The translations under genes were made by a program, and so were the position numbers. Under the pieces are notes generated by a model, which had not been told where the DNA came from, ran no database searches, and saw only the letters and a list, made by a program, of their open reading frames with translations. Positions 1 through 64,000 of a DNA stretch of 64,000 bases are shown piece by piece (the first letter of the stretch is position 1; every line of letters begins with the position of its first letter). Source of the DNA: Ereboglobus sp. (lineage in GTDB: Bacteria; Verrucomicrobiota; Verrucomicrobiia; Opitutales; Opitutaceae); the NCBI GenBank assembly GCA_029974595.1, contig JARKRC010000044.1, positions 1-64,000 of the forward strand. Reading direction: 5' to 3'.

Positions 1-45
1 CCCAAAATCCGCCGATTCAAATTCTTCGTCAACCCATTCGCTCAT
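1..45 (-). CDS. IS4-family transposase, first 15 codons only
   Basis: The minus strand from 45 reads MSEWVDEEFESADFG and stays open to the window edge. This fits the N-terminal DNA-binding domain of IS4/Tn5 transposases, which start with a W-x-x-x-E-F-x-S-x-x-L/F-G pattern. A purine-rich stretch (GAGATGGGGG) directly precedes the ATG. The call depends on this short match plus the Tn5-like end at 98-116; the catalytic DDE domain is not in the window. Confidence 0.65.
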   Translation of the reverse strand, partial: MSEWVDEEFESADFG

Positions 46-116
46 CCCCCATCTCTGTGCACTTTCACCCCTCTGCCTTCCAGCTTTTATCTCCCGAACT
101 TGTGTATAAAGCCATG
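1..116 (-). mobile_element. End of an IS4/Tn5(IS50)-like insertion sequence (truncated by window edge)
   Basis: A transposase start on the minus strand (45 to 1) is preceded by a putative terminal repeat at 98-116. Read inward from 116 it contains TTATACACAAGT, the same 12 bases that form the inner part of the Tn5 outside end. The family has 19-bp ends, which places the IS boundary near 116. Bases 117-125 would be one copy of a 9-bp target duplication if the family rule holds. The rest of the element lies outside the window. Confidence 0.7.
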
Positions 117-137
117 GCGACTCGCCCATGCCACCCC
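117..137. repeat. Half of a palindromic repeat interrupted by the IS
   Basis: The bases after the IS end read GCGACTCGCCCATGCCACC, the right half of a palindrome of the type GGCATGGGCGACTCGCCCATGCC. Related palindromes occur inside mfd (30569-30623, 32432-32547, 33524-33578). The left half should lie beyond the other IS end. The remaining bases up to 198 show only a short word TTCCGTGTTTCCGTGAT that recurs near 49065. Confidence 0.55.
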
Positions 138-198
138 ATCCATCGCCGCTTCACCTCAATGGATTGTTTTCCGTGTTTCCGTGATTTATAAAACGCTC

Positions 199-1572
199 TC
201 ATCTCACCACGATCACGACGGCGCGGAGCGCGCCCTTGGCGTAGATGGCAAAGAGGTTTCGTCCGCGGACGAGCGAGTTGCGCGCCGTCTCGATGTCGGC
301 GGCGCTCACGCGGTTGATTTCCAGGATCACCATGCCTTCCGCAAACTGGTTTTTATACGGCGAGTCGTCGTCCACTTTGACGACATACAGGCCGTCAACA
401 CTGCCTGACAGGCGCAGGGCGCGGCGTTGCGTGGCGGACAGGCGCGTCACTTGGATGCCGGGCAGGAGTTCGTTGTAGGCGAGGGCGTCGCCGGCCTTGC
501 CGAGTTTTACCGTGGCGGTTTGCGCCTTGCCGTCGCGGAGGAATCTCGTCGCCACCTCGGCGCCGGGGGGCAGTTGCGCGACGTGCGTGCGCAGATCGGC
601 GGCGTTGGTCACGGTGCGGTTGTTGATTGTCGTGACCACGTCGTAGCGGCGCAGCCCGGCGCTTTCCGCGGGGCCGCCGGGAACGACGTCGTTGAGGATC
701 ACGCCCTTGGTGTCGCGCGGCAGGTCGAGCGCCTCGGCGAGATCGGGCGTCAGCGGTTCGCCGCTCGCGCCGAAATAGCCGCGTGTGACTTTGCCGCTCG
801 CGATGAGATTGTTCATGATGTTACGCGCCAGGTTGACCGGGATCGCGAAGCCGATGCCGACGTTGCCGCGCGTGGGCGAGATGATGGCGCTGTTGATGCC
901 GACGAGCCGGCCCTTCGCGTCGATGAGCGCGCCGCCACTGTTGCCCTGGTTGATCGAGGCGTCGGTCTGGATGAAATCCTCGTAGCCCTCGACTTCGGCA
1001 AGGATGCCGACGCGGCGGCCCGTGGCGGAAACGATGCCCATGGTGACGGTCTGGCCGATGCCGAGCGGGTTGCCGACGGCGAACACGATGTCGCCGACGC
1101 GGAGCTTGTCGCTGTCGGCGAGCGTGGCGACGGGGAGGTTTATCGCGTCGATTTTGATGACGGCGACGTCGGTCTTGGGGTCGGTGCCGATGACGCGCGC
1201 CTTCAGTTCGCGTTCGTCGGACATGATGACCGTGAGCTCGTCGGCGCCTTCGACGACGTGGTTGTTGGTGAGGATGTAACCGTCCTCGGATACGATCACA
1301 CCGGAGCCGAGTCCCTCGATTTTCAACTCGCGATTGGCTCCGGGCGCGAACCACGGGAACGGCAGGCGCTGGCGCACGAAGCGCGCGGAGGCGATGGAGA
1401 CGACGGATTTTTGCGCGGGTTCAACGGCGTCGGCATAACTGGTGAGCGCGGGCGTCCTGCCGGCGGAGACGGGCGAGTCGTCGATCTTGAGCTGCGGCGG
1501 CGGATTGGCGGGCGGCGCGGCGAGCAACGATGCCGACAAAACAAGGAAGCTGGCAAAAATGGCGTGTTTCAT
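199..1572 (-). CDS. HtrA/DegP-like periplasmic serine protease with two PDZ domains
   Basis: The 457-residue product starts with a signal peptide (MKHAIFASFLVLSASLLAAP). A trypsin-like domain follows with the full triad: His105 in TNNHVV, Asp135 in DPKTDVAV and Ser212 in GNSGGAL. Two PDZ domains follow at about 265-350 and 375-455. It should degrade or refold damaged proteins in the periplasm. The start at 1572 was chosen because the signal peptide begins there; a start 15 codons upstream would add an unconvincing leader. It lies 57 bp downstream of the HExxH/TPR gene on the same strand, so the two may be co-transcribed. Confidence 0.93.
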   Translation of the reverse strand: MKHAIFASFLVLSASLLAAPPANPPPQLKIDDSPVSAGRTPALTSYADAVEPAQKSVVSIASARFVRQRLPFPWFAPGANRELKIEGLGSGVIVSEDGYILTNNHVVEGADELTVIMSDERELKARVIGTDPKTDVAVIKIDAINLPVATLADSDKLRVGDIVFAVGNPLGIGQTVTMGIVSATGRRVGILAEVEGYEDFIQTDASINQGNSGGALIDAKGRLVGINSAIISPTRGNVGIGFAIPVNLARNIMNNLIASGKVTRGYFGASGEPLTPDLAEALDLPRDTKGVILNDVVPGGPAESAGLRRYDVVTTINNRTVTNAADLRTHVAQLPPGAEVATRFLRDGKAQTATVKLGKAGDALAYNELLPGIQVTRLSATQRRALRLSGSVDGLYVVKVDDDSPYKNQFAEGMVILEINRVSAADIETARNSLVRGRNLFAIYAKGALRAVVIVVR

Positions 1573-1629
1573 GTCTTGGAAAAAACATGAGATGCGCGAA
1601 AGTACGCAAGGTTTCAACGCCGCGGGCGA

Positions 1630-3222
1630 TTATCCCCCAAATGGAGCCGGCTGGATTTTGAATTCCCTCCTGGGATTTTCCTGTGGAAGCGGCGGAGGGA
1701 TTTCCTTGCCGGTTTCTCTTGCAACTTCACGAAGCACCTCGCGGGCCATTCTTTTTTGCTCGTGGGTCGCCTTTGGATCGGCTGACAGCACTTTTATCAC
1801 AGTCTCGGCGCTTTCATACTGTTTCAGCCGCCAATAGGTAACCGCAAGGGCCAGATAGGTTCTGCTCCTTTCGCGCATGGCGGGCAGGGCGGAGAGCACC
1901 TTGTTCATTTCCTTCGCGCGTATGTTCGGGCTTTGCGATTCGATCATTGCCAGCAGCTCATACGCATCCATGGAGTCGGGCGCCAGTTCGAGCGCGCGAT
2001 CAATGAGTTTCCTGTATTCGGCGCACATGTCGCCGTGCATTATATATTTCAACGGCAGGTTGCTGTTTTGATAAAAACTGCGCAGCAGCCACACATAAAC
2101 GAGCGGGTTGACGCTGTTGTTTTTCACAGCCTTGAGCCAGTATTCTCCCGCGGCGCCCATCCCGCCTTCATATGCCTTGATCTCGGCGAGTATCTCGCAG
2201 ATGCGCGGATTGGCCGGATGTTGTTCGAGCAATTGCAGGAGGCGGAATTCGGCGTCGGGCGCCTGTTTGATGCGCCATTTGAATCCGGCCAGCTCGATGT
2301 CGCGTTCGATGGGATCGGCGGGCTTGGCGGTGATTTTCCGGCGGATCGGCGCGGCGGGAATCTTTTTGGTCACGGTGATGTGGCGTCCGCGGCTGAGATA
2401 GTCCCTGAGCGCCTCTTCCAGCTTCGCATAGTCCAGTCCAAAGGCCCGCTCGAAGGCGTCGGATGTCGATATGCCGGGAGTCTCGCAAAGATCCAAAAAC
2501 ACATCCAGTTTTTTCGCGGTGACGAGGTCGGAATTGTTTCCGAATACCATATAATGCATGAGGAGCCATGATTGCGCGTAGAATATATTCACATGGTCTT
2601 TTTCATTATAATATTTGCTTTTGTGATCGACGGCAAAAAACGTCTTGAAGGGCAGCCATCTCTTCCTGCTCAGGAGGTGGACATACCAGGGCTGCGCGAC
2701 GCCGATCTTCACCGTGTCGCCCTTGACCTCGAATGTCGAATAGACCTCGGCGAGCCCCTCGTTCAGATACAAAGGCGGGCGCAAACCCATCGCCGCGATG
2801 AGCGAGTGGACATATTCGTGGAATATGGTCTGCAGGCCCTCATCGACTTCCTCGTTCACCATCATGATTCGGGGATTGGTCGGGCTTTGCATGAACACGC
2901 CCGTCAGATTTGTGCGGACCTTCTGCTTGTATGACGGCAGATACGGGATGAATTGTTTTTGGGAGCCGAGGACAACGATGTAGGGCCGTGTGTAGTGGGT
3001 GCGTTTCTGGGGAAAGAAGGTGAAAAATGCCGTGCGAAATTGTTCGAGCCTCACCAGCAGGTTCTTCGCTTCGCGCTCGGAGGTGCAACTGAGCATGTCG
3101 AAATTTTCGCTGCTCAGGCGGAGCCATTTCTCGGCGGCTTGGGTTGCATGTGGCGCCATGCATGCAAAGAGCAGGGCGCACACGGCGATGGAAAAGCACG
3201 ATCGGAGAATACGTCGCGACAT
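1630..3222 (-). CDS. Exported gluzincin-type metallopeptidase-like protein with TPR repeats
   Basis: 530 residues. The N-terminus has a signal peptide with a Cys near its end (LLFACMAPHATQA), so secretion or lipidation is possible. HEYVH at 135-139 and NEGLAE at 154-159 give the two-His plus Glu zinc site of gluzincin peptidases. The C-terminal half (about 310-500) reads as TPR-like helices. I see no closer family name; proteins of this layout are usually annotated as hypothetical or DUF1570-like. The ATG at 3222 is preferred over a TTG at 3237. It probably shares a transcript with htrA. Confidence 0.7.
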   Translation of the reverse strand: MSRRILRSCFSIAVCALLFACMAPHATQAAEKWLRLSSENFDMLSCTSEREAKNLLVRLEQFRTAFFTFFPQKRTHYTRPYIVVLGSQKQFIPYLPSYKQKVRTNLTGVFMQSPTNPRIMMVNEEVDEGLQTIFHEYVHSLIAAMGLRPPLYLNEGLAEVYSTFEVKGDTVKIGVAQPWYVHLLSRKRWLPFKTFFAVDHKSKYYNEKDHVNIFYAQSWLLMHYMVFGNNSDLVTAKKLDVFLDLCETPGISTSDAFERAFGLDYAKLEEALRDYLSRGRHITVTKKIPAAPIRRKITAKPADPIERDIELAGFKWRIKQAPDAEFRLLQLLEQHPANPRICEILAEIKAYEGGMGAAGEYWLKAVKNNSVNPLVYVWLLRSFYQNSNLPLKYIMHGDMCAEYRKLIDRALELAPDSMDAYELLAMIESQSPNIRAKEMNKVLSALPAMRERSRTYLALAVTYWRLKQYESAETVIKVLSADPKATHEQKRMAREVLREVARETGKEIPPPLPQENPRREFKIQPAPFGG

Positions 3223-3350
3223 GTCGTGAAATGGCAAGGGTTTTTGCCATTGAACAAAGCCAGCGCCGCGCGATCACTGCAAGATCAAATCATCCGTGCG
3301 AGATTGCAAAAAGAGGCAACGTGCAATCCCTTGATCGGCCTCTCGCTTTC

Positions 3351-3379
3351 CTATTTGTAACGTATTACGTTACAAATAG
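3351..3379. promoter_or_regulatory. 29-bp perfect palindrome (family half-site TTTGTAACGTA)
   Basis: A 14-base arm CTATTTGTAACGTA and its exact inverse flank one central base. It lies about 130 bp upstream of the metallopeptidase-like gene in the 3223-3552 spacer, which is relatively AT-rich and holds no gene. It is the longest of four related palindromes in this window. The symmetric shape with one central base suggests a dimeric regulator operator, but a small mobile palindrome is not excluded. Confidence 0.6.
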
Positions 3380-3491
3380 CCCGGCATAATCATCCGGGGG
3401 ATCATCTGCGGGATTATGCATCGATTGTTAGTTGAACATTTGCCCATCGTCTGTCGATTATCCATTGGCCGGTCATCCGTTATTATTTTAA

Positions 3492-3516
3492 GTTTGTAAC
3501 GTAATGCGTTACAAAC
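3492..3516. promoter_or_regulatory. Second palindrome of the TTTGTAACG family, partly degenerate
   Basis: The outer ten bases GTTTGTAACG pair exactly with CGTTACAAAC, and the centre carries one symmetric mismatch pair. It lies 139 bp (centre to centre) from the copy at 3351-3379 and close to the 3' end of cdd. A GC-rich inverted repeat (3519-3546, arms GGCGCGTC/GACGCGCC) abuts it and may be the cdd terminator, although no clear T-run follows on the minus strand. Confidence 0.5.
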
Positions 3517-3552
3517 GAGGCGCGTCCGCAGCGGGTGTGACGCGCCGTGTTT

Positions 3553-3963
3553 TTACGCGAGGTTGCGCGGGCCGAATGCGTGCGGGAGCAGGGCGTCCAG
3601 CGTTGTGTCGATGCAATGGTCGGAATCGCAAATGGAGATCACGCGGGCTTGCGGGCCAAACTCGTTGATGACCTGGCGGCACGCGCCGCAGGGCGGGGTT
3701 GCCGTTTGGGTGGGCGTGTAAACAACGACGCAGCGCACTTCGCGCTCGCCGAGGGCGGCGGCCGTGAAAATCGCCGTGCGCTCGGCGCAATTGCACAGGC
3801 CGTAGGAGGCGTTTTCGATATTGCAACCGGCGTGGATTCTGCCGGAGCCGGCGAGAATCGCCGCGCCGACGGGAAACGTGCTGTAGGGAGAATAGGATTT
3901 TTTTGCGGCGGCACGCGCGGCTTTTTTCAAACGTTGTTCGAGGGCAGGGGATATTTTTTTCAT
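3553..3963 (-). CDS. cdd: Cytidine deaminase
   Basis: 136 residues from the ATG at 3963. The zinc-site signatures are present: CAERTA (Cys plus catalytic Glu) and PCGACRQ. CNIENASYG is the substrate-binding loop of homotetrameric cytidine deaminases. It deaminates cytidine and deoxycytidine to uridine and deoxyuridine in pyrimidine salvage. The C-terminus is typical in length for the small tetrameric class. It starts 49 bp downstream of the adenylating enzyme on the same strand. Confidence 0.93.
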   Translation of the reverse strand: MKKISPALEQRLKKAARAAAKKSYSPYSTFPVGAAILAGSGRIHAGCNIENASYGLCNCAERTAIFTAAALGEREVRCVVVYTPTQTATPPCGACRQVINEFGPQARVISICDSDHCIDTTLDALLPHAFGPRNLA

Positions 3964-4012
3964 GCGCGAAGGGAAAAATGCTTTTGAGCCCGTGGCAACC
4001 AAATGAGCGGCG

Positions 4013-5404
4013 TCACTGGCATTCGAGCATTTTGAGCAGCGCGGCGTGGTCGGTTTTGCCGCGCTGGGTTGTCGGAAAGGCGGGCGTCACCACGATGTGG
4101 TCGGGAATTTTCCACGCGGCGATGCGCGATGAGAGTTGCCTGCGCAGGTCGATGGCGTGCGAGAGCGGTTCGTCCGCGGCAATGCCGGCGGCGATGGAAT
4201 CGGGGCGTTTCGGATCGGCGGCGACAAAGGCGTCGCGCACGCCGGGCAGCGCGCGAAGGGCGTTTTCGACCTCGGCGGGATCGAGGCGGCGTCCGGCGAT
4301 TTTTAATGTGCGCCCGGCGCGGCCAAGGAGCCGCAGTTCGCCGGCGGGGGTGAGTTCGCCGCGGTCAGGCGGCGAGTAACGCCCATCGCCGTGCACGGCG
4401 GCGCTTTCGACGGTGAAGCGTCCGCCGCGCCGCCAGATGAGGCGCACGCCTTCAAGCGGGCTGCCAACGCCGCGCGCGGTTTCGGCGGCGTCGCCCAAAC
4501 GGTCATAACTGATGCCGCCGGTCTCGCTGGTGCCGTAGAAATTGTGGATGTGGAGGTCGTATTTTTGCGCAAAGGCGAGCGCGTCGGCTGGCGCGAGCGG
4601 CGCGCCGGCGGAAATGACAAGGCGCAGACTTGCGAGGGCGTCTGGAGAAATGCCGGCGTTTGCGAGCGCGCGAAGGAGCGTGGGAACGGCGGGGAAGACG
4701 GTCGGTTTCCAGCGGACGCAATCGGCGGCGATCACATGGGGAAAAGGGCTCGCGGCGCTGAGGACAGGCGTGCCTTGTTCGAGGAGCGGGACGACGATGT
4801 GGCCGAGTCCGTAGGAGTGGCCGAAGGGGATGATGCCGAGACTCAGATCGTCCGGGCGGATGCTCATGGTCGCGCAGATTTGGCGTCCGTCGGCAAGCAT
4901 TTGGGCGTGTGTGAACGCGAGCGCGCGCGGCGCGCCGGTGCTGCCGCTGGTGAGTTTGATAAGGCAATGATCGGCACGGCGAACGGCGGCGCGCGATGCG
5001 AGAAGCGTGAGACTGCCTTCGTGCCAGATGGCGGCGGCGCGGCAGCCGGCGGCGATGGCCGCGAGGCGGGCGGGCGTCTCCTTGGAATCGGCCAGAGCGG
5101 GGATGGCGCCGAGTTCGAGCAGGCCGAGAAAAATGTGAAACCAGCGCGCGCCGTTTGGCTCGGCCATGACGATGCGGCATCGGGCAAGGCGCGCGCGGGT
5201 GGTGTCGGGAAGCGTGGCAAGCCAGTCGGCGGCGGCTGCGGCGAGTTCGGAGCGGGTCCATGCGCGTCCGCTCGCGCCGTCGATGATGGCGGTGGCAGCC
5301 GGCGCGGCGGAGACGAGGCCGCGCCAAGTGGAGAGGAGCGAGGCGGGCGGTGTCATGGGCGTGAACGGGCGGGGTTCGGGTTCATATCGCGTCGTTTTGC
5401 GCAT
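4013..5404 (-). CDS. AMP-dependent synthetase/ligase (acyl-adenylating enzyme)
   Basis: About 463 residues. ANL-superfamily core motifs appear in order: phosphate loop LTSGSTGAPRAL, NFYGTSETGG, GRAGRTLKIAGRRLDPAEVE, and a C-terminal Lys in TTQRGKTD that should catalyse adenylation. It is shorter than typical long-chain acyl-CoA ligases (500-560). The acyl substrate cannot be inferred. The start is uncertain: ATG at 5404 or at 5356. An in-frame extension upstream of 5404 would be coded by the palindromic repeat cluster and is probably not translated. Confidence 0.8.
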   Translation of the reverse strand: MRKTTRYEPEPRPFTPMTPPASLLSTWRGLVSAAPAATAIIDGASGRAWTRSELAAAAADWLATLPDTTRARLARCRIVMAEPNGARWFHIFLGLLELGAIPALADSKETPARLAAIAAGCRAAAIWHEGSLTLLASRAAVRRADHCLIKLTSGSTGAPRALAFTHAQMLADGRQICATMSIRPDDLSLGIIPFGHSYGLGHIVVPLLEQGTPVLSAASPFPHVIAADCVRWKPTVFPAVPTLLRALANAGISPDALASLRLVISAGAPLAPADALAFAQKYDLHIHNFYGTSETGGISYDRLGDAAETARGVGSPLEGVRLIWRRGGRFTVESAAVHGDGRYSPPDRGELTPAGELRLLGRAGRTLKIAGRRLDPAEVENALRALPGVRDAFVAADPKRPDSIAAGIAADEPLSHAIDLRRQLSSRIAAWKIPDHIVVTPAFPTTQRGKTDHAALLKMLECQ

Positions 5405-5429
5405 CGCTTGAACAACACGCTTGCGCAAG

Positions 5430-5562
5430 GGGCGGCGGCGTCCCGCCGCCGGACGAGGCGAATGCCTCGCCACGATTTGCGCGCGGATTTTCCAAATCGC
5501 GGGCGATCCAATCCGGGCGCGACTGCGTCGCGCCGGGCGGCGAGGACGCCGCCCCTCCTTGT
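5430..5562. repeat. Cluster of GC-rich palindromes in the gatB-downstream spacer
   Basis: At least four hairpin-forming units sit side by side: GGCGGC/GCCGCC (5431-5450), GAGGC/GCCTC, CGATTT/AAATCG, a near-palindrome around GCGCGACTGCGTCGCGC and GGGCGGC/GCCGCCC (about 5535-5555). It fills the spacer between gatB and the adenylating enzyme. It is a mosaic of small inverted repeats like those inside mfd. Confidence 0.7.
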
Positions 5563-5597
5563 CGCACGCGTGCTTTCGAGAGGGGAAGGGTCATGCG

Positions 5598-7067
5598 CTA
5601 GTTTGCCAGCAGGCGGCGGAGGGTTTTATCCACGTCCGCGGGGTTGGCCTTGCCTTTGCTCGCTTTCATCACGGGGCCTTTGAGGCCGTTGATGGCGCTT
5701 TCCTTTCCGGCGCGGAATTCCTCGGCGGCTTTTGCATTCGCGGCGATGGCGTCGCGGCACCATTGTTCGAGTTCATCGGTGTTGGTCGGCGCGGTTTTAA
5801 GGCCGCGTCGGTCAGCGATTGTTTCCGGCGCGTCGCCGGTGGCGAACATGTCGGCGAAAACTTCCTTGGCGGCGTTGCTGGTGAGCGTGCCGGCGGCGAT
5901 GAGTTTGACGAGGGCGACGAGATTCGCGGGCGTGACTTTGGCGGCGGCTTCGTCGAAGGTGGCGCTGGTGGCGCCGAGTTCGCGGAGGAGGTCGTTTGTG
6001 ATCCAGTTGCCGATGGGTTGCGCGAGCGCGGGAGCGTCGAGGCCGGCGAGTTTGACGGCGGTGTCGTAGTAGTCGGCGAGCCGTTTGTCCCAGATGAGGA
6101 CGGAGGTGATCGTGTAGGGGAGTTTGTAATCGGCCATCAGGCGGCGCTGGCGGTCGAAGGGACGCTCGGGGAGCGTGGCGGCGAGGGCGGAGCGCCAGGC
6201 GTCGTCGATGCGCACGGGCATGAGATCGGGGTCGGGAAAGTAGCGGTAGTCGTGGGCGTCTTCCTTGGTGCGGAGCGATTGGGAGGTGCCGGTGATGCCG
6301 TCGAAATCGCGCGTTTCCTGAATGACGGAGCCGCCGCTTTCAACGATCGCGGTCTGGCGTTTGATTTCGTGGGTGATGGCGTCGCGGACGAAGGAAATGG
6401 AGTTGAGGTTTTTCATCTCCACTTTTGTGCCGAGCGTTTTTGAACCGGCGGGGCGGATGGAGACGTTGGCGTCGCAGCGCATCTGGCCTTTTTCCATGTC
6501 GCAGTCGGAGACGCCGCCTTGCTGCATGGTCGCGCGGAGGATGGTGAGGAAGGCGGCGGCCTCGTCGCCGCTGGCGAGCGCGGGTTCGGTGACGAGTTCC
6601 ATGAGCGGGGTGCCGGCGCGGTTGTAATCGACGAGGGACTCGGTAGCGAAGTGGTTGAGTTTGCCGACGTCCTCCTCGAGGTGGATGCGATTGAGGGAAA
6701 TCGTTTTGTGCCCGCCTTGGATGTTGCGCGCGGGGCCGGGGAGTTCGATTTCGACGGAGCCGCCGATGCAGATGGGTTTGAACTGCTGGGTGAGTTGGTA
6801 GTTTTTGGGCGAGTCGGGGTAGAAGTAGTTTTTGCGATCCCAGCGGCATTCGTCGGCGATGCGGCAGTTCACGAGGAGGCCGGCGCGGATGACCTGGTCG
6901 ATCGCGGCTTTGTTGAGCACGGGAAGCGCGCCGGGGAGCGCGAGGACGACGGGGTCGGTGAGCGTGTTCGGCTCGTGCCCGTAACCGGCGGCGGCGCGGG
7001 TGAACATTTTTGTGCGGGTCTTGAGCTGGATGTGGACTTCAAGACCGATGACGGCTTCGTATTTCAT
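5598..7067 (-). CDS. gatB: Asp-tRNA(Asn)/Glu-tRNA(Gln) amidotransferase subunit B
   Basis: 489 residues, the usual length for GatB. The start MKYEAVIGLEVHIQL is the family hallmark, and the C-terminal part carries the YqeY-like tail domain. GatB holds the kinase/tRNA-binding activity of GatCAB, which converts misacylated Glu-tRNA(Gln) or Asp-tRNA(Asn) to the cognate amide in the cytoplasm. It follows gatC and gatA on the same strand. A 190-bp spacer with an inverted repeat separates it from gatA, so expression may not be strictly polycistronic. Confidence 0.97.
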   Translation of the reverse strand: MKYEAVIGLEVHIQLKTRTKMFTRAAAGYGHEPNTLTDPVVLALPGALPVLNKAAIDQVIRAGLLVNCRIADECRWDRKNYFYPDSPKNYQLTQQFKPICIGGSVEIELPGPARNIQGGHKTISLNRIHLEEDVGKLNHFATESLVDYNRAGTPLMELVTEPALASGDEAAAFLTILRATMQQGGVSDCDMEKGQMRCDANVSIRPAGSKTLGTKVEMKNLNSISFVRDAITHEIKRQTAIVESGGSVIQETRDFDGITGTSQSLRTKEDAHDYRYFPDPDLMPVRIDDAWRSALAATLPERPFDRQRRLMADYKLPYTITSVLIWDKRLADYYDTAVKLAGLDAPALAQPIGNWITNDLLRELGATSATFDEAAAKVTPANLVALVKLIAAGTLTSNAAKEVFADMFATGDAPETIADRRGLKTAPTNTDELEQWCRDAIAANAKAAEEFRAGKESAINGLKGPVMKASKGKANPADVDKTLRRLLAN

Positions 7068-7099
7068 TTTTGAGATTCGAAAATTCGGGACGGTTTTGG

Positions 7100-7250
7100 T
7101 TCACCACGGAGGCACGGAGGACACGGAGAAATGCGGAATTGGGATTTCGGAATGCGGAATGAAACGGACACAAGCGAGAGCTTGGACATTCCACATTTGT
7201 ATTTTTCTGTCTTCTTCATCGCTCCGTGTTCTCCGTGCCTCCGTGGTGAA
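7100..7250. repeat. Long inverted repeat of the CACCACGGAG word family (gatA-gatB spacer)
   Basis: The 29-base arm at 7100-7128 starts TTCACCACGGAGGCACGGAG. Its inverse at 7222-7250 matches at 28 of 29 bases. The arms are built from tandem repeats of an (N)CACGGAG word. Between them lies about 90 bp containing repeats of a second word, GCGGAATG. The whole spacer is therefore a potential long hairpin. Confidence 0.85.
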
Positions 7251-7257
7251 TCTAGCT

Positions 7258-8709
7258 TCAAAGATTTGGCAGGCGCTGGCTCCACTGGTGCGCGGAGTCG
7301 TAGGCGTGGGCGATGGCGAGCAGGTCGGCTTCGCGGAAGGGCTGGCCGATGAGTTGCACGCCGACGGGGAGGCCGGCTTTTGTGAAACCGCACGGCATGC
7401 TCAGGCCGGGGAGGCCGGCCATGTTGACGCCGATGGTGTAGATGTCGCCAAGATAGGTTTCGAGCGGCGTTTTGTGGGAATCCTTAAGGAAGGCGGGCGT
7501 GGGCGCGGTGGGCGTGATGATCGCATCGACTTGCTTGTAGGCGTCGATGAAATCCTGGCGGATGAGCGTGCGGACTTTTTGCGCGCGCAGATAATATGCG
7601 TCGTAATAGCCGCTGCTCAGGACATAGGTGCCGAGGATGATGCGGCGTTTCACTTCCTCGCCAAAACCCTCGGCGCGGGATTTCGCATAAATGTCAACGG
7701 CATCGGTCGCGCGCGGCGAGCGGTGTCCGTAGCGGATGCCGTCGAAACGCGCCATGTTGGAGGAGCACTCGGCGGTCGCGATGATGTAGTAAACAGCGAT
7801 GCCGTATTCGGTGTGCGGCAGGCTGATTTCGCGGATTTCGCAACCCAGGTTTTTGTAGAAATCGACGGCGGATTGCACGGCGGCGGCGACCTCGGGATCG
7901 AGGCCTTCGCCGAAATACTCCTTCGGGATGCCGAGGCGCCACGGGCCTTTTTTCGCGGCGAGCGCGGCGCGATAGTCAGTGGCTTCGGAGAGGATCGACG
8001 TGGAGTCGAGCGGATCGTGTCCGGCGATGGCAGCGAGCATGAGCGCGACATCTTCGACGGTGCGTCCGATCGGGCCGACTTGATCGAGCGATGATGCGTA
8101 GGCGGAAACACCGTAGCGCGAGACGAGTCCATAGGTGGGCTTGAGGCCGACGAGATTGCAGAAGGATGCGGGCTGGCGGATGGAGCCACCGGTGTCGGTG
8201 CCGAGCGAGGCGGTGACTTCGCCTGCGGCAACGGCTGCGGCGCTTCCGCCGGAGGAGCCGCCTGCGACGCGCGTGAGATCGTAGGGGTTGTTGGTCGGGT
8301 GAAAGGCGGAATTCTCGGTGGAGCTGCCCATCGCGAATTCGTCGAGATTGAGGCGGCCCCAGAAAACGGCGCCGGCTTCGCGGAGTTTGCGTGTGACGGT
8401 GGCGTCGTAGGGCGAGATGTAGCTGGCGAGGATTTTTGAGGACGCAGTGAGCGGTTGATCCTTGACGGAGATGATGTCCTTCAGGCCGATGGGAATGCCG
8501 TCGAGGGGGCCGAGGGATTTGCCAGCGGCGCGGCGCTCGTCGGAAGCGCGGGCTTGCGCAAGTGCGGCGGTTTCGTCGGAGGAGTTGAATGCGCCAATAC
8601 GCGGCTCGACCGCTCGCGTACGCGCGATGTGAACCTGCGTGAGTTCGACCGAGGAGATTTTTTTCGCAGCGAGCTGCGCGGAGACGGCGGTGAGAGGTTG
8701 GGAAATCAT
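7258..8709 (-). CDS. gatA: Asp/Glu-tRNA amidotransferase subunit A (amidase)
   Basis: 483 residues, typical for GatA. The amidase signature GGSSGGSAAAVAAGE contains the catalytic Ser residues, and the catalytic Lys is in GLKDII. The subunit hydrolyses glutamine and passes ammonia to the GatB site. It lies between gatC and gatB in transcription order gatC-gatA-gatB, with a repeat-filled spacer (8720-8810) between it and gatC. Confidence 0.97.
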   Translation of the reverse strand: MISQPLTAVSAQLAAKKISSVELTQVHIARTRAVEPRIGAFNSSDETAALAQARASDERRAAGKSLGPLDGIPIGLKDIISVKDQPLTASSKILASYISPYDATVTRKLREAGAVFWGRLNLDEFAMGSSTENSAFHPTNNPYDLTRVAGGSSGGSAAAVAAGEVTASLGTDTGGSIRQPASFCNLVGLKPTYGLVSRYGVSAYASSLDQVGPIGRTVEDVALMLAAIAGHDPLDSTSILSEATDYRAALAAKKGPWRLGIPKEYFGEGLDPEVAAAVQSAVDFYKNLGCEIREISLPHTEYGIAVYYIIATAECSSNMARFDGIRYGHRSPRATDAVDIYAKSRAEGFGEEVKRRIILGTYVLSSGYYDAYYLRAQKVRTLIRQDFIDAYKQVDAIITPTAPTPAFLKDSHKTPLETYLGDIYTIGVNMAGLPGLSMPCGFTKAGLPVGVQLIGQPFREADLLAIAHAYDSAHQWSQRLPNL

Positions 8710-8719
8710 TTTTTTGAAG

Positions 8720-8810
8720 AGTAGCGAGTAGTGAGTAGCGGGTAGCGAGTAGGTAAATCAGAAGTGAGGCAGCATTTCGTATGCCCGCTACTCACTACCC
8801 GCTACTCGCT
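8720..8810. repeat. Inverted repeat of tandem GTAGYGR heptamers (gatC-gatA spacer)
   Basis: 8720-8752 is a run of heptamers GTAGCGA, GTAGTGA, GTAGCGG, GTAGCGA. The inverse run is at 8784-8810. The two runs can pair along most of their length, and they occupy nearly the entire spacer between gatC and gatA. Confidence 0.8.
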
Positions 8811-8817
8811 GCTGTTT

Positions 8818-9108
8818 TCAGTCCACGACCTTGGGGACGGAGATCATGTTGTCGCGGGAGGCGGGGGCGTTGCGGAGGACGTCGTTTACAGGAAGGCCGA
8901 GGGCGGGGATGTCTTCGCTCCAGACGTTGCTGATGGGAAAACCGTGCGCGGTCGGCTCGATGCCGGTGATGTCAACTTGTTTGAGTTGATCGACGTATTT
9001 TAGGACGTCGCCGAGTTGCGCGGAAAACTTTTCCTTTTCGGCGGGCGTGAGTTCGATGCGCGCGAGCGTGGCGAGTTTGTCGATGTCGAGTGCGATGGAT
9101 GCTGGCAT
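8818..9108 (-). CDS. gatC: Asp/Glu-tRNA amidotransferase subunit C
   Basis: 96 residues from the ATG at 9108 (MPASIALDIDKLATLARIEL). The family pattern is clear: LARIELTPAEKEKF near the N-terminus, PTAH in the middle, and a C-terminal part ending near the LRNAPASRDN segment that wraps GatA. GatC stabilises the GatA-GatB complex. Its gene begins 33 bp downstream of the exported nuclease-like gene, so those two may share a transcript. Confidence 0.93.
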   Translation of the reverse strand: MPASIALDIDKLATLARIELTPAEKEKFSAQLGDVLKYVDQLKQVDITGIEPTAHGFPISNVWSEDIPALGLPVNDVLRNAPASRDNMISVPKVVD

Positions 9109-9140
9109 GTGAAAAAGTACAACGATGAGGATGATCGGAC

Positions 9141-9902
9141 TTATTCGCAAGCGGCGTCTCCGAGGGTTTGGGCGCCGTGTTTGTCGGAATACATGCGGCG
9201 GTTGTCGGAGTTAAACTCGTATTTTACGTCGAGCGAGAGGCGTTCGAGGGAGATGAGTTTGTAGTGGACGAGGCGGTAGGTGTCGCCGGCGCGGGCGGTT
9301 TCGAAGGAGATGATGAGGTGGACGGCGTCGCGGCTGATCTTGGGGTCGTCGGAGGGCGAGAGATAGAAGGTGCGCAGCGAGGTGTTTGCGGTGGCGGCGC
9401 TGTAGGTTTTGCAATCCATATAAAAATATTCGCCGTTGAAGGCGAAGGCGATGTCGGGATAGCCCGTGGCGCGGGCCTTGCCGCTTTTTTTACCGGTGGG
9501 AATGGTCGCGGGCATGCCTTGCGCGGTGAGCGCGTCGCGGACGTATTGCTCGATCGCATTGCCGACTTCGTTGACGCGTTTGCTTTGGATGCCGCCTTCG
9601 GAGCGGATTTTGGCGGCGACGGATGCGGCAGCGGCGTTGAGGCGTTTGAGGACTTCGGCGTGGTTGGGTTTCGCAGGATCGAAGGGGAGGACTTTGTGCC
9701 CGGTGAGCGCTTCGACGACGAGATTGAGCGGGACGGAGCGCAGGGGCTCGCGCATTTGGGCGATGAGGGTTTTGATGCGCTCGGCTTCAGCGGCGGAAGG
9801 GGAAGAACCGGATGCGGGCGGCGGAGTTTGCGCGCGGGCGAAAAACGGGGCGATGCAGAGGATGAGGCTGAAAAGCGCGAGGCGGGAGATTGGGGATTTC
9901 AT
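9141..9902 (-). CDS. Exported protein with a PD-(D/E)xK nuclease signature
   Basis: 253 residues. Residues 1-24 form a strong signal peptide (LALFSLILCIAPFFARA). The mature part carries Glu118 in a helix (GNAIEQYV), then PD at 149-150, then DCK at 163-165. This is the E...PD-x12-DxK arrangement of many type II restriction endonucleases. The surrounding strands (IAFAFNGEYFYM, AVHLIISFE) fit the core sheet. The neighbour upstream on the same strand is a DNA methyltransferase (10077-11276). I do not recognise a named family. The fold assignment is inference from motif spacing, and nuclease activity is untested. Confidence 0.6.
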   Translation of the reverse strand: MKSPISRLALFSLILCIAPFFARAQTPPPASGSSPSAAEAERIKTLIAQMREPLRSVPLNLVVEALTGHKVLPFDPAKPNHAEVLKRLNAAAASVAAKIRSEGGIQSKRVNEVGNAIEQYVRDALTAQGMPATIPTGKKSGKARATGYPDIAFAFNGEYFYMDCKTYSAATANTSLRTFYLSPSDDPKISRDAVHLIISFETARAGDTYRLVHYKLISLERLSLDVKYEFNSDNRRMYSDKHGAQTLGDAACE

Positions 9903-9920
9903 AGGTGTTTTTTAGAGATG

Positions 9921-10079
9921 ATTCACTACGGAGGGCACGAAATTCGGAAGGAGTTTTTGGGCAGAATTAACGGAATGGACAGAATGAAAAGCAGGCGTTC
10001 GGGAGCGTTGGTTTCAACGGTGTCAATTCTGTCTGAATTGGTTTGGTTCCGTATCCTTTGCGCGCTCCGTGGTGAATTA
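9921..10079. repeat. Inverted repeat (ATTCACTACGGAG word) between methyltransferase and nuclease-like gene
   Basis: ATTCACTACGGAGGGCACGA at 9921-9940 pairs with GCTCCGTGGTGAAT near 10063-10077. Inner words (CAGAATTAACGG, TCAATTCTG) also pair partly. The outer arm supplies the TAA stop of the methyltransferase gene (10077-10079). It is a degenerate member of the CACCACGGAG family. Confidence 0.7.
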
Positions 10080-11276
10080 AAATCCCGATGGTTTTTGCAG
10101 GACAACGATGCGGTTGGTGTTGGTCCCGGTGGCGTTGTTGGAGATGCCCCAGATGTTGGCGGTTTTGGTAAAAGCCTGGGTGTTGATGAGGATTTTTCGG
10201 CAAACGAAACCGGCGGATTCGGCGGCGGGGACGACGGTTTCTTCGAGGCGGATGGCGCCTTTGCGGACTTCGCCGACTTCGAACGCGACGTGCCCGCCGG
10301 GGCGCGTGACGCGGTGGAGTTCGCGGAAGACTTCGCGCATGGCGACGTCCCAGGCTTCGAGTTTGCGCGCGATGGTGATGCGCCTGGCGACGGCGGCGGT
10401 GTCGATGTGGTTGAACCAGCAGCGGAGCCAGTTGTCGTCGGCGTATTGCACGACGTCGAGGAACGGCGGCGAGGTGACGGTGAGAGCGACGGTGTTGTCC
10501 GCGAGGGCGGGGGTGGCGGCGGCGGGGTTGGTGAGAAATCGGGCGTCGCGGGCGGCGGCGTGGAGATTGGCGATTTGCGCGGGGGTGAGATCGGAGACGA
10601 GCTGGCGCGATTTTTTCGCGATGAGTTTCAGGATGTCGCGGTGCGGCGGGGTTTGGTTGCGTTTCGTGTTGATGAGGAGCTGGCGTTTTTGCGAGGCGGC
10701 TTGATTGGGAGGGAGCGTGTAAACGGAGAAAAAGCCGGGCGAGTGCCCTGTGAGGCGGTTGGTGGCGACCATGCGCAGCCAGCGGTCAACGGCGTCCTCG
10801 ACGCCGCTGGCGCGCGCCTGGCGCAGGTATTCGCGGAGGGCGAGGATATGCCGGAGCGTTTTGGCTTCGTAGAACATCGAGAGATCGATGTCGGGCGTGA
10901 GCGTAGGCGCGGTGTCGTTGAGGAGTTGTTCGAGCGATTTGAGGCGGGCGGCAATCGCGCCGGCCGGGGGGAGTTCGAGGCGCGGTTCGGTGAAGATGCG
11001 CGAGAGCGGGTTGACGTCGTTCGTGGCGACGCGGCGGCCAAGGAGCGCAGCTTCGATGGCGGTGGTGCCGCGTCCTCCAAAGGGATCATAAACGAGGTCG
11101 CCGGGCTGCGTGTGGCGGGTAATGAAATAGGCGGGGAGCTGGGGCTTGAAACAGGCGCGGTAGGAAACTTCGTGGAGCGCGGAGGCCTGGCGCTGCCCCG
11201 ACGTCCAGAGTTCGCGCGCTTCGATGAGGCGCTCGTAGGGGTGCGGTGGCGGAAGGTCGCCAACTTTGGGTTTCAT
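10077..11276 (-). CDS. DNA (probably cytosine-N4) methyltransferase
   Basis: 399 residues. The AdoMet-binding motif is DPFGGRGTT (64-72), followed by the acidic TNDVNP (85-90). The catalytic motif is TSPPF (268-272), the form seen in N4-cytosine enzymes such as M.PvuII. Motif I precedes motif IV by about 200 residues, the reverse of the usual order for SPPF-type enzymes; the stretch between is presumably the target-recognition region. No cytoplasmic restriction partner is adjacent, but the next gene downstream on the strand codes for an exported PD-(D/E)xK-like protein. Confidence 0.85.
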   Translation of the reverse strand: MKPKVGDLPPPHPYERLIEARELWTSGQRQASALHEVSYRACFKPQLPAYFITRHTQPGDLVYDPFGGRGTTAIEAALLGRRVATNDVNPLSRIFTEPRLELPPAGAIAARLKSLEQLLNDTAPTLTPDIDLSMFYEAKTLRHILALREYLRQARASGVEDAVDRWLRMVATNRLTGHSPGFFSVYTLPPNQAASQKRQLLINTKRNQTPPHRDILKLIAKKSRQLVSDLTPAQIANLHAAARDARFLTNPAAATPALADNTVALTVTSPPFLDVVQYADDNWLRCWFNHIDTAAVARRITIARKLEAWDVAMREVFRELHRVTRPGGHVAFEVGEVRKGAIRLEETVVPAAESAGFVCRKILINTQAFTKTANIWGISNNATGTNTNRIVVLQKPSGF

Positions 11277-11288
11277 TAAGGAATTTTA

Positions 11289-11372
11289 TTCACCACGGAG
11301 AACACGGAGGTCGGGTCGGAGAGAACACTGCTTCAAAAAATTCTTTCCGGCCTCCGTGTCTCCGTGGTGAAC
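11289..11372. repeat. Inverted repeat of the CACCACGGAG word (pheT-methyltransferase spacer)
   Basis: TTCACCACGGAGAACACGGA at 11289-11308 faces an inverted copy ending CTCCGTGGTGAA at 11351-11372. It is the same word family as 7100-7250. With a loop of about 40 bases it can form a strong hairpin downstream of pheT. Confidence 0.8.
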
Positions 11373-11385
11373 CATTCTGTCTTTT

Positions 11386-13869
11386 TTATTTCCGAATCTG
11401 CCAGTCGGGTTGGTTTTTGGCGATGGCTTCCTGAAGTTTTGTGAAGGCGGTGTTCACCTCGTCGTCGGTCAGGGTGCGGTCGGGGGCGCGGTAGGCGAGG
11501 CTGAAGGCGAGGCTCTTTTTGGCTTCGGGCAGGCCCTTGCCTTGATAGACGTCGAAGATGTCCACGGTTTCGAGCGCGAAGGTGTTCGGGAGCGCGGCGC
11601 GGGCGAGCTTGGCGAGCGTCTTCTGGACGTCGGCGGCGGGGAGTTTTTCGTCAACGACGAGCGCGATGTCGCGGAGGGCCGCGGGAGTCATCGCGACGGG
11701 CTGGTAGCGCCGGCGGTCGGATGTGTTTTTGACGCGCTCGGAGAGGATGGAGAGCGCGCCGGCATAGACTTTGCCCTCGATGCCGAGGCCGCGGAGGAGC
11801 GCGAGATCGACGAGGCCGAGGCGCGCAATCCAGCCGCGCGCGATGTCGCCGATGACCGCGAACTGGCCTTCCTGCCAGCCGAAGGTCGCGCCGGAAGGCA
11901 TCTCGACGGGCTGGCGCGAGAGGTCGATGCCGCCGATGGAGGCGAGCGTTTCGACGAGGCATTTGGCGGTGTAGAAATCGGCGGGGCTGCGCTTGAGCCA
12001 TGCGCGGTTGGCGTCTGCGTTTTCGGCGATGATGAAGGCGGCGGAGACGCATTCAAAGTTCTGACCGTTGCGCTCGATGAAAACGCGTCCGGCTTCGAAG
12101 AGGCGCGTGGCGGCGACGCCGCGCGATTGGTTGAGCTTGAGGGTTTCGAGAAGGCCGGGGACGAGCGTGGCGCGCAGGTGCGACTGGTCTTCGGTGAACG
12201 GATTCGAGAGCGCAAGCCCGGCTGCGGCGGCGGGCGGGGCCCACGCGTCAACCTCGGCCTTGGAGCGGAGCGTGTAGTTCACGCATTCGTTAAAACCCTG
12301 GCCGGCGAGTTGCGCGGAGACGGCGCGGTTGAAGAGCACGATGGGATCGTCGTTGCCGATGAGGGCGGGCGCGAGGACGGGCGAGGGCGGGATCTTTTCG
12401 GTGCCGTAAACGCGGAGGACTTCCTCGACGAGGTCGATGGGACGGTCGAGATCGTCGCGCCACGTGGGAATCGAAACGGTCCACACGGGACCGTCCGACG
12501 CAGATTTGTCCTCGCGGGTGATGCGCAGTTCGAGCGCTTCGAGCGCGGCGCGCTGGTCGGCGGCGGGGATTTCGAAGCCGGCGCGTTCGTTGACGTAGGC
12601 GGGGCTGATCTGGATTTCGCGCTGCCAGGGGATGTCGCCGCCCGCCTTGTGCGTGGTTCCGGCGACCTGCCCGCCGCAGAGTTCGAGGATGAGCGAGATG
12701 GCGCGGCGCGCGGCTTCGTCGAGCGTGTGCGGATCGACGCCGCGCTCGAAGCGGTAGGAGGAATCGGACGAGAGTCCGATCTGGCGCGAAGTCCAGCGGA
12801 TGAGGGTGCGCGAGAAGATGGCGGCTTCGAGGACAATGTCGGCGGTGGTGTCGTCGATGCCGGAGTTTTCGCCGCCCATGATGCCGGCGATGACGAGCGG
12901 CTTTTCCGCGTCGGCAATGACCAACATGCGACTGTTGAGGGCGCGCTCCTTTTCGTCGAGGGTGGTGATTTTTTCGCCTTCGGCGGCGGGGCGGATGATG
13001 ATCTGGCGACCGGCGATTTTTTTGGCGTCGAAGGCGTGCGTGGGCTGGCCGTATTCGAGCATCACGTAGTTGGAGATGTCCACGATGTTGCTGATCGGGC
13101 GCATCCCGGCGGCGATAAGGCGGCGCTGCATCCACTCGGGGCTGGGGCCGGTCTTGATGCCGGTGATGACGGTGGCGGTGTAGAGCGGGCACATCTCGGC
13201 GCTATCAACGCGGATGGCTTCGAGGAGGTCGGGGCGCGCGGGGGCGCCGGCGGCGGGCGCGTATTTGGTTTCCGGATACTTGAGGGGGTTTTTGAACCAG
13301 GCGGAGAGTTCGCGCGCGATGCCGATGTGGCTGAGGCAGTCAGGGCGGTTGGGCGTGATTTCGATGTCGAAAACGGTGTCGCCGGGAGGCAGCACATCGT
13401 TGATCGCGACGCCGAGGGCGGGCGGGTTCGCGTCGGCGGGGGCGGCGAGAATCATGAGCCCGGCGTGGTCGCCGCCTTCGATGGCGAGCTCCTTGGATGA
13501 GCACATCATGCCGTCGGAGGACTGGCCGCGGATTTTGGATTGTTTGATTTCGAAATTGCCGGGAAGGATTGCGCCGGGGAGGGCGACGGGAACGAGGTTG
13601 CCGGCGTCGCAGTTGGGCGCGCCGCAGACGATGGTTTTCACGCCGCCGGCGGGACCGACGTCAACGGTGCAGACGGAGAGCTTGTCGGCGTTCGGATGCC
13701 TGTCGCGCGTGAGGATGCGACCGGTGACGACGTTGTTGAACTTGGGCGCGCCGGTGTTGTGGACGGACTCGACCTCGAAGCCGAGGAAGGTGATGGCTTT
13801 CGAGATGTCGTCGTTGGAGATGCCGGAGAGATCGATGTAGTCGTTGAGCCAGTTGAGGGAAATTTTCAT
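11386..13869 (-). CDS. pheT: Phenylalanyl-tRNA synthetase beta chain
   Basis: 827 residues with the bacterial domain order: N-terminal tRNA-binding (EMAP/B2) region at about 40-150, B3/B4 editing region at about 210-390, B5 region at about 410-480, a catalytic-like core, and a C-terminal anticodon-binding FDX-ACB domain (about 730-825). It forms the alpha2-beta2 enzyme with PheS and charges tRNA-Phe. It starts 180 bp downstream of pheS across an inverted repeat. Confidence 0.97.
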   Translation of the reverse strand: MKISLNWLNDYIDLSGISNDDISKAITFLGFEVESVHNTGAPKFNNVVTGRILTRDRHPNADKLSVCTVDVGPAGGVKTIVCGAPNCDAGNLVPVALPGAILPGNFEIKQSKIRGQSSDGMMCSSKELAIEGGDHAGLMILAAPADANPPALGVAINDVLPPGDTVFDIEITPNRPDCLSHIGIARELSAWFKNPLKYPETKYAPAAGAPARPDLLEAIRVDSAEMCPLYTATVITGIKTGPSPEWMQRRLIAAGMRPISNIVDISNYVMLEYGQPTHAFDAKKIAGRQIIIRPAAEGEKITTLDEKERALNSRMLVIADAEKPLVIAGIMGGENSGIDDTTADIVLEAAIFSRTLIRWTSRQIGLSSDSSYRFERGVDPHTLDEAARRAISLILELCGGQVAGTTHKAGGDIPWQREIQISPAYVNERAGFEIPAADQRAALEALELRITREDKSASDGPVWTVSIPTWRDDLDRPIDLVEEVLRVYGTEKIPPSPVLAPALIGNDDPIVLFNRAVSAQLAGQGFNECVNYTLRSKAEVDAWAPPAAAAGLALSNPFTEDQSHLRATLVPGLLETLKLNQSRGVAATRLFEAGRVFIERNGQNFECVSAAFIIAENADANRAWLKRSPADFYTAKCLVETLASIGGIDLSRQPVEMPSGATFGWQEGQFAVIGDIARGWIARLGLVDLALLRGLGIEGKVYAGALSILSERVKNTSDRRRYQPVAMTPAALRDIALVVDEKLPAADVQKTLAKLARAALPNTFALETVDIFDVYQGKGLPEAKKSLAFSLAYRAPDRTLTDDEVNTAFTKLQEAIAKNQPDWQIRK

Positions 13870-13930
13870 GGAAGTGAGTGCGAAAGTGAGCGTGTGGTTT
13901 TGTGAGTGGCGTGTGTGGCGGTAATTTTTA

Positions 13931-14046
13931 TTCTCGATTTTGGATTCTCGATTTTCGATTGGGAGCTGCCGCTCCGGCTTTGATTTCAGTATCGCGCGGT
14001 AGCGCGGAATCGAAAATCGAGAATCGAGAATCGAAAATCGAAAATT
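13931..14046. repeat. Inverted repeat of the ATTCTCGATTTTCGATT word (pheS-pheT spacer)
   Basis: The left arm (13931-13960) is built of TTCTCGATTTT-type words. The right arm (14009-14046) is the inverse, with tandem GAATCGA and AAATCGA words. It ends directly at the pheS stop codon and fills most of the spacer. The organisation equals that of the other spacers but the word is different. Confidence 0.8.
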
Positions 14047-14049
14047 TTC

Positions 14050-15093
14050 TCACGCAAACTGCCTGAGGAAACGGAGGTCGTTTTGGTAGAAGTAGCGGAT
14101 GTCGTCGATGCCGTAGAGGAGCATGGCGAGGCGTTCGAGGCCCATGCCGAAGGCATAGCCGGTCCAGACTTTCGAGTCGTAGCCGACGGCGTCGAAAACC
14201 GTGGGATCGACCATGCCGCAGCCGCCGATTTCGATCCATTCCTTGTTCACCTTGGGAAGGTGTTTTGCGCTCAGATCGACTTCGAAGCTCGGCTCGGTGT
14301 AACCGAAATAGTGCGGGCGGAAACGCGTCTTGGTGTCCTTGCCGAGGAGCGAGGCGAAGATGTAATCGAGCAGCGCCTTGAGGTCGCGGACGGTGACGTT
14401 TTTATCGACGTAGAGGCATTCGAGCTGGTGGAAGTTGGCGGAGTGCGTGGCGTCGGTTGTGTCGCGGCGGTAAACGCGGCCCGGCGAGACGATGCGGATG
14501 GGCGGCTGGCCCTTGAGCATGGTGCGGATCTGCACGGACGAGGTGTGCGTGCGGAGGAGGTATTTCTCGCCGGGGACTTTTTTGGAGATGTTGCCGAAGC
14601 GGGCGTCGGCGGGGAAATAAAACGTGTCCTGCTCGTTGCGCGCGGGGTGGTCGGCGGGCGTGTTGAGGGCGTCGAAGCAGTAGAACTCGGTTTCGGCCTC
14701 GGGGCCCTCGACGACGGAAAAACCGGCCTTGGCGAGGATGCGGCACATTTCCTCGCGGACGAGGGTGAGCGGGTGCGAGGTGCCGGCAGGCGCGTCGGGC
14801 GAGGGAAGGGTGGGGTCGATTGCGGGGCCGAGTTGTGCGGCGAGTTCGCCGGCTTCGATCGTGCGCAGTGCGGCGGCGAGGAGCGCGGCGAGGGCGGTCT
14901 TGGTTTCGTTGATGAGTTTGCCGACGACGGGTTTTTGCTCCTTCGGCAGGCCGCCCATTTGCTTCATGAATGCGGTGAGGGAGCCGTTGGGGCCGACGTA
15001 GCGGGCTTTCGTGGCTTCGAAATCGGCGCGAATCTTGGTCGCGGAAAATTCGGCGCGGGCTTTGTCGAGCAGGGCGTGGAGTTCTTGTTGCAT
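14050..15093 (-). CDS. pheS: Phenylalanyl-tRNA synthetase alpha chain
   Basis: 347 residues. An N-terminal coiled-coil (about 1-90) precedes the class II core. Motif 2 shows GRVYRRDTTDATHS and motif 3 shows GMGLERLAMLLYG. The enzyme attaches phenylalanine to tRNA-Phe in complex with PheT. The order pheS-pheT downstream of rpmI-rplT is a common bacterial arrangement, but a terminator at 15215-15260 separates it from rplT here. Confidence 0.97.
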   Translation of the reverse strand: MQQELHALLDKARAEFSATKIRADFEATKARYVGPNGSLTAFMKQMGGLPKEQKPVVGKLINETKTALAALLAAALRTIEAGELAAQLGPAIDPTLPSPDAPAGTSHPLTLVREEMCRILAKAGFSVVEGPEAETEFYCFDALNTPADHPARNEQDTFYFPADARFGNISKKVPGEKYLLRTHTSSVQIRTMLKGQPPIRIVSPGRVYRRDTTDATHSANFHQLECLYVDKNVTVRDLKALLDYIFASLLGKDTKTRFRPHYFGYTEPSFEVDLSAKHLPKVNKEWIEIGGCGMVDPTVFDAVGYDSKVWTGYAFGMGLERLAMLLYGIDDIRYFYQNDLRFLRQFA

Positions 15094-15214
15094 GGAGGGA
15101 TGTCGGGAAATGGGACTTTTAATCGAGGAGAAACGCTTCGTGGGCAGCGATGGAGGCCGGGCAATTGTCTTCCATTTTGTTAATGCGGTTCATTCTGTCG
15201 GGAATCAATTCGCC

Positions 15215-15260
15215 AAAAGAAAAAGAGGACGGAACCTCGCTCGAACGAGGCCCGTCCTCT
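15215..15260 (-). terminator. Rho-independent terminator of rpmI-rplT
   Basis: On the minus strand a long GC-rich stem (AGAGGACGG/CCGTCCTCT with an inner CCTCG/CGAGG) at 15224-15260 is followed by a T-rich run (TTTTTCTTTT) at 15215-15224. It begins about 53 bp after the rplT stop codon. It should separate rpmI-rplT from pheS-pheT transcription. Confidence 0.9.
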
Positions 15261-15313
15261 GGTGTTTTGAAAAAATGAGAGGCGAGCCGCGTCCGGGCTC
15301 GCGTTTAAGTTTT

Positions 15314-15694
15314 TCAGGCCTTCTTCGCTTCGGCCTTTTTCTTCAACGCGTCCTGGGCTTGTTTGACCAGGCCGTTAAAGGCGGCTTCGTCGCGGATCGC
15401 GAGGTCGGAGAGAACCTTGCGGTCGAGGCCGATCTGGGCGGCGTTGAGGCCTTCGATGAAGCGGTTGTAGCTGATGCCGGCGTTGCGGCATGCGGCGTTG
15501 ATGCGCGCGATCCAGAGGGCGCGCATGTTGGCCTTCTTCTTGCGACGGGCGATGTAGGCGTATTGCCAGCCGTGGTGGACGGCTTCCTTCGCGTAGCGGA
15601 AGAGTTTCGATTTATTGCCGAAGTAGCCTTTGGCATGCTTCAGCATGTTCTTGCGGCGCTTGCGCGACGCGGGGGAGTTTGTGACACGAGCCAT
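15314..15694 (-). CDS. rplT: 50S ribosomal protein L20
   Basis: 126 residues beginning MARVTNSPASRKRRK, with the conserved GYFGNKSKLFR and RINAACRNAG segments. The basic N-terminal tail penetrates 23S rRNA during 50S assembly. It lies 104 bp downstream of rpmI on the same strand. A short Lys/Ala-rich C-terminal tail (KKKAEAKKA) slightly exceeds the usual 117-120 residues. No infC is present upstream, unlike in many bacteria. Confidence 0.97.
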   Translation of the reverse strand: MARVTNSPASRKRRKNMLKHAKGYFGNKSKLFRYAKEAVHHGWQYAYIARRKKKANMRALWIARINAACRNAGISYNRFIEGLNAAQIGLDRKVLSDLAIRDEAAFNGLVKQAQDALKKKAEAKKA

Positions 15695-15798
15695 GTTATT
15701 TAGTGTATGTTTTGTTTGGTTGCCGCCGGGTCGTCTCGTTGGGATTCACCCGGTCGGCGAAGTTATCGTTTATTCGTAAGCGCTAGTCCCTTCTGCGA

Positions 15799-15990
15799 TT
15801 AGGCATGGGGCAGGCAGCGAAGGAGCGGAGGCGTGTGGGTCTCGGAGAGAGCCTTGGCCTTGCCCAAACGGCGTTTCTGCTTGGAGGACTTGGTACTCGC
15901 GATGTGGCGGGTACCCGGCGAACGATAGATCAATTTGCCCTTGGCGGACACCTTGAATCGTTTGGCAACGGACTTTTTGGTCTTTTGCAT
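15799..15990 (-). CDS. rpmI: 50S ribosomal protein L35
   Basis: 63 residues beginning MQKTKKSVAKRFKVS and containing RHIASTKSSKQKRRLG, which identify L35. The gene is embedded at the end of a much longer open frame reaching 17037, but the region upstream of 15990 is antisense to holA and is not coding. The ATG at 15990 fixes the start. It is the first gene of the rpmI-rplT pair and diverges from holA across a 138-bp promoter region. Confidence 0.95.
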   Translation of the reverse strand: MQKTKKSVAKRFKVSAKGKLIYRSPGTRHIASTKSSKQKRRLGKAKALSETHTPPLLRCLPHA

Positions 15991-16128
15991 GATGACAGTA
16001 GAGCCGGACAAAAGATAGGCTGCGCAGGCAGGTGTAAAGGGAAAATTTGGAAAATGCCGCGGCATGCGTTCTTTCTTGTTGCCCCGGCTTGCACGCGCAT
16101 CCTCAACGCGCATTTTCAGAAAACAACC

Positions 16129-17256
16129 ATGACCGCGCCCGCCTCCGCCAAACCTTTCATCTTTATCTGCGGCCCCGACGATTTTCTCGTCAACCGCGAG
16201 GGCAGGGCGCGTCATGACGAAATCGCCGCCACCATCACCGACGAGTTTTCGCGCGAAACCATCAACGGCGCCGCCAACAACGTCGCCGAGGTGGAGGCCG
16301 CCGTGAACCGCTTTCGCGACAGCGTGCAAACCATTTCCATGTTCGGCGACCGCCGCCTGGTCTGGCTCAAGGACGTCAATTTCCTCGCCGACACGCCCAC
16401 GGGTCGCGCCGAATCCACGCTCGCCCAAGTCGAAAATCTTCGGGAAATTCTCGCCGCCATCGATCCCGCGCAGACGGCTGTCATCGTCACCGCCGCTCCC
16501 GTCGATAAACGCCGCTCCTTTTATAAATGGTGCGAAAAAAATGCGGATTTCGTGCTGCGCGGCGGCGATTCGTCGGACGGCGCCGACGCGCTCGCCGGCA
16601 TCGTCGCCGCGGAGGCGAAGGCGCTCGGCGTCACCTTTGGCGAAAACGCCCTGCCGCTCCTCCTCGCGAAAATCGGCCCCAACACCCGGCTCCTCATCGA
16701 GGAGGTGCACAAGCTCGCCAATTATCTCGACGACGGCGCCACCGTCATCGAGGAAGGCCATGTCGCCGAGCTCACGCCCAATGTCGCCGAGGGCGATTTC
16801 TTCGAGGCCGTGGAGACCTTTTTCAGCGGCAATCTTCAGCGCACGCTCGACGCCATCCACCGGCACTTTTTCGGCGGCGGCGACTCGCGCCCGCTTCTCG
16901 CCTCGCTCCAAAACCGCAACCGGCTCCTGCTCCAGATCCGCGCCCTCGTCCACTCCGGAGACCTCAGGATCGGCCCGCGCGGCATCGACAAATCTTCCTT
17001 CGACAAACTCGCCTCGCCCGATTCTTACGGACGCCACTTCGCGGGCGTCACCGATAAAACCAGCTTCAATCTTTTCAGCCAGAACGTCTGGTATCTTGGC
17101 CGTCTCGCCTCATCGGGGCGCCTTCCCTCGATGCGCCGCCTCATCGACAACCAGCACGAGTTCATAAACGCCTTCGAGGAAATCATCCGCCGCCCGCGCG
17201 AGCAGGAGGAGGTGCTGCGTGAAATGACCCTCCGCTGCCTCGGCGAAAACAACTGA
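16129..17256 (+). CDS. holA: DNA polymerase III, delta subunit
   Basis: 375 residues beginning MTAPASAKPFIFICGPDDF. The sequence has the AAA+-like delta fold: an N-terminal domain in which GPDDFLVNR replaces a true Walker A, then LIEEVHKLANYL and a C-terminal clamp-loader collar (about 240-360) with NRNRLLLQIRAL. Delta opens the beta sliding clamp within the clamp loader. The start at 16129 is chosen because the delta fold begins there; no Shine-Dalgarno sequence is visible. panE follows 16 bp after its stop. Confidence 0.88.
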   Translation: MTAPASAKPFIFICGPDDFLVNREGRARHDEIAATITDEFSRETINGAANNVAEVEAAVNRFRDSVQTISMFGDRRLVWLKDVNFLADTPTGRAESTLAQVENLREILAAIDPAQTAVIVTAAPVDKRRSFYKWCEKNADFVLRGGDSSDGADALAGIVAAEAKALGVTFGENALPLLLAKIGPNTRLLIEEVHKLANYLDDGATVIEEGHVAELTPNVAEGDFFEAVETFFSGNLQRTLDAIHRHFFGGGDSRPLLASLQNRNRLLLQIRALVHSGDLRIGPRGIDKSSFDKLASPDSYGRHFAGVTDKTSFNLFSQNVWYLGRLASSGRLPSMRRLIDNQHEFINAFEEIIRRPREQEEVLREMTLRCLGENN

Positions 17257-17272
17257 CCCCGTGCCGCTCCCA

Positions 17273-18238
17273 ATGAACCTCGCGCTCACAAACGCCACAT
17301 CGCCCAAAATTGTCATCGTCGGCTCCGGCGCCATCGGATGTTACTACGGCGCGCGCCTGGCCTGCGCCGGCGAAGAGGTACACTTTCTCATGCGCAACGA
17401 CCTGGCGGCGGTTCGCGAACGCGGCCTCACGGTCGCCACGCCCGACGAGACGTTTCACCTGGCGCCCGCGCAACTGCACGCCGCCGCCACGCCGGCTGAG
17501 ATCGGCCCGTGCGACATCGTTTTCGTCGCCCTGAAGACGACGGCCAACGCGGTCTTTCGCGATCTCATCACGCCGCTCCTTCATGCAAACACCGCGATTG
17601 TGACTCTGCAAAACGGGCTTGGCTCCGACGAGGAACTCGCCGCCGCCTTCGGCCCCGAGCGCATTCTTGGAGGACTCTGTTTCATCTGCGTCAACCGTCT
17701 CGCGCCCGGCGAAATCTCCTGCACCTCCCCCGGCACGATCAGTCTTGGCGAATACCGGCGCCCCGCCACGGACCGGCTCCGCGCAATCGCCGGGAAATTC
17801 ACCCGCGCCGGCATCAAGGCCGCCATCAGCGACAACCTCATGGAATTGCGCTGGCGCAAACTCATCTGGAACGTCCCCTTCAACGGCCTCTCGATTGCCG
17901 CCGGTTGCGTCACGACCGATAAAATCATGGGCGATCCCGCGCTCGAAGCCGAGGCCGCCGCCCTGATGCGCGAAGTCGCCGCCGCAGCCGCCGCGCACGG
18001 CTTTGCGATTTCGGACAATTTTATCCAAGGCCAGCTCGAACGGACGCGCCCGATGGGGCCCTACAAACCGTCGAGCCTCATCGACTGCCTCGCCGGGCGC
18101 GAAGTCGAGGTCGAGTCCATCTGGGGCGAGCCGCTCCGCCGCGCAAAGGCCAGGAACGTCGCCACGCCGCGGCTGGAAATGCTCTATGCGCTCCTGCGCA
18201 GCGTGACCGCGCAAGGATCGGCCAAGACATCCGCGTGA
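17273..18238 (+). CDS. panE: 2-dehydropantoate 2-reductase (ketopantoate reductase)
   Basis: About 321 residues. An N-terminal Rossmann motif GSGAIGCYYGARL binds NADPH, ALKTTAN holds the catalytic Lys region, and the C-terminal helical domain contains NVPFNGLS and the substrate-binding KPSSLIDCLAGR. It reduces ketopantoate to pantoate for pantothenate and CoA synthesis. Related proteins of this fold act on other 2-oxo acids, so the substrate is likely rather than certain. A GTG at 17261 is an alternative start. Probably co-transcribed with holA. Confidence 0.85.
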   Translation: MNLALTNATSPKIVIVGSGAIGCYYGARLACAGEEVHFLMRNDLAAVRERGLTVATPDETFHLAPAQLHAAATPAEIGPCDIVFVALKTTANAVFRDLITPLLHANTAIVTLQNGLGSDEELAAAFGPERILGGLCFICVNRLAPGEISCTSPGTISLGEYRRPATDRLRAIAGKFTRAGIKAAISDNLMELRWRKLIWNVPFNGLSIAAGCVTTDKIMGDPALEAEAAALMREVAAAAAAHGFAISDNFIQGQLERTRPMGPYKPSSLIDCLAGREVEVESIWGEPLRRAKARNVATPRLEMLYALLRSVTAQGSAKTSA

Positions 18239-18331
18239 CGCGCGCCTTTTTTTGCGGCGGTTTGCGTCCGCCGCGAAAAATAGATGTTTACTAACGCCCG
18301 CGCATCCACCAAAACCTGCACCCTCACTTTT

Positions 18332-18407
18332 GGGGCAGTAGCTCAGTTGATAGAGCGCGTCGTTCGCAACGACGAGGTCGCCGGTTTGAGCCCGGTCTGC
18401 TCCACCA
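18332..18407 (+). tRNA. tRNA-Ala (anticodon CGC)
   Basis: A 76-nt cloverleaf with encoded CCA. The acceptor stem GGGGCAG/CTGCTCC includes the G3-U70 wobble pair that marks alanine tRNAs. The anticodon loop is TTCGCAA, anticodon CGC, reading GCG. Two usually invariant positions differ: D-loop position 19 is A (AGTTGATA) and T-loop position 56 is U (TTTGAGC). Together they restore the tertiary 19-56 pair as A-U. Confidence 0.92.
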
Positions 18408-18422
18408 GATTTTGCAAAAGAC

Positions 18423-18446
18423 GCCGGGCTCCACCCCGGCTTTTTT
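18423..18446 (+). terminator. Rho-independent terminator after tRNA-Ala
   Basis: Stem GCCGGG/CCCGGC (18423-18440) with a short loop is followed at once by six T (18441-18446), 16 bp after the tRNA 3' end. Confidence 0.85.
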
Positions 18447-18553
18447 GTTTGCGGTGGGAAAAGCCCCGGACACGCACTGCTGCAAAAGCAATATTTTGCT
18501 AAAATTTTCATTTCCCATACCTGCCGAATCGCACAACCTTGCGGCTTCCTTCC

Positions 18554-19192
18554 ATGATCTCGCTTCAAAAACTTTTCGGCAAAGACCAGAAATTCTACGA
18601 CTTGCTCGAAGCCAGCGCAGAAGAGGCGCTCACGAGCACCAAGCTCCTTTCGAACTTCCTCCAACGCATCGACTCGTTCCGCAGCTCCACCGACCTCGAC
18701 GACTTCATCCAGAACCGTCGCAAGGACAAAAAAATCAACAATCGCATCACCGAGGAGCTCTGCCGCACCTTTGTCACCCCGATCGAGCGCGAGGACATCG
18801 AGGCGCTTTCGTCCGCCCTTTATAAAATTCCCAAGACAGTCGAAAAACTCGTTTCGCGCATCTCGATCTACCCCGGCAAACTCCCCCGCGAAGGCCTGCT
18901 CCTCCAGTCCTCCTATCTCAGCAAGGCCGCCGAGTGCGTCGTGAGCATGGTCAAGCAACTCCGCCACGGCGCCGACATGGAGCGCATCGGCGAGGACAAC
19001 ACGCAACTCCAATTCATCGAGGGCGAGGGCGACCGCCATCTCCTCGAACTCATCAAGGAACTTTACCAAGGCCCGTATGACGCGAAGGAAACCGTCATCC
19101 TCGGCGAGTTTTTTGAGATGCTGGAAAAGACGATCGACCGCTGCCGCGACGCCGGAAACGTGGTGTTTCAAATTGTGCTGAAATACTCCTGA
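18554..19192 (+). CDS. DUF47/PhoU-like protein associated with Pit phosphate transport
   Basis: 212 residues, almost entirely helical, matching DUF47 (YkaA-like) proteins: ISLQKLFGKDQKFYDLLE at the N-terminus and LGEFFEMLEKTIDRCRDAG near the end. The family resembles PhoU and is usually encoded directly upstream of low-affinity phosphate transporters, as here (90 bp before the first pit gene). It is thought to regulate the transporter. The ATG at 18554 is preferred to one five codons upstream. Confidence 0.88.
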   Translation: MISLQKLFGKDQKFYDLLEASAEEALTSTKLLSNFLQRIDSFRSSTDLDDFIQNRRKDKKINNRITEELCRTFVTPIEREDIEALSSALYKIPKTVEKLVSRISIYPGKLPREGLLLQSSYLSKAAECVVSMVKQLRHGADMERIGEDNTQLQFIEGEGDRHLLELIKELYQGPYDAKETVILGEFFEMLEKTIDRCRDAGNVVFQIVLKYS

Positions 19193-19281
19193 GCGGCCGT
19201 CGGCACCCGCACGGCCAGCCGGGCCGGCGGCCGACAGCAAAACCCGCATCACACGCCGCCGCCAGCAGTCGCGCCCACGTC

Positions 19282-20352
19282 ATGACACTTTTCCTGCTCG
19301 TCCTCATCGCCGTCCTTGCGTTCGAGTTCATCAACGGTTTTCACGACACGGCCAATTCCATCGCCACCGTTGTCTCGACCAAGGTTCTCACGCCGCGCCA
19401 GGCCATCATGATGGCGGCCTTCGTCGATCTCGCCGGCGCGCTCATCATGGGCACGAGCGTCGCCAGGACAATCGGGGCCGGCCTCGTCGATGTGAGCGCG
19501 GTCACAATGCCCGCCGTCCTTTGCGCGCTTCTCGGCGCGATTTTCTGGAACATCTTCACGTGGTGGCTCGGCCTGCCTTCCAGTTCCAGCCACGCGCTCA
19601 TCGGCGGACTTTGCGGCGCGGCCCTTTCGGCGACCCATGGCAACTGGAGCGTGCTTCACTGGTCCGATGTCGATGCCGCCGGGCACGCCTTCGGGCTCTG
19701 GCCCAAGGTTGTCATGCCCATGCTCATCGCTCCCTGCGCCGGCTTCCTTGTCGCGGCGGCTGTCATGTGGATTCTTTACCTCGTGTTGCGGCGCGTGCGC
19801 CCGCACATCGTGAACATGATCTTCGGCAAGCTCCAAATTCTCAGCGCCGCATGGATGGGTTTCAGCCACGGTTCCAACGACGCGCAAAAGGGCATGGGCG
19901 TCGTCACCCTTGCCCTTTGCACCGCGACTGCGAGCGGCGCATTCGACAGCCTGCCCTCCTGGCTTTCGTTTTTGCACACGCCAAAAATGGAAGTGCATAC
20001 CTGGGTCATCATCCTCTGCGGCGTCACCATGGCCTGCGGCACTGCGATGGGCGGCTGGCGCATCATCAAAACCATGGGGCACAAAATGGTGAAATTGCAG
20101 CCCATAAACGGCTTTGCCGCCGAAACCACCGCCGCCATGGTCATCGTCAGCGCGACTCACTTCGGGGTGCCTCTTTCCACCACGCATGTCATCTCCACCT
20201 CGATCATGGGCGTCGGCGCGGTGAAACGCTTCAGCGCCGTCAAGTGGGGCATCGTCGGGCGCATCGTCTGGGCGTGGGTTCTCACCATTCCCATCACCGG
20301 CCTCATCGGCTTCGGCCTCATGCGGCTCGCCCACGTGTTTTTTATCTTTTAG
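19282..20352 (+). CDS. Inorganic phosphate transporter, Pit family (copy 1)
   Basis: 356 residues, about ten membrane segments. The duplicated Pit signature is present: GFHDTANSIATVVSTKV near residue 16 and GFSHGSNDAQKGMG near 193. The pfam PHO4 family imports metal-phosphate with protons across the inner membrane. A second copy follows 52 bp downstream, and a DUF47 gene lies upstream. Copy 1 has a slightly longer loop after LHWSDVDAAGHA than copy 2. Confidence 0.93.
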   Translation: MTLFLLVLIAVLAFEFINGFHDTANSIATVVSTKVLTPRQAIMMAAFVDLAGALIMGTSVARTIGAGLVDVSAVTMPAVLCALLGAIFWNIFTWWLGLPSSSSHALIGGLCGAALSATHGNWSVLHWSDVDAAGHAFGLWPKVVMPMLIAPCAGFLVAAAVMWILYLVLRRVRPHIVNMIFGKLQILSAAWMGFSHGSNDAQKGMGVVTLALCTATASGAFDSLPSWLSFLHTPKMEVHTWVIILCGVTMACGTAMGGWRIIKTMGHKMVKLQPINGFAAETTAAMVIVSATHFGVPLSTTHVISTSIMGVGAVKRFSAVKWGIVGRIVWAWVLTIPITGLIGFGLMRLAHVFFIF

Positions 20353-20404
20353 TCCAAAACAAAAAAATCGCCATATCCGTCTCGGATTCATTCATCATCC
20401 GCTC

Positions 20405-21463
20405 ATGACACTCTTTCTGATCGTCCTGCTGGCCGCGCTCGTTTTCGAGTATATCAACGGCTTTCACGACACGGCCAATTCCATCGCCACCGTCGTCTCG
20501 ACCAAAGTGCTCACGCCCCGCCAGGCGATCATGGTGGCCACGATCATGAACCTCGCAGGCGCGCTCATCATGGGCACCAGCGTTGCCAAGACAATCGGCG
20601 CCGGGCTTGTTGACGCCAGTGTCATATCGATGCCCACCGTGCTCTGCGCGCTGCTCGGGGCGATTTTCTGGAATGTTTTCACGTGGTGGCTCGGCCTGCC
20701 CTCCAGCTCCAGCCACGCGCTGATCGGCGGACTTTGCGGCGCGGCCTTGGCGTCCACGCACGGCGATTGGAACGTCCTTTACTGGTCCACCGGCCTCTGG
20801 CCCAAAGTCGTCATGCCCATGCTCCTCGCGCCGTTCGCCGGCTTTGCCATCGCCGCCATTGTCATGGCTGCCCTTTACTTTATCCTCCGCCGCGTGCGTC
20901 CCCGCTGGGTCAACCTGATTTTTGGAAAACTTCAGGTCGTCAGCGCCGCGTGGATGGGTTTCAGCCACGGCTCCAACGACGCGCAAAAAACCATGGGCAT
21001 CGTCACCCTCGCCCTCGTCACCGGCACGCAGACAGGCGTGTTCAACGATCTTCCCGAATGGCTCGGCTTTCTCCGCGTCGAAACGATGGAAGTCCACAAC
21101 TGGGTCATTATTGTCTGCGCCCTCACCATGGCCGCCGGCACCGCGGCTGGCGGCTGGCGCATCATCAAAACCATGGGCCACAAAATGGTAAAACTCCAGC
21201 CCGTGAACGGATTCGCCGCCGAGACCACCGCGGCGATGGTCATCGAAACCGCGACCCACTTCGGCGTGCCGCTCTCCACGACGCACGTCATTTCCACCTC
21301 GATCATGGGCGTGGGCTCCGTGAAACGCTTCAGCGCCGTCAAATGGGGCATCGTCGGGCGCATCGTCTGGGCGTGGGTTCTCACCATTCCCGTCACCGGC
21401 GCCATAGGTTACGGCCTCATGCGGTTCGCGCATGTAATTTTTACTTTTAGTTGGATGGGTTGA
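20405..21463 (+). CDS. Inorganic phosphate transporter, Pit family (copy 2)
   Basis: 352 residues, highly similar to copy 1 throughout at both protein and DNA level, with the same GFHDTANSIA and GFSHGSNDAQK motifs. It arose by tandem duplication. The differences concentrate in the middle loops (for example TGTQTGVFNDLPEWLGF) and may change affinity or regulation. Both copies look intact. Confidence 0.92.
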   Translation: MTLFLIVLLAALVFEYINGFHDTANSIATVVSTKVLTPRQAIMVATIMNLAGALIMGTSVAKTIGAGLVDASVISMPTVLCALLGAIFWNVFTWWLGLPSSSSHALIGGLCGAALASTHGDWNVLYWSTGLWPKVVMPMLLAPFAGFAIAAIVMAALYFILRRVRPRWVNLIFGKLQVVSAAWMGFSHGSNDAQKTMGIVTLALVTGTQTGVFNDLPEWLGFLRVETMEVHNWVIIVCALTMAAGTAAGGWRIIKTMGHKMVKLQPVNGFAAETTAAMVIETATHFGVPLSTTHVISTSIMGVGSVKRFSAVKWGIVGRIVWAWVLTIPVTGAIGYGLMRFAHVIFTFSWMG

Positions 21464-21535
21464 GAAAAACCGTCGCACGCGTTCAGCCTATTTTCTTGAG
21501 AACCTCGCGCATGAGCCAAAACTGGCCGGTGCGTA

Positions 21536-23725
21536 ATGACCATTCAGCCGCAACAAACCAGCACCCGTCGCGCGCGCCTGCTTCGTCCGGGAAGCGTCGC
21601 CGCCATCGGCGCCGCGGCTGCCATTTTCCTCGCAATCCTCGTCTGGAATTTCCTCGCCCCTGCCAAAACCCCGCCGCCTTCCGCGCTCGAAACCGCGGCA
21701 GCCAGGGCGCTCCAGTCCCGTTACGGCAGCCTCTACACACTCGCGCAGTTCATCCCCGGCCCCGCGTTCGATCGCCCTCCGCCCGCCCTTGCGGCCACTT
21801 CTCCCGTCCGGCCCGCCGGTGACAATCCGGCGTCCCCCTTTTCCCCCATCGTCTCCGCGCCTGCTCCCGACGGACGCCTCCACTACAACGCCACACTCTC
21901 CGCGCGTCTCTCCGAGGCCCTCTACGTGCCTGTCGACGCCCCCGCCTACATCGCGCACGAAATGAAGCTCGACACTTCCGCCGAGCGCAAAATCGAGGAG
22001 ATCATGCGCGGGCCCGGCGGCGCCCGCATCCGCGAACTCGCCGGCATCGACCCCAATGCCGATTCGCTCGCCTCCTTGCGCCTCATTCGCGAAACCGCCC
22101 GCGCCGGCGCCCGCTTCGAAATGCTCGCCCGCATCAAGGCCGTCCGCTCCGCCTCCGGCTGGCACGTCAACATCGCCAGCCTCACTCCGAAAACACCGCT
22201 CCCCGAAGGCGAAACCCTCGACAAATTCAGCGGACGCCTCATCGACATCACGCGCGACTCCGACCGCGCCACCCTGCGCCGCCTCGTCGCGCAATCCGAC
22301 GAAACCCTCCGCCGCGTCGAAACCGCCCGCGAACGCCATCGTTCCGAACTCGCCGCCAACGCCAGCCGTGTCATCGCCGCAAGCCTCGCCCGGCTCACCC
22401 CCGGCGCGCTCTACGCCGGCAAAGCCACGCTCCCCGGCCAGCGCGTCAGCCCCGGCGTCTGCCTCGAAATTGTTTCCACCGACCGCGCCGCCTCCACGCT
22501 TCGCGCAAGCCTCCGCGCCGAAATCTCCTGGATCGACGCCCGTCCGCTCGAAGGGCGCTATGCCTGCGACGCTGACACGGGCATCTTCACGCTCACCCTC
22601 TCCGCCCGCGAAGGCATTCCCCTTGCCAGCGCCGCCGGCCTTGTCATCGCTGACACCAAACCCTTCCGCCTCATGCTCCGTCTCGCCGCCGACGAACTCT
22701 CCGGCGACACCGGCGCCTGGTCGTGCAAACTCGCCCGCATTCCCGATGCCGGACGCGCCGCCATGATGGCAGCTTTCGGCGCCGCCGAGCAAAAGCTCCT
22801 CGATGCCACGCGCCCCGGCCTCGCTTACCGCGTCCGCTCCGGCGACGCCTCCGACATCATCCTGCGTTTCCAAACCCAGGATCCCGCCACCGGCTCCCTC
22901 ACTGCGACGATCGAGGACATTCCCGGCCTCTGGAAACGCGAGCTCCACGGCGCCATCGCTGCCAGCCCCGCGCGCGCCAACGGCTACCATCTCCGCCTGC
23001 TCAGCGTCATCGACTCCGCGCCCCCCCCTGCCGCCCTGAGCCTCCGCCTCGAAGACGGAAACGTATTCAAAGGTTCGATACGCATGCACGGCACGCAAAA
23101 CATCACTGTCGAGCCTGCTGGCAAACGCTACCTCGACGAAATCGCCGAAGCGCGCCGCGCCGCCGCGGAGGAAGCCGTCGCCATCTCATCCCCGGCGCGT
23201 CCGGCCAATCCCCTTGAGCGCATTCCCGCGGCCAAGGGCGCCTTTATCTGGGACGAAACCGCCTGGAAAGCGCTCCCCTCAAACAACGCCCGCGTTGTGC
23301 GCTCCACGCTCCAGAAAGTCGGCGGCATCTGGAGCGCCGCCGTCTCGCTCGTCAGGACGCGCCCCGAAAAACAGGAAACCGGCACGCTCACCTTCGAAGG
23401 CGCGGGCATTCCACCGTCGGCTTCCGGGCGAAATACCCTCCTTGTCTTCCGCGGCGCCTTCACCACCAATCCCGGCGTTCCCGCCGGCAAATTTCCCATC
23501 GAAGTCGCCCTCTTGGAAATCAAAGCCAACGGACGCAAACGCGTCGCCGAACTCAACCGCCTCGGCGACGCCGCCGCGACCTTTGGAAAAAAAGCCGAGC
23601 CGCTTGCAATCGAACGCTCCGAAGCCGAGCCGGATCTTTATGTCATTCGCGTGCAGCGACAGCTCCCCGCAGGCCGCTATGCCCTCCATGCGCCGGGGCA
23701 CTCGTTCGAGTTCGAAATAAAGTGA
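21536..23725 (+). CDS. Large membrane-anchored protein of unknown function
   Basis: 729 residues. A basic N-terminus is followed by one hydrophobic segment (GSVAAIGAAAAIFLAILVW, about 19-40), then a long extracytoplasmic part. Nothing in it matches a family I know. The middle contains several beta-rich blocks of similar style (about 290-370, 415-470, 540-640), in which a short GxLYAGKATL-like entry is followed by strands, suggesting repeated beta domains. It is convergent with the DUF2721 gene (6 bp between stops). Codon usage resembles its neighbours. Confidence 0.6.
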   Translation: MTIQPQQTSTRRARLLRPGSVAAIGAAAAIFLAILVWNFLAPAKTPPPSALETAAARALQSRYGSLYTLAQFIPGPAFDRPPPALAATSPVRPAGDNPASPFSPIVSAPAPDGRLHYNATLSARLSEALYVPVDAPAYIAHEMKLDTSAERKIEEIMRGPGGARIRELAGIDPNADSLASLRLIRETARAGARFEMLARIKAVRSASGWHVNIASLTPKTPLPEGETLDKFSGRLIDITRDSDRATLRRLVAQSDETLRRVETARERHRSELAANASRVIAASLARLTPGALYAGKATLPGQRVSPGVCLEIVSTDRAASTLRASLRAEISWIDARPLEGRYACDADTGIFTLTLSAREGIPLASAAGLVIADTKPFRLMLRLAADELSGDTGAWSCKLARIPDAGRAAMMAAFGAAEQKLLDATRPGLAYRVRSGDASDIILRFQTQDPATGSLTATIEDIPGLWKRELHGAIAASPARANGYHLRLLSVIDSAPPPAALSLRLEDGNVFKGSIRMHGTQNITVEPAGKRYLDEIAEARRAAAEEAVAISSPARPANPLERIPAAKGAFIWDETAWKALPSNNARVVRSTLQKVGGIWSAAVSLVRTRPEKQETGTLTFEGAGIPPSASGRNTLLVFRGAFTTNPGVPAGKFPIEVALLEIKANGRKRVAELNRLGDAAATFGKKAEPLAIERSEAEPDLYVIRVQRQLPAGRYALHAPGHSFEFEIK

Positions 23726-23731
23726 CCCTGC

Positions 23732-24130
23732 TCAAACTTCCGGCACCTTGGCGCGCCTGAATTCCACCTCGATCGCATCGATCGAAAGCGTGATTTCGTG
23801 CACGCAAATCCCGAGCGACGAAATGAAGCAAACCAGCGCGAAGGCCAGCGCGATTTCGCCCATCCGCCACGGCGCGTCGAAATACATGAGCCCCATCGAC
23901 AGCGCCGCGCACAACAACGCGCCGAGCCCGAGCATTTGCATGCGTTTGATCAGATACAGCCGGTGGCGGATGTTCAGCAGCTGCACCTCCCAATGCGGCT
24001 GCGGGGCCGCGAGGTGTTCCTTCAGAATCCCGCGCGCCACCCCGGTCAGCCCGAGAAACCGGTTCGTGTAGGCCAGGCAAAGCAGCGAGATTGCCGGAAA
24101 CATGAGGGCGGGAATGGAAGAACTGTTCAT
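23732..24130 (-). CDS. DUF2721-family membrane protein
   Basis: 132 residues from the ATG at 24130. Three hydrophobic segments are visible: LMFPAISLLCLAY, MLGLGALLCAALSMGLMYF and IALAFALVCFISSLGICV, with the conserved RHRLYLIKRMQML segment between the first two. The pattern fits DUF2721, a family of small inner-membrane proteins of unknown role. It is divergent from the Xer recombinase gene, and the shared promoter region holds two palindromes (24214-24282). Confidence 0.75.
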   Translation of the reverse strand: MNSSSIPALMFPAISLLCLAYTNRFLGLTGVARGILKEHLAAPQPHWEVQLLNIRHRLYLIKRMQMLGLGALLCAALSMGLMYFDAPWRMGEIALAFALVCFISSLGICVHEITLSIDAIEVEFRRAKVPEV

Positions 24131-24213
24131 ATCGCCATTGGATGGCACATTGCGAGGGCGATGAAAAGTGCAAACCCGCGGCTCCTCCTCTTCCGCCAAA
24201 AACACAGGCTATT

Positions 24214-24236
24214 TTTGTAACGTAATACGTTACAAA
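24214..24236. promoter_or_regulatory. 23-bp perfect palindrome (half-site TTTGTAACGTA)
   Basis: TTTGTAACGTA and its inverse TACGTTACAAA flank a single A. It lies 84 bp upstream of the DUF2721 start and 165 bp upstream of the Xer start, between divergent genes. Same family as 3351-3379. Confidence 0.65.
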
Positions 24237-24261
24237 CCCGAAAAAACATCCCATTCGATGA

Positions 24262-24282
24262 TTGTAACGTATTACGTTACAA
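24262..24282. promoter_or_regulatory. 21-bp perfect palindrome, second copy in the divergent promoter
   Basis: TTGTAACGTA and TACGTTACAA flank a single T. Centre-to-centre distance to the copy at 24214-24236 is 47 bp, roughly four and a half helical turns. Paired sites in a divergent promoter suggest cooperative regulator binding. Confidence 0.65.
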
Positions 24283-24400
24283 AATGCGGACAATCGGTGC
24301 GCGCCCGTTTGCCCGCGCTTGGTAATACTTGCCCGCGCGCGCCCATCCGCTACTCAGTAGACGCATCGCATAACGCAACCACCTGCAACGCCAGCCGCCG

Positions 24401-25835
<1,435 letters not shown>

Positions 25836-25862
25836 TAAAACAACAACACCGTATTTTGAGAG

Positions 25863-25897
25863 CGGCGCGCCTGTTTTGCGGGCGCGCCGTTTTTTTT
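25863..25897 (+). terminator. Rho-independent terminator between P-II copy 1 and amtB
   Basis: Stem CGGCGCGCC (25863-25871) with GGCGCGCCG (25881-25889), followed by eight T (25890-25897). It may give polar attenuation so that P-II is made in excess over AmtB. Confidence 0.88.
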
Positions 25898-25939
25898 GCG
25901 AATGAAGTTGGCATTGCCCATGCTATTGCGGGCAGTGCC

Positions 25940-27325
25940 ATGACACCAAACATCATTCCAAGGTTTCTTCGCACCGCCGCTTTCGGCATCGGCATTTGTT
26001 TGTTCGCGTCCATCGCGCGGGCTGATGCAGCGGCTCCCGCCACCGCCGAGGCGCTGGCGGCCCAAGTCAGCGCCGCCGCTGAAAAGGCTCCCGCCATCAA
26101 TTCGGGCGACACCGCCTGGATGCTCACCAGCACCGCCCTCGTGCTCTTCATGACCCTGCCCGGTCTGGCGCTCTTCTACGGCGGACTCGTCCGCAGGAAG
26201 AACGTGCTTTCCGTCCTCGCGCAGTGTCTCGGCATCGCCGGGTTGGCCGCCGTCATTTGGTGGGCCGTCGGATACAGCCTCTCGTTTTCCGGCGACGGGG
26301 CGTTTATCGGCAACCTCGACATGGCCTTTCTGAAGGGGATTTACGGCCCCGATCCGGCCAAGGTTGATATCAACTTTTCCAGCACCCTCGCGGGCGTGCC
26401 CGAGACGGTCTGGGTGATGTTCCAATACACCTTCGCGGTCATCACGCCCGCGCTCATCGTCGGCGCCATCGCCGAGCGCATGAAGTTCGCCGCGGTTCTC
26501 GCCTTCGTCACCGGCTGGCTCTTCCTCGTCTATTTCCCCTTCGCGCACATGGTCTGGGGCGGCGGCTACATCGGCGGCACCCTCGGGGCGATCGACTTCG
26601 CCGGCGGCCTCGTCGTTCACATGTCCTCCGGTTACTCGGCCTTGGTGCTCGCGATCATCCTCGGCCCGCGCCTTGGCTTCGGGAAGGAAAAGATGGCCCC
26701 GCACAGCATGGTGATCTGCATGGTCGGCACGGCGATCCTGTGGGTCGGCTGGTATGGCTTCAACGCGGGCAGCGCGGGCTCGGCCAGCGGCCTGGCCGGA
26801 TCGGCCTTCCTGACGACCACCCTTGCCGCGGCAATCGGCGGATTCGTCTGGGCGACCCTCGAATATTTTGCCAAGAGGCAGCCCTCGGTGCTCGGCTTCT
26901 GCTCCGGTGTCGTCGCCGGTCTGGTCGTCATCACGCCCGCCGCGGGTTTTGTCAGCGCCGGTGGCGCGGTCATCTGCGGCATCGCCGCCGGTGTGGTTCC
27001 CTACTTCGCGGTCGTTTATCTCAAAAAATGGATCGGTTATGACGACGCGCTCGACACCTTCGGCGTCCATGCCGTCGGCGGCACCGTGGGCACCCTCCTG
27101 ACCGGCATCCTCGCCGTCAAGGACATCAACGGCCACGAGGGTGGCGCGGCCCTGTTTCTCAAGCAGCTCGGCAGCGTCGGCATCGTGCTTGCCTGGAGCG
27201 TGATCGCCACGGTGATTCTCGCCTACGTCATCAAGGCCACCATCGGCCTGCGCCCGACCGCCGAGGTCGAGCGTCAGGGGCTCGACATTTCGGAGCACGG
27301 CGAAGAGGGCTACATCGACACCTGA
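25940..27325 (+). CDS. amtB: Ammonium transporter, Amt family
   Basis: 461 residues. A signal-peptide-like start (to about ADAAAPAT) precedes eleven membrane segments, as in many Amt proteins. Conserved segments are FYGGLVRRKNVLS, VVHMSSGYSALV with the GG of DFAGGLV, and HAVGGTVGTLL; the twin pore His occupy this last region and VVHMS. It imports ammonium and is gated by P-II. P-II genes lie on both sides. Confidence 0.95.
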   Translation: MTPNIIPRFLRTAAFGIGICLFASIARADAAAPATAEALAAQVSAAAEKAPAINSGDTAWMLTSTALVLFMTLPGLALFYGGLVRRKNVLSVLAQCLGIAGLAAVIWWAVGYSLSFSGDGAFIGNLDMAFLKGIYGPDPAKVDINFSSTLAGVPETVWVMFQYTFAVITPALIVGAIAERMKFAAVLAFVTGWLFLVYFPFAHMVWGGGYIGGTLGAIDFAGGLVVHMSSGYSALVLAIILGPRLGFGKEKMAPHSMVICMVGTAILWVGWYGFNAGSAGSASGLAGSAFLTTTLAAAIGGFVWATLEYFAKRQPSVLGFCSGVVAGLVVITPAAGFVSAGGAVICGIAAGVVPYFAVVYLKKWIGYDDALDTFGVHAVGGTVGTLLTGILAVKDINGHEGGAALFLKQLGSVGIVLAWSVIATVILAYVIKATIGLRPTAEVERQGLDISEHGEEGYIDT

Positions 27326-27715
<390 letters not shown>

Positions 27716-27808
27716 GGTTTGTGGTTCCGGCGCGTGTGGCGATGGGGCAAAGTGGCGGCTGAAAAGCACGCGTTGCTTCTTGTCGCACGCGCCGGTTGTG
27801 CGGGTTTT

Positions 27809-27896
27809 TGGTGCCAGGAGCGGGGGTCGAACCCGCAAGCCTTTAGGGGGCGGTGGATTTTGAGTCCACTGCGTCTGCCAATTCCGCCATCCTGGC
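27809..27896 (-). tRNA. tRNA-Leu (anticodon CAA)
   Basis: An 88-nt class II cloverleaf on the minus strand with a long variable arm and encoded CCA. The anticodon stem GTGGA/TCCAC encloses a loop with CAA at positions 34-36, reading UUG. The T-loop GGTTCGA is standard, unlike that of the tRNA-Ala at 18332. Confidence 0.93.
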
Positions 27897-28069
27897 CCGG
27901 ATGCTAACGCGCGAGTTCGAGACGCTAGGTGCGGCGCGTGGCTTGTAAACCGAAAAGTTCAGGGTGCGCATTGAATCAGAGGGGGGAGGGGGAAAAAGGC
28001 GGCAATTGGTCTTGAGGCGGCGGGAATTGGGATTTTCCTCACGACACGGGATGCGTCCCCTTTTCTTCC

Positions 28070-30112
28070 GTGGCACATTTTACGCAAAAGCATTCGGCGC
28101 CCGATGCCTGCGCGGCGGCTCCCCGCTGGGTGGCGTGGGCCGTCGCGCTTGTGATTTCGCTCGCGACGTTCGCGGCATACCGCAACACGTTTTCCGCGCC
28201 GTTCGTTTTTGATGATCTGCAATCGATCACGTTTAACCCGACGATCAGGCAGTTTGGAACGGCATTGAATCCGCCGGGCGGCGCAGGGGAAACGGTCGGC
28301 GGGCGTCCGTTGCTTAATTTGTCCTTTGCGATCAATCACGCAATCAGCGGCAGGGAGGTTTGGAGTTATCACGCGGGTAACCTGGTTATCCATGTCGCGG
28401 CGGGGCTGGTGTTGTTCGGGTTGATGCGGCGCACGCTTTTGCTGCCGGCGCTGCGTCCGAGGTTTGGCGGGGCGGCGCTGCCGGTGGCGTGCGTGACGGC
28501 GGCGGTGTGGTTGCTGCATCCGCTGCAAACCGGCGCGGTGACGTATGTCGTGCAGCGCGCGGAGTCGCTCATGGCGCTGTTTTATTTGCTGACGCTGTAT
28601 TGTTTCGTGCGCGGAGGGAGGGGCTGGCTCGCGCTTTCGGTTGTTTGCTGCGCGCTGGGCATGGCGTGCAAGGAGGTGATGGTGTCGGCTCCGTTGATTG
28701 TGCTGCTGTATGATCGCGCGCTGGTGGCGGGGTCGTTTCGCGAGGCGTGGGCGCGGCGGAAGGGATTTTATCTGGCGCTCGCGGCGACGTGGTTGTTGCT
28801 GGCGTGGCTTGTTGTGCAGGCCGGGACTCGCGGCAACACGGCGGGATTCGGAGGGAAGGTGGGCGTGTGGTCTTATTTGCTCACGCAAGCCGGGGCGATC
28901 TCGATTTATCTGAAGCTGATCGTGTGGCCAGCCGGGCAGATTTTCGATTATGGCACCGCCACGGTGAAGAGTCTGGCCGATGTGTGGCCGCAGGCGGTGT
29001 TGATCGCCGGTCTGGCCGGCGCGGCGGTGTGGCTGCTTGTGCGCCGTCCGATTGCCGGGCTGGCGGCGTTTTTTGTTTTTGCAGTGCTGGCGCCGTCGTC
29101 GAGTTTTGTGCCGGTCTGGACGGAGCCGGTCGCGGAGCATCGCATGTATCTTCCGCTGGCGGCGATCGTGGCGGGAGCGGCGGCGGCTTCGTGGCTATGG
29201 GCGGGGCGGAAGCGTCCGCTTGTATGGGGCTGCGCATGGTGCGCGGCGGGTGTTGCGCTTTTTGCGCTCACGGTCCGCCGCAACGCCGTGTATGAAACCG
29301 AGCTTTCGCTGTGGGGCGACACGGTGCGGAAGGCGCCCGGCTCCGCGCGCGCGAATAACAACTACGCCAAGGCGCTCGCGGAGGGAAAAAATCCCGGGGA
29401 GGCGCTGGCGTATTGCCGGCGTGCGATCGATTTGGATCCCGAATTTTCCGCCGCCTACAACAACTGCGGATACACGTTGTCGAAGTTGGGGCGTTTCGGC
29501 GAGGCGCTGCCCTATTTCGACAAGGCGCTTGGGCTTCGGGGGCACGGAATGGAGATCGTGTTGTGCAACCGGGGTTATGCGTTGTATTGTTTCGGACGCT
29601 TGGGGGAGGCGCTGGCGGATTGCGAGGCGGCGTTGAAAATTCGTCCCGATTATGAGGAGGCGCTCAGCAATTATGGCAATGCCCTGCATGCGGCGGGGCG
29701 TTCGGACGAGGCGCTTGTGCAACTGGACAAGGCCATCGCGCTTGCGCCGGGGCTTGCCTCGGCGTGGAACAATCGCGGCAATATATTTTCGGCGCGCGGC
29801 GCGGATAGGGAGGAGGCGTTGCGCTGCTACAAGCGTGCCGCCGCGCTTGCTCCCGCGATGTGGGAGGCGCTGGACAATGCGGGACGCTATGCGCTGTCGC
29901 TCGGGCGCAATGAGGAGGCGCTGCCTTATCTGGAGACGGCGGTGGCTCATGCGCCGGATGAGGCGGCGGCGCGGTGCCTGGTCGCGACCGCGCTCGCGAG
30001 AACGGGCAGGTTTGACGAGGCGGCTGCGCAGGCGCGGGAGGCGCTGCGCGTGAATCCGCAATCCGTCGCGGCGCGCGAGCTTTTGTCGCGCATCAACGGG
30101 GCGCGGCTCTGA
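28070..30112 (+). CDS. Multi-pass membrane protein with C-terminal TPR repeats (TMTC-like)
   Basis: 680 residues from a GTG start. About nine to ten membrane segments span residues 20-400 with the TMTC-type pattern FVFDDLQSI early, then GRPLLNLS and AVWLLHPLQTGAVTYVVQRAES. About eight TPR units fill 420-675, with recurring EALPYFDKAL, EALADCEAAL and EALPYLETAV helices. Family members are annotated as TPR proteins with a glycosyltransferase-like membrane part; the substrate is unknown. tRNA-Leu lies upstream in the opposite direction; mfd converges on its 3' end. Confidence 0.8.
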   Translation: MAHFTQKHSAPDACAAAPRWVAWAVALVISLATFAAYRNTFSAPFVFDDLQSITFNPTIRQFGTALNPPGGAGETVGGRPLLNLSFAINHAISGREVWSYHAGNLVIHVAAGLVLFGLMRRTLLLPALRPRFGGAALPVACVTAAVWLLHPLQTGAVTYVVQRAESLMALFYLLTLYCFVRGGRGWLALSVVCCALGMACKEVMVSAPLIVLLYDRALVAGSFREAWARRKGFYLALAATWLLLAWLVVQAGTRGNTAGFGGKVGVWSYLLTQAGAISIYLKLIVWPAGQIFDYGTATVKSLADVWPQAVLIAGLAGAAVWLLVRRPIAGLAAFFVFAVLAPSSSFVPVWTEPVAEHRMYLPLAAIVAGAAAASWLWAGRKRPLVWGCAWCAAGVALFALTVRRNAVYETELSLWGDTVRKAPGSARANNNYAKALAEGKNPGEALAYCRRAIDLDPEFSAAYNNCGYTLSKLGRFGEALPYFDKALGLRGHGMEIVLCNRGYALYCFGRLGEALADCEAALKIRPDYEEALSNYGNALHAAGRSDEALVQLDKAIALAPGLASAWNNRGNIFSARGADREEALRCYKRAAALAPAMWEALDNAGRYALSLGRNEEALPYLETAVAHAPDEAAARCLVATALARTGRFDEAAAQAREALRVNPQSVAARELLSRINGARL

Positions 30113-30141
30113 TCTTCGCGTTTCCAGCGCGAGCGGCGCGC

Positions 30142-33100
30142 TCACGCGGGGAGGTTGTTCAGGAAGGTGATGATTTCTTTCAGGCGCGCGAGAGGCTTGG
30201 TCGCGGCGAGGCGGGGGAAGCGGGTGCCGTGCATCACGTAGTCGTCGCGCCTGCCGGTGTTGCGCAGGCATTTCAGGCGCGTGCCGTCGGTTTCGACGCT
30301 GAGAATGTTTTTCTGCTCGGCGCGGATTCGGATTTCGGTGATCAGGAAAAGGGCGCGGACTTCGTCGCCGTATTTGCCGAAACGGTCGCGCAGGTCGGCC
30401 TCGATTTGCTTGAGGGCGCCGGGCGAATCGGCGAGCGCGAGGCGGCGGTAGATGTCGATGCGCAGGCGCGTTTCCGAAATGTAGGCAGTTGGGATGCGCG
30501 CTTGAATCGGCGCGACGGTGGCGGCGCCGTTCGCCTCGTCCTCGGCGGCCTTGATGGCGGAGTAGGAAGTGGCATGGGCTGCAGGCCCATGTTTTTGAGA
30601 CACGGGCTGGCTGCCCGCGCCACTCGACCCCGTGCCACCCGTCGCGTCGGCTTCGCCCACGTAAACGAAATCGAGTTTCACGGAGGCGCGGACATTGGCG
30701 GCGGCTTTTTCGCCTTTCAAGCGGGCGACGGACTGGCGGAGGAGCTGGCAGTAAAGCTCGAAGCCGACGCCGACGATGTGGCCGCTTTGCTCGGAGCCGA
30801 GGAGGTTGCCCGCGCCGCGCAGTTCGAGGTCGCGCATCGCAATGCGGAAGCCCGCGCCGAGCTGGTTGTGCGTGCGGAGGGCGTTGAGGCGCTGGCGCGC
30901 GATTTCGACGAGGTGCGTGTGGCGGTGCAGAAGCAGGTAGGCGTAGGCCTGGTGCTTGAAACGTCCCACGCGGCCGCGGAGCTGGTAGAGTTGAGAGAGG
31001 CCGAAGCGGTCCGCGCCCTCGATGATGATCGTGTTGCAGTTGGGAATATCGAGGCCGCTTTCGATGATCGTGGTGCAGACGAGGATGTCGTGTTTGCCGG
31101 CGACAAAATCGGTCATCACCCGTTCGAGGTCTTTTTCGTCCATTTGGCCGTGGCCGACGCCGATGCGCAGGTCGGGCATGAGCTGGCGGAGGCGCGCGGC
31201 GACGAGGTCGATTGTCTGGACGCGGTTGTGCAGATAAAAAACCTGCCCGCCGCGGCGCAGTTCGTGGCGCACGGCTTCGACGATGAGTTTTTCATCGTAG
31301 GTTTTGACGATCGTCTGGACGGGGTGGCGGTCGACGGGCGGGGTTTCGATCACGCTCATGTCGCGCGCGCCGGTGAGCGCCATGTAGAGGGTGCGCGGGA
31401 TGGGCGTGGCGCTCATCGACAGCACGTCCACGGTGGCGCGCATGGTCTTGAGGCGCTCCTTGTGTTTTACGCCGAAGCGTTGCTCCTCGTCGATGACAAC
31501 GAGGCCGAGGTTGCGGAAGACAATGTCTTTTTGGAGGAGGCGGTGCGTGCCGATGAGGATGTCAACCTGCCCGGCGGCGGTGGCCGCGATGATTTTTTGC
31601 TGTTCGCGGCGCGTGCGGAAGCGCGAGACCATTTCGACGACGACGGGGTAGCCGGCCATGCGTTCGCGGAAGGTGTTGAGGTGTTGCTGCGCGAGGACGG
31701 TCGTGGGCACAAGTACCGCGACCTGGCGTCCGTCCTGCGCGGCCTTGAAGGCGGCGCGGATCGCCACTTCGGTTTTGCCAAAGCCGACATCGCCGCAGAT
31801 GAGGCGGTCCATGCCGCGGGGGCGTTCCATGTCGGCTTTCGTTTCGTCGATGGCGCAGAGCTGGTCGCGGGTTTCGGTGTAGGGGAAGGAGGCTTCGAAT
31901 TCCTTCTGCCACGTCGTGTCGGTGCTGAAGGCGTGGCCGGGTTGGGCTTCCCGCGAGGCTTGGATGCGGAGGAGATCGGCGGCGAGGTCGATGGTGGCGA
32001 TTTCGGCGGCGCGGCGCGTTTTTTCCCAGCGATTGGTGCCGATGCGGCCGAGCTGCGGGCGCGTCTTGCTGAGGCCGACGTAGCGGCTGATGAGGTGCGA
32101 TTCCTGAAGCGGGACGTGGAGGGTGACGCCGTCGTCGAATTCGAGCGAGATGACTTCGCGGATGCCGGCGGCGTGATCGATTTTTGCGAGGCCGCGGTAG
32201 AGCGCGATGCCGTGTTGGATGTGGACAATGTAATCGCCTTCGACCAGTTCGGAGAAGTCGAGGAGCTGGTCGATTTGCGCGCGTTGCACGAGCGCGCGGC
32301 GTTGCAGCGCGGTGGCTCCGGGGCGTCGCGCGCGCTGGCGTCCGAAGAGTTCGGTTTCCGTCAGGAATAATTCGGAATGCGGAGTGCGGAATGCGGAATG
32401 ATCGGAGTGCGGCGGGTTGGGCGGGTCGAGTGGCACGGGCATCCTGCCCGTGGGTTTGAGGGATCGGGTGGCACGGGCGACTCGCCCGTGTTCTGAGAGC
32501 GCGGCCGAGTCGGCCGCGAGGCCCGATCCCATGGGCGGGTCGCCCATGCCACCCGACCCCGTGCCACCCGACCCGCCGCGGCGCGTGATGCGGAAGCCTT
32601 CGTTGAGCGTGCCCCGCAGGTAGCGGGGCCGGATTTTTTTGAGGCCGGGGCAGGCGGCTAGAATTTCCTTGGCGCGGCTTTCCTCGCCCTCCTTCGCGGT
32701 GATGATGGTGAGCGCGTAGCCATCGCGCGTAACCCACTCGGCGACTTGTTTCAGGAAACGGGCGCGGGCGTCTTCCTCAGCTTGGAGGCGTTCGTTGGCG
32801 ACGAGGTCGTTCGAGGGATAACTGCGGTGGTGGACGAGACTGTCGGTTTCCCAGACGGTTTCGTGTGTGCCGGGGGTGTCGAAGAGCGTGGTGACTTCGT
32901 CGATGTCGCTCACGCCGAAGAGGGCGGAGAGTTTCGGAAAGAAGGCCGCGAAAGGGCAGGACGAAGCAGGGTAGGGCGAAGCCTCCGGCTGAGCCGCAAT
33001 GGATGGAAAATCGGGAGACGTTGACGGCTTAGCCGGAGGCTTCGCCCTACCCAAAGCGGCGGTTTCCTCAATCGCGGCGGGTTCGACGAGAAGCATGTGC

Positions 33101-33882
33101 GTGCCGGGCGGGAGATAATCGGCGAGGCCGGTTTTCGAGGGCGCAAGGCGCACGCGCGGGCTTGCGGAGAGCGTGATGGCGGGGAGCGATTCGGCGGAGC
33201 GTTGCGTGACGGGATCGAAGGCGCGGATGTCCTCGATTTCGTCGCCGAAGAAATCGAGCCGGCAGGGTTGCGTGGCGGTGATGGGATAGACGTCGATGAT
33301 GCCGCCGCGCACGGCATAACTGCCGGGTGTCTCGCAGACGGCTTCGCTGTCGTAATCGAGCGCGTTGAGTTTTTCGAGGAGCGTTTTGAAAGGGCAGGTC
33401 TGGCCGCGTGTGAGCGTGAGCTCGGCGGTGGCGAATTGTTCGAGCGCGGGGACGGGTTGCAGGAGCGCGGTCGGAGTCGTGACAATGATGGCGGAGCGCG
33501 CGGGCATCTTGTCGAGTGATTGCGTGGCACGGACGGCCTGCCCGTGTTCGGACGATACGGGCTGGCAGCCCGTGCCACTCAATCCGCGCAGGGCCGAGAG
33601 GACGGTGAGGCGGTCGGCGCTGGCGGCAAAGGCTTCGCGCATGTCGCGCGTGTCGGGCATTGACTGGGGGAGGATGTAGATGTGCGGGGCGGACGACGCG
33701 GGGGTTGCATTTTCGAAAAATGCGAGATCCTCGGCAAGTTGTTCGGCGAGCTTGGGTTCGTCGGCCACGATCAGCCACACAGGCGCGGGGTGCGCGCGCA
33801 CGAGCTCGTCGATGACTGCGCCGCGTGCCGGCGGGCAGACTCCGACGTGTTTGGCTCGATACGGTATCGCCGATGACGACAT
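30142..33882 (-). CDS. mfd: Transcription-repair coupling factor Mfd
   Basis: 1246 residues, about 100 longer than the usual 1150. An N-terminal UvrB-like region comes first, then the RNA-polymerase-interacting domain (LVEGDYIVHIQHG, about 540), a translocase with Walker A GDVGFGKT (about 695-702) and DEEQRFG (about 800), and the C-terminal TRCF domain. It displaces stalled RNA polymerase and recruits UvrA. Four in-frame palindromic insertions account for most of the excess: residues about 102-120, 278-305, 434-506 and 1087-1105, all in linkers. No motif is interrupted, so the protein is probably active. Confidence 0.95.
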   Translation of the reverse strand: MSSSAIPYRAKHVGVCPPARGAVIDELVRAHPAPVWLIVADEPKLAEQLAEDLAFFENATPASSAPHIYILPQSMPDTRDMREAFAASADRLTVLSALRGLSGTGCQPVSSEHGQAVRATQSLDKMPARSAIIVTTPTALLQPVPALEQFATAELTLTRGQTCPFKTLLEKLNALDYDSEAVCETPGSYAVRGGIIDVYPITATQPCRLDFFGDEIEDIRAFDPVTQRSAESLPAITLSASPRVRLAPSKTGLADYLPPGTHMLLVEPAAIEETAALGRAKPPAKPSTSPDFPSIAAQPEASPYPASSCPFAAFFPKLSALFGVSDIDEVTTLFDTPGTHETVWETDSLVHHRSYPSNDLVANERLQAEEDARARFLKQVAEWVTRDGYALTIITAKEGEESRAKEILAACPGLKKIRPRYLRGTLNEGFRITRRGGSGGTGSGGMGDPPMGSGLAADSAALSEHGRVARATRSLKPTGRMPVPLDPPNPPHSDHSAFRTPHSELFLTETELFGRQRARRPGATALQRRALVQRAQIDQLLDFSELVEGDYIVHIQHGIALYRGLAKIDHAAGIREVISLEFDDGVTLHVPLQESHLISRYVGLSKTRPQLGRIGTNRWEKTRRAAEIATIDLAADLLRIQASREAQPGHAFSTDTTWQKEFEASFPYTETRDQLCAIDETKADMERPRGMDRLICGDVGFGKTEVAIRAAFKAAQDGRQVAVLVPTTVLAQQHLNTFRERMAGYPVVVEMVSRFRTRREQQKIIAATAAGQVDILIGTHRLLQKDIVFRNLGLVVIDEEQRFGVKHKERLKTMRATVDVLSMSATPIPRTLYMALTGARDMSVIETPPVDRHPVQTIVKTYDEKLIVEAVRHELRRGGQVFYLHNRVQTIDLVAARLRQLMPDLRIGVGHGQMDEKDLERVMTDFVAGKHDILVCTTIIESGLDIPNCNTIIIEGADRFGLSQLYQLRGRVGRFKHQAYAYLLLHRHTHLVEIARQRLNALRTHNQLGAGFRIAMRDLELRGAGNLLGSEQSGHIVGVGFELYCQLLRQSVARLKGEKAAANVRASVKLDFVYVGEADATGGTGSSGAGSQPVSQKHGPAAHATSYSAIKAAEDEANGAATVAPIQARIPTAYISETRLRIDIYRRLALADSPGALKQIEADLRDRFGKYGDEVRALFLITEIRIRAEQKNILSVETDGTRLKCLRNTGRRDDYVMHGTRFPRLAATKPLARLKEIITFLNNLPA
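30569..30623. repeat. Palindromic element A inside mfd (before the TRCF domain)
   Basis: Two hairpin units GTGGCATGGGC/GCCCATG and CGGGCTGGCTGCCCG lie side by side. On the mfd strand they code GTGSSGAGSQPVSQKHGP. The insertion lies just upstream of the TRCF domain. Confidence 0.8.
32366..32583. repeat. Palindromic element cluster B inside mfd (about 70 codons)
   Basis: Contains at least GGCACGGGC/GCCCGTG units at 32432-32452 and 32467-32490, GCGGCCGAGTCGGCCGC at 32501-32517, and ATGGGCGGGTCGCCCAT at 32531-32547, then word repeats of GCGGAATG near 32370-32410. It separates two conserved Mfd stretches, LNEGFRI and LTETELFG. Confidence 0.85.
32969..33052. repeat. Palindromic element D inside mfd, 22-bp perfect arms
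   Basis: The arms at 32969-32990 and 33031-33052 are exact inverse repeats starting GGGTAGGGCGAAGCC. The loop is 40 bases. The region codes a Pro/Ala/Ser-rich linker of Mfd (about 278-305). Confidence 0.9.
33524..33578. repeat. Palindromic element C inside mfd (N-terminal region)
   Basis: Outer arms GTGGCACGG and CCGTGCCAC enclose inner hairpins (ACGGCCTGCCCGT and CGGGCTGGCAGCCCG). On the mfd strand it codes GTGCQPVSSEHGQAVRAT, closely resembling the peptide coded by element A. Confidence 0.88.
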
Positions 33883-34320
33883 TGGAAAAACGCCAATTGA
33901 ACAACGAAGGCGCGAAGGCGCGACGGTTTTTTAATCACGGAAACACGGAAGCACGAAATGAAGCAGCCGGCTTTTTCCCTCCTTTGTGGGTGTCTGCGAT
34001 TATTGTTTTTTGTAGGAAAACATTAACCGCGAATCGACGCGAAGAATTATTTTTTGCAAATCATTGTATTGCAATAATCTGATAAGGTATTGATAAAATA
34101 CCATAATCTCGTTCTTGAAAAAACTGCCCGTCCTTCCGGTTTACCTGAATATCCTCCTGTCATTCTTTGATTGCTTAATGTTGCCGGTCACTTCCGACCC
34201 TTTGTTTCGAGTATTTTTTCTTTCCAGCCAAATTCACCACAAACCTGTCTTGTACAGTCTTTTTATCTCGATAACCACAAGACGTAGTTCCCCCATCCTC
34301 AAGGACTCATTCCGCGATCC
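33883..34320. other. Gene-free AT-rich promoter region of the regulator gene
   Basis: 33920-33960 holds a degenerate CACGGAAACACGGAAGCACG word repeat. From about 34020 to 34310 the base composition is clearly more AT-rich than the rest of the window. A small inverted repeat GGTATT-N5-AATACC (34086-34102) is a weak operator candidate. An 80-codon open frame (34115-34357) shows no gene-like features. Confidence 0.5.
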
Positions 34321-35433
34321 ATGCCCAAGTCATTTCAATCCCTCAGCGCACAGATAGCCGATACGCTTCGGGAGCAACTGTGCGCGGGCGCCTGGGGCGC
34401 GACGCTGCCTGGCGAAAGGCAACTCGCGAAGCATTTCGGCGTGAGCCGCAAGACGGTGGGCAAGTCGATCTCCCTGCTGCGAGCGGAGGGCATCATCCGG
34501 ACCGCACGGGGCAGGTCGAGTTTGCTGGTCCCGGGAAAGATCCCTGCGCAGGATGCAAAGACGCTCGACCGCGTGGTGCTCCTGCTGCCCAATCCGCTCA
34601 ATCAGAATCGTCCGTTCATTTCGTATTGGCTGAACAGTCTTGCCATGCTGATGCACCGGATCGGCGTGGACTTCGAGCTGATCAGCGGCTGGCGTTATTT
34701 CGGGAGGCATGCGGACCGCTCGCTCCGGCAATTGGTGGACTCCCATCCGGCCAAATGTTACGTGCTCATGCGCACGTCGCGTCCGATCCAGCAGTGGTTT
34801 GCCGACAGCGGTATCCCGTGCGTGCTGGTCGGCTCGCCCTTCGATGGCGTCAAGCTGCCCAGCGTGGATTTCGATCATCGGGCCATTGTCCGCCACGCGG
34901 CGCTCAACTTCCTTCGCGCGGGACACCGGCGGCTGGTGTATGTGTTTGAAAAGACAATGTTTGGAGGCACCGTGATCGGAGAGCAGGTTTTTCGCAAAAC
35001 CATAGCCGAATACGATGCGTCCGCCACGCTCGGGATATGTCGCGTGGCGATGAATGCGGCTTCGATCATCAACGAACTGCGCCGCATCCATAATTCCAGT
35101 CTGCGGCCGACCGCCTACATGATTGGCAATGCATTTTCTTATGTGACGACGCTCAGTTGGTTTAACTCACAGCAGCTGCTTGTTCCCAGGGACATTTCCC
35201 TTATCAGTCACGACGAGGATACTTTCCTGCGGTTTCTGTATCCGTCCCCGGCGCGTTACACCATCGAACCGGACAGGTTTGCCAACGCCTTATATAAAAC
35301 GGTCAAACGCGTGATGGAACAAGGGGCGGGTTTTGATTTCAAGGAGTTGCTCATTCCTGATTATATAAAGGGCGGCTCGGTCGGGCCGCCGCCTTCCGCC
35401 TCGCGCGAGGCGGAGATATTCCGTCGGCGTTGA
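34321..35433 (+). CDS. Transcriptional regulator: GntR-type HTH with LacI-type sugar-binding domain
   Basis: 370 residues. Residues 5-70 are a GntR winged helix (LPGERQLAKHFGVSRKTVGK). The rest (about 80-345) matches the periplasmic-binding-protein fold of LacI-type regulators, with SVDFDHRAIVRHAALNFL and ISLISHDEDTFLRF. Such regulators bind a sugar or related ligand. It precedes the sialidase/TonB/autotransporter genes on the same strand and probably controls them. The last codons run through small palindromes (35371-35390, 35396-35413). Confidence 0.85.
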   Translation: MPKSFQSLSAQIADTLREQLCAGAWGATLPGERQLAKHFGVSRKTVGKSISLLRAEGIIRTARGRSSLLVPGKIPAQDAKTLDRVVLLLPNPLNQNRPFISYWLNSLAMLMHRIGVDFELISGWRYFGRHADRSLRQLVDSHPAKCYVLMRTSRPIQQWFADSGIPCVLVGSPFDGVKLPSVDFDHRAIVRHAALNFLRAGHRRLVYVFEKTMFGGTVIGEQVFRKTIAEYDASATLGICRVAMNAASIINELRRIHNSSLRPTAYMIGNAFSYVTTLSWFNSQQLLVPRDISLISHDEDTFLRFLYPSPARYTIEPDRFANALYKTVKRVMEQGAGFDFKELLIPDYIKGGSVGPPPSASREAEIFRRR

Positions 35434-35680
35434 TGTCTTTGCGACAGGCGAAGCGTGGCATAAATAGGAGGCCAGTTTGTTGCGATTGTTCGCGCCTGTT
35501 TTTGGTGCGTTCTTCTTTCGCGTTCCCTTCCCGACAGTCCCGATCCGGCAGCATTCAAATGAAGACACTCCATCCCCGAATTCCACGGTATTTCACGCTT
35601 CCCGTCAGTTTCGTCAGCGATATCGGCTGCTGCGGCGGGAAAATCCGTGCGTCGGCCGAAAAGGAAAGCTCCCAAAACAC
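35434..35680. other. Promoter/leader of sialidase gene 1
   Basis: Between the regulator stop and the sialidase ATG no gene is visible. A long open frame enters from 35477 but its first 68 codons lack coding character, so the ATG at 35681, preceded by AAGGAA, is taken as the start. No confident operator was found. Confidence 0.5.
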
Positions 35681-36892
35681 ATGACTCGTGCCCGCTCATT
35701 AAAATCCGCCATCATGGCCCTGTGCCTTGCTTTGCCCTTGTTGTTCCCGGCTTCGACAGGCGCCGCGTCGCAGGCACCGGATGCCAGGCAGCCTGCCACT
35801 TGGCTCATTCCCGGCAACGGTTTCGAGCCTGTGGCCACGCCTTCCATTGGCTGGAGTGAAACCTCCTACCTCAGCCTCCCCGACGGGCGCGTCCTCACCG
35901 CGCGTGGCGACCATATTGCCGTTTCCACCAACGGCATGAAAACCTTCCCGGAAAAAAGCAACATCCCCTTCATCAAAGGCACATCCGCTGCCGACTCCCC
36001 TCGCGCTTCCCGCCTCGCCATCAGCACCAGCGGCGCCTGGCTTGTTGTCTGGCGCACCGCGCACATCCCCGGCGAACTTTCCCAGTTTTGGGACAAATCC
36101 ACCCACAACTACGTCCCCCATCTCACTGGCGGCCAGCTCATGGTATCCCGCTCCACCGACTCCGGCAAAACCTGGTCGGCTCCGCTGCGCATCTCGGACC
36201 CGCGTTACACCAACGGACACCCGCCCCGGAAGATCCTCCAGACCAAATCCGGTGTTTTCCTCTTGCCCGCGCAATACCGCACGCCAAATCCCGGTCGGCA
36301 CACTGTTTCCATCCTTCGCTCCACGGACGACGGCGTCACTTGGTCGGCTCCCGCGCCTGCCTTCGACCTGCCCAACTCCAACGGCAACCACGACGGCGTT
36401 GTCGAACCCACCCTCATCCAACTCAAAGACGGCACCGTGTGGTTCCTCACCCGCACCAACCTTGGCGCCCTTTGGGAGTCCCGCTCCCACGACGACGGCC
36501 TCACCTGGTCCCCGCTTCGTCCCACCCGCATCTACGCCTCCTCGTCTCCCGCGACGCTCGAACGCCTCTCCGACGGGCGCCTCGTGCTTGTCTGGAGTCC
36601 TTGGAAGGACACCGAAGGCAACGCGCCCCAAACCCGAGGCGGCGCCGACACCACCGACTACTCCCTCGCGGTCGCGAGCTGGCACCGCCGCGAGCTTCAC
36701 CTGGCCACCTCCGCCGACGAAGGCAAAACCTGGAGCAAACCTCTCGTTGTTGCGCGTCATCCCCGCATAAGCGGCGTCTTCAAGGGCGGCTGGATTTCCT
36801 ATGTCACCCTCTTTGAGCACGGCAAACACCTCTATCTTTTTGCCAGCATGGGCGGCCTGCACGCCCGCATCCCCATCGACAAACTTCCGTGA
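35681..36892 (+). CDS. Exported sialidase-like (BNR) protein 1
   Basis: 403 residues with a signal peptide (IMALCLALPLLFPASTGAAS). Four Asp boxes mark the beta-propeller blades: STDSGKTW, STDDGVTW, SHDDGLTW, SADEGKTW. The family is sialidase/neuraminidase-like (BNR_2); other glycan targets are possible. It is nearly identical in long DNA stretches to the gene at 46221-47729, about 10.8 kb away. It lies 42 bp upstream of the TonB receptor and is probably co-transcribed. Confidence 0.82.
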   Translation: MTRARSLKSAIMALCLALPLLFPASTGAASQAPDARQPATWLIPGNGFEPVATPSIGWSETSYLSLPDGRVLTARGDHIAVSTNGMKTFPEKSNIPFIKGTSAADSPRASRLAISTSGAWLVVWRTAHIPGELSQFWDKSTHNYVPHLTGGQLMVSRSTDSGKTWSAPLRISDPRYTNGHPPRKILQTKSGVFLLPAQYRTPNPGRHTVSILRSTDDGVTWSAPAPAFDLPNSNGNHDGVVEPTLIQLKDGTVWFLTRTNLGALWESRSHDDGLTWSPLRPTRIYASSSPATLERLSDGRLVLVWSPWKDTEGNAPQTRGGADTTDYSLAVASWHRRELHLATSADEGKTWSKPLVVARHPRISGVFKGGWISYVTLFEHGKHLYLFASMGGLHARIPIDKLP

Positions 36893-36934
36893 GCCCGTCC
36901 CGCATTCTCCAATCCTGATCAAAAACGTCCTCCC

Positions 36935-39900
36935 ATGCATAACATTGTCCACAAAATCACCCGTTCGTTAATCGGCTTGGGGAGCGCACGCGGCTCGCGG
37001 GCTAGTTTTTGCGTCCCGCCAAAAACCGTTGCCCGGCGGGACGCCGTGCAAGGCACGCGGGACGCGTGCGCTCCCCGGAATTTATCCCCCCGTTTTGAAT
37101 ATCTGAGGCTGGCCGCGCTTGTCTTTTTCGCGGCAGTCTGCGTGTCTGTGCCGGCGCCGGCACAGCCTGCGGGAACCGCCGGTGTTGGCAGCATCGAGGG
37201 CGTGGTGTATAACTCGACCAACGGTTTGCCGGTGGGCAGGGCGAAAGTCCGCATCAAGAGCATCGGGGATGAGACACTTACGGACGACGAGGGGAGATTC
37301 AGATTCATTAATGTGCGGGCGGGCGCGACCGACTTGGAGGTCTCCTACTTGGGCTTCGATTCGCAAACTGCCACCGTGACGGTGGAGGCGGGCAAAACCG
37401 CCGTCCGCGATTTCCAGATCATCCGCGAAGGCTCGGCGCGCAGCCGCGCCAGGGACGACGAGGTGGTCTTGCTCGAAAAATTCGAGGTGGTGGCCGACCA
37501 GACCATGAGCGCGCAGGCTCTCGCGATGAACGAGCAGCGCGCCGCAGCGAACATCAAAAATGTCGTTGCCATGGAGGACCTCGGCAACTTTGGCACCGAA
37601 AATATCGGCGACTACATCCGTTTTTTGCCGGGTGTGGCCATCATTGATGACGGCGAAGATGCGGGCCAGCTAGGGCTCGGCGGCTTCGGCCCGGAGTTTA
37701 CCAACGTGCAACTTGATGGCGGCGATGTTGCCAGCACCGGCGGCGGCACGCCCGGCGGCGCCGAAAACCTCAGCAAACGCAACCTCACGCTCGCGGAGGT
37801 GCCGATGGTGAACATCGAGCGTGTGGAAGTCACCAAAGTGCCCACGCCCGACATGTCGGCTTCGGGGCTGGGTGGCTCGATGAACCTCATCACCAAGAGT
37901 CTGCTCGGCACGCGTCGCGCCTACATCGACTACCAGCTGTATATGAACTTTAATAACAAGGAGGGCCTGTCCTTCGACGGCGGCGAGAGGCAGCTTACCC
38001 CGCAGACCTCGCCTAAAAACAAAAAACCCTCCTTCAACACCTCCATCGTCGTGCCGATGAGCAGATCGTTCGTTCTCAGCGCCGCCATTTCCCGCTCCTG
38101 GCGATCGCGTCCCGCGTCGGGCACGCCGACCGAAATCGCGCTATGGAATCTGAGGACCACCGAGCAGTCCAATCCCAGCATCTCCAAGGACATCGCGCTG
38201 GCGGAAGCGCAGTGGTCGCAAATCGCACAGATTACCGTCACTGAAAACGTGCAGGTTGGCGTGGAGTGGAAGATGGCGCGCAACGACACGCTCTCGTTCA
38301 CCCTCCAAAGTCGCGAGGTCACCACCGACCGTTCGACCAGCCGCCTGGCCACCCGCTTTTATTTGGGCACCAATTACGATCCTGTCGGCGGCGCGGACTG
38401 GACCGCCGCCCCCAATCCCACGACAGCCGGCGGCGAGTTTGAGATGGGCCAGAACGCCGCGCTCAACTTTCGCGAGAAGACGGACACCACCCACATGACG
38501 CTGCGCTACAAGCACCGCGGTCCGAAATGGCAGATCGACGGGCAGGCCGTCTATTCGCGCGCCAAACGTGTCAAAAGCAATCTGGATCAGGGCTACTTCG
38601 CGGGCATCTACGCCTTGGGCAATGAATCCATGAGCCCGCGCAAGGGTTATCAAATGGAAGGCTACGGCATCAACTCGACCGACAGCATTCTCCCGGCCAG
38701 CTATGTCGCGAAAAACGTGGCCACCGGCGAGACGGTCAGCCCGTACGACGGCGGCAGCTACCTCCTGCATCAGGTGCGCAACGAGGACGGAATGTATAAA
38801 ACGGACCTGTTCTCGGGTCGCGTGGACGCGACGCGCATTCTCAGCCGTCATCTTCAAATCAAGGCCGGTGTTTCTTTCAACCGCATGACCAAGGATGACT
38901 GGCAGGTTCCGAGCATTATTACTTTTTTGGGTGATCCCTCGGTCGCCCCTGGGACCACCACCGCGGCTTCCTATGAAAGAAAAAAGCTGAAGTATTATAT
39001 TGAAGATTATCCTTATCTCCTGGTTTCCGGCGTGCGCATGAACGGCAATGATGTCACTTGGATCAACCCGGCGGGCGTGTATAAATTGTCCCAGTTGCAT
39101 CCCGAATGGTTTACCCCGGAAAGCAGCGCCATCACATACCGTGCGGAGCGCTCGAAAAAAATGATCGAGGATATCGCCGCGGCCTACGTGCGGTTCGACT
39201 TGCGGCTGTTTTCCAACCGGCTCCACGCCATCGGCGGCGTGCGTTATGAAAAAACCGATCTCGACGGCTGGAGCGTGAAACGGGATCCAACCGCGATTTA
39301 CGTGCGCGATCCTGATACCGGTCTGCCCCTGAAAAATCCCAATGGCACCTGGCAATTGATCACTACCAACGTCGAGGAACAGCTCCGTCTGCAATATCAG
39401 GAGCGCGCCTTTCACGAGGGTCAAAGTTACGGCGATTTCTATCCCAGCCTCCATATCAACTATTCATTCACCGAGAATCTCATCCTCCGCGCCGCCTACG
39501 CCCGCACACTCGGACGTCCGAACATAGTTTTTGTTGTCAACGGTATCACCATTCCAGGCCTCCCCACCGAGCCTTTGGAGGAGGACGATCCTATTCCCAC
39601 TGTCAGTGTCGGCAACCCAGCCCTCAAACCGTGGACGGCCGACAGCTTCCACCTTTCGCTCGACTCCTACCTCCTCAAGGGCGGCTTCGGCTCCCTTGGC
39701 GTCTATCGCAAATACGTGAGCAATTTTTTCCAGCAGCGCAATTACACTGCCACCCGCGAGGATTTCGAACACTACGGCATCAACAGCAACGACATCGATT
39801 TCATGCTCGCGAACAACTATGCCATCAGGCGTTACGAGAACATCGGCGACGCCCGCCTCGACGGTCTCGAGTTCACCTATCGGCAGGATCTGTTCTTCCT

Positions 39901-40339
39901 TCCAAGCTGGCTCCGGACCGTGCAAGTCTGGGTGAATTACACCCGCATGAATCTCGGCGGCACCAGCGCTCGCGATTTCGTCGGTTTCACCCCCGAGGCG
40001 TTTTCCTGGGGTGTGAACTATATCCGCCCGCGTTTTTCCTTCCGCTTCAATTGCGCTTACCAGGCCGAGACAAAATCCGCCGCGGTCGGCACCGGAGGCA
40101 ATGCGGGCAAATACATCCCCGCCAGAACCTATGAATACCAGGACGCCTACACCCGCTATGGCGTCACCGCCGAATACGCCTTCTCCCGCGCTTTCACCGT
40201 TTACATGAACTGGAGCGACATCATCGGTGATGACCGTATAAAATACCGTCGCGCCGACAACACCCCGGTATACGCGCAAAAATACCAGCGCATCGTCACC
40301 CCCACCTATATCATGGTAGGCATCAAGGGACGCTTCTGA
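36935..40339 (+). CDS. TonB-dependent outer-membrane receptor with N-terminal carboxypeptidase-like domain
   Basis: 1134 residues. A hydrophobic signal core (LRLAALVFFAAVCVSVPAPA) lies unusually late, at about 52-75, because a palindromic element codes residues 16-48. Then a carboxypeptidase-regulatory-like beta domain (about 85-165, EGVVYNSTNGLPVGRAKV), a plug (about 170-330) and a large barrel ending VGIKGRF with terminal Phe. It imports a large substrate using TonB energy, plausibly glycans or glycan fragments released by the neighbouring sialidases. Confidence 0.9.
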   Translation: MHNIVHKITRSLIGLGSARGSRASFCVPPKTVARRDAVQGTRDACAPRNLSPRFEYLRLAALVFFAAVCVSVPAPAQPAGTAGVGSIEGVVYNSTNGLPVGRAKVRIKSIGDETLTDDEGRFRFINVRAGATDLEVSYLGFDSQTATVTVEAGKTAVRDFQIIREGSARSRARDDEVVLLEKFEVVADQTMSAQALAMNEQRAAANIKNVVAMEDLGNFGTENIGDYIRFLPGVAIIDDGEDAGQLGLGGFGPEFTNVQLDGGDVASTGGGTPGGAENLSKRNLTLAEVPMVNIERVEVTKVPTPDMSASGLGGSMNLITKSLLGTRRAYIDYQLYMNFNNKEGLSFDGGERQLTPQTSPKNKKPSFNTSIVVPMSRSFVLSAAISRSWRSRPASGTPTEIALWNLRTTEQSNPSISKDIALAEAQWSQIAQITVTENVQVGVEWKMARNDTLSFTLQSREVTTDRSTSRLATRFYLGTNYDPVGGADWTAAPNPTTAGGEFEMGQNAALNFREKTDTTHMTLRYKHRGPKWQIDGQAVYSRAKRVKSNLDQGYFAGIYALGNESMSPRKGYQMEGYGINSTDSILPASYVAKNVATGETVSPYDGGSYLLHQVRNEDGMYKTDLFSGRVDATRILSRHLQIKAGVSFNRMTKDDWQVPSIITFLGDPSVAPGTTTAASYERKKLKYYIEDYPYLLVSGVRMNGNDVTWINPAGVYKLSQLHPEWFTPESSAITYRAERSKKMIEDIAAAYVRFDLRLFSNRLHAIGGVRYEKTDLDGWSVKRDPTAIYVRDPDTGLPLKNPNGTWQLITTNVEEQLRLQYQERAFHEGQSYGDFYPSLHINYSFTENLILRAAYARTLGRPNIVFVVNGITIPGLPTEPLEEDDPIPTVSVGNPALKPWTADSFHLSLDSYLLKGGFGSLGVYRKYVSNFFQQRNYTATREDFEHYGINSNDIDFMLANNYAIRRYENIGDARLDGLEFTYRQDLFFLPSWLRTVQVWVNYTRMNLGGTSARDFVGFTPEAFSWGVNYIRPRFSFRFNCAYQAETKSAAVGTGGNAGKYIPARTYEYQDAYTRYGVTAEYAFSRAFTVYMNWSDIIGDDRIKYRRADNTPVYAQKYQRIVTPTYIMVGIKGRF
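36979..37076. repeat. Nested inverted repeat inside the N-terminus of the TonB receptor
   Basis: Outer arms GGGGAGCGCACGCG (36979-36992) and its inverse (37063-37076) enclose inner arms GCGTCCCGCC (37011-37020) and GGCGGGACGC (37035-37044). The right outer segment (37053-37076) recurs exactly at 48943-48966. It codes residues 16-48 in frame, ahead of the signal-peptide core. Confidence 0.88.
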
Positions 40340-40364
40340 CCACGGACAAGAAAGGACAATTTAT

Positions 40365-43300
40365 ATGAAGAGCCCACAACGCACGATTCTCCTTCGTTCT
40401 CTCGCGCCGGCACTGGCGGCCTTGGCGCTTTCCCCCTTCGCACTGGCCCAGACCCCGCCGATTGTAGGGACGTATCAATTTAATGGGTCGATCACCTACG
40501 ACAATCCCAACCGGCAGGTAATGAACGCAACCTCGTTCACCACCACATGGCTGGTCGCCGACGATGTCACCGTCACCATAGCCAACGCTGCCATTACCAG
40601 CGCCAACGGCCGCGTCTTTGACCTCGAGACCAGCGGCAACAACCTCGTTTTCACTATTGCCCCGTCCGGTTCCACCGGACGTGTCATTTTTCAAAACAAT
40701 CTCACCAGTGGCGAAGGCGGCGTCATTTACGCGGTGTACGGCAGGCTCAACTTCACCAACGTTTCTTTCATCGGCAACGGCTCCACCAAGACAACCGCCC
40801 ACGGCGGCGGCGCTCTCAGACTCGGCTCCACCGTGCCGGGGGCAACGTTCACCAACGTTCTTTTTGATAAAAACTACGCCCTCTCCCTCGGCGGCGCCAT
40901 CCGCACCCTTCACGGGATCTCAATCACCTCAGGCACCTTTACCGGCAATTACGCAGCCAGCGCCGGCACCGCCAACACCCAGGGCTACGGTGGCGCCATC
41001 GCCGCCTACGCCGGCGGCCTCAATACCAACAACAACGGCGTTCAACAAAGCGTCATTAGCGAAAGCTACTTCGCTGACAACTGGGCCTCCCGCTACGGCG
41101 GTGCCATTGGCTTGGACACCCTCGGCTACCACTCCTTCAACTTCTTTGACCATGTCGGCTTCGACAACAACTTTGCGGGGATCAATGGCGGCGCGTTCTA
41201 CGACTTCGCCAACATTGACGCGGGCATGGCCGGCTCCACGCGCATTATTGACGGCCAGCGCTTCGTCTTCACCGGCACCACCGGCATTACCAATTACGTC
41301 TATTCGGGTAACATCGCGCGCGGCGTGGGGATGACAGCCGCCGAAATTACCGCCGCGCGCTCCGGCTCCTTCGTCTTCACCGCCACTGCCGCGGCCAAGG
41401 CTGGCGGCTTCTATTTTTCAGCCACCACCAACACCCGCCTCCGTTTCGACATCGCCGAGGGCGTCACCGTCGCCATCGGCAAGGCTAGCAACCCCTCCGC
41501 CTGGGATTCCTTCGCCAACAACGACGTCTCCGGCACCACCGCAACAATCGCGCTCACCGGCACCGTCGCCTCCGGCGGTGGCACGCTGGTTTTGCACGCC
41601 GACAACTCCTACTTCCAAGGCATGGTCAACGTGGACAAGGGCACGCTCCTTCTCGGCAATCAGAACGCCAAGCTCGGCGGTGCCATTACCGTGGCCAGCG
41701 GCGCGGCCTTCGGCGGCGCCGGCGAGCTGGTCACATACAAGCAAAACGGCACGGTGTTTGCAGACCGCACCAAACTCGACATCGGTGAAAATGCCCGCCT
41801 TCAGGTCGGCACCGATACTGCCGTGGACGCGGAGACGCTGACGGTGGCTGGCGACTTGGTCGCGGGCGCGGGCATCACCTTCGGGCACGACCTTTTCACC
41901 AGCGGCTCGGCGAGCCTGTTGCGCGTAGCCAATCTGAGCCTGGCGGGAACCGGGACGGTCAACCTCGGATTGCTGGCGACCGGCTCGTTTGCGCTCATTG
42001 AGTGGTCGGGCTCCGGGCTTGGAGCGTCGGATTTGAGCCGGCTCATCCTCACCGTGGACGGCGTGGCCAGCAACCCCCGCAGCAACGCCGCGCTTTCCTT
42101 GTCGGGCAACCAGCTTGTCGTGACCAACACGGTGAACAACCTCATCATGCGCTGGACGGGGGCCGAGGGAGCCAGCTGGACGCGCCGTCCTTCCAACGCA
42201 CAGAGAAACTGGGGCGACGCCGGAGGCTCCGCTGAGGACCGTTTTTTCAACGCGGACACCGTGGTATTTGACGGTGTGGCCGACGCAGCCAACGCCGGCA
42301 ATCGCGACATCACCATCGAGGCTAGCGGTGTGGTGGTCTCGGGCATGGAGGTGACGGGCACGGCGCGTTATGTGTTCGGCGGGGCAGGCGGCATCGAGGC
42401 CGACGCCGGCGCGGTGGGCAGCGCGGCATTTGCGCCGTCGGGCAAATTGAAAAAAAGCGGCGCCGGCGAACTGGCCTTCGTCAACACCGGGTCAAACCTT
42501 TTTCAAGGCGGCATCGAAATCACAGGCGGCGTGCTCGCCTTTGACCACGCGGGACAGCTCGGCTCCGGCACGGGCGGAATCGCATTTGTCGACTCGGCCA
42601 CCCTGCGCGCCGCCGGCACGGTTACGGGAACATTGACCGGCGGCATCAACATCGCCGCAGGCAAGACCGCCGGTGTGGAGGTGGAGCAGGCAGGCGCGCT
42701 CGTTTACGCCGGGGCGCTGACCTCGGCGGCGGATTCGACGCTGCGCAAGACAGGCGAAGGCGCGCTGCTTCTCACCGGTGACAGTTCGGCCAATACCGGT
42801 ACGGTCGCATTGGAAGCGGGCGCGCTGACACTGGCGACGCCCGGCGCGGCGCTCGGCGGGAAAATCACCGTGGGCTCCGGCGCGACACTCGGCGGCGTGG
42901 GGACGGCGGGCGGCTCTGTCAAGGTTGCCGCCGGCGGAATTCTGGAGGCCGGCCTCAGCAACACGCAACCTGGCACGCTCACCGTGCACAATCTGGAGAT
43001 GGCCGGACAAGCCATGGTGCGGATGGATTTGTTCAAGGATGCCGACACCGGTGGCTACCAAAAGAGCGACCGCATTATCGACACGGGCAGCTCTGCCATC
43101 AGCGGCACCAGTACCATCGACATCGACTCCTTTGCCTCGGGCACGTTCAATCTCGGCAACCTCACTGGTCTCGCCGCCGCCGGGCGCGTGACACTCAGCG
43201 GCATGGCGCTGCCCTCCGGCGGCCGTCTCACAGCGGCGTTGACCAACAACTCCGGCGTGCTGCAACTCGTCACGACCGCCGACCAGTCCCGCGCGATGAC

Positions 43301-46061
43301 GTGGACGGGCAGCAGCGGCTCGACTTGGAATCTCGCGCAGGCGAACTGGACGGGAGCCGGCGCGGTGAACCAGTTCAGCTACGGCGACCGGGTGCGCTTC
43401 GACGGTACCGGCGCCGCCGGGAGCCGGGACATCTTCATCGACGCGGGCGAAGTACGCGTTGCCGACATGATCGTGGATGGCGCGGCGAATTACACATTCA
43501 CTGGCGGGGGCATCCACGCCGACGCGGGCAACGTGCAACCGGATGCGGGAGGGGTGGCGCACATCACCGACGCGACCGGCAAACTTATAAAAACGGGCAG
43601 CGGCACGCTGACGCTGGCGAACGCGAAAAACACTTTCTTGGGCGGCGTACAGATCGACAGTGGCGTGCTTGCCATCAGCCGGGGCGACCAGCTCACCACC
43701 AGCGCGACCAGCGGGATTTACTTCGCCGGCGAGAGCACGCTTCGTGCGAACGCCGATCTCGAACTCGACAACACTATCGCCGTGGGCAGCAGCCGCACCG
43801 GGGTGCTCGACACCAACGGCCACGATGTGACGCTAAGCAACACCGTAGCTGTCGGGATGGACGGCACTTTCGCAAAAGAGGGTGTCGGTGTCGTGCTCAT
43901 CGATGAGATTCTTGCCCTGGCTGACTCCGCCACGCTGGCCGTGCGCAAAGGCACGTTGCGCGCGGGCGAAAACAATGTGCTCTCAACTGCGGAAAGCTCA
44001 TCCGTCGTTGTCGAGGCCGGCGCGAAAATCGATCTCAACGGCCACAATCTGCAACTGCCCAACCTCTCCGGCCAGGGCACCGTGGATGTCGCCGGCGCAG
44101 CACTCAGATACGTCGTCGCCCCCAGCGGCACCGACACTTTTGTCGGAAGTTTTGCCGGCAGCGGCACGATTAACAAAGTCGGCGATGGCAAATGGACGCT
44201 CTCTGGATCGAGCAGTTTCGACGGCGATTTCTTTGTGAACGCCGGCGTGCTCGGCTTGGCCAATAACGCTGCGCTTGGCACCGCCAAGCTCACCGTCAGT
44301 GCTCCCGCCGGCGGCACCCTCTCCATCGACGCCGATGGATTGAACATCGCCAACAACGTCGTGGTAAACGGCTCGGTCCCGCTGACCCTCGACCTCAACG
44401 GGCGTTTTGCGGAATTTTCCGGCGGCATCACCGCTCCCTCCCTCGTGATTGCCGCCTCCGGCACACTCGCGCTTTCGGGCAACAACGCCATCACCGCCCT
44501 CACGATCAACAATCCCCTTGTCATCGCCCGCCGCGCCGAGTCCATCGGTAATGCGGCGGTGAGCATCGCCAACGGCTCCACGCTGGAGTTGCGCGGCGTC
44601 CAGTCGGGCGAGGTGCGCGGCAACCTCTCTGGTGACCGCGTGCTGCTCACCTCAAGCACGATGTCCCTGAGCGGCGTGAACAACCTGCAGGCGCTCGACA
44701 TCGCCGCCGGCTCGCGTGTCACCACCATCTCCACCGGGGCGCTCGGCGGCGTGGGTGCAAACGTCACCGTGCGCGACGGGGCGTGGGTCATGGTGCAGAA
44801 TCTGGCCACGCTGGCTGGCAATATGAGCGTGGATGGCGGCGCGCTCGTCTTCGGCGCGCCCCTCACCAACCCGCTCGCGATTTTGGGCACGCCTGGCTCG
44901 CTGGCGTTGTCCGGCACGCTAAGCTTTTCCAACGGCGGCGAAATCCGCCTCGGCATCCTTCTGACCACCGGCATCTATAACGCCGCTGTCGCTTATGGCG
45001 GCATCACAGGCGCGCCCGTTTATGATCCGCATCAAGGCGGCATGTTCATGGTGGCGGACATCGTCAATGGCGACACGTTGCGCATCACCGCCTACAACAA
45101 GGCGCTGGAGCCCGGCAAGGACATCGTCGTGGCTTTCGACGCAATCTCCGCCTCGATGCGCGCCGTTTACGCTCATATCAGCGAAGAATTCATTTCCCCC
45201 CTGCTCGGACGCGAGACGCCCCGTAGAAACAGCCTGTGGGTCCGTGTTATCGGCTCTTTCATGGAATACGGCGATGATCGGAATTATCTTGGTTATACCG
45301 ACAACACTTATGCAGGCATCATCGGGTATGACTGGATTTCCGCCAAAGACTTCATGCTTGGCGGCTATCTCGGCTATTCCACCACGAGCTTGGAAACCAC
45401 CAACAATGCGACCACGGATATAGACATGCCTTACGTGGGGCTGTATGCGGTTCGGCGCATGGGAGATCTTTATGTGTCGGCGGGTTTGACGAAGGGCTTC
45501 GGGAGTGCCGACACCCAGCGCTACGAAGATTTCGGCAACCTCGTGACCGGCTCCCACAAGCTCAGCACCCTTGGTAGCAACTTGGAACTCGGCTATGTGA
45601 TGCCGATCCTTTCCGGCGGCGAGATCAGGCCGTCCGTCGGGATTCATTATATGAATTTGTCGCTCCGCGATTATTCCGAGACGGGGAAGGGCGCGGTGCG
45701 CCTGGACGACATGCGCGCATCCATGTTGCAAGGCGTGGTCCGCATCGATGCCGACAAGGGCATCACACTGCCTTGGGGACTCCCCGGCAAGGTGGGCCTG
45801 GGCGTGGGGTGGCGCCAGAATCTCCTCAGTGACCGGACGGATGCGTGGGCGACGCTGGTGGAGTATCCGGATGCACGACTGCAGATTCGCGGCGACGAGT
45901 ACGCCAAAAACGGCTTCATTGCGAGTTTGGCCGTCAGGATGATGTTGTCCAAATCCATGCTGTTCTCGCTGGCTTATGACTATGACTGCGTCCTGTTCGG
46001 CGAGCAAAACAACGGCACCGGCCGGCACACGTTCAACTCGGTGCTTAGAATAAGCTGGTGA
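40365..46061 (+). CDS. Giant autotransporter with PMP-like motifs and autotransporter repeats
   Basis: 1898 residues. Signal peptide (LAPALAALALSPFALA). Residues about 109-260 contain repeated FxxN and GGA(I/L) tetrapeptides (FIGN, FDKN, FTGN, FADN; GGAL, GGAI), as in chlamydial polymorphic membrane proteins. A beta-helical passenger follows with autotransporter-associated strand repeats (GGIEITGGVLAF, GGVQIDSGVLAI) and an internally duplicated block (MRWTGAEG... and MTWTGSSG...). The last 290 residues are an autotransporter barrel ending SVLRISW. It exposes an adhesive fibre or enzyme scaffold at the surface. AAAGGA precedes the ATG. Confidence 0.88.
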   Translation: MKSPQRTILLRSLAPALAALALSPFALAQTPPIVGTYQFNGSITYDNPNRQVMNATSFTTTWLVADDVTVTIANAAITSANGRVFDLETSGNNLVFTIAPSGSTGRVIFQNNLTSGEGGVIYAVYGRLNFTNVSFIGNGSTKTTAHGGGALRLGSTVPGATFTNVLFDKNYALSLGGAIRTLHGISITSGTFTGNYAASAGTANTQGYGGAIAAYAGGLNTNNNGVQQSVISESYFADNWASRYGGAIGLDTLGYHSFNFFDHVGFDNNFAGINGGAFYDFANIDAGMAGSTRIIDGQRFVFTGTTGITNYVYSGNIARGVGMTAAEITAARSGSFVFTATAAAKAGGFYFSATTNTRLRFDIAEGVTVAIGKASNPSAWDSFANNDVSGTTATIALTGTVASGGGTLVLHADNSYFQGMVNVDKGTLLLGNQNAKLGGAITVASGAAFGGAGELVTYKQNGTVFADRTKLDIGENARLQVGTDTAVDAETLTVAGDLVAGAGITFGHDLFTSGSASLLRVANLSLAGTGTVNLGLLATGSFALIEWSGSGLGASDLSRLILTVDGVASNPRSNAALSLSGNQLVVTNTVNNLIMRWTGAEGASWTRRPSNAQRNWGDAGGSAEDRFFNADTVVFDGVADAANAGNRDITIEASGVVVSGMEVTGTARYVFGGAGGIEADAGAVGSAAFAPSGKLKKSGAGELAFVNTGSNLFQGGIEITGGVLAFDHAGQLGSGTGGIAFVDSATLRAAGTVTGTLTGGINIAAGKTAGVEVEQAGALVYAGALTSAADSTLRKTGEGALLLTGDSSANTGTVALEAGALTLATPGAALGGKITVGSGATLGGVGTAGGSVKVAAGGILEAGLSNTQPGTLTVHNLEMAGQAMVRMDLFKDADTGGYQKSDRIIDTGSSAISGTSTIDIDSFASGTFNLGNLTGLAAAGRVTLSGMALPSGGRLTAALTNNSGVLQLVTTADQSRAMTWTGSSGSTWNLAQANWTGAGAVNQFSYGDRVRFDGTGAAGSRDIFIDAGEVRVADMIVDGAANYTFTGGGIHADAGNVQPDAGGVAHITDATGKLIKTGSGTLTLANAKNTFLGGVQIDSGVLAISRGDQLTTSATSGIYFAGESTLRANADLELDNTIAVGSSRTGVLDTNGHDVTLSNTVAVGMDGTFAKEGVGVVLIDEILALADSATLAVRKGTLRAGENNVLSTAESSSVVVEAGAKIDLNGHNLQLPNLSGQGTVDVAGAALRYVVAPSGTDTFVGSFAGSGTINKVGDGKWTLSGSSSFDGDFFVNAGVLGLANNAALGTAKLTVSAPAGGTLSIDADGLNIANNVVVNGSVPLTLDLNGRFAEFSGGITAPSLVIAASGTLALSGNNAITALTINNPLVIARRAESIGNAAVSIANGSTLELRGVQSGEVRGNLSGDRVLLTSSTMSLSGVNNLQALDIAAGSRVTTISTGALGGVGANVTVRDGAWVMVQNLATLAGNMSVDGGALVFGAPLTNPLAILGTPGSLALSGTLSFSNGGEIRLGILLTTGIYNAAVAYGGITGAPVYDPHQGGMFMVADIVNGDTLRITAYNKALEPGKDIVVAFDAISASMRAVYAHISEEFISPLLGRETPRRNSLWVRVIGSFMEYGDDRNYLGYTDNTYAGIIGYDWISAKDFMLGGYLGYSTTSLETTNNATTDIDMPYVGLYAVRRMGDLYVSAGLTKGFGSADTQRYEDFGNLVTGSHKLSTLGSNLELGYVMPILSGGEIRPSVGIHYMNLSLRDYSETGKGAVRLDDMRASMLQGVVRIDADKGITLPWGLPGKVGLGVGWRQNLLSDRTDAWATLVEYPDARLQIRGDEYAKNGFIASLAVRMMLSKSMLFSLAYDYDCVLFGEQNNGTGRHTFNSVLRISW

Positions 46062-46067
46062 TGTCCC

Positions 46068-46105
46068 GTGCGGCGCGCCTCGAATCCAGGACGCCGCACC
46101 GTTTT
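46068..46105 (+). terminator. Terminator-like hairpin after the autotransporter gene
   Basis: Stem GTGCGGCG (46068-46075) and CGCCGCAC (46092-46099) is followed by CGTTTTC. The T-run is short, so termination may be partial. Confidence 0.55.
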
Positions 46106-46220
46106 CATCATCTGCGGATAACGACCTCGGTCGTGCCTGCTCGTGCCGGGCAAGAGACGCGCTCACATCCAGTTATTTTTCCCCGTCCATTCTTTTCTTC
46201 CATCATCTCTCCATCCTGCC

Positions 46221-47729
46221 ATGCATCTGTTAAAAATACTTCCATCCTCCCGTTTCGCCTGCGTGCGCGCTGCCGCTTTTGTCTTCGTGTCCGCCGTGTG
46301 TCTGTCCATTGCCGCGCCCGTCTCCGCCGCACTGCCGCCCGGTGTCCCCGAAAAAGCCCGAGCCGAGCTGGAGCGGATGGATGAGGACTACTCATTCAGC
46401 GACGCCCAGAAGAAACAAATCCTGCCCATCCTTGAAAAGCAGCAGGCGGACGTCGCTGCTGTACAGGCCGATGTCTCGCTGGATCCGGCGGTGAGAAAGG
46501 AAAAAATCAATCGCGTCAACAGATCAGCCTATGGAAAGGTCATCGATCTCTTCACCCCGGCGCAGAAGGAAATTCGTCAGCGAAAACTCGCTGCGAAAGC
46601 CCAGGCTGATGCTGCCGACCGGAGCAACCCTGCCACTTGGCTCATTCCCGGCAACAGTTTCGAGCCCATCGCCACGCCCCCCATTGGCTGGAACGAAACC
46701 TCCTACCTCAGCCTTCCTGACGGACGCTTTCTCACCGCGCGCGGCGGCAACATCGTCGCGTCCACCGACGGCATGAAAACCTTTCCAGCGAAAAACAACA
46801 TCCCCTTTGTCAAGGACACGTCCGCCGCCGGCTCCCCGCGCGCCTCCCGTCTTGCCATCAGCACCAGCGGCGCATGGCTTGTCATCTGGCGCACCGCGCA
46901 CACCCCGGACGACCTTGCCCAATTCTGGGACAAGACCACTCACAACTACGTTCCCCATCTGACCGGCGGCCAGCTCATGGTCGCGCGCTCCGCCGATTCC
47001 GGCAAAACTTGGTCGGCTCCGCTCCGTATTTCCGATCCACGTTACACCAACGGACACCCGCCCCGGAAAATCCTCCAGACCAAATCCGGCGTTTTCCTCC
47101 TGCCCGCACAATACCGCACGCCAAATCCCGGGCGGCACACTGTTTCCATCCTTCGCTCCACCGACGACGGTCTCACTTGGTCGGCTCCTGCGCCTGCCTT
47201 TGACCTGCCCAACTCCAACGGCAACCACGACGGCGTTGTCGAACCCACCCTCATCCAACTCAAAGACGGCACCGTGTGGTTCCTCACCCGCACCAACCTC
47301 GGAGCCCTTTGGGAGTCCCGCTCCCACGACGACGGCCTCACTTGGTCTCCGCTTCGTCCCACCCGCATCTACGCCTCCTCCTCTCCCGCGACGCTCGAAC
47401 GCCTCTCCGACGGGCGCCTCGTGCTCGTCTGGAGTCCATGGAAAGACAGCGAGGGCAACGCGCCCCAAACCCGAGGCGGCGCCGACACCACCGACTTCTC
47501 GCTTGCCGTCGCGAGCTGGCACCGCCGCGAGCTTCACCTCGCCACCTCTGCCGACGAAGGCAAAACCTGGAGCAAACCTCTCATTGTTGCGCGCCATCCC
47601 CGCAAAAGCGGTGCCTTCAGCGGCGGCTGGATTACCTATGTCACCGTCTTTGAGCACGGCGAACACCTTTATCTTCTTGCGAGCATGGGCGGCCTGCACG
47701 CCCGCATCCCCCTCGACAAACTTCCCTGA
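46221..47729 (+). CDS. Exported sialidase-like protein 2 with an N-terminal LTxxQ-like helical domain
   Basis: 502 residues. A signal peptide (about 1-37) is followed by a helical domain (41-130) with two LTxxQ-like motifs (FSDAQ, FTPAQ), as in the Spy/CpxP family. The sialidase propeller then follows (from about 138) with the same four Asp boxes as protein 1. From about codon 135 onward the DNA is almost identical to gene 1, so the helical domain is a fusion or remnant gained by this copy. The nucleoside hydrolase starts 23 bp downstream, suggesting co-transcription. Confidence 0.8.
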   Translation: MHLLKILPSSRFACVRAAAFVFVSAVCLSIAAPVSAALPPGVPEKARAELERMDEDYSFSDAQKKQILPILEKQQADVAAVQADVSLDPAVRKEKINRVNRSAYGKVIDLFTPAQKEIRQRKLAAKAQADAADRSNPATWLIPGNSFEPIATPPIGWNETSYLSLPDGRFLTARGGNIVASTDGMKTFPAKNNIPFVKDTSAAGSPRASRLAISTSGAWLVIWRTAHTPDDLAQFWDKTTHNYVPHLTGGQLMVARSADSGKTWSAPLRISDPRYTNGHPPRKILQTKSGVFLLPAQYRTPNPGRHTVSILRSTDDGLTWSAPAPAFDLPNSNGNHDGVVEPTLIQLKDGTVWFLTRTNLGALWESRSHDDGLTWSPLRPTRIYASSSPATLERLSDGRLVLVWSPWKDSEGNAPQTRGGADTTDFSLAVASWHRRELHLATSADEGKTWSKPLIVARHPRKSGAFSGGWITYVTVFEHGEHLYLLASMGGLHARIPLDKLP

Positions 47730-47752
47730 CTTGGCCACCGTATTTTTTGCTT

Positions 47753-48886
47753 ATGATCACCTTGTCCCTTTCTTGGGATCCATCACCGGCGCAACGTCTT
47801 TTTTCCACTTTGCGGAATTCCGTCCGTGCTTTGGGACGGCCAGGCTTGGTTTGCCTGTTTGCTGCGTTTGCGACGCCCGCCTTCTCCGTACCAGTCGCCG
47901 CTGAGCCTCCGCCGGAGTTCCCGGTGAAGATCATTTTTGACACCGACATGGGCAATGACATCGACGACGCCCTCGCCCTTGCGCTCCTGCACGCCTTGCA
48001 GTCGCGCGGGACTTGCGAATTGCTGGCCGTCACGCTCACCTGCCCGCTGCCAGAAGCCGCCCCCTATCTCGCTGCGGTCAATACCTTCTATGGGCGTCCG
48101 GATATTCCCATCGGCGTGTCACCCGACGCGCCCAAGAGCACCGAAAACAGGTATCTCGGCGTCGCATCCCGTCGCGGGTCGGACGGGCGGCCGCTGTTCC
48201 CATCGAAGTTCGATCCCGCATCCGCGCTCCCGTCGGTCGCCTTGCTGCGTCGCGTGCTTGCAGATGCGCAGGATGGCGAAATCGTGATCGTGCAAGTCGG
48301 TTTTTCGACCAACCTCGCGCGTCTGCTCGACACGCCGCCGGACGACATTTCGCCGCTGCCCGGCCGCGAGCTTGCCCGGCGCAAAGTGCGCTTGCTCTCC
48401 ATCATGGCGGGGCGGTTCCCCCACGATCCCGGCGGAAAGGCGTATTCCGAGTTTAATGTCAAAAGGGACATCTCTTCGGCCCGCAAACTGGCGAACGAAT
48501 GGCCGACGCCGATCATCTGGAGCGACTGGAATGTGGGCATGGCGGTCCGCTATCCGGCGTGGAGCATCGACCGTGATTTCGACTATGTGCCCCACCATCC
48601 GGTCAAGGAGGCCTATCAAGCCTACCGGCCTACGCCGCATGAGCGGCCCTGCTGGGACCTGACCTCGGTCGCGTGCGTGGTCTGGCCGGATCGCGATTAT
48701 TTCGCAAAGTCCGCTTCCGGGCGCGTGAAAATCACCCCCGAAGGTTACACGCTGTTCACGCCGGGGGAGGGCGGTCGCGATGTATATCTGACGGTTGACC
48801 AAACCCAAAGCGGCCGTCTCCGGGAGGTGTTTGCCGCCCTGGTCTCCGAGCCGCCGCACCGCCATCGTGCCGCCGGGGAAAAGTAA
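47753..48886 (+). CDS. Exported nucleoside hydrolase-like protein
   Basis: 377 residues. The N-terminus holds a late signal-like segment (LVCLFAAFATPAFSVPVAA). The Asp-rich Ca-site signature DTDMGNDIDDALALALL is that of nucleoside hydrolases, and the active-site helix region WSDWNVG plus SVACVVWPD support it. The enzyme would split the glycosidic bond of nucleosides outside the cytoplasm. It ends the locus of sialidases and receptor. Substrate not deduced. Confidence 0.8.
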   Translation: MITLSLSWDPSPAQRLFSTLRNSVRALGRPGLVCLFAAFATPAFSVPVAAEPPPEFPVKIIFDTDMGNDIDDALALALLHALQSRGTCELLAVTLTCPLPEAAPYLAAVNTFYGRPDIPIGVSPDAPKSTENRYLGVASRRGSDGRPLFPSKFDPASALPSVALLRRVLADAQDGEIVIVQVGFSTNLARLLDTPPDDISPLPGRELARRKVRLLSIMAGRFPHDPGGKAYSEFNVKRDISSARKLANEWPTPIIWSDWNVGMAVRYPAWSIDRDFDYVPHHPVKEAYQAYRPTPHERPCWDLTSVACVVWPDRDYFAKSASGRVKITPEGYTLFTPGEGGRDVYLTVDQTQSGRLREVFAALVSEPPHRHRAAGEK

Positions 48887-49320
48887 GGTGATTTGCCAAC
48901 CGGTTTCGGACTTTTAGGCGAAGTGCGGGACGCCCTTCGTCTGCACGCGGGACGCGTGCGCTCCCCAGCAAGACGCGCACGCTTTCCCCATTCTCTGATC
49001 TCCGTCCTTCTTCCTCCTTTTCCGTCCTTCGCGCCCTTCTCGCCTTTGCTGTGAATTCTTCCGTGTTTTCGTGTTTCCGTGATCCCAAAACACGCACGGC
49101 ATCGCGCAGAAAAACGTGTCTGCCCCGGCGCTGCGACTGAAAAACTATTTCTACAAGACGGCTGAAAAGTTATTTAATTTGTTCTAATGAGCGAGCCCTG
49201 ATGTGCTTATATATCTCGGGCTTGGTGGAGGTATCCGTAATTTTAGGTTCGCATGAGTCCGAATTTTTTTCATTAAAATTTCAAAGATTAGAACATTATA
49301 TCAGCAACAACCCTATTCCC
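48887..49320. other. Gene-free spacer with repeat copies and AT-rich promoter
   Basis: 48943-48966 is an exact 24-base copy of the TonB-receptor repeat arm (37053-37076). 49060-49085 holds the CCGTGTTTTCGTGTTTCCGTGAT word also seen near 165. From about 49140 the sequence is AT-rich and is probably the promoter of the coupled DUF3857 genes; an ATG at 49201 opens the frame but a signal peptide starts only near 49321. Confidence 0.6.
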
Positions 49321-51291
49321 GTGCTTCTTTCTTCAAACCCTTTTTCCAAGAGCGGCTGTTTTTTGCTGTTTTGGCTGGCCGCAGTATTTGCGCCGTCGCT
49401 TCGCGCGCTTGAGTGGATCGCTCCCACGCAGGAGGAGCTTTCCGCGACCGCATCGAGCATCGATCCCGAAGCGGGGGCGGAAATCCTCTATCGACTCAAG
49501 CAGATCGACGACGGTGATTATGAGTCGCCGGCGACGGATGAGTATGTTCGCATCAAGATTTTCAATGAGAAAGGCGTGCGGCAATTCGACAAGGTCGAGG
49601 TTCAGTGCAAATCCGGAGAGCGCGTCTCCTCACTGGAGGCGCGGGTCATCAAACCGGACGGCACGATCCTCAATGTCGAAAAAAACGCCTTTTATGATCG
49701 CGACGTCATCAAGTCCGGCGATGAGAAAGTGCGCGTGCGCTCGTTTTCCTTCCCTCGCCTCGAACCGGGCGACATCGCGGAATACAAATCATGCATCGTG
49801 GGCGAGACCAATGTCATCGCCAGCAATTTCTTCTTCCTCAGCGACATCCCCACGCGGCGCGTGATTTTCCGTGTAAAGCCCGCGCCCTTGATCCATCAAT
49901 ACAAGACGATGACGTATTTTTATAAATGCGATCAGCAGCGGGTGCAGATGGATGAAGAAGGTTTCGGCCAAATCACGTTGAACAATCTTCCGGCCTTTGT
50001 GAGCGAGCCCTTCATGGAGCCGGAATTCGATGCCCAGCCTTGGATCATGTTTTATCCCTTGAAGGCCGGGCAGGTTCCCAAGAAGTTTTGGGAAGAGGTG
50101 GCCGACAAGGCGCGCAAACGAGTGGAACGTTATGCGAAAAAACCGGGCAAACTCGTCGCCGAGACGGCCGCCCGCATCGTGGCGGGCGTCTCCGACCCCG
50201 AGGGAAAACTGATCCGCATCAATGACTATTGCCGCGGAAACATAGTCAACTACTGGGTCTATGCATCGAAGAACAGCCTCATTGACAAGATTCGGAAGCA
50301 ATACGACCGCTCTCCCGATGAATTGATCAAGACCAAGCTCGGGAATAGCGACGACATTCCCGTGTTGTTTGTCGCGCTCGCCCGCGCCCAGGGGATCGAT
50401 GCGCGCATCGCGCTTTGCTCGAACAGACGCGATGGCGCGTTCAAGATGAGCCTGCCCGTCGAGTATTATCTCAACGAGATATTTGTGGCCGTGAAGATCA
50501 ATGACAAATGGAAGATGTATGATCCCGCGCATAACATGGTGAGCACTGGCATGCTCCGCTGGCAGAACGAAGGCGTGCCGGCTATGATTGTTTTGCCCAA
50601 GGATGTGGAGTGGGTGGTCACGGGAAGGACCGCCGCGAGTCTCTCCGTCACAAAACGCACGGCCACGATGCGCCTCAATGACGAGGGAACCCTGCTCGGC
50701 GATGTGAACATCGAATACAGCGGGCAGGCGGAAATATCGGCGCGGCATCTGTATCACAATGAAACAGACCAGAAGATCGAGGAACTCGTCCGCGAAGACG
50801 TGCAATCCCGGCTGCCAAACGCCGAGGTCACCGATATTCGCGTGACCAATTCGGACAATGTCCTGAAGCCGCTTGTGCTCACCTACAGCGTAAAAATTCC
50901 CGGCTATGCCGAGGGCACCGGGCAGCGCCTTTTTATACAGCCCGGTTTTTTCACCAAGGGCGCGCAGGCCCGTTTCACGGCGGACAAGCGCAAGCTGGCC
51001 ATGTTTTTCAGATATGGCGAAACCTTCGAGGATAATGTCACCATAAAAATGCCCGCCGGGTTCCGCCTTGAGGAGGGCAGCGCGCCGCCCGATCTTCCGT
51101 CCGCGAGCTGGGGGTATTATAAAATCGGCATCGGCGTGAAAAAGAGCGGGAACAGCATAATCTACAAACGCGAGTTTTCCTTTTCGCTGCTGCTCGTGCC
51201 GCCGGAGCACTACAAGGCCGTGAAATATATATTCGACACCGTGCATTCCAGCGATTCGCACACGCTCACCTTCCGCATGGGCGCGCAATGA
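49321..51291 (+). CDS. DUF3857/transglutaminase-like exported protein, catalytic residues lost
   Basis: 656 residues from a GTG start chosen because a signal peptide follows (CFLLFWLAAVFAPSLRA); ATG 49201 would add 40 residues. A DUF3857 beta domain (about 60-230) precedes a transglutaminase-like domain (about 280-410) and a C-terminal beta domain. The catalytic Cys position is Ser343 (LGNSDDIPVLF) and the His position is Glu386 (YYLNEIFVAVK), while Asp (MYDPAHN) remains. The protein is probably a non-enzymatic partner of the next gene, which overlaps it by ATGA (51288-51291). Confidence 0.82.
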   Translation: MLLSSNPFSKSGCFLLFWLAAVFAPSLRALEWIAPTQEELSATASSIDPEAGAEILYRLKQIDDGDYESPATDEYVRIKIFNEKGVRQFDKVEVQCKSGERVSSLEARVIKPDGTILNVEKNAFYDRDVIKSGDEKVRVRSFSFPRLEPGDIAEYKSCIVGETNVIASNFFFLSDIPTRRVIFRVKPAPLIHQYKTMTYFYKCDQQRVQMDEEGFGQITLNNLPAFVSEPFMEPEFDAQPWIMFYPLKAGQVPKKFWEEVADKARKRVERYAKKPGKLVAETAARIVAGVSDPEGKLIRINDYCRGNIVNYWVYASKNSLIDKIRKQYDRSPDELIKTKLGNSDDIPVLFVALARAQGIDARIALCSNRRDGAFKMSLPVEYYLNEIFVAVKINDKWKMYDPAHNMVSTGMLRWQNEGVPAMIVLPKDVEWVVTGRTAASLSVTKRTATMRLNDEGTLLGDVNIEYSGQAEISARHLYHNETDQKIEELVREDVQSRLPNAEVTDIRVTNSDNVLKPLVLTYSVKIPGYAEGTGQRLFIQPGFFTKGAQARFTADKRKLAMFFRYGETFEDNVTIKMPAGFRLEEGSAPPDLPSASWGYYKIGIGVKKSGNSIIYKREFSFSLLLVPPEHYKAVKYIFDTVHSSDSHTLTFRMGAQ

Positions 51292-53312
51292 CCTCATCCA
51301 TGAACACCCGACATCCCGCCATGACCCGAAAACACCTGTGGATGCTTGCCTGCCTTGCATTTGCGCTGACCGGTTTTGTCCCTGGGGCAAAGGCCGCGCG
51401 ACTGAAACCTCCCCCCTGGCTGGCGGAGGCCTCGTTGAGGCAGGTCTCGGAGACGAAGGGCGTCACGGCCGTCATTTTGCACAATGAGGAAATATATACG
51501 GTGCAGTCCGGCGGACTCATCACCATTACCGCCCGCGTCGCCGTCCGCGTGGTGACGCACGACGGGCGCTCCATTGCCTCCGCGGTGGTTCCGTATGATT
51601 CGTCGTCGGCGAGGGTCACTGATTTCAGGGCATGGCTTGTCCGTCCCGATGCCACCGGGAAAACCTATTCGAGAAATGATGCGGTCGATGTGGCGACGTC
51701 TCCGGAAGCCGTGTATGCGGAGTCACGGCAGATGATGCTCTCGGCCTTCAGGGATGCCTTCGAGGGTTGTGTTTTTGGGTATGAATACACGATCGAGGAT
51801 CGCGGTGTGTTCGGGCAGAATATCTGGTTTTTCCAGTCGGAACATCCCGTCGCCTTGTCGCGCATAATATATAAGATTCCGAAGGGCTGGAGCATTACAT
51901 CAAGCATGGTCAACCACGCTCCCGTCCAACCGGTGGTGAACGACAGCACGCACACATGGGAAATGCGTGACCTGCCTGCCTTCAAAACGGAGCCCCTCAG
52001 CCCGTCGCTTTCGCGCATCGCGCCGCGAATGAATGTCGATCTGATCCCGCCTCCGGGGGCGAAAAAGCCGTCCCGCATTTCGTTTCCAGGATGGGCCGAT
52101 GTGTCCGCATATGGCACGGCGCTCCACACAAAGCCGTGCATACCGGATGCCGCTGTGGAGGCCAAGGCGCGCGAGCTTCTTGCCGCGGCGGGCGCGGGGC
52201 CCTGGGAGCGCATCAACACGCTCGCCCGGCATGCGCAGGCGATCAACTATGTGCAGATCGCGATGAACGTGGGGCGGGGCGGCGGCTACACGCCGCGCGC
52301 GGCGCCCGACGTGTTGAAAACCGGTTATGGCGATTGCAAGGACAAGACCGCGCTCCTGCGCGCCATGCTCAAGGTCGCGGGCATCGAGTCGTATTCCGTC
52401 ATCGCGTTTTCGGGCGACCGCTACCGCGTCGCCGATGCCTGGCCCACGCCGATGCAGTTCAATCATGTGATCACAGCGATCAAGATCGATGATCCGGCGA
52501 TTCAATCGCCGGCCATCGTGACGCATCCGACGCTCGGGCGGCTGTTGTTTTTTGACCCGACCGACTCGTATACGCCCTTGGGAGACTTGAGCTATGACCA
52601 GCAGGGTTCGCTGGTGCTGGTGCTCGCGGGACGCGAAGGCGAACTGGTGCGCCTGCCCTTTACCTCGCCGGAGGCAAACCATCTCGCTCGCAAGGTCACG
52701 GCCGAGATCACCGTTGCCGGCGCGATTGGCGGGCGCATCGCCGAGCACCATACGGGCCAGTCCGCCGTGTGGGGGCGCGCGGTATATCGTTCGGGCCGGG
52801 GCAAGTTTTCCGATCTCATGCGTGACTGGATAAACAGCACCGTCCGGGCTGCGAAACTCCTCAAGACGGATGTCGTGGACGATCAGGAGCGGGGAACATT
52901 CGACATGACCGCGGAGTTTGTCGCTCCGGGTTACGCGCAATCCATGCGCGGGAAATTGCTGGTCTTCAAGCCCGCCATTGTGAGCCGCCGCAATTTTGTC
53001 CCCCTCACGCAGCCCGAGCGGACGTATCCCGTGGTGATGGAGCCGCAGTCCTATAATGAGGAAAGCGACATCAGGATTCCCGAGGGTTTTAAGGTCGACG
53101 AACTGCCGCCGCCCGTGGAGGCGGAAACGAGTTTCGGACGCTACACGGCGCAATGCTCCTACGATGCCGGCACGCATCAGGTCCAGTATCGCCGCACGCT
53201 TGTAATGAATGCCGCTGAAATCCCGGCATCGGACTATGCCAGCGTGCGGGGTTTCTATGAGACCATCCGCAAGGCCGAGCAATCTCCCGTGGTATTGAGC
53301 CGGGTCGAGTGA
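51288..53312 (+). CDS. DUF3857/transglutaminase-like exported protein, catalytic triad intact
   Basis: 674 residues. Signal peptide at about 15-36 (LACLAFALTGFVPGAKA). DUF3857 domain about 50-230, then a transglutaminase-like core with Cys350 (GYGDCKDKTALL), His393 (FNHVITAIK) and Asp (FFDPTDSY), and a C-terminal beta domain. Such proteins may be periplasmic proteases or amide-bond enzymes; substrate unknown. The ATG overlaps the previous stop, so translation is coupled and the two proteins are likely to function together. Confidence 0.88.
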   Translation: MTSSMNTRHPAMTRKHLWMLACLAFALTGFVPGAKAARLKPPPWLAEASLRQVSETKGVTAVILHNEEIYTVQSGGLITITARVAVRVVTHDGRSIASAVVPYDSSSARVTDFRAWLVRPDATGKTYSRNDAVDVATSPEAVYAESRQMMLSAFRDAFEGCVFGYEYTIEDRGVFGQNIWFFQSEHPVALSRIIYKIPKGWSITSSMVNHAPVQPVVNDSTHTWEMRDLPAFKTEPLSPSLSRIAPRMNVDLIPPPGAKKPSRISFPGWADVSAYGTALHTKPCIPDAAVEAKARELLAAAGAGPWERINTLARHAQAINYVQIAMNVGRGGGYTPRAAPDVLKTGYGDCKDKTALLRAMLKVAGIESYSVIAFSGDRYRVADAWPTPMQFNHVITAIKIDDPAIQSPAIVTHPTLGRLLFFDPTDSYTPLGDLSYDQQGSLVLVLAGREGELVRLPFTSPEANHLARKVTAEITVAGAIGGRIAEHHTGQSAVWGRAVYRSGRGKFSDLMRDWINSTVRAAKLLKTDVVDDQERGTFDMTAEFVAPGYAQSMRGKLLVFKPAIVSRRNFVPLTQPERTYPVVMEPQSYNEESDIRIPEGFKVDELPPPVEAETSFGRYTAQCSYDAGTHQVQYRRTLVMNAAEIPASDYASVRGFYETIRKAEQSPVVLSRVE

Positions 53313-53327
53313 CGGGGATTTATATAA

Positions 53328-53379
53328 TTGGACAGGATGAACAGGATGGGGGAAAAGATATTCTGTTCATTCCGTCCAA
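53328..53379. repeat. Inverted repeat between convergent genes
   Basis: TTGGACAGGATGAACAGGAT faces its imperfect inverse (ATTCTGTTCATTCCGTCCAA) with an 11-base loop. It lies between the stops of the DUF3857 gene (+) and the Tam fusion gene (-), a position that suits a bidirectional terminator. It is a fourth word family of the spacer repeats. Confidence 0.7.
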
Positions 53380-53392
53380 ATCGTATTGAACC

Positions 53393-56300
53393 CTAAAACG
53401 GTATCCCGATTGAGAAGTGGAGGGTGCCGGCGGGGTCGCCGGGGCGGGGATTCAGGTTGCGGCCATACTCGAGGCGCAGGGGGCCCAGGATTGTGTGATA
53501 GCGCAGGCCGAGACCGGCGCTGTTCAGCCATTCGTTGCCGGGGTAATCGGAAAGGTCCGCGCTGGCGCCAAGCAGGTCGTAAAACGCGACGAGGCTCAGG
53601 TTGCCAATGAGCGCCTGTTCGACTTCCAGATTAAAGAGCGTGTAGGTTTTGGCGCCGAGGAATGCGCCGTTGGCGTCGCGCGGCGCGGCTTCGCCCTCCT
53701 TGTATCCGCGGATGCTGCTTTCACCGCCGGGATAGAAGAGTTTGTTCACCGGCAGGGGAGTATCCTTGCTGCCGAAGGGATTGATGAAGCCTTGCGAGAG
53801 GCCGGCGTGTATCCAGCGGGTGCGGCCCCAGGGCGTGTGATAATTGATGCCCGCGCGGTAACGCTGGTAATTGGCCTCGCCGCCAAGGTAGTGGCTGGCG
53901 AACTCGCCTTGCAGATACCAGTTGTATCCTTTTTTTGGAGACAGCGGGTTGTCGCGGCGGTCGCGCCCGATGCTGAGGTTGATGGTGGCGGCGATGGTGC
54001 GGTTGGTTTCGCCGGCGTCGGGCGAGAGGATGTCGTTGGAGCTGTTGAGCGATTCGTGGGTGTAACCGACGGAGGCTTCGTAGCCGCGCGAGGGCCAGGC
54101 GCGGCGGAGCGTGACGGCGCCGCCGTACTCCTCGCGGACGAAGGCGGCTTCGTCGCGGCGCAGGCCGAAGGCACGCACGGAGCCGTTGACGCCGCGCGCG
54201 AAGAGATCGGGCAGGCTGAAGGTGAGGTCGCCACTGGTGCTTTTCATCGACTGGATGAGCTGGAGGCGGGTCTGGTCGGCGATGCCAAAGGTGTTGAGGC
54301 GGCGGATTTCAACGCCGCCGCGCAGTTGTTCGTAGCTGCCCCAGCCGAGGAGGAGCGAGAGGCTGGTTTGCGGGTATTCGGCGAGGTTGAAGGTCGCGTT
54401 GCGCACGGGGCCGCCGGCGGGGTCGTAATCGACGTCGATGCCGCGGAAAACGCCGAGGCGGCTGATGCGGTGGCGCGCGGATTCGAGGGCGAGCGGATCG
54501 AGGAGGTCGCCGGAGCGGATGCGGAGGCGGCGCTGGACGAGCGAGGGGCGCGTGTGGCGGTTGCCTTTGATGTGGATCTGGCTGATGCGCACCTGGGGGC
54601 CGGGGGTGATGGCTACGTGGACGGCGACGGGGGTTTCGTCTTGCGGCCCGGCGGGAGATGTCGCGCCACCGGGATTGGAGGCGGTTTGTGTGACTTGGAC
54701 GGCGATGTCGGGATAACCCTGGCGGTAGTAATGCTGGCGGACTTTTTCGGCGATGTCCTGCTGCGTCCATTGCGACCAGGGGATGCCGGTGAACTCGCGG
54801 CGGAGGGTGGCGTCGAGCGCGGGGAGGGCGTCGCCGCCTGCGGGGGAATCGGCATTCAGGGCGGTGTCGAGGGTTTGGATTTTCCAGAGGGGGCCTTCGT
54901 TGATGTCGATGCGCGCGACAACGCGGCCGGTGGTGTCGTCGATGTCGATGCCTGCCATGGTGACGGCGGCTTTGGCGCGGCCTTTTTGCCTGAGTGCTTC
55001 CTGAAGCGAGGAGGCGGCGCTTTTGAGGGCGGCGGGGGAGTAGGGGATGCTTTTGCCGCCGAAGAGACTTTTGGTGGGGAGGAAAAACTGGCGCGCCTCG
55101 TCGTCGGTGAGCGAGGCGGGGCCGGTGTGCGTGAAGATGACGTCGCGGAGTTTGTAGCGGAGGCCGGGGGTGATTTTGATGCGGAGTTGTTTTGCGGCGA
55201 GGTCGCGGGGGAAATCGGTGTCGAGGGTTTCGTTGGTGGAGAAGGTTTGAGCGGCGGCGGGATCGGCGGCAGGGGTGGCGGTGAGTTCGAGTTTGGGGTG
55301 CATGTAGCCGCCCGAGACCAGTTGCGAGACGAGGAGGAAGGCGGCGTCCTCGGCTTCGTTGGCGGAGAAGGCGGCCGGGTGGCTGTCGTTCAGCGAAAGC
55401 GTGCGCTGGAGCATGCGTTTACTGGTGAGATTCGTCCAGAAGCCGCGTCCGGTGATTTTGAGTTTCGGGGGCGTTGTCTTGGGCGCGGCGGCGGATTTTT
55501 CCTTTTTTGGCGGGGTGCCGGCACCGGATCGCTTGCCGCGGTAGGCGAGCCATTTGAGGCCGAGATTGTAGGCGTCGAATTCGTCGTATTCGCCGACGGC
55601 CGTCCAGCGGTCGGCGAGTTTGTATTCGACATTGTAGGTTTCGCGGCCCTGGCGCGTGAGTTTTTCGCCGCTGGAGAGCGTGAGGCGTTCCTCGTCGCTG
55701 GAGACGCCGAAAATTTCATTGAAGATGCCCTGGCCGAGGTAGGCGCCAAAGCTGAGGGCGCGTTGCTGGTTGGAGTAGTCAAAGTCGTTGTTCGGGGTCT
55801 CGCCGGCCATGACGAAGAGGAGGATTTGCTCGGAGGTGAGTGCGGGGCTGGAGGCAAAGGCGAGGCGGGGGTTGTCGAGCGTGCCGTTGATGTCCATGCG
55901 CAAGTCGTAGCCGAGTGTGCGCGAGGTGGCGGAGAACTCGATGGAGGGCATGTGGGGGGAGGCCTTGGTGAGGCGGACGCGTGCGGTTTGCGTGGTGAAG
56001 GAGGCGAAGGGGAGGCGGACTTTGCCGGTGTCGATGCTGGCGTCGCCGGTGAGGCGGGGGTCGCCCAGCGTGCCGTCGAGCTTGAAGGCGGCGGAGAGCT
56101 GTCCGGCGAAGACGGTGGTGTCGATGCGGAGGAAGCGGCTGCCGCGCACGTCGATGTCGAGAAGCCATTTGTCGAGGGGCGGGGTGTCGATGGCGAAGAA
56201 GGGCGGGCGGCTGGCGGGGCCGCTGGCGGGGCGCGCGGACCAGAGGGAGCGGAGGTCGGCCAGGAAGAGGCTTTCGCGGAGGTTGATGGCGCCCTGGATG

Positions 56301-59300
56301 CGGGGAACGCGTCCGGCGTTTGTATCCGCGGTGTTGATACGCAGGTCGATGTCGCCGCGCACGAGGAGCCCGGGCTCGCGGACGAAGGGGATGTTGGAGG
56401 CCTTGATGGAGAGGTCGGGACGAAGGGCGGATTTTTTTTCGTCGGAGTCGGGGAGCGCGACAGCGCCGGCAAGCGTGGCGGGCTGGTTTCCGATGAGGGC
56501 GGTGGCGCTGGCGATTTCGATGAGGGCGCCGGTGAGGCGGGCGTCGGCGTTGATGGAGCTGACGACGCCGAGCGGCGCGATGGGACGGAGGGCGGCGTCG
56601 TGGAGCTGGATGCGGCCTTCGAGGGGACGGCCGGTGGCGAGGTTGATGTCGATCTGGAGACGTCCGCGCGGGGCGAGGATGGAGCCGGCGTAGGGGGCGA
56701 GGGCCGCGAGGTCGGCGTTGGATGAGAAGTTCAGGGTTTCGAGTTTTGGGGCCAGGGTTTTGTCGAGGGTGAAGCGGGCGCTGGCTGTCACGGGCTGGCC
56801 GGCGATGCGGAGGGCGAATTGTACAAGGTCGAGGGTGCTGCCGTCGGTGGTGATCGCGGCGGCAAGGTCGTTGATCGGGGGAAGCGGCGGGAGGTCGGGG
56901 AGTTTTGGGAAGCGTTTTGGCCAGCGGGCCTTGTCGAAGCTGAGGCGGGAAATGGCGATGCTGGCGTTGGCGGCGGGTTTTTGGAAGGTGCCTTCGAGGC
57001 GGGCGTTGATGAGGGGGGATTCGAGCGTGATGCCGGTGGCGTGGGCGAGATTTTGCCAGAAGGGGCTGTTGGGCTGGGTGTGGGCGTCGAGCGCGAGGGG
57101 GGCGTTTTTGTCGATGAGGACAGGCGTTTCGGAGGCGGGGCGGATGGTGACGGGGATTTCGCCGGAGACGTGGGCAATGAGCGAGTGGCTGTTGGTCTCG
57201 TTGATGGCGAGGTGGGAGATGGAAATGCCTTTGGGGGTAAGGGCGGCGGCGGCGTTGATGAATGCGGAATCGGGAATTTCGGGCGTGCCTTGCGCGGCGG
57301 AGGGAAGGGTTTGCGCGTAGTCGAGGCGCGCGGCGAGGGCGAGCGTGGCGGTGAGCGGGGCGTCGGGCGAGGCGAGGGCGGCGGTAAGCTCGGCGCCGGC
57401 GATGCTCCAGGGAAGCGGGCCGGTGTCGGCGAGGCCGGCAAAAAGGGCGGAATCGATATTGGCGGCGGAGAAAGAGAAGGCAAACAGCGGATTTGGCGCG
57501 GGCGGGGCGAAGGCCGCTTGTAGTGAAAGTTTGGATACGCCGTCGGGCGACGCGAGCGCGAGGGGGGTGAGGGCGATGGCGCCGTCGGGCGCGCGCGAAT
57601 AGGTGGCCGGGGCGACAAGGGAGAGGCGGTCGGTTTTGTCCTTGCGAAGGGTGAGGGCGGTGAGGGTCGCGCGGTCGTGCGTGAGATCGGCGGCAGTGAG
57701 CCGGAGTTCGGCGGCGGCGGCGGCGAGGGCGAGGTTGAGGGTGTCGGCGGCGAGGGCGCGGCCATGCCAGTCGGCGGTGATGTCGGCAGGGTTGGCGAGG
57801 CCGGGGGCGATGAGTTGTTTGATGGAGAGCGCGCCTTTGTGGACGGGGGCGGCGACGGGGCCGTCGGCAGCAATGGTGAGGGCGGCTTCGTCGAAGCGGA
57901 GCGTTTTTGGGAGCCAAGAGGCGAGGTCGGCGAAGCGGATGCGGGCGTCGAGGGTGGTTTTGGAGAGGGAGCGGGTGGCGGTGTCGTATTGGCCGGCGGC
58001 GGTGAGACGGGAGTTGGCGGGGAGGGCGATGTCGAGTTGGGCGAGGGTGGTGATATGATCTTGTTGGGCGAGGGCGATGTTGAGGCGGGAGATGGCGATG
58101 TCGCGGAGGCGGATATTTTCGGCGTCGAGACGGGCGGCGGCGTCAAGTTTGCCGGGGTGCGTGGTGGCAAAAGTGGCCTCGCCGGTGATGCGCCCGGTGG
58201 CGCCGGGAAGCCAGGGTTGTTTGGACAGGTCGGCGTCGAGGGTGAAACGGGATTCGGAGGTGAGGAGGCGGAGGTCGCGGGTGATGGTGACGGGGGCGGA
58301 AAGTTTTGCGGTGAGAAAGGGCAGGGCGATGTCGAGCGTGGTGATGTCGATCCGGTCGAGGGTGCCTTGGGCGTGGAGAGCGATATTAAAAGCGGGAAGC
58401 GCGGTGTTGGTTGCGTCGGCATCGGCGCGGGCGGCGATGTCGGCAGTGAGGCGCGCATCGCGGTATTCGATGCGGGCGTTGCCGTTGGCGGCGGTGTAGG
58501 GGGGAAGTTTGAATCGGGCGAGTTGCTGCGCGGTGAAGGCGAGGGCGGGAGCTTCGAGGAGCGCTTCGTCGGGGAGCCATCCGGCGGGAGCGAAGCGGGC
58601 TGTGAGGCTGGCTTGCTGGTCGTGTGCGCAGAAGGTGGCGCGAAGGGTGTCGGCGCCGAGCTCCAGGCTGGCGTCGAGACGGGTTTGCGGAGTGTCGGCG
58701 CGGGCGGTGATGGTGACGGCGTCCGGGGCAAAGGCGATTTTGACGGCGGCGGAGGACGTGTCGTAGGCGATGTCGGAGATATTGATTTCACCGGCGGTTT
58801 TGTCTCCGTTGACGGTGAGCGAGCCTATGGTGACCGGAGTGGCGTCGCCGGGGGCGAGGTTGATCCGGATGCGCGTGAGCGAGAGCTCGGGGAGCCAGGG
58901 GGCGATTTGCGCGCGGAGGTTTGTGATGAGGTCGCGGGTGGGCAGGACGCCGTCGGGCGAGGTTTCGGCGGGCTGATTTGCCGGCGGCGCAGTCGGGGGC
59001 GCGGATTTGAGGGTGACGGCGCAGTTGTCGATTGTGACGGGGCCGGGGACGGAGAAAGCGCGCCGCCAGAGGAGAAGCCACGGCGTGTCGAGTTCGATGC
59101 GGCCGGCGGTGATGTCGGCGGCGGGCGTGGCGACGTTCACGCCGTTGAGGACAAGGCGCGAATAGCCATTGGTTTCGGATTCGGCGAAGGTGACGCCATT
59201 GGCGGCCAGGATGGGGCGCAATGCCGCGGCGATCCACCACGGGGACGTCAGGACTCCTGTGATCAGAATGGCGAGAAGGACAAAAAATATGCGGCTTAGG

Positions 59301-59308
59301 CGGCGCAT
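53393..59308 (-). CDS. TamB-TamA fusion: inner-membrane TamB-like part joined to POTRA/barrel TamA-like part
   Basis: 1971 residues. Residues 1-30 are a membrane anchor. The next about 1,250 residues are beta-rich AsmA/TamB-like sequence ending in the TamB C-terminal (DUF490) domain (LFVMAGETPNND at about 1170; GQGIFNEIFGVSS; YNVEYKLADRWTAVGEYDE). After a linker, POTRA-like domains (about 1336-1640, HIKGNRHTRPSLV) and an Omp85/surface-antigen barrel follow, with the L6 signature RGYKEG and terminal Phe. In enterobacteria TamA and TamB are separate proteins that act together to insert outer-membrane proteins such as autotransporters. No stop or frameshift is seen at the junction. Confidence 0.88.
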   Translation of the reverse strand: MRRLSRIFFVLLAILITGVLTSPWWIAAALRPILAANGVTFAESETNGYSRLVLNGVNVATPAADITAGRIELDTPWLLLWRRAFSVPGPVTIDNCAVTLKSAPPTAPPANQPAETSPDGVLPTRDLITNLRAQIAPWLPELSLTRIRINLAPGDATPVTIGSLTVNGDKTAGEINISDIAYDTSSAAVKIAFAPDAVTITARADTPQTRLDASLELGADTLRATFCAHDQQASLTARFAPAGWLPDEALLEAPALAFTAQQLARFKLPPYTAANGNARIEYRDARLTADIAARADADATNTALPAFNIALHAQGTLDRIDITTLDIALPFLTAKLSAPVTITRDLRLLTSESRFTLDADLSKQPWLPGATGRITGEATFATTHPGKLDAAARLDAENIRLRDIAISRLNIALAQQDHITTLAQLDIALPANSRLTAAGQYDTATRSLSKTTLDARIRFADLASWLPKTLRFDEAALTIAADGPVAAPVHKGALSIKQLIAPGLANPADITADWHGRALAADTLNLALAAAAAELRLTAADLTHDRATLTALTLRKDKTDRLSLVAPATYSRAPDGAIALTPLALASPDGVSKLSLQAAFAPPAPNPLFAFSFSAANIDSALFAGLADTGPLPWSIAGAELTAALASPDAPLTATLALAARLDYAQTLPSAAQGTPEIPDSAFINAAAALTPKGISISHLAINETNSHSLIAHVSGEIPVTIRPASETPVLIDKNAPLALDAHTQPNSPFWQNLAHATGITLESPLINARLEGTFQKPAANASIAISRLSFDKARWPKRFPKLPDLPPLPPINDLAAAITTDGSTLDLVQFALRIAGQPVTASARFTLDKTLAPKLETLNFSSNADLAALAPYAGSILAPRGRLQIDINLATGRPLEGRIQLHDAALRPIAPLGVVSSINADARLTGALIEIASATALIGNQPATLAGAVALPDSDEKKSALRPDLSIKASNIPFVREPGLLVRGDIDLRINTADTNAGRVPRIQGAINLRESLFLADLRSLWSARPASGPASRPPFFAIDTPPLDKWLLDIDVRGSRFLRIDTTVFAGQLSAAFKLDGTLGDPRLTGDASIDTGKVRLPFASFTTQTARVRLTKASPHMPSIEFSATSRTLGYDLRMDINGTLDNPRLAFASSPALTSEQILLFVMAGETPNNDFDYSNQQRALSFGAYLGQGIFNEIFGVSSDEERLTLSSGEKLTRQGRETYNVEYKLADRWTAVGEYDEFDAYNLGLKWLAYRGKRSGAGTPPKKEKSAAAPKTTPPKLKITGRGFWTNLTSKRMLQRTLSLNDSHPAAFSANEAEDAAFLLVSQLVSGGYMHPKLELTATPAADPAAAQTFSTNETLDTDFPRDLAAKQLRIKITPGLRYKLRDVIFTHTGPASLTDDEARQFFLPTKSLFGGKSIPYSPAALKSAASSLQEALRQKGRAKAAVTMAGIDIDDTTGRVVARIDINEGPLWKIQTLDTALNADSPAGGDALPALDATLRREFTGIPWSQWTQQDIAEKVRQHYYRQGYPDIAVQVTQTASNPGGATSPAGPQDETPVAVHVAITPGPQVRISQIHIKGNRHTRPSLVQRRLRIRSGDLLDPLALESARHRISRLGVFRGIDVDYDPAGGPVRNATFNLAEYPQTSLSLLLGWGSYEQLRGGVEIRRLNTFGIADQTRLQLIQSMKSTSGDLTFSLPDLFARGVNGSVRAFGLRRDEAAFVREEYGGAVTLRRAWPSRGYEASVGYTHESLNSSNDILSPDAGETNRTIAATINLSIGRDRRDNPLSPKKGYNWYLQGEFASHYLGGEANYQRYRAGINYHTPWGRTRWIHAGLSQGFINPFGSKDTPLPVNKLFYPGGESSIRGYKEGEAAPRDANGAFLGAKTYTLFNLEVEQALIGNLSLVAFYDLLGASADLSDYPGNEWLNSAGLGLRYHTILGPLRLEYGRNLNPRPGDPAGTLHFSIGIPF

Positions 59309-59473
59309 GGATGAAAAACACCACTTTGCATGGCGGCGCCGCGATGTACGGGCAAGAGCAAGGTTGTTTTTTGCAAAAAATCAGCGGAAGGGAAGGGACG
59401 CATGGGCGGTTTGCATGGTGCGGGCCGTGGATCGACACTTGCGTTTTTCCGGCAAGTGATTCGAGTTTGGCGC

Positions 59474-60304
59474 ATGATTTTTGATCCCAGCAAGCTGTTG
59501 CTCATCGCCGGGCCCTGTTCGCTCGAAAGCGAAAGCATCTGCCGCGCCGTCGCCGGGGAGCTGGCGCGAATCCAGAAGGAACAGCCGGATTTGCGGATCG
59601 TTTTCAAGGGATCGTTTGACAAGGCCAATCGCACTTCGCTCGCGGGGCCGCGCGGCACCGGCATCGACGAGGGACTGCGTCTGCTCGCGCTTATCAAGCG
59701 CGAATACGGTTTTCCGGTGCTCACCGACATCCATGAGCGCGAGCAGGTGCGCGCGGTGGCGGCGGTGTGCGACGTGCTGCAAATCCCGGCGTTTCTTTGC
59801 AGGCAGACGGATCTGCTCGTGGCGGCGGCGGAGACGGGGCGCACGGTCAATGTGAAAAAAGGCCAGTTCCTTTCGCCGCAGGAAATGGCGCACGTGGTCG
59901 CGAAATTGCGCGGCAGCGGCGCCGGTTCGGGCGGGGACGCGCGTCGCCCGCCGGCCGAGATCTGGCAGACCGAGCGCGGCACGACTTTCGGCTACCAGAA
60001 TCTCGTCGTGGACATGCGCTCGTTTGCAATCATGAAGACAAACGGTTTTCCGGCGATTTTCGACGCCACGCACAGCGTGCAACTGCCCGGGGCCGCGGGC
60101 GGCAGGAGCGGCGGCCAGCGCGAATATGTGCCGCCGCTCGCATTTGCGGCGCTCGCGGCGGGGGCGGACGGCCTGTTTGTCGAGACGCATCCGAATCCCG
60201 CGGAGGCGATCAGCGACGGCCCGAACATGGTGCCGCTTCACGAGCTCGCGAAACTTCTCGAACGCTGCCTTGCAGTCTGGCGCGCCGTGCGCCGCAACGC
60301 GTGA
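59474..60304 (+). CDS. kdsA: 3-deoxy-D-manno-octulosonate 8-phosphate synthase
   Basis: 276 residues from ATG 59474. Motifs: [58 protein letters not shown]. It condenses PEP with arabinose-5-phosphate to KDO-8-phosphate for lipid A-core synthesis. Cys15 in AGPC is the residue that marks the metal-dependent class. A Gly/Ser/Arg-rich insertion (about [17 protein letters not shown]) precedes the ERGTTF motif and is unusual. Divergent from the Tam fusion gene; overlaps a possible GTG start of the next gene. Confidence 0.95.
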
Positions 60305-60366
60305 AAAACCAAATCATCAACGAAACACGCCCGCCCGAGGAAGGCGGACACCCGCACACGACGCAC

Positions 60367-61035
60367 ATGACCAACGAGCCGCCCGGCCCCCAAACGACAT
60401 CCGAGCATCCGCCGTTTCCCAAGGACGCGAAGCTCTCCGAGCAGCTCGCCTACCTGCACACCGTGTTTGCGAACAAACCGATGCAATTGCGCGACATGAT
60501 CGGCGTGCTCGGCGAGCACGCCCCGCTGCTGCTCATCATCCTGCTCGCGCTTCCGTTCGCGATCCCGTGGCCGCTGCCGATTTCGCTTCCCTTCGGCCTC
60601 GCGATCGTGTTCGTGGCGCTCGCGCTTCTGCGCGGCCGGCAGCCGCGTTTCTCCGGGAAAATCCTCGACGCCAGATTTCCTCCCGGCGTGCACGACAAGC
60701 TCGTGCGTTTTTCGAGGAGCGTCGTCACGTGGATCGAACGCTGGCTGCGTCCCGGGCGCTGGGGGTTCATGTTCGGCAAAAAATACCGTGAGCGCCTGCA
60801 AATCGCCGGGCTGCTTCTCACGGCGCTCTTCCTCGCGTCGCCGTTCCCGTTTTCCAATTTTCTCCCCTCGTGGGCGATTCTCTTCATCGCCGCGGGGCTG
60901 CTTGCGCGCGACGGCCTTTTTGTGATGATAGGCCATGTGATTTTTGCCGTCAGCCTGCTGTGCCTCACCCTGCTGGGGGCCGGTGTCATCGTGAGCTTCG
61001 ACGCCTTGAAAGGCTGGATTGGCAGCCTGTTCTGA
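60367..61035 (+). CDS. ExoD-family membrane protein
   Basis: 222 residues. A polar N-terminus (about 1-45), then membrane segments LLLIILLALPFAIPWPLPIS and further ones near LLLTALFLASPF, AILFIAAGLLA and VIFAVSLLCLTLLG. The layout and the FxNKPxxLRDMIGVLGEHAP start match ExoD (exopolysaccharide synthesis) proteins, whose biochemical role is unclear. An earlier GTG at 60301 overlaps the kdsA stop (GTGA) and would add 22 residues. Likely co-transcribed with kdsA. Confidence 0.8.
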   Translation: MTNEPPGPQTTSEHPPFPKDAKLSEQLAYLHTVFANKPMQLRDMIGVLGEHAPLLLIILLALPFAIPWPLPISLPFGLAIVFVALALLRGRQPRFSGKILDARFPPGVHDKLVRFSRSVVTWIERWLRPGRWGFMFGKKYRERLQIAGLLLTALFLASPFPFSNFLPSWAILFIAAGLLARDGLFVMIGHVIFAVSLLCLTLLGAGVIVSFDALKGWIGSLF

Positions 61036-61118
61036 AATTGAAGCCGGAGATCGCCGATTTTGTTGCGCAAGCGCCCGCTGCTCGGATACCATGATTTCAC
61101 GTCATTCTGATTTTTACC

Positions 61119-64000
61119 ATGCCTGAAAGCATCACCGCCTCCGCCAAGTCCACCGAGAAGCTCCACAACGCGATCAACCTTCGCCTTTCGCTTCTGGGCT
61201 GCCCGCCCGTCAGCGCGACAGACATTGCGATGACGGATCTCGCCGAGCCCATCATCGCGCGTTTCCGCGAGACCACGCGTCAGGTCATCGATCCGCTTTG
61301 CCCTGTCGATCATCGCATCCAGACCTGGCTCGACTCCTATCTTTCCGACGTCGGCAGCGTCCCGCGCCTTCCCGTGCGCACCTTCATTCTCGACCAGCCC
61401 GGCATCGCCCGCGAGCTTTCGCTTCCCGCCGATGGCGACGAATTCACCTCCTCGCTCCTCAAAAGCTACCGCGTCCGCCAGGGCGTCCTCCACAATCCCG
61501 CCAGCGACCGCCGCACCACGCAGGGCGTTTTCCACGTTGCCGAGGGCGGCCTGCCCGTTCCCGACGACAAGCTCGCCGTGCCGAAAAACGTCTTCGGCAA
61601 AATGCTTGCCCTCGCGCTCCAGCCGCCGCGCGAACTCATGCGCCTGCCCTTCACGGCCAACCGCGTCCGCGAGGCCGAATGCTTCGTTTCGCTCCTCCTG
61701 CGCCCCCTTGTCTGTCCCGAGGTGCCCGGTTTCATCGACGAAAAACGCATGGAAATCCGTTTCTTCGCGCCCGGCTCGCTCGTCAGCAACCTCGATTTCG
61801 TGGAAGGCATTTTCGGCAACGCCGGCGACCCGTATCTTCCCGAAAACGACGCCGGCCTCGATGTCGATCACTGGATCGGCCACACCGGCTGCGTCATCCT
61901 CGCGCCGCACCTCACCGGCATTCCAAAACATCTCGCCGGCCTTCCCCACTACGACCTCGCCACCGAGCGCCAGCGCCGCGACGGCATGTGCTGGAAAGAC
62001 GAAAAGGAACTCTACAACGGCGGCAGCGCCTTCAAGCTCACCGCCCGCAACCACAAGGGCGTGATGGTCACGATCATCGCCGACAACTACTACGGCTACT
62101 GCAAGAAAGAGGTCAAAACCCAGATCAGTTTTTCCTCGAACCTCTACGGCCTCACCGAGGAGGAGCACGCCGGCGGCGCGCTCGTCTTCCCGAGCTACGA
62201 CCTCGGCGACGAGTTTTCCGCCTACTCCGACACCCATGCGCAGGACGTTGCCGATGCGATGGAAAAATTTCCCGGCCGCTTTGTCCTCCAGCCGGAAGGC
62301 CACGCGCTCGACACGCTCCATCCCGAGGTCGTCCTCGTCCCCGAGGTGACGACCTTCAACCTCCGCACCGGCACCATCACTTGGATCGCCTCCGACGGGC
62401 AGCTGCGCACCATCAAGCTCCTCGCCGAAAAAATCTACGTCCGCCCGTCCGGCTACCGCGTGCAGATGGAGCAGATCACCGGCACCGGCGAGCGCTCCGC
62501 GTGGCGGCTCGTCGGCACCGTCCCCGAGGGATCGCTCTGCCACAAACCCTCCACTGTTTCCGGCGGCGGCAAATCCGAAATCTCCAAGTCGATCTCCTAC
62601 GCCATCATCCCGGGGCACGTTTTTGTCGCCGATTTCGACCGGGACTTCGACCAGGTCGCCGTGCTGCTCAAGCGCGACTACTCGCAGCGCTTCTCCGATC
62701 CCGCGCGCCGCGGCAAGGACACCCGCTCCATTCTCAGCCCGCATCGCACGCTCGGCTCCGTCATCAAGCTCCTCACCCCCTCGCGCCGCGACTACACCGA
62801 GGAATACAACAAGTGGCTCCTCGCCATCCCGCAGCACATCAAGCAGCTCATCTTCGTCCTCAAGCGCTACTACAAGCCCGAGTGGAGCGACAAATGGCTC
62901 AGCCATTTCTCCGTCGATACCATCAACGGGCTTCCCGGCTACGAACTCAAGATCGACGGGCGCAAAATCGTCACGAACAACCTCCGCGTCGGTTTTGAGG
63001 ACGACGGCTCCTGGCGCGTCTTCAGCCTTCGCAACGATTTTCATCCCGTCGCGAAAGTGCAGATGGAGGACGACATCACCGCCTCCGTCGTCGCGCCCGC
63101 CTCCGCCATCAAGGGGCTCCCCGAGCAATGCGCCGGCGCGACCTCCGTCAAGTTCGTGCAGAATTGCGAGGCGCGCCTCTTCCAGCGCCCCGACGACGCC
63201 ATCCACCGCGGCTACGACCGCCAGGCCGAGGCCGACATCGCCTCGCCCGGCACCTTCCTCTCGAATTACGAGCCCCTCATGCAATCCGACGCGAAGGAGC
63301 TCATGGAGGAAGCCATCGGCTTCCGCTCCTACACGAAGCCCATGCGCGACATCATCCGCGCCGCCGCCGCATCGAGGACGCCCGCCTATTTCGTTTCCTC
63401 CGCGCATCCGCGCATCGTTGACGGCAAACCCTCCAAGAATCCGCGCTACCTGCAAGTGCGCCCCGACCTCGCCAAACCGCTCGAAGCCGCGCTTGCCGAT
63501 CTCTCCGCGCGCCTCCACCGCAAGCTCCCCGCGGACGCGCCGCTTCCCACGCCGGTCAATGTTCTCGTCCCCGGACGCCGGAACAATCCGCCCGAGGGCA
63601 AGATCCGCTCCCTCGCCGTCTTCAACCCGATCCACTACATGGAACTGCCCGAGCTCTTCATGGAGTTCATCAGTTCCATGACCGGCAAGTCCCCCTCGAC
63701 GACAGGCGCCGGCTCCGAAGGCGCGCTCACCAAGGGCCCCTTCAACGCCATTCCGCCCATCATCGACCTGAACGCCTCGCTCATCTCGCTCATCCTCACG
63801 GGGCACGACGCGTTTCTTTCCGCCGCCGGCTACGTCGGCCCGCACATGCGCGTCGATCACGACATCTCGATGCTCATCCCCGAGGTCTTCTCGCGCATGA
63901 ATCCCGTCGAGCGCAGCGCGAAGGCGCTCATCGCCGAAGGCTGTCTCGAAAAAGTGCCCGACATGATGCACAACGGCAAGCCCGTGCTCTCCAGCCGCCT
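61119..64000 (+). CDS. Large enzyme, probably PPi-type phosphoenolpyruvate carboxykinase (3' end outside window)
   Basis: At least 960 codons, open to the window end. MPESITASAKSTEKLHNAIN starts the frame. The family is not certain. A Gly-rich loop STVSGGGKSEISKS (482-487 for GGGKSE) looks like the PEPCK phosphate loop (kinase-1a), and the great length agrees with the about 1,100-1,200 residues of PPi-PEPCKs, larger than ATP or GTP types. It would interconvert oxaloacetate and PEP with pyrophosphate. A longer open frame on the other strand (60450-63971) is an antisense shadow. Confidence 0.65.
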   Translation, partial: MPESITASAKSTEKLHNAINLRLSLLGCPPVSATDIAMTDLAEPIIARFRETTRQVIDPLCPVDHRIQTWLDSYLSDVGSVPRLPVRTFILDQPGIARELSLPADGDEFTSSLLKSYRVRQGVLHNPASDRRTTQGVFHVAEGGLPVPDDKLAVPKNVFGKMLALALQPPRELMRLPFTANRVREAECFVSLLLRPLVCPEVPGFIDEKRMEIRFFAPGSLVSNLDFVEGIFGNAGDPYLPENDAGLDVDHWIGHTGCVILAPHLTGIPKHLAGLPHYDLATERQRRDGMCWKDEKELYNGGSAFKLTARNHKGVMVTIIADNYYGYCKKEVKTQISFSSNLYGLTEEEHAGGALVFPSYDLGDEFSAYSDTHAQDVADAMEKFPGRFVLQPEGHALDTLHPEVVLVPEVTTFNLRTGTITWIASDGQLRTIKLLAEKIYVRPSGYRVQMEQITGTGERSAWRLVGTVPEGSLCHKPSTVSGGGKSEISKSISYAIIPGHVFVADFDRDFDQVAVLLKRDYSQRFSDPARRGKDTRSILSPHRTLGSVIKLLTPSRRDYTEEYNKWLLAIPQHIKQLIFVLKRYYKPEWSDKWLSHFSVDTINGLPGYELKIDGRKIVTNNLRVGFEDDGSWRVFSLRNDFHPVAKVQMEDDITASVVAPASAIKGLPEQCAGATSVKFVQNCEARLFQRPDDAIHRGYDRQAEADIASPGTFLSNYEPLMQSDAKELMEEAIGFRSYTKPMRDIIRAAAASRTPAYFVSSAHPRIVDGKPSKNPRYLQVRPDLAKPLEAALADLSARLHRKLPADAPLPTPVNVLVPGRRNNPPEGKIRSLAVFNPIHYMELPELFMEFISSMTGKSPSTTGAGSEGALTKGPFNAIPPIIDLNASLISLILTGHDAFLSAAGYVGPHMRVDHDISMLIPEVFSRMNPVERSAKALIAEGCLEKVPDMMHNGKPVLSSR

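Follow-up and report, generated by a model that had tools for sequence, protein, structure and literature searches.

Rickettsia palindromic elements are mobile palindromes whose insertions leave the frame of protein-coding genes intact, and in inteins and other selfish inserts a mobile-element enzyme is translated inside an essential host protein. In the described REPIN systems and REPtrons, whose REP-associated tyrosine transposase is called RAYT or TnpA-REP, as presented in the passages cited, a Y1 HUH transposase is flanked by its own REPs, each consisting of a tag and a palindrome (PMC3116915, PMC2817692, PMC6006769, PMC8266576), and the tag guides the choice of cleavage site, with CA and CC named as the cleavage dinucleotides for GTGG substrates (PMC8266576). 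The field has yet to settle by what means REPs spread and RAYTs are maintained. The closest precedent is found in Opitutus terrae (Verrucomicrobia), where GTAG-superfamily REPs lie in frame inside genes, in pairs and clusters, and where the tag of one family, GTAG-20, is mutated to GTGG in most elements; the in-frame hosts include repair genes, namely two uvrA genes and a DNA ligase gene, along with tRNA synthetase genes in other bacteria (PMC3733652). The same paper places the RPE-4 and RPE-6 copies found inside genes with the CGTC repeats, for which it finds no association with transposase genes, and neither 'mfd' nor 'alanyl' appears in the main text (PMC3733652).

Palindromic units in the mfd reading frame

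The window, by which we mean the whole 64,000-nucleotide stretch analysed, comes from a bacterium close to Ereboglobus and contains an mfd gene with four palindromic units, whose features are as follows.

30142..33882, minus strand: mfd ORF of 1246 aa, uninterrupted by any of the four palindromic units
30569..30623: unit A, two REP-A copies in inverted orientation (30569-30591 plus, 30601-30623 minus), aa about 1082-1104
32366..32413: short repeat of type GGAATGCGGAGTGCGG, adjoining unit B, not REP-A, read through in frame (assigned by eye)
32420..32577: unit B, REP-A in three copies (32430-32452 plus, 32468-32490 plus, 32530-32552 minus) together with another GC-rich palindrome, within aa about 436-497
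32969..33052: unit D, two copies of a second REP family, GTAGGGCGAAGCCTCCGGCT, in inverted orientation (32971-32990 plus, 33031-33050 minus), aa about 275-307
33524..33578: unit C, two REP-A copies in inverted orientation (33524-33546 plus, 33556-33578 minus), aa about 102-124

A preliminary description of this DNA had reported palindromes A (30569-30623), D (32969-33052) and C (33524-33578), all of which we recover at those positions, and a palindrome B at 32366-32583; a palindromic cluster is indeed present there, at about 32420-32577 and with three REP-A copies, but 32366-32413 holds a short repeat of another type. The peptides GTGSSGAGSQPVS and GTGCQPVSSEHG attributed to A and C are both present in the mfd ORF. 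Unit A translates as GTGSSGAGSQPVSQKHGPAAHATS and unit C, which has one mismatch in each REP-A copy, as SGTGCQPVSSEHGQAVRATQ.

REP-A consists of a 5'-GTGG tag and a palindrome and occurs in inverted pairs, with 189 pattern matches (96+93) in the 4.07 Mb genome, in which the reversed pattern used as a control has none. With up to three mismatches, the pattern is matched 10 times in the window against 0.60 expected, the 10 being reached in 0 of 100 shuffles, and these matches represent eight distinct palindromes, seven of them inside mfd. Units A, B and C are REP sequences with the traits of the GTAG superfamily: a tag, a GC-rich palindrome, high copy number, arrangement in pairs and clusters, and association with a RAYT. 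The tag GTGG adjoins 101 of 112 palindromes and GTAG two, a biased count since the stretches were mostly picked by the GTGG pattern. Because the units match REPs in make-up and copy number we dismiss an unknown palindromic family, and the earlier proposal of a new one is not upheld: these are REPs with a RAYT, of a kind already published inside O. terrae genes. Like the REPs described in that species, units A, B and C carry a GTGG tag, form pairs and clusters and lie in frame in a repair gene (PMC3733652); in-frame REPs in genes are thus known, and mfd adds another such gene. The REP at 112-134 (minus strand, three mismatches), thought previously to lie in an IS target at 117-137, has as its next long ORF (199-1617) a trypsin/PDZ protease; looking from position 112 onwards, we saw no insertion sequence at 117-137, and the IS target is unsupported.

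Unit D belongs to a REP family other than that of A, B and C, such that two families are mixed in mfd. The unit D family is GTAG-tagged and has 19 copies with at most one mismatch in the genome, 12 of which form six inverted pairs 54-60 nt apart; no copy is present in the 2.2-3.3 kb stretches of five RAYT loci of this incomplete draft (L001, L002, L004, L005 and L006).

Mfd is 98 residues longer than PDB chain 6x26_A (1148), which we take to be the E. coli protein, and exceeds by 82 and 68 residues the open frames in two genomes of its own genus, G001 (1164) and G003 (1178), in agreement with the excess of about 100 residues over the usual length noted before. All four units fall outside the Pfam domains (155-239, 547-602, 673-832, 869-975 and 1125-1205). 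In the alignment, the Mfd proteins of G001 and G003 are without REP-encoded peptides, and relative to them the change in linker length is +57 nt at C, +48 at D, +165 at B and -21 at A, each a multiple of three. The picture of four in-frame palindromic units in Mfd linkers therefore stands as regards their inter-domain position and the maintained frame, but only units C, D and B lengthen the protein; the linker at A is longer in the two relatives. Rows were dropped before counts in this and the other host alignments (Mfd, 30 of 38 genomes; MenF, 28 of 30 loci; AlaS alignment A1, 20 rows).

The REP-A unit is suited to coding DNA because it is GC-rich, is free of stops in all six frames, and has a GTGG tag in place of the TAG-containing GTAG; the whole mfd inserts fall short of six, with 5 stop-free frames for A, 4 for B, 2 for D and 5 for C. 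Across the genome, 21 of 59 sampled REP-A clusters lie within one open gene with host sequence at both sides. The sample comprises 97 of 100 listed places (of the 189), three near contig ends being excluded, together with L157 and the window; mfd unit C escapes the strict core pattern and is for that reason absent from the sampled clusters, and a hydrolase (L175), an RHS (L179), an ABC (L182) and the first L192 cluster, with Pfam domains at one side only, are not among the 21. The reading phase is strongly non-random, mostly one phase per orientation, with GTGxxPV in 21 of 24 sense copies and HGxxARAT in 18 of 22 antisense copies. It had been suggested that this lineage tolerates or favours protein insertion, and it is tolerance that the open genes and the phase bear out. 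The proposed analogy with Rickettsia palindromic elements is apt for effect, in that both are in-frame mobile palindromes; the hosts are others, and the family is not a new one but RAYT-linked REPs.

RAYTs nested in menF, alaS and other genes

The menF (isochorismate synthase) gene of the same genome contains a RAYT in frame. The frame is 770 aa long with no stop, Pfam identifies Y1_Tnp and chorismate-binding domains in it, and its N part aligns with the MenF of relatives. Three REP-A copies lie at each side of the RAYT, and one type is identical to the mfd copy at 32430-32452. The RAYT aligns with TnpA-REP 4er8 at the HUH and tyrosine residues, and its dN/dS is 0.113, below that of the host parts, with dS near saturation. 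Nesting at the same menF site is seen in at least 6 of 250 family genomes (a lower bound, as is the alaS figure below), and these carriers are scattered over six genera and include G007 (2 contigs) and G176 (3 contigs). The menF-nested rows group together in the RAYT tree (92/91), but RAYT identity does not follow MenF identity (r 0.07 and -0.28); the nesting is therefore not simply vertical, and strict vertical inheritance is unsupported.

In alaS the frame is 1145 aa long and encodes tRNA-synt_2c, Y1_Tnp, tRNA_SAD and DHHA1 in that order (Pfam). This is the only alanyl-tRNA synthetase found in the draft genome, three other matches being RAYTs. Nesting at the same site occurs in at least 5 of 250 family genomes, including other genera; one of them, G106, is assembled in 30 contigs. 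Here the nested rows are together in the tree with values of 100/100, RAYT identity does follow AlaS, at r 0.84 for the C part and 0.68 for the N part, and dN/dS (0.163, this genome against G003) is again below that of the host parts. In none of the four alaS cases examined does an in-frame ATG, GTG or TTG precede the LPHF core. At E 0.01 the PDB yields no match to the alaS RAYT, and a structure model of the AlaS-RAYT protein (pLDDT 66, pTM 0.38) was set aside as too poor to interpret. In G003 alaS is split over two contigs at a contig break with a low-complexity poly-C end, and no AlaS was found in G002, a genome 65% complete.

Further RAYT host proteins are a creatininase, HsdR and an N6-methylase. 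Y1_Tnp scores above the Pfam cut-off in all eight nested proteins scanned and also in G009 (799 aa), which has no Pfam host domain and is counted as nested only through its likeness to G117; host domains flank Y1_Tnp at both sides in two AlaS proteins, HsdR, the creatininase and the G117 methylase. Both HUH histidines and the YIxxNP tyrosine are unchanged across the 19 rows compared, of which 17 are nested, and the creatininase RAYT has a dN/dS of 0.145, below the host parts. Left uncounted were a 1033-aa frame (G002:C318) with a RAYT-like stretch near a contig end and an altered HUH motif (AANHVH), and frames of G012 (686 aa), G061 (519) and G225 (565) in which the remainder, by eye, is unlike known proteins.

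The nested RAYTs have lost their own stop codon. Candidate start codons are present in the menF-nested cases, but no Shine-Dalgarno-like motif precedes any candidate start in the 13 nested cases examined, and with the alaS cases start-less, manufacture from an internal start is unsupported. Nor do we find signs of splicing: L157 and L158 have no Rfam match at the gathering threshold that would indicate an RNA intron, and the Pfam scan of nested proteins returned no intein model. Because the stop is lost throughout, and the start in the alaS cases, a nested RAYT would be made only as an internal domain. The likeness to inteins lies in a mobile-element enzyme within an essential host protein, the difference in the REP-encoded linkers at the RAYT junctions. 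RAYT genes of REPtrons as they are portrayed in the cited passages differ from the nested ones, which are internal enzyme domains, and the O. terrae account (PMC3733652) concerns, in its available text, REPs inside genes, whereas here the transposase gene itself is nested in frame. We found no nested in-frame RAYT in print among open-licence PMC papers, including the accessible portions of PMC6006769, PMC8266576, PMC3116915 and PMC2817692. One of these seeks REPs in non-coding DNA beside RAYT genes (PMC3116915), and another set aside a small number of proteins that were longer than expected, taking them for gene fusions or annotation errors (PMC6006769), so that nested cases may have been passed over.

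Cognate REPs and the origin of the mfd units

Cognate REPs are commoner in carriers of nested RAYTs, with exceptions. The median number of REP-A copies, including those at the nested menF locus, is 70 in six menF carriers versus 1 in 28 others (p 0.0006, kinship ignored). Five alaS carriers have 19, 17, 33, 3 and 1 copies of REP-B, and any REP-B is present in 2 of 17 others, kinship again being ignored; within the genus, G000 and G003 have 19 and 17 copies versus 0 in G001. Classing G002 as a non-carrier is loose, given its 65% completeness. Several genomes count against the RAYTs as source: G005 has 196 REP-A copies without a menF-type RAYT; G018, G146 and G238 have 69, 33 and 19; and G106, with its alaS RAYT, has no REP-B beyond the copy at that locus.

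From these sequence comparisons we think it probable that the mfd units are REPs mobilised by RAYTs and surviving in linkers, with the menF RAYT as the source of the REP-A copies, and that nested RAYTs persist as internal domains. The units would be REPIN-like doublets and clusters of two families, mobilised as single-stranded DNA by RAYTs, and would have survived in mfd by landing in flexible linkers with the frame kept. The most likely source of REP-A would be the RAYT nested between two REP-A arrays in menF. Nested RAYTs would be produced only within the host enzyme, on REP-encoded tethers, and the domain may act as part of the fusion and may so have moved these REP copies, while nesting in an indispensable gene would shield the transposase frame from loss. 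For the broader proposal we see an even chance, namely that in the Opitutaceae, and in one or more further families of their order, RAYTs gave up separate genes and persist as unspliced in-frame domains, catalytically intact, within enzymes that the cell cannot do without (AlaRS, MenF and others), protected by their hosts and seeding genome-wide REPs built for in-frame reading. Concealment in an essential protein, with no splicing involved, would then be a selfish strategy. A RAYT locked in a tRNA synthetase frame would have an easy way to persist, and a genus with carrier as well as non-carrier species would offer a natural experiment. Should the fusions be made, AlaRS and MenF can accommodate a foreign nuclease domain of some 150-190 residues that is not spliced out.

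An open frame is by itself no evidence of RAYT function, since an essential host enforces it. A frameshift or stop in the alaS insert would break an essential gene, and the nested RAYTs could then be relics kept open by their hosts, with the mfd units as repeats that spread passively through recombination, gene conversion or slippage. The abundance of REP-A in G005 fits such an account, but the low RAYT dN/dS values (0.11-0.16, lower than in the host parts), the invariant HUH and tyrosine residues, and the covariation of REP-B number with carriage inside one genus make it unlikely. That the nested frames are assembly chimeras or pseudogenes we regard as highly improbable: most of the genomes are drafts, and the G003 alaS runs over a contig break with a poly-C stretch, but nesting recurs in separate genomes, including G007, G176 and G106, and the frames are stop-free, with host domains flanking Y1_Tnp in several proteins. 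The phase bias might be taken to mean that the peptides encoded by REPs work as linkers and are under selection for what they do in Mfd and other proteins. This too is improbable, if less extremely so, in that the Mfd proteins of G001 and G003 do without the peptides, the hosts are unrelated enzymes, and a bias could also come from poorly tolerated phases that bear Cys or Trp, or from fixed spacing within the element.

How the probable source came to lie in menF is a separate matter. The nesting may have arisen repeatedly, by RAYTs targeting that linker in a homing-like manner, and not as one inherited insertion, a possibility we rate somewhat short of even. The lack of correlation between RAYT and MenF identities and the spread of carriers across six genera point this way, as do G001, G003 and G018, which by eye have REPs but no RAYT at the menF site. 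The grouping of the menF-nested RAYTs speaks for one insertion, the REP remnants in non-carriers fit loss of an old one, and the identity comparison is of few rows with saturated distances. Whichever way the nesting arose, annotators should be aware that some housekeeping proteins in this group contain transposase domains and REP peptides.

Palindromic units in mfd

The in-frame palindromes of mfd are real, and they are an already known kind of thing; the surprising part is the in-frame nesting of transposases in other enzyme genes. The mfd reading frame stays open at 1246 aa across units A, B, C and D, all of which lie outside the Pfam domains of Mfd. Pattern matching in the window identifies A, B and C as three groups of the REP-A family, and D as one pair from a second REP family. 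The window features concerned are as follows.

30142-33882, minus strand: mfd
32366-32413: short repeat of type GGAATGCGGAGTG, translated within mfd and adjoining unit B; not a REP-A copy
37053-37076, minus strand: REP-B (the family flanking a transposase in alaS), near the start of a TonB-dependent receptor ORF (36935-40339), read GTRDACAPRN if that start is right
48943-48966, minus strand: the second REP-B copy in the window

The preliminary description proposed a family of this lineage analogous to Rickettsia palindromic elements. The units are REPs, whose kind is already published: PMC3733652 describes O. terrae REPs of the GTAG type, including one family whose members mostly bear GTGG instead, and places REPs in frame inside genes, two uvrA genes among them. 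The REP-A pattern (GTGGCAYGGGC-N5-GCCCRTG) matches 189 times in the source genome, and its reversed control not once. Of 38 genomes, the source among them, 10 contain REP-A by pattern search; all 13 from other families of the order lack it. In stretches mostly picked by this GTGG-bearing pattern, 101 of 112 palindromes are tagged GTGG and two GTAG.

When Mfd of 30 genomes (the source and 29 others) is aligned, the REP-encoded peptides are missing from two same-genus genomes, G001 and G003; the closest named Mfd loci are from Opitutaceae. G003 is very probably Ereboglobus sp. PH5-10 (L048), as matches in the two occupy identical contig positions. The suggestion that the units lengthened Mfd holds for three of them, with linkers C, D and B longer than in G001 and G003 by 57, 48 and 165 nt, but linker A is 21 nt shorter and was therefore not lengthened by its unit. 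By eye, linker A of these two relatives terminates in a REP-end-like sequence, AGCCCACGCCAC, and a weak GTGG-palindrome sits in linker B; from sequence, both linkers may possibly carry older REPs. In the third same-genus genome, G002, Mfd is cut at the N end, and linkers A and B are different and longer.

REP-A within other genes

We sampled 59 REP-A clusters (40 stretches around listed REP-A places, locus L157 and the window) and assigned host genes from Pfam scans of 19 frames together with cluster positions. Seventeen clusters lie within a single gene, either in a domain or between two.

Host genes of REP-A clusters, assigned by Pfam and position
One cluster each: IspH, AroA, 2-oxoacid dehydrogenase E2, lipoamide-dehydrogenase-like protein
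One cluster each: Mg-chelatase subunit, PurL, Mur ligase, MutL, ABC-F-like protein
Several clusters: MetH, 2; two CobN proteins, 3; alpha-2-macroglobulin, 3

Adding two clusters in mfd and two in menF, next to its nested transposase (below), brings the intragenic total to 21 of 59; the N part of this menF has no Pfam hit yet can be aligned to MenF. Four more are in frames with Pfam domains on one side only, three of the scanned frames have no Pfam domain, and the rest either fall outside any long frame or are unconfirmed. One alpha-2-macroglobulin gene of 2151 aa contains four in-frame clusters (L192, G000:C22:10500-23100, ORF 1945-8397, minus).

Across 15 genes, the GTGxxPV phase is used by 21 of 24 sense copies and the HGxxARAT phase by 18 of 22 antisense copies (chi-square p 1.3e-7 and 8.8e-6, treating as independent copies that are not); counted per gene, GTGxxPV is found in 13 of 15. 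None of five REP-A units tried has a stop in any of the six frames; with GTAG substituted, the same unit is open in five. Because flanks of the GATTGA or GGTTGA type place a stop in one sense phase and leave the others free, stops account for only part of the bias; the remainder may reflect peptide tolerance or fixed spacing within the element.

Transposases nested in enzyme genes

The draft source genome has six matches to Y1_Tnp, the Pfam domain of REP-associated tyrosine transposases (RAYTs). One RAYT, flanked by two arrays of three REP-A each, lies in frame within menF, and a second lies in frame within alaS with REP-B copies on both sides; no second AlaS was matched in this draft (96% complete). 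In the main Pfam scan Y1_Tnp exceeds the cut-off in all eight nested proteins that it covered. Host domains flank it on both sides in AlaS (source and G106), HsdR (G031), creatininase (G001) and a G117 methylase (N6_Mtase and Eco57I). For MenF (source and G176) and a G051 adenosine deaminase, Pfam finds the host part only after the RAYT; the part before it was recognized by alignment for MenF and by eye for the deaminase. In a structural model of MenF-RAYT (747 aa, pLDDT 77, pTM 0.64) both MenF halves are confident, the RAYT core is moderately so, and the REP stretches score below 50; the model's best Foldseek match is E. coli MenF (2eua, 736 columns including gaps). The AlaS-RAYT model is poor.

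The Eco57I/N6-methylase (L277, G117:C5) and HsdR (L152, G031:C47) are restriction-modification proteins, placing a transposase inside a defence gene. In G001 and G003 (L147, L148) a RAYT separates the halves of a tandem creatininase; in the source genome a free RAYT (L004) lies, by eye, close to a similar creatininase start and out of frame with it.

Recurrence, selection and REP copy number

Among 250 genomes of the family, menF nesting occurs in at least six (G000, G007, G039, G074, G176 and G255, the last at a contig edge) from six genera, and alaS nesting in at least five (G000, G003, G042, G068, G106) from four; no insert is present in the alaS of G001. A tree of 39 RAYTs places the menF group on one side of a branch (92/91) and does likewise for the alaS group (100/100), with the other nested RAYTs dispersed. 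RAYT identity tracks that of AlaS (r 0.84 and 0.68) and does not track that of MenF (r 0.07 and -0.28). By eye, menF sites without a RAYT hold a decayed REP pair in G001 and G003 and several REPs in G018. The G004 menF linker (L209) carries a different palindrome, GATGTGGGCGGAGTGCC..., in frame at the same site, also by eye.

The dN/dS (NG86) of the nested RAYT is 0.163 in alaS, against 0.285 and 0.319 for the AlaS parts; 0.145 in creatininase, against 0.273 and 0.170; and 0.113 in menF, against 0.193 and 0.203, where dS is high. The dS of the alaS RAYT, 0.89, exceeds that of the AlaS parts (0.46 and 0.29; L158, L154) roughly two- to threefold, for which codon bias is our guess. The catalytic residues of the nested RAYTs are invariant. 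The nested domain may be active, and it may have had a part in moving the REPs of mfd.

Carriers of the menF RAYT have 189, 274, 15, 24, 60 and 80 REP-A copies, against a median of 1 in 28 other genomes, which are congeners and comparison genomes of our choosing (p 0.0006); exceptions among these are G005 (196), G018 (69) and G146 (33). With at most one mismatch, alaS-RAYT carriers have 19, 17, 33, 3 and 1 REP-B copies, and 17 others have none except G002 (1) and G007 (2). Subtracting the copies at the nested locus leaves 17, 15, 31, 2 and 0 in the carriers (p 0.0007).
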